DNA from: Gammaproteobacteria bacterium | Lineage (GTDB): Bacteria > Pseudomonadota > Gammaproteobacteria > SZUA-229 | Direction of reading: 5' to 3' | Assembly (NCBI GenBank): GCA_030641945.1 | Contig: DAOWLL010000032.1 | Span: 1-10,094 of the forward strand | DNA: 10,094 nucleotides | Shown: in pieces, positions 1-10,094 of the stretch | How the letters are laid out: every line of letters starts with the position of its first letter | Position numbering within the stretch: the first letter of the stretch is position 1 | Notes under the pieces: generated by a model | The model's input: only the letters and a program-made list of their open reading frames with translations | Told to the model about the DNA's origin: nothing | Database searches by the model: none | Program-made: the position numbers and the translations under genes

Positions 1-282
1 ATTTTCACCTGTAGTTCGTTCTCAATGGATTAATGCGACTTTTCTAATTGCAAGTTTCGGGCCAAGTGTGGCGAAAATAATAAAACTCAATAATTACAAT
101 GCAGTTACAGTATTTTTAAGTTTTTATGAACTAAATATACGGGAAGGAAATCAGGGAAAATCGCACAAATACAGTGCGGGTTGCGCCATTGCAGTGCATT
201 GCGGCCATGGTGAAGCGCCAGTGATATCGGTGTATTATGCTATCCATTGTGTAAACGCAGAACTAAACAGGGGGAGGTATGT
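1..282. promoter_or_regulatory. Non-coding leader of the parA gene with repeated CAGTGC motifs
   Basis: This AT-rich stretch lies upstream of the ParA gene and holds no believable gene. Two copies of CAGTGC start at 172 and 192, exactly 20 nt apart (about two helical turns), and each is followed within a few bases by TTGCG. The second sits inside a small palindrome, GCA-G-TGC (191-197). A TATTAT hexamer at 233-238 could be a -10 element, but I see no good -35 partner. At the very left edge the minus strand reads AGGTGAAAAT, which could be the ribosome binding site of a gene running off the window. The repeat spacing suggests an operator but does not prove one. Confidence 0.25.
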
Positions 283-921
283 ATGCGTACCATTCTGGTT
301 TTGAACGCCAAAGGCGGTTGTGGCAAGAGCACGATTTCAACCAATCTTGCCAGCTACTATGCCTGGGAAGAAGAAAAAAAAGTTGTGCTGGCAGATTATG
401 ATTCGCAGGGCTCCAGCATGGCATGGCTGGAGAGCCGCGGTGAAGAATGGCCGGAAATACAGGGCATCGCCGCATGGAAAGATCCTGTTCGCCCTGCCCG
501 CGATACCGATGTTGTCATCATGGATGCACCGGCACGCGTCCACGGTACTGAATTAACCCAGCTTGTGCGCAAGGCGGAAACGATCCTGTTCCCGGTGCTG
601 CCGTCGCCGATTGATATGCGTGCCGCGACAACATGCATGCAGGAGCTGCAATCATCAGGGCGGGTGCAGCGCGGTGAGGTAAAAATTGGCGTGGTTGCCA
701 ACCGTGTGCGCGAGAGCACGATTATCTTCGTTGAGCTGTATGAGTTTCTGCGCAAGCTCAAAGTCCCTTACGTAGCGACACTGCGTGATACTCAGAACTA
801 TATCAAGGCAGAAGAGCGTGGTGTGGGTATATACGAAATGGCGCCTTCCCAGGTGTGGCAGGATATCGAAGGCTGGGATCCGCTGGTTAAATGGTTGAAC
901 AGTAAGCGCAGTATGCCCTAA
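283..921 (+). CDS. Orphan ParA/MinD-family partitioning ATPase
   Basis: This is a 212-residue single-domain ParA-type P-loop ATPase. The deviant Walker A motif KGGCGKST is at residues 10-17, with the signature lysine K10. The Walker A' segment LADYDSQ is around 37-42, and Walker B VVIMDAPA around 77-84 with D81. There is no N-terminal helix-turn-helix, so it is the small type that binds DNA non-specifically and positions cargo by ATP-driven dimerisation. The ATG at 283 is chosen because a strong Shine-Dalgarno GGGGAGG (271-277) precedes it; the in-frame codon at 247 would only add unlike sequence. No ParB gene and no parS-like array follows, so plasmid or chromosome partitioning in the classic sense is not supported. 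By analogy with PpfA, McdA or similar orphan ParAs it may place a protein cluster, but the cargo cannot be told from here. Family call is strong; cellular role unknown. Confidence 0.93.
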   Translation: MRTILVLNAKGGCGKSTISTNLASYYAWEEEKKVVLADYDSQGSSMAWLESRGEEWPEIQGIAAWKDPVRPARDTDVVIMDAPARVHGTELTQLVRKAETILFPVLPSPIDMRAATTCMQELQSSGRVQRGEVKIGVVANRVRESTIIFVELYEFLRKLKVPYVATLRDTQNYIKAEERGVGIYEMAPSQVWQDIEGWDPLVKWLNSKRSMP

Positions 922-1037
922 CCCGCATATTGCACGAAGGCGGACGCAAAATTATCGATAGTGAACGCTCACAAGAAGTTACAGTCAATCAAATGGGTTT
1001 TAAGCTGTTGCAGATTGTCCGTGTGGTTTTATGAACA

Positions 1038-1060
1038 ATATTTTTTCAGGAAAAAAATAT
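1038..1060. other. A/T-only 9-bp perfect hairpin
   Basis: The arms ATATTTTTT (1038-1046) and AAAAAATAT (1052-1060) are perfectly complementary around a 5-nt loop, CAGGA. The stem has no G or C, so it would be weak in RNA. It lies 117 nt downstream of the ParA stop. It could be a poor terminator that works on either strand, or an AT-rich protein binding site. Confidence 0.35.
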
Positions 1061-1073
1061 CGCGCAAGCCACG

Positions 1074-1158
1074 AAGGGGTGAGTCTCATGGATGAGACGA
1101 ACAACCTGGCGTCGCAGCTTGACCGATCCCCCTTGATCCATAGCTATGGCTATGAATC
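1074..1158 (+). other. Possible structured RNA (three nested or stacked stems)
   Basis: AAGGGG (1074-1079) can pair with CCCCTT (1129-1134). This encloses an inverted repeat GTCTCAT-GG-ATGAGAC (1083-1098). The 1134 boundary abuts a second hairpin, CATAGC-TATG-GCTATG (1139-1154), which extends outward by GAT/ATC (1135-1137 and 1156-1158) past a C-A mismatch. The stems could stack on one another. It matches no riboswitch class I recognise. Such pairings also arise by chance, and the region may instead be read as a small ORF. Confidence 0.22.
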
Positions 1159-1231
1159 CGCGGGCGATCGTCCAACCTGCTTAGCCAGCTTGCCCCTAAA
1201 ATCCAAATCCTTCATGCAGTATGCGGGCTAA
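1088..1231 (+). CDS. Possible small protein, 47 residues, unrecognised
   Basis: The ATG at 1088 is preceded by a fair ribosome binding site, GAAGGGG (1073-1079), with 8 nt spacing. The frame runs to TAA at 1229-1231. A longer version could start at ATG 1031 (66 residues), but that start has no ribosome binding site. The product is hydrophilic, begins MDETNNLASQLDRSPLI, and matches no family I know. It has no transmembrane segment or clear motif. The same DNA can fold into hairpins, so it may be an untranslated leader of nadK. The next frame downstream also reads like protein from 1174, so a decayed longer gene with a frameshift is another option. Low confidence. Confidence 0.22.
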   Translation: MDETNNLASQLDRSPLIHSYGYESAGDRPTCLASLPLKSKSFMQYAG

Positions 1232-1264
1232 CCGGTTTCAAACAAGCTAGACGAGTATTGATTC

Positions 1265-2068
1265 ATGCAACAAAAAGTAAATTCACTCGAGCATATAGAA
1301 GCTTCGCAATTGCGCATAGCCTGCGTGCACTCGGGTTCGGAGCGTGCTGAAAAGCATTTCAATGAATTGTCTGCCAATTACACTTTTGTATCGCCGGAAG
1401 AAAGTGACGTGATTCTGGCACTGGGCGGTGATGGTTTAATGCTGCATGCGCTCCATACGCATATGAATCTCAAAATACCAATTTACGGTATGAACTGCGG
1501 TACGATAGGCTTCTTGATGAATGATTTCAGCACGGAGCAACTGGCTGAAAGAATAATGTCTGCTGATTCGTTTGTACTGCACCCGATTGCAATGAAAGCG
1601 ATAACGACCGAGGGAAAAGTAGAAGAAGCTCTTGCATTCAATGAGGTCGCCGTCATCAGGGCTTCAGGCCAGTCGGCCAATATCCGTGTTACTGTTGACG
1701 ATGTGGAGCGGCTGGAAAAGTACATAGGCGATGGCCTGATTGTATCAACGGCTGCCGGCAGTACTGCATATAATCTTTCTGCGCACGGCCCAATCATACC
1801 GCTCGGATCCAACCTGCTGGCACTTACACCGGTAAGCCCTTTTCGTCCACGCCGGTGGAAAGGGGCATTGCTGCCTCATACTTGTACTATCACCATGGTG
1901 AATCTTGATCCGCAGAAAAGGCCGCTTGTAACGACCGCTGACTTCCGGGATATTCTGAATGTGGTGTCAGTAACTATACGTGAAGACAAGTCACATTCTA
2001 TACGGATGCTGTTTGATAAAGATCATTCCCTGGAAGAGCGCATAATCCGGGAGCAGTTTACTGCTTGA
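1265..2068 (+). CDS. nadK: NAD kinase, short alphaproteobacterial-like type
   Basis: This 267-residue enzyme phosphorylates NAD+ to NADP+ with ATP in the cytoplasm, supplying NADP for biosynthesis and redox defence. The hallmark GGDG is at residues 54-57 in LALGGDGLMLHAL. It is followed by the GMNCGTIGFLMND segment, the conserved NE (AFNEVAVIR, about residue 125), and the glycine-rich core GDGLIVSTAAGSTAYNLSA. The following stretch, including GSNLLALTPVSPFRPRRW, resembles the short NAD kinases common in Alphaproteobacteria rather than the roughly 290-residue NadK of Escherichia coli, whose core reads GGDGNMLGAAR. The ATG at 1265 has only a weak upstream purine stretch (GACGAG, 1250-1255). The gene ends with TGA. 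It sits 343 nt after parA and 126 nt before the TMEM175-like gene, so it may be transcribed alone. Confidence 0.93.
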   Translation: MQQKVNSLEHIEASQLRIACVHSGSERAEKHFNELSANYTFVSPEESDVILALGGDGLMLHALHTHMNLKIPIYGMNCGTIGFLMNDFSTEQLAERIMSADSFVLHPIAMKAITTEGKVEEALAFNEVAVIRASGQSANIRVTVDDVERLEKYIGDGLIVSTAAGSTAYNLSAHGPIIPLGSNLLALTPVSPFRPRRWKGALLPHTCTITMVNLDPQKRPLVTTADFRDILNVVSVTIREDKSHSIRMLFDKDHSLEERIIREQFTA

Positions 2069-2136
2069 TTCATGATGTTGAGTGCCGAAGAAAATTGATG
2101 ATAAATAAAAGTCCTGCATCTATCTTTATGTTGCCA

Positions 2137-2156
2137 GGCATGTTTATTGCCATGCC
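2137..2156. other. Hairpin GGCATG/CATGCC in the nadK-TMEM175 gap
   Basis: The arms GGCATG (2137-2142) and CATGCC (2151-2156) enclose an 8-nt loop. A further C-G pair lies beyond one mismatch. No T-run follows directly (the next TTTTTT begins about 11 nt later), so it is a weak candidate for the nadK terminator. It could equally be an operator for the membrane protein gene. Confidence 0.3.
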
Positions 2157-2194
2157 GGACTATGTGGTTTTTTATTTATGTGGTATTAGGAAAT

Positions 2195-2809
2195 ATGTCA
2201 ATAGCAGTACGTGAGCAAAGACAACTAAGGCGGCTTGAAACGCTTATCGATGTGGTTTTCGGCATCACTGTATGGCGCTTGTTTACGCTGTTACCCCGCC
2301 CGGAAGAAAACCCGGAGTGGAATACTCTGCTTGATATGCTTGTCGACAGTGGGCTTAATTTTGCTATAGCCTTGATTGCATTGATTATCGTGATCATCTA
2401 CTGGATACAGAGCAACCTGCTTTTCAAGTATCTGGTGCGTACAGACAGCTGGCATATTGGGCTTTCCATTGCGCAGCTGTTCTCCCTGCTGCTGTTTCTC
2501 TATGCAATACGAGTGGGTATTGGATTCGAAGCAAGCCCGGCTTCACGTGTATTTGAAAGCTCAATGGCCTGCTTGTTGGGTGTGTGTTCATTTGCTGCAT
2601 GGTACTACGCCTTGCATAAAGGCAAGCTTGTGACAGACGAGCTTGATGCTGATGAAGCCAGATCTATTACAGAGCGCATCAAGGCCGAACCCATTACGGC
2701 TGCGATTACCATACCTTTTGCTGCAGGTATGTGGATGTGGGAACTGTCCTGGTTTGTATATCCATTTGTTGTGTATTTATACAAACGCAAGTTTAAATCC
2801 GGCTCCTGA
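2195..2809 (+). CDS. TMEM175-like (DUF1211) integral membrane protein
   Basis: This 204-residue protein appears to have about six hydrophobic segments and no signal peptide. The first helix begins RRLETLIDVVFGITVWRLF. This aligns by eye with the pore helix of bacterial TMEM175 potassium channels, normally marked by R-x3-FSD followed by VFAIAITLL. The arginine and aspartate are kept, but phenylalanine and serine are replaced (LID instead of FSD), and a bulky VWRLF follows. The later YWIQSNLLFKYL region fits the family's third helix, and the C-terminal WFVYPFVVYLYKRK ends in a positive tail. Single-domain length near 200 residues is normal for the bacterial family, which forms tetramers in the inner membrane. 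The ATG at 2195 is chosen because of AGGA (2188-2191) just upstream and because 2147 is a TTG with no binding site. Potassium conduction is not assured given the altered motif. Confidence 0.7.
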   Translation: MSIAVREQRQLRRLETLIDVVFGITVWRLFTLLPRPEENPEWNTLLDMLVDSGLNFAIALIALIIVIIYWIQSNLLFKYLVRTDSWHIGLSIAQLFSLLLFLYAIRVGIGFEASPASRVFESSMACLLGVCSFAAWYYALHKGKLVTDELDADEARSITERIKAEPITAAITIPFAAGMWMWELSWFVYPFVVYLYKRKFKSGS

Positions 2810-2844
2810 TTGTATTGATGAATGGTCTTTCTGCAAACAAAATG

Positions 2845-3052
2845 TTTTACCGCAGAGGCGCGGAGACGCAGAGGTAATTCAAATATTGTGGTTGGCGATT
2901 CCGCCTCAGTAGGCCGGGATAAGGCTTTGCCGTTCCCGGCATGTTATGGAATTGCCAGTAATGCATAACTTATGCAGGCACACGTAACTAGATCAAACCA
3001 GTCCACACATAAAAAAAGTTTTTCTCTGCGCCTCAGCGTCTCTGCGGTTTAA
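2845..3052. repeat. MITE-like unit with inverted CGCAGAG-type ends
   Basis: The left end (2845-2876) contains ACCGCAGAG followed by variants of the 8-nt unit CGCAGAGG. The right end (3021-3052) is its reverse complement with about four to five mismatches in some 28 bases. Together they bound a 208-bp non-coding unit. It lies in the 442-base gap (2810-3251) between the converging TMEM175-like and rluE genes and contains a REP-like palindrome. The CCGCAGAGACGCAGAGG type of sequence is a widespread dispersed repeat in environmental proteobacteria, as I recall it. There is no transposase, so movement, if any, would need help in trans. I see no target-site duplication. Confidence 0.65.
2913..2940. 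repeat. REP-like palindrome inside the MITE-like unit
   Basis: The perfect 7-bp arms GCCGGGA (2913-2919) and TCCCGGC (2934-2940) enclose an inner GGC-TTT-GCC hairpin (2923-2931). The GC-rich nested form, with CCGGG ends and an AAGGC/GCC core, resembles extragenic palindromes common in Gammaproteobacteria. The palindrome at 10037-10063 is built in the same way. Confidence 0.55.
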
Positions 3053-3091
3053 CAATCGTCCCGGATCACGTTTTACTTCATCCAGGCCACA

Positions 3092-3112
3092 GTCACTGAA
3101 GAAATCAGTGAC
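3092..3112. other. Perfect 8-bp hairpin, possible bidirectional terminator or operator
   Basis: GTCACTGA (3092-3099) and TCAGTGAC (3105-3112) pair perfectly around the loop AGAAA. Past a short unpaired stretch, AGGC (3084-3087) can pair with GCCT (3114-3117). No T-run follows on either strand, so Rho-independent termination is doubtful. It sits between two converging genes, where transcripts are expected to end. Confidence 0.35.
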
Positions 3113-3158
3113 AGCCTGCGATCGCTTTCTGTAGCTGGTTCATGAATAGTAAAAAGCT

Positions 3159-3252
3159 TAGCCGCAAAACACGCGAAGAATGCAAAAAAGTGTTTTTTGG
3201 GTTTAGAGCTGAATATCTAACCTGTTTCGCGTATTTTGCGTTTTTCGCGGCT
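3159..3252. repeat. Inverted-repeat element of the AGCCGCAAAA family, abutting the rluE stop
   Basis: The left arm (3159-3190) begins TTAGCCGCAAAACACGCG, and the right arm (3224-3252) is the reverse complement of AGCCGCGAAAAACGCAAAA. The arms are imperfect and made of about three 9-nt units of the form NNCGCRAAA, with a 33-nt centre. A long hairpin on either strand is expected, which may end transcription of rluE and of the opposing gene. The right arm stops at the last base of the rluE stop codon. Confidence 0.65.
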
Positions 3253-3803
3253 CATGTTTTCCGTGCGGTTAGCGAAATGAATTCGCCGCTATTAATACCA
3301 TCGATGGTCCAGCTGCCAACGCGATAGCGCACCAGGCGTAATGTCGGGAAGCCGACAGCAGCGGTCATGCGTCTTACCTGGCGGTTGCGGCCTTCTTTAA
3401 TGGTTAATTCCAGCCATGAAGTGGGTATGTTTTTGCGTTCACGTATTGGTGGCTCACGTGGCCATAATGAGGCAGGGGCGTCAATGCGTTTTGCTTTGGC
3501 CGGGCGTGTTTTGCCGTCCTTGAGTTCAACGCCGATTGTTAAAGCCTGTAGCGCTGCATCGCTGATGTCGTGTTCAACCTGCACCCAGTATGTCTTCTCC
3601 ATTTTGTTTTTCGGCTCGGTGATTTTATGCTGCAGCTTGCCGTCATCAGTCAGCACCACGAGCCCTTCGCTGTCCCTGTCGAGCCGTCCGGCTGCATAAA
3701 CATTTTCTTCATCAATATAATCAGCGAGAGTCGGGCGGCCTTGCTTGTCGGTGAACTGGCATAAGACCCCGTAAGGCTTGTTGAACAGAATAATTTTCGA
3801 CAT
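3252..3803 (-). CDS. rluE: 23S rRNA pseudouridine synthase RluE (RsuA family)
   Basis: This 183-residue enzyme belongs to the RsuA/RluB/E/F branch and is expected to convert U2457 of 23S rRNA (E. coli numbering) to pseudouridine. It reads closely like E. coli Rlu[16 protein letters not shown] at the N-terminus, the catalytic [12 protein letters not shown] with D42, then [39 protein letters not shown] and LVRYRVG. There is no S4 domain, as expected for RluE; E. coli RluE carries an extra N-terminal tail of some 35 residues that is absent here. The ATG at 3803 is preferred because the longer frame would start at a TTG inside a dispersed repeat and add unrelated residues. No clear ribosome binding site is visible. 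The gene is bracketed by two repeat elements and probably has its own promoter. Confidence 0.94.
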
Positions 3804-3832
3804 AGTCAGGTTGCGTAAACATACAGATGTGA

Positions 3833-3920
3833 TTAGCCGCAAAAAACGCAAAGGGCGCGAATCAAAGTAATTGTTTTTGTATTAATACTGAAAAACTTAT
3901 TATGCGTTGTTCGCGGCTAA
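3833..3920. repeat. Second AGCCGCAAAA-family inverted-repeat element, between the exonuclease gene and rluE
   Basis: The left arm (3833-3861) starts TTAGCCGCAAAAAACGCAAA. The right arm (3896-3920) is the reverse complement of TTAGCCGCGAACAACGCATA. The centre is AT-rich (TTGTTTTTGTATTAATACTG). It fills about half of the 181-base gap between the stop of the exonuclease gene and the start of rluE. It may therefore separate the two transcripts or carry the rluE promoter in its AT-rich centre. It is the same family as the element at 3159-3252. Confidence 0.65.
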
Positions 3921-3984
3921 ATAAATTCTGTAGATCAGGGTAATTGGTTGTAAATGCGACGCATTTATTTGCGGACTCGATCTG

Positions 3985-4899
3985 CTAAACCGGATGCAAA
4001 TTGAACCAGCGCTGCCGCCGTCCCGGTCCTGCATTCAGCTGATCAAACATCTTGTGCAAGGCATCTTCATCCACGCCGTGCCAGCGCAGGTCCTGCTTTG
4101 GGCCTTTGAATTCAGCATCAGTAACAATAGTGGTCAGCTGTTTTGTCATTGGCAGCATATGCTTATGCTCTTCTACCAGGCGTTGTATGCGTGCGGCACC
4201 CCTGAATTTCATTTCAGAAATTTTGTGAATATTTTCAAGAACATGCTCAACACCTGGATACTTTTTCAGCAGGTTTGATGCCATTTTATAGCCGACACCA
4301 GGAATGCCGGGAACATTGTCGACGGCGTCGCCTGACAAAGCCAGCAGGTCGGCAATGAGCTCGGGATGTACACCAAATTTTTTTTCAACATCGCGGTAAT
4401 GCAAAATTTTATCGCGTGCGAAGTCCCACCAGATGTCGCCGGGCCTGATTAATTGAGCAAGATCTTTGTCAGCGCTGATAATCGTGATTGCATAGCCATC
4501 ATCACGCAGTCGCGTCGCCAGGGTGCCAATGATGTCATCAGCTTCATAGCGGTTGCTTGAATAATCGGCGATACCCGCGGCGCGGCAAAAGTCGCGGCAG
4601 GGTTTAAACTGCCTTTTGAGTTCTTCGGGAGCAGGTGGGCGGTTTGCTTTATACTCTGGAAAAATTTCCCTGCGGTAGGAATTGGTTTGTTTTGCATCGA
4701 AAGCACAGGCAATATATTCGGGTTGTTCCAGCTGGATCAATTCATGCAGGAATTCGGTAAAACCGTAAACGGCATTCGACGGATTACCGTCGATATCAGT
4801 CATGTGCTCGGGATAGACATGCCAGCCCCTGAAGATATATATGCTGGAATCGACCAGATAGGCGCGTTTATTTGATTTATTATTTGCCATTGCGGGCAT
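3985..4899 (-). CDS. Stand-alone 5'-3' exonuclease / flap endonuclease (PolA exo-domain type)
   Basis: This 304-residue protein matches the 5'-nuclease domain of DNA polymerase I, with no polymerase domain. It should cut 5' flaps and degrade 5' ends during Okazaki fragment or repair processing. The metal-binding acids all appear present: D17 in YLVDSS, D68 in AFDAKQ followed by the arch SYRREIFPEYKANRP, then EADD (119-122), SADKD (D144, D146) and GDAVDN (D191, D194). The helix-hairpin-helix VPGIPGVGYKMASNLLKKY (196-214) binds DNA. E. coli Xni/ExoIX is shorter (251 residues) and lacks part of the acidic set, so this is not a typical Xni. Either ATG 4899 or ATG 4890 could be the start; neither has a clear ribosome binding site. 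It diverges from the PhoX-like gene. Confidence 0.9.
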   Translation of the reverse strand: MPAMANNKSNKRAYLVDSSIYIFRGWHVYPEHMTDIDGNPSNAVYGFTEFLHELIQLEQPEYIACAFDAKQTNSYRREIFPEYKANRPPAPEELKRQFKPCRDFCRAAGIADYSSNRYEADDIIGTLATRLRDDGYAITIISADKDLAQLIRPGDIWWDFARDKILHYRDVEKKFGVHPELIADLLALSGDAVDNVPGIPGVGYKMASNLLKKYPGVEHVLENIHKISEMKFRGAARIQRLVEEHKHMLPMTKQLTTIVTDAEFKGPKQDLRWHGVDEDALHKMFDQLNAGPGRRQRWFNLHPV

Positions 4900-4946
4900 T
4901 TTACGTGACGGCTTATGAAAGTAAATCCATGATTTTAGTCATGCGC

Positions 4947-4976
4947 CTGGCCGTGAGTGGCATTCACAACGGCCAG
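4947..4976. promoter_or_regulatory. Perfect 8-bp inverted repeat between divergent genes
   Basis: CTGGCCGT (4947-4954) and ACGGCCAG (4969-4976) are perfectly complementary around 14 nt. The inner GAGT/ATTC can also pair with one G-T wobble. It lies 47 nt from the exonuclease start and 43 nt before the PhoX-like start. A second, smaller inverted repeat, CATGA-N6-TCATG (4928-4943), lies beside it. It may be an operator shared by the two genes or a leader hairpin. I found no clear Pho box (tandem CTGTCAT) here. Confidence 0.4.
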
Positions 4977-5019
4977 CAGCATGGTGCTGGTATACCAGGT
5001 CTTTGATAATATTCGATAT

Positions 5020-6150
5020 ATGAACAGAAGAAATTTAATCAAGCTGGGACTTTATGGCGCAGGTGCTGTCTGGGCCAACCAGATTGTGGGCAGCAGCCGT
5101 GCTGCTCATGACCCTGTTCAGCTGTTACCGGCAGACCGTAACGGCGTACGCCTGCCAAAGGGGTTCAGCTCGCGCATCGTTGCCGAATCGTCCATTTCAC
5201 CCGTTGGCAGTTGTGAATATGTGTGGCATGCGGCACCCGATGGCGGTGCCTGTTTTGCAGATGAGGCTGGTGGCTGGATTTATGTGTCCAACAGTGAACA
5301 GGATGACAATGACGGTGGAGCAGGGGCGCTTCGATTCGACGCAGATGGCAAGCTGATCGATGCCTATTCCGTGCTGCAAGGCACCAGTCTAAACTGTTCC
5401 GGTGGCGCCACGCCCTGGGGTAGCTGGCTTTCCTGCGAGGAAATTGACAGCGGCAGGGTGTGGGAGTGCGACCCGCTGGGTGTCGAGGCTGCTGTGGTGA
5501 GGCCGGCACTGGGTGTGTTCAAGCACGAGGCGGTGGCCGTCGACTCGCTGAATAGAAAACTATACCTTACAGAAGATCAGGCCGATGGCTGCCTGTACCG
5601 TTTTACACCCTTCAATTATCCGGACCTTGCTACGGGCAAGCTTGAAGCCGCACGGGTTATTGACGGCGATACCGGCAAGCTTGAATGGCAGGAAATCAGG
5701 GACCCGTTGGCGAGGCGCACCGCGACCCGCTTTCAAACCAATGCCACTAAATTCAGAGGCGGTGAAGGTATTGCCTATTTCGGCGGCAAGGTCTATTTCA
5801 CGACCAAGGGTGATAATCGTGTCTGGGTGTTTGATATAAACAGCCAGGTTCTGAGTGTTCTTTATGATGACAGCGCCTACATTAATCCTGTGCTGAACGG
5901 TGTCGACAACATCACCGTCTCGTCTGACGGCTCACTCTATGTTGCCGAAGATGGTGGAAATATGCAGGTTGTGGTCATTACCAATGATGGAAATATTTAT
6001 CCGGTCGTCGAGCTGGTAGGGCATAATAATTCCGAAATTGCGGGTGTCGCATTCAGCCCGGATGGCAGCCGCCTGTATTTCAGTTCGCAACGTGGAAAAA
6101 GCGGTGATGACCTCGATGGCCTGACTTTTGAAATTCGTGGCCCATTCTAG
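5020..6150 (+). CDS. Tat-exported PhoX-like (DUF839) protein
   Basis: This 376-residue protein starts with a twin-arginine signal, MNRRNLIKLGLYGAGAVWA, so export of the folded protein to the periplasm is likely. The rest is a beta-propeller of the PhoX/DUF839 family, whose founder is an Fe/Ca alkaline phosphatase. Family signatures include NCSGGATPWGSWLSCEE (125-141), FKHEAVAVD (167-175), YLTEDQ (182-187), GEGIAYFGGKVYFTTKGDNR (248-267), VDNITVSSDGSLYVAEDGG (295-313) and AFSPDGSRLYFSSQRG (344-359). C126, E170, E186, E249 and E310 are plausible metal ligands by position. It is much shorter than founder PhoX proteins (around 650 residues), so phosphatase activity is possible but not shown. The ATG at 5020 is preferred because it places the RR motif at residues 3-4; no strong ribosome binding site is visible. 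Confidence 0.88.
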   Translation: MNRRNLIKLGLYGAGAVWANQIVGSSRAAHDPVQLLPADRNGVRLPKGFSSRIVAESSISPVGSCEYVWHAAPDGGACFADEAGGWIYVSNSEQDDNDGGAGALRFDADGKLIDAYSVLQGTSLNCSGGATPWGSWLSCEEIDSGRVWECDPLGVEAAVVRPALGVFKHEAVAVDSLNRKLYLTEDQADGCLYRFTPFNYPDLATGKLEAARVIDGDTGKLEWQEIRDPLARRTATRFQTNATKFRGGEGIAYFGGKVYFTTKGDNRVWVFDINSQVLSVLYDDSAYINPVLNGVDNITVSSDGSLYVAEDGGNMQVVVITNDGNIYPVVELVGHNNSEIAGVAFSPDGSRLYFSSQRGKSGDDLDGLTFEIRGPF

Positions 6151-6230
6151 TTGCGATACGATTAAACTGCTGCTACTAATACTAGTGTAAAATGTTTCTT
6201 CAAGTACGGGAAAAATAACAAAATATTAAA

Positions 6231-7268
6231 ATGACCGAATCATCAAAGAAATCCGTCATTGACCTCTCCAAAAAAGGGAGCCGGTTGTTTCGCAAGGGCC
6301 AGTTAGAGGACGCAGAAAAGGTTTATCTGGAAGCGTACCAGCTGGATAATTCCAATCCCTATGTGCTGGCCGGGCTGGGTGATGTTTATCGCAAAATGTG
6401 CAACTTTGCCGAATCTGCGAAATATTACGATGCTATTCTGAAAGAGGACAACAGGAACCTGTTTGCCCTGCGTGGCGCGGGTGATGCGCGGCGCGGTATG
6501 AAGGACCCGCAGCAGGCAATACCATACTGGTTGCGTTATCTTGAAATCAATTCTAAAGACAGCCATGTCATGGTCCGCGTTGCAGATGCGTATCACAAGC
6601 TTCACGATGCCGAGAACGCGATTTCGTTTTATGAACATGCACTTGGGGTAAGTACCAACGATCCTTTTGCACTGCTGGGCCTGGGCAATGTCTATTACGC
6701 GCAGCATGAAGACACCAAGGCACTGCTCTGTTTTGAAACACTGCTAAAGAATAATTCGCAAAACGTGGTTGTGATGACCATGACAGGTAATATCTATCGC
6801 AGACGCAAGGAATTCGATCGTGCAATGGACCATTACCAGAAAGCACTGGAAATTGAAGCGGACAATAACTTTGCCTTATTCGGTATGGGTGACTGCTATC
6901 GCGGCAAGATGAACATGGATAAGGCCGTGGAATGGTGGGACAAAATTCTCGAACAAGAACCGGAGAACCAGGCATTGTGGACGCGTGTTGGTGATGCGCT
7001 ATTAAGCCTGAAAAAGATTGATGATGCGATTGCGCATTATGAAGCCAGTCTCAAAAACGGCGCAGATGTTTTCTCTTACCTTGGTCTTGCGCGCGCACAA
7101 CATGATCTTGGCGATCTCACCAAAGCACGTGAGTACTGCGAAAAAGCACTGGCGCAAGATGAAACCAACGAACGTGTACTGGAAAGACTGGTCAATATTT
7201 GCGAAGACGCAGGTGACTTCCCGGCTGCGGATAAAGCAAGAGAAAAGCTTTCACAAACTAATAACTGA
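6231..7268 (+). CDS. Tetratricopeptide repeat (TPR) protein, about ten repeats
   Basis: This 345-residue protein is almost entirely TPR. Repeats of 34 residues run without breaks from about residue 10, each with the pattern A/G-L/Y near position 8 and a P or N at the end. Examples are YVLAGLGDVYRKMCNFAESA (44-63) and FALFGMGDCYRGKMNMDKAV (214-233). Nine full repeats and a tenth near the C-terminus fill the protein, which suggests a superhelical scaffold that binds a partner protein. It has no signal peptide or membrane segment and no enzyme domain, so it should be cytoplasmic. The ATG at 6231 lacks a good ribosome binding site. The 80-base gap from the PhoX-like gene holds a TAAAAT hexamer (6188-6193) that might be a -10 element. 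The following membrane protein gene is only 36 nt away and probably co-transcribed. Partner unknown. Confidence 0.88.
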   Translation: MTESSKKSVIDLSKKGSRLFRKGQLEDAEKVYLEAYQLDNSNPYVLAGLGDVYRKMCNFAESAKYYDAILKEDNRNLFALRGAGDARRGMKDPQQAIPYWLRYLEINSKDSHVMVRVADAYHKLHDAENAISFYEHALGVSTNDPFALLGLGNVYYAQHEDTKALLCFETLLKNNSQNVVVMTMTGNIYRRRKEFDRAMDHYQKALEIEADNNFALFGMGDCYRGKMNMDKAVEWWDKILEQEPENQALWTRVGDALLSLKKIDDAIAHYEASLKNGADVFSYLGLARAQHDLGDLTKAREYCEKALAQDETNERVLERLVNICEDAGDFPAADKAREKLSQTNN

Positions 7269-7304
7269 TTTCTCGCCCTGGATGCCCGTCAGTTTTTATA
7301 ATCT

Positions 7305-7967
7305 GTGCAAACTCTCACCCTAACCAGCATCGTTATTGGCAGTATTGGCGTATTGCTCTGTGTGCTTGGTATCATCAAGCTCACAAAAAGATTGATGATG
7401 AGCAGTGTCAGATACGAAATCACGGGCATTGTTTTGCTGACATTGGCCGCCATGCTTTTTCTGGTTTCATCCAATATCCATACCTATGAACGCCTGGTCT
7501 TTGAGCAGCCAATCGCCAGTATTGGTTTTCATGAAATTTCAGCTAAACATTTCAGTGTTGAATTAAAAGATCTGGGTTCCGGAGAAAGCTGGTTCTACGA
7601 GTTGCGTGGTGATGAATGGCAGCTCGATGCACAAATACTGACCTGGCAAGGCTATGCAAATTTGCTTGGACTGGATTCCTATTATCGACTGCACCGTTTA
7701 TCCGGCCGTTATACTGACATTAAGGAAGAACGCAGCGCACCACATACCGTGCATGGCCTCGCGGCAGAAGAACGCATCGATCTATGGTCTTATGCAAATG
7801 AGTACAGGAACTGGCTGAGCATGGTTGATGCAACCTTTGGCAGTGCTGTATTTTTGCCAATGAATGACGCAGCCCGTTACAGCATCAGTATCAGCCGCAA
7901 TGGCCTGGTTGCACGACCCGATAATGCAGAAGCACGGGAAGCAGTGAGTAACTGGATCGGTTTCTAG
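7305..7967 (+). CDS. Conserved two-helix membrane protein of unknown function
   Basis: This is a 220-residue protein with two N-terminal hydrophobic helices (about residues 6-27 and 38-57), followed by a soluble domain of some 160 residues. The soluble part contains GDEWQLDAQILTW, a LGLDSYYRLHRLSGRY segment, VDATFGSAVFLPM and NGLVARPDNAEA. I recall related proteobacterial proteins being labelled as cation or multidrug efflux pump components, but two helices cannot form a transporter alone and I would not accept that label. The start is GTG 7305, since an in-frame TAA at 7299 rules out anything further upstream. No ribosome binding site is clear, which fits translation coupled to the TPR gene 36 nt upstream. 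The gene ends with TAG before a hairpin. Whether the soluble domain faces the cytoplasm or the periplasm is open. Confidence 0.78.
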   Translation: MQTLTLTSIVIGSIGVLLCVLGIIKLTKRLMMSSVRYEITGIVLLTLAAMLFLVSSNIHTYERLVFEQPIASIGFHEISAKHFSVELKDLGSGESWFYELRGDEWQLDAQILTWQGYANLLGLDSYYRLHRLSGRYTDIKEERSAPHTVHGLAAEERIDLWSYANEYRNWLSMVDATFGSAVFLPMNDAARYSISISRNGLVARPDNAEAREAVSNWIGF

Positions 7968-7991
7968 TATTTAGCCCGGAGTTCAGGGTTG

Positions 7992-8012
7992 CGCCCCACA
8001 GGGCGGGCTTTT
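7992..8012 (+). terminator. Likely Rho-independent terminator after the membrane protein gene
   Basis: CGCCC (7992-7996) pairs with GGGCG (8001-8005) around CACA, and GGCTTTT follows. An outer GCCCG/CGGGC pairing (7974-7978 with 8004-8008) is an alternative fold ending directly at TTTT. It lies 24 nt beyond the stop of the 7305-7967 gene and before the typA promoter. Confidence 0.5.
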
Positions 8013-8145
8013 AAGCGTACATCTTCTGCGTTGCTTGTTATGAGGGCCATGATAATTAGCCCCGGCCCTTCATCGCGAAACATGCCTTGAATCTGTAGGC
8101 TTAAATGCCCGCAGAACTTTATGAGAATTAATTAGAGTTGCCCTA

Positions 8146-8151
8146 TATAAT
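8146..8151 (+). promoter_or_regulatory. Perfect -10 element of the likely typA promoter
   Basis: TATAAT (8146-8151) matches the sigma-70 -10 consensus exactly. No good -35 hexamer lies 16-18 nt upstream, and there is no TGn extension, so strength is uncertain. Transcription would begin near 8158 and leave a leader of about 23 nt. The rest of the gap 7968-8180 shows only the terminator and AT-rich sequence. Confidence 0.5.
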
Positions 8152-8180
8152 ACCTGCCTTTTGGATTACCGGAGCGCAGC

Positions 8181-9761
8181 TTGAGCGCAAAACTACGCAA
8201 TATCGCCATCATCGCCCACGTCGATCACGGCAAAACCACCCTGGTCGACCAGCTGCTGCGGCAGTCCGGCACGCTGGACAGCCGCAAGACGCCGACAGAA
8301 CGGGTGCTGGAGTCCAGCGACCTCGAAAAAGAGCGTGGCATCACCATCCTGTCGAAGAACACCGCCATTACCTGGGGCGATTACCATATCAACATCGTGG
8401 ATACGCCGGGCCATGCCGATTTCGGCGGCGAGGTCGAACGCGTACTGTCGATGGTCGATTCCGTGTTGCTGCTGGTGGATGCTGTCGATGGCCCTATGCC
8501 GCAAACCCGCTTTGTCACGCAGAAAGCCTTTGACATGGGTTTCAAGCCCATCGTGGTGATTAACAAGATTGACCGCGATGGCGCCCGTCCCCACTGGGTG
8601 CTGGACCAGACTTTTGACCTGTTTGACAACCTCAGTGCAACCGACGAGCAGCTCGATTTCCCGGTGGTCTATGCCTCAGCTATAAACGGCTATGCCTCTC
8701 TGGATTCGAGCGTGCGTGAAGGCGACATGAAGCCGTTGTTTGAAACTGTCGTTGAACAGGTGCCGGCACCGGACACCAACGATGAAGGTCCATTTCAGAT
8801 GCAGATCTCTACGCTGGATTACAACAGCTACGTGGGTGTTATTGGCATCGGCCGCATCAAGCGCGGCAAAGTATCATCGAATACGCAGGTAAAAATCATC
8901 GATCGTGAAGGCGCGGTCAGGTCCGGGCGTGTATTGCAGGTACTGGGTTTCCATGGCCTGGAGCGTGTCGAAAAAGCCGAGGGCGAGGCAGGCGATATCA
9001 TTGCGATTACCGGCATAGACCCGCTGGATATATCCGACACGCTGTGCGATCCGGACAAGGTCGAAGCGATGCCAGCGCTTTCAGTCGATGAACCCACCAT
9101 TAGTATGACCTTTCAGCCCAACACCTCACCGTTTTCAGGCAAGGATGGCAAGTATGTTACCAGTCGAAATATCTGGGATCGTCTGCAGCAGGAACTGAAA
9201 CATAATGTAGCGCTTCGGGTGGAGCAACTCGAAGGCGAGCGTTTCCGTGTTTCAGGCCGTGGCGAACTGCATCTTTCTGTATTGATCGAGAACATGCGCC
9301 GTGAAGGTTATGAGGTTGCGGTAGGCCGTCCGGAAGTGATTATCCACGAAGTTGATGGTGACAAGCAGGAGCCTTACGAGCAGCTCGCCGTTGACATCGA
9401 GGAGCAAAGCCAGGGTGCCGTGATGCAAGCGCTGGGTGAGCGCAAGGCAGAGCTGAAAAATATAGTGCCTGATGGCAAAGGCAGGGTAAGGCTTGACTAT
9501 ATTATTCCTGCGCGTGGTCTCATCGGTTTTCGCACAGATTTTCTAACAATGACATCGGGCACTGGCCTGCTCTACAGCGTGTTTGATCGCTATGGCCCAT
9601 ACCTTAATGTCAGCATTGGTCAACGCAATAATGGTGTATTGATTTCAAACGGACAGGGCAAGGCACTTGGCTATGCGCTGTTTAATTTGCAGGAACGCGG
9701 CAAGCTGATGTTGGGCCACGGTGAGGAAGTCTATGAAGGCATGGTTATTGGCATACATTAA
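8181..9761 (+). CDS. typA: TypA/BipA ribosome-associated GTPase, cut short by an in-frame TAA
   Basis: BipA/TypA is an EF-G-like GTPase that aids 50S ribosome assembly and stress or cold growth. The GTPase motifs are intact: G1 AHVDHGKTT (12-20), G2 RGIT (52-55), G3 DTPGH (74-78), G4 NKID (128-131), G5 SA (166-167). The EF-Tu-like domain 2 and the EF-G-like domains follow, with [12 protein letters not shown] and [20 protein letters not shown]. The TTG start at 8181 is supported by GGAG (8171-8174) at 6 nt spacing and by homology beginning at [10 protein letters not shown]. Translation meets TAA at 9759-9761 after GMVIGIH, giving 526 residues against about 607 in E. coli. The same frame continues cleanly to 9995. 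The lost part is the end of the C-terminal domain, including the segment known to reach the A-site tRNA, so the truncated form should bind the ribosome poorly. Confidence 0.95.
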
Positions 9762-9995
9762 CGCAACAATGACCTGGTAGTGAATCCGCTGAAGGCCAAG
9801 CAGCTGACCAATATTCGTGCTGCCGGAACTGACGAGAACATCATCCTGACACCGCCAATTCGTTTCTCCCTGGAGCAGGCGCTGGAGTTTATAGATGATG
9901 ATGAACTGGTCGAAGTGACCCCGAACGCAATTCGCGTGCGCAAGAAATTCCTCAAGGAGCATGAACGCAAACGCGCCTCACGCGAAGCAAGCTAG
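9762..9995 (+). pseudogene. typA: C-terminal 77 codons of typA beyond the TAA, same frame
   Basis: The codons after the TAA read [20 protein letters not shown], then [20 protein letters not shown] and [20 protein letters not shown], ending KRASREAS and TAG (9993-9995). This is the conserved BipA C-terminus in uninterrupted frame. E. coli has GIHSRSNDL at the join, so TAA replaces a serine codon, most simply TCA to TAA by one base. A GTG at 9780 could reinitiate but has no ribosome binding site. With the TAA read as serine the whole gene (8181-9995) would make 604 residues, the normal length. Confidence 0.92.
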
Positions 9996-10036
9996 CGAGG
10001 GTAGAGGGACGAGAAACAACGCCAGAAATATCGTGG

Positions 10037-10063
10037 CCCGGATGCAGCAATGCAAGATCCGGG
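10037..10063. repeat. REP-like palindrome downstream of typA
   Basis: CCCGGAT (10037-10043) and ATCCGGG (10057-10063) are perfect arms, and GCA/TGC (10044-10046 with 10051-10053) pairs inside them around GCAA. The nested GC-rich build resembles the palindrome at 2913-2940. It lies 41 nt beyond the TAG and could also protect the 3' end or end typA transcription, though no T-run follows. The remainder of 9996-10094 shows nothing else. Confidence 0.55.
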
Positions 10064-10094
10064 AACGATCGGATATTGAATACGTAAATATCTC

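Follow-up and report, generated by a model that had tools for sequence, protein, structure and literature searches.

The window, i.e. the whole stretch of 10,094 bases analysed here, is a complete contig (C5) of a draft genome composed of 634 contigs (2.71 Mb, estimated as 86% complete), and carries a typA/bipA gene on the plus strand, interrupted by an in-frame TAA codon. The following features were located:

8181..9758, plus strand: typA/bipA before the stop, with a TTG start (open reading frame and profile matches)
8190-8765, plus strand: GTPase domain of typA (profile)
8307..8318, plus strand: cluster of the unusual residues M43L, D44E and N46S within the GTPase domain (comparison with 103 distinct TypA proteins)
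8835-9047, plus strand: domain 2 of typA (profile)
9366-9602, plus strand: EFG_C domain of typA (profile)
9630-9758, plus strand: first 43 positions of the BipA_C domain (profile)
9759..9761, plus strand: in-frame TAA, in the place of residue 528 of 607 (sequence and PDB alignment; sense codons at 107 other loci)
9762..9992, plus strand: intact BipA C-terminus of 77 codons, corresponding to BipA_C positions 45-109 and followed by a stop at 9993-9995 (frame and profiles)
9783..9836, plus strand: equivalent of the C-terminal loop, N536-E553 (numbering by PDB alignment, limits from PMC8313970)

From the TTG at 8181, 526 codons can be read without a stop; the TAA follows the residues GIH and precedes RNNDL, and beyond it the same frame remains open for 77 codons, down to a normal stop. 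An earlier note on this DNA had described the TAA as lying in frame between two open flanks, with 77 BipA codons behind it, and this is borne out by both the frame and the profile matches. The matches of the two pieces adjoin, with a single residue absent between them, at positions 1-527 and 529-603 of 607 in PRK10218, and at positions 1-522 and 524-594 in TIGR01394. When the stop is read through by the search tool, the gene scores 924.5 bits over positions 1-594, against a family cut-off of 757.3, the first piece reaching 808.3 bits by itself. The frame does not run uninterrupted through the C-terminal domain, the TAA being located inside BipA_C, of which the two pieces cover the positions up to 43 and from 45 of 110; in the 607-residue BipA chains found in the PDB, it aligns with residue 528. 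The gene thus resembles the TypA/BipA translational GTPases (TIGR01394, PRK10218, PF21018) in that its pieces, separated by one residue, span the full length of the family, but differs from them by the stop at position 528 of 607 and by odd residues at positions 43, 44 and 46. The absence of any second lesion, also claimed previously, holds for stops and frameshifts within typA, but not for these three unusual residues, grouped at positions 43-46.

The public typA genes most similar to this one come from metagenome-assembled Gammaproteobacteria, and the draft is presumably of the same kind. According to a profile search, the split gene is the sole typA of this 86% complete genome: no intact second copy, which the earlier note had advised looking for, was found. 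Seven further, partial family matches score under the cut-off, and none of them contains a stop.

To compare the site, 109 typA loci were collected from relatives and public genomes, corresponding to 103 distinct proteins; 107 of them could be scored at the stop codon. A stop is found there in none of the 107 (duplicates included), which feature 84 serine, 17 alanine, 2 glutamine, 2 threonine, 1 valine and 1 proline codons. The statement that the family has serine at this place is therefore mostly right, leaving aside the 17 alanines and six other residues. A single-base change from TCA to TAA, proposed at the same time, is possible, one sister having TCA, but is not established by the comparison, as the nearest relative uses another serine codon. 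A typA above the family cut-off was found in 45 of 58 genomes searched, the window's own being the only one with a stop. Similarly, no typA stop was seen among the matches listed from 369 genomes of the class, the window's own gene not being among those listed. A search for the stop together with its flanks hit one of the seven genus genomes, the window's own, and none of the six others; this is a weak test, because the pattern also demands the residues which follow the stop in the window. Sisters thus carry sense codons and the stop is not conserved. The earlier note had regarded such sense codons as sufficient to make the TAA an error: this is a weak test as well, because the sisters share only 80–87% DNA identity with the window, and their codons cannot separate an error from a recent mutation.

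Recombination or chimerism within typA was discarded, since comparison with the sisters in 150-base steps revealed no sharp break in identity. The typA of another genome in the genus, G002 (CP070838.1), was considered as an independent case of breakage and set aside as uninformative, being followed after residue 436 by a run of about 100 N, with the end of the gene absent from the 3,000 bases behind the run. This record (bin102, titled chromosome; L054 after 4308) may contain the N run as such, or owe it to masking.

The part of the gene located behind the stop was compared with the nearest sister genome, G004, which shares 87% DNA identity with the window. For the 77 codons dN is 0.023 and dS 0.51 (dN/dS about 0.05), the corresponding values before the stop being 0.041 and 0.58. 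Among four genus members, own residues in this C-terminal part number 0 in the window, 0 in G004, and 2 and 3 in the other two. Judging by these substitutions, the codons behind the TAA are under strong purifying selection; neither the relaxed selection nor the further lesions which would characterize a pseudogene were found. A very young pseudogene would, however, give the same picture. Selection and lack of own residues behind the stop together indicate that the TAA is either very young or absent from the cell. Were the 77 codons no longer in use, the age of the stop could be roughly estimated as about the last 6% of the branch, the branch being taken as half of the pairwise dS and only residues unique to this genome being counted.

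The main new fact is that a second core gene, nrdB, coding for the beta subunit of ribonucleotide reductase, is split in the same draft. On the minus strand of contig C1 (L122), its frame is interrupted by a lone in-frame TAG at 6076-6078, and the two pieces match positions 23-256 and 258-383 of 383 in PRK07209; it is the single nrdB match of this genome in a profile search. All six other genus genomes contain a whole nrdB, with a tyrosine codon at the TAG site (TAC in five and TAT in one). Behind the TAG, comparison with G004 gives a dN of 0.011 and a dS of 0.38. The part lost after the TAG holds metal ligands. The argument that nrdB is indispensable, and its stop hence an error, was nonetheless dropped: a second ribonucleotide reductase large subunit is encoded on contig C510, and because of it a real nrdB stop is not impossible. 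No match to NRDD was found in this genome. What was found in nrdB is another conserved gene with a solitary interruption in the same assembly, as would be expected of consensus errors.

Split genes were searched for in the draft as in-frame stops flanked on both sides by coding-like sequence, candidates being judged by eye. The survey covered 81 contigs, namely C1 to C70, including the window's own, plus 11 others, 3 of which chosen for other GTPase hits. Thirty contigs consisted of N only; the 51 readable ones contained 304,830 bases, with 82,474 codons and 206 long ORFs. All of the 41 resulting candidates were viewed. A chance join of two frames is ruled out for typA, which ranked first of the 41; nrdB ranked second, and was the only further split gene recognised in the 51 readable contigs. 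The other high-ranking candidates appeared by eye to be sites where one gene ends and another begins, or non-coding frames. Profiles were used to check six pairs: nrdB was confirmed as one gene, one pair proved to be leuA plus a uracil-DNA glycosylase, and the remaining four, in which at least one piece was without a match, were judged by eye alone. Weaker splits may have been missed, because candidates were judged by eye and just six pairs by profile.

Applied to G004, where 40 readable loci provided 501,403 bases and 125,006 codons of long ORFs, this survey led to 76 candidates; no split gene was recognised by eye among the 45 listed, and the one pair checked by profile gave no match. The difference between two split genes in this genome and none in G004 is not significant (p about 0.16, by our own arithmetic). 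When genes of G004 were matched to this genome, 24 matches, totalling 8,404 codons, contained the typA stop, but no frameshift and no other internal stop; when genes from further loci of the relatives were used, the 23 matches (9,418 codons) contained the typA stop only. In the reverse control, with the genes of this genome matched to G004 DNA, two of the 24 matches, with identities of 73–75%, contained stops, which were attributed to a gapped stretch or to frames that do not code. An initial crude comparison of the two genomes, in which stops occurred in 23 of 44 pairs, was discarded, these stops, typA excepted, being read as wrong frames or as stretches preceding the start. No stops were found in 29 ABC-transporter domain hits of this genome. 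The few faults encountered in the gene matches and in the ABC-transporter check suggest that the fault rate is not high. If both stops came from random errors in single bases, such errors would number close to 2 per 10,000 bases, on the assumption that a stop results from about 4% of single-base changes.

The earlier note had left three explanations open, a recent mutation, an error and readthrough, and these are indeed the ones to be weighed. On balance, we lean towards the second, broadened to include rare alleles: the TAA is probably a wrong consensus base, or a rare allele, in the draft, and not a working feature. The assembled consensus of a fragmented metagenome bin would carry a wrong base at this position, or the assembler would have taken a rare allele, and the population itself would keep an intact, single-copy typA; the TAA would then be one of the single-base consensus faults scattered in the draft. 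The finding of a lone nrdB stop in the same draft moves the weight towards error. Two core genes, each with a solitary stop, with different stop codons in place of different residues, both under selection on either flank, and both within one fragmented draft, point to consensus faults or rare alleles, which fit the two stops better than biology does. A similar situation has been described for the deposited genome of Mycobacterium smegmatis, where a significant proportion of interrupted genes corresponds to sequencing errors (PMC1852416). The two cases are alike in featuring solitary interruptions in conserved, selected genes, and in more than one core gene; they differ in that the present interruption is an isolated stop in a draft from a metagenome, and the error in it a proposed one. 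Literature searches on stop codons in metagenome-assembled genomes retrieved no paper containing every term sought, a broader one retrieving PMC1852416.

A real and very recent nonsense mutation is a serious, though less probable, alternative. It would leave a 526-residue TypA lacking the C-terminal loop and binding poorly to the ribosome, with typA undergoing loss in the strain or in a fraction of the population. According to the PDB alignment, the part lost after the TAA contains the whole of the loop, residues N536-E553. In PMC8313970, this loop is described as contacting the ribosome as well as the peptidyl transferase centre, is cited as required for ribosome binding, and its truncation is reported to have worsened the phenotypes of a bipA deletion in E. 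coli; the earlier expectation that loss of the C-terminal segment impairs ribosome binding agrees with this published account, the lost part containing the entire loop. PMC6962249 describes bipA as non-essential, hence dispensable, in normal growth, which is in favour of a tolerated mutation, but also BipA as required for normal growth in the cold, which is against it.

Loss of typA may have occurred in relatives as well. Out of 369 genomes of the class, 41 gave no match at E <= 1e-150; among the 313 with a completeness of 90% or more and a contamination of 5% or less, 24 gave none. Both counts may include genes cut by contig ends. Two members of the compared set, G005 and G006 (the latter 92% complete), lack a typA match over the family cut-off, as do several other relatives. 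In this group, typA may thus have been lost more than once.

The best argument for a changing TypA is the cluster at residues 43-46. M43L, D44E and N46S fall in columns otherwise kept in 102–103 of the 103 distinct TypA proteins, within switch I; with G152S and A268G, they bring to five the deviations at positions conserved in 97% or more of the homologues. Genus sisters feature 0–1 such deviations, and this TypA could already have been changing in the lineage, as expected under relaxed constraint. However, the median over all homologues is 1 but the maximum, reached among distant ones, is 13, and amino acid change before the stop is not raised overall, own changes numbering 14 here versus 7, 14 and 23 in three sisters. 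Relaxation of TypA, local recombination and an assembly fault are all possible causes of the cluster. The age allowed by the codons behind the stop is compatible with a mutation, provided this is very recent. A nonsense pseudogene of a dispensable gene would likewise show a lone stop, in a gene for which some related genomes give no strong match; unlike in such a pseudogene, no decay is seen behind the typA stop, and a second core gene is hit too. A real mutation in typA would leave the lone stop in nrdB, a gene kept whole by all sisters, still to be accounted for.

Readthrough or a changed code are poorly supported. It is very improbable that decoding of the TAA is frequent enough to yield full-length TypA, for instance by a UAR-reading suppressor tRNA which also reads the nrdB TAG. 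Conservation of the sequence behind the stop in both split genes would be accounted for in this way, and the C next to the TAA, a context pointed out by the earlier note, might favour it. The same C, however, follows 18 of the 83 TAA codons found at ORF ends. Of 205 long ORFs sampled, split genes included, 83 end in TAA, 41 in TAG and 81 in TGA; a changed genetic code was rejected on this basis, many ORFs ending in TAA and TAG. Backup stops follow 33 of the 83 TAA, 11 of the 41 TAG and 39 of the 81 TGA codons, and are no commoner after TAA or TAG than after TGA. The genes for release factors 1 and 2 (prfA and prfB) are both present and free of internal stops. Recoding of TAA had been judged unlikely from the start, and the ORF ends, among which is that of the first typA piece, and the intact release factor genes are in agreement. 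Conservation of the stop, to be expected for programmed readthrough or recoding, is absent in the relatives compared, and the RNA behind the stop is predicted to fold no better than shuffled sequences (z 0.26).

One ochre suppressor can read both TAA and TAG, by the wobble rule, and could therefore serve both typA and nrdB. A population with such a tRNA, reading UAA and UAG, would tolerate lone stops in core genes such as these two, both proteins being made at full length; we consider this still less probable than readthrough in general. No stop-reading anticodon occurs in the 17 tRNA genes found, an incomplete set, the full one being larger. No tRNA was detected by script in the 51 readable contigs, and none in the 37 of those searched with a dedicated tool, which yielded one tmRNA. 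Least probable of all is a TypA split into two proteins, with a 71-residue piece, restarted at the GTG at 9780, where a 71-codon ORF does begin, joining the 526-residue one: the cut falls within BipA_C, between positions 43 and 45 of 110, visual inspection of the bases separating the stop from the GTG reveals no Shine-Dalgarno-like stretch, and no compared relative is split there.

If, as we favour, the two stops are consensus errors or rare alleles, annotation of this draft would split typA and nrdB, and could suggest a gene loss which did not happen. If the typA stop is real, the gene would provide a natural TypA without C-terminal loop, at the onset of its loss; if suppressed, an instance of stop codons tolerated in a bacterium which otherwise uses them as ends.

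Elsewhere in the window, short stretches at about 2836-2889 and 3021-3048 recur behind typA in a sister genome (L038, about 4837-5003), and one of them is also found near typA at a further locus (L040). These recurring stretches look like an interspersed intergenic repeat.
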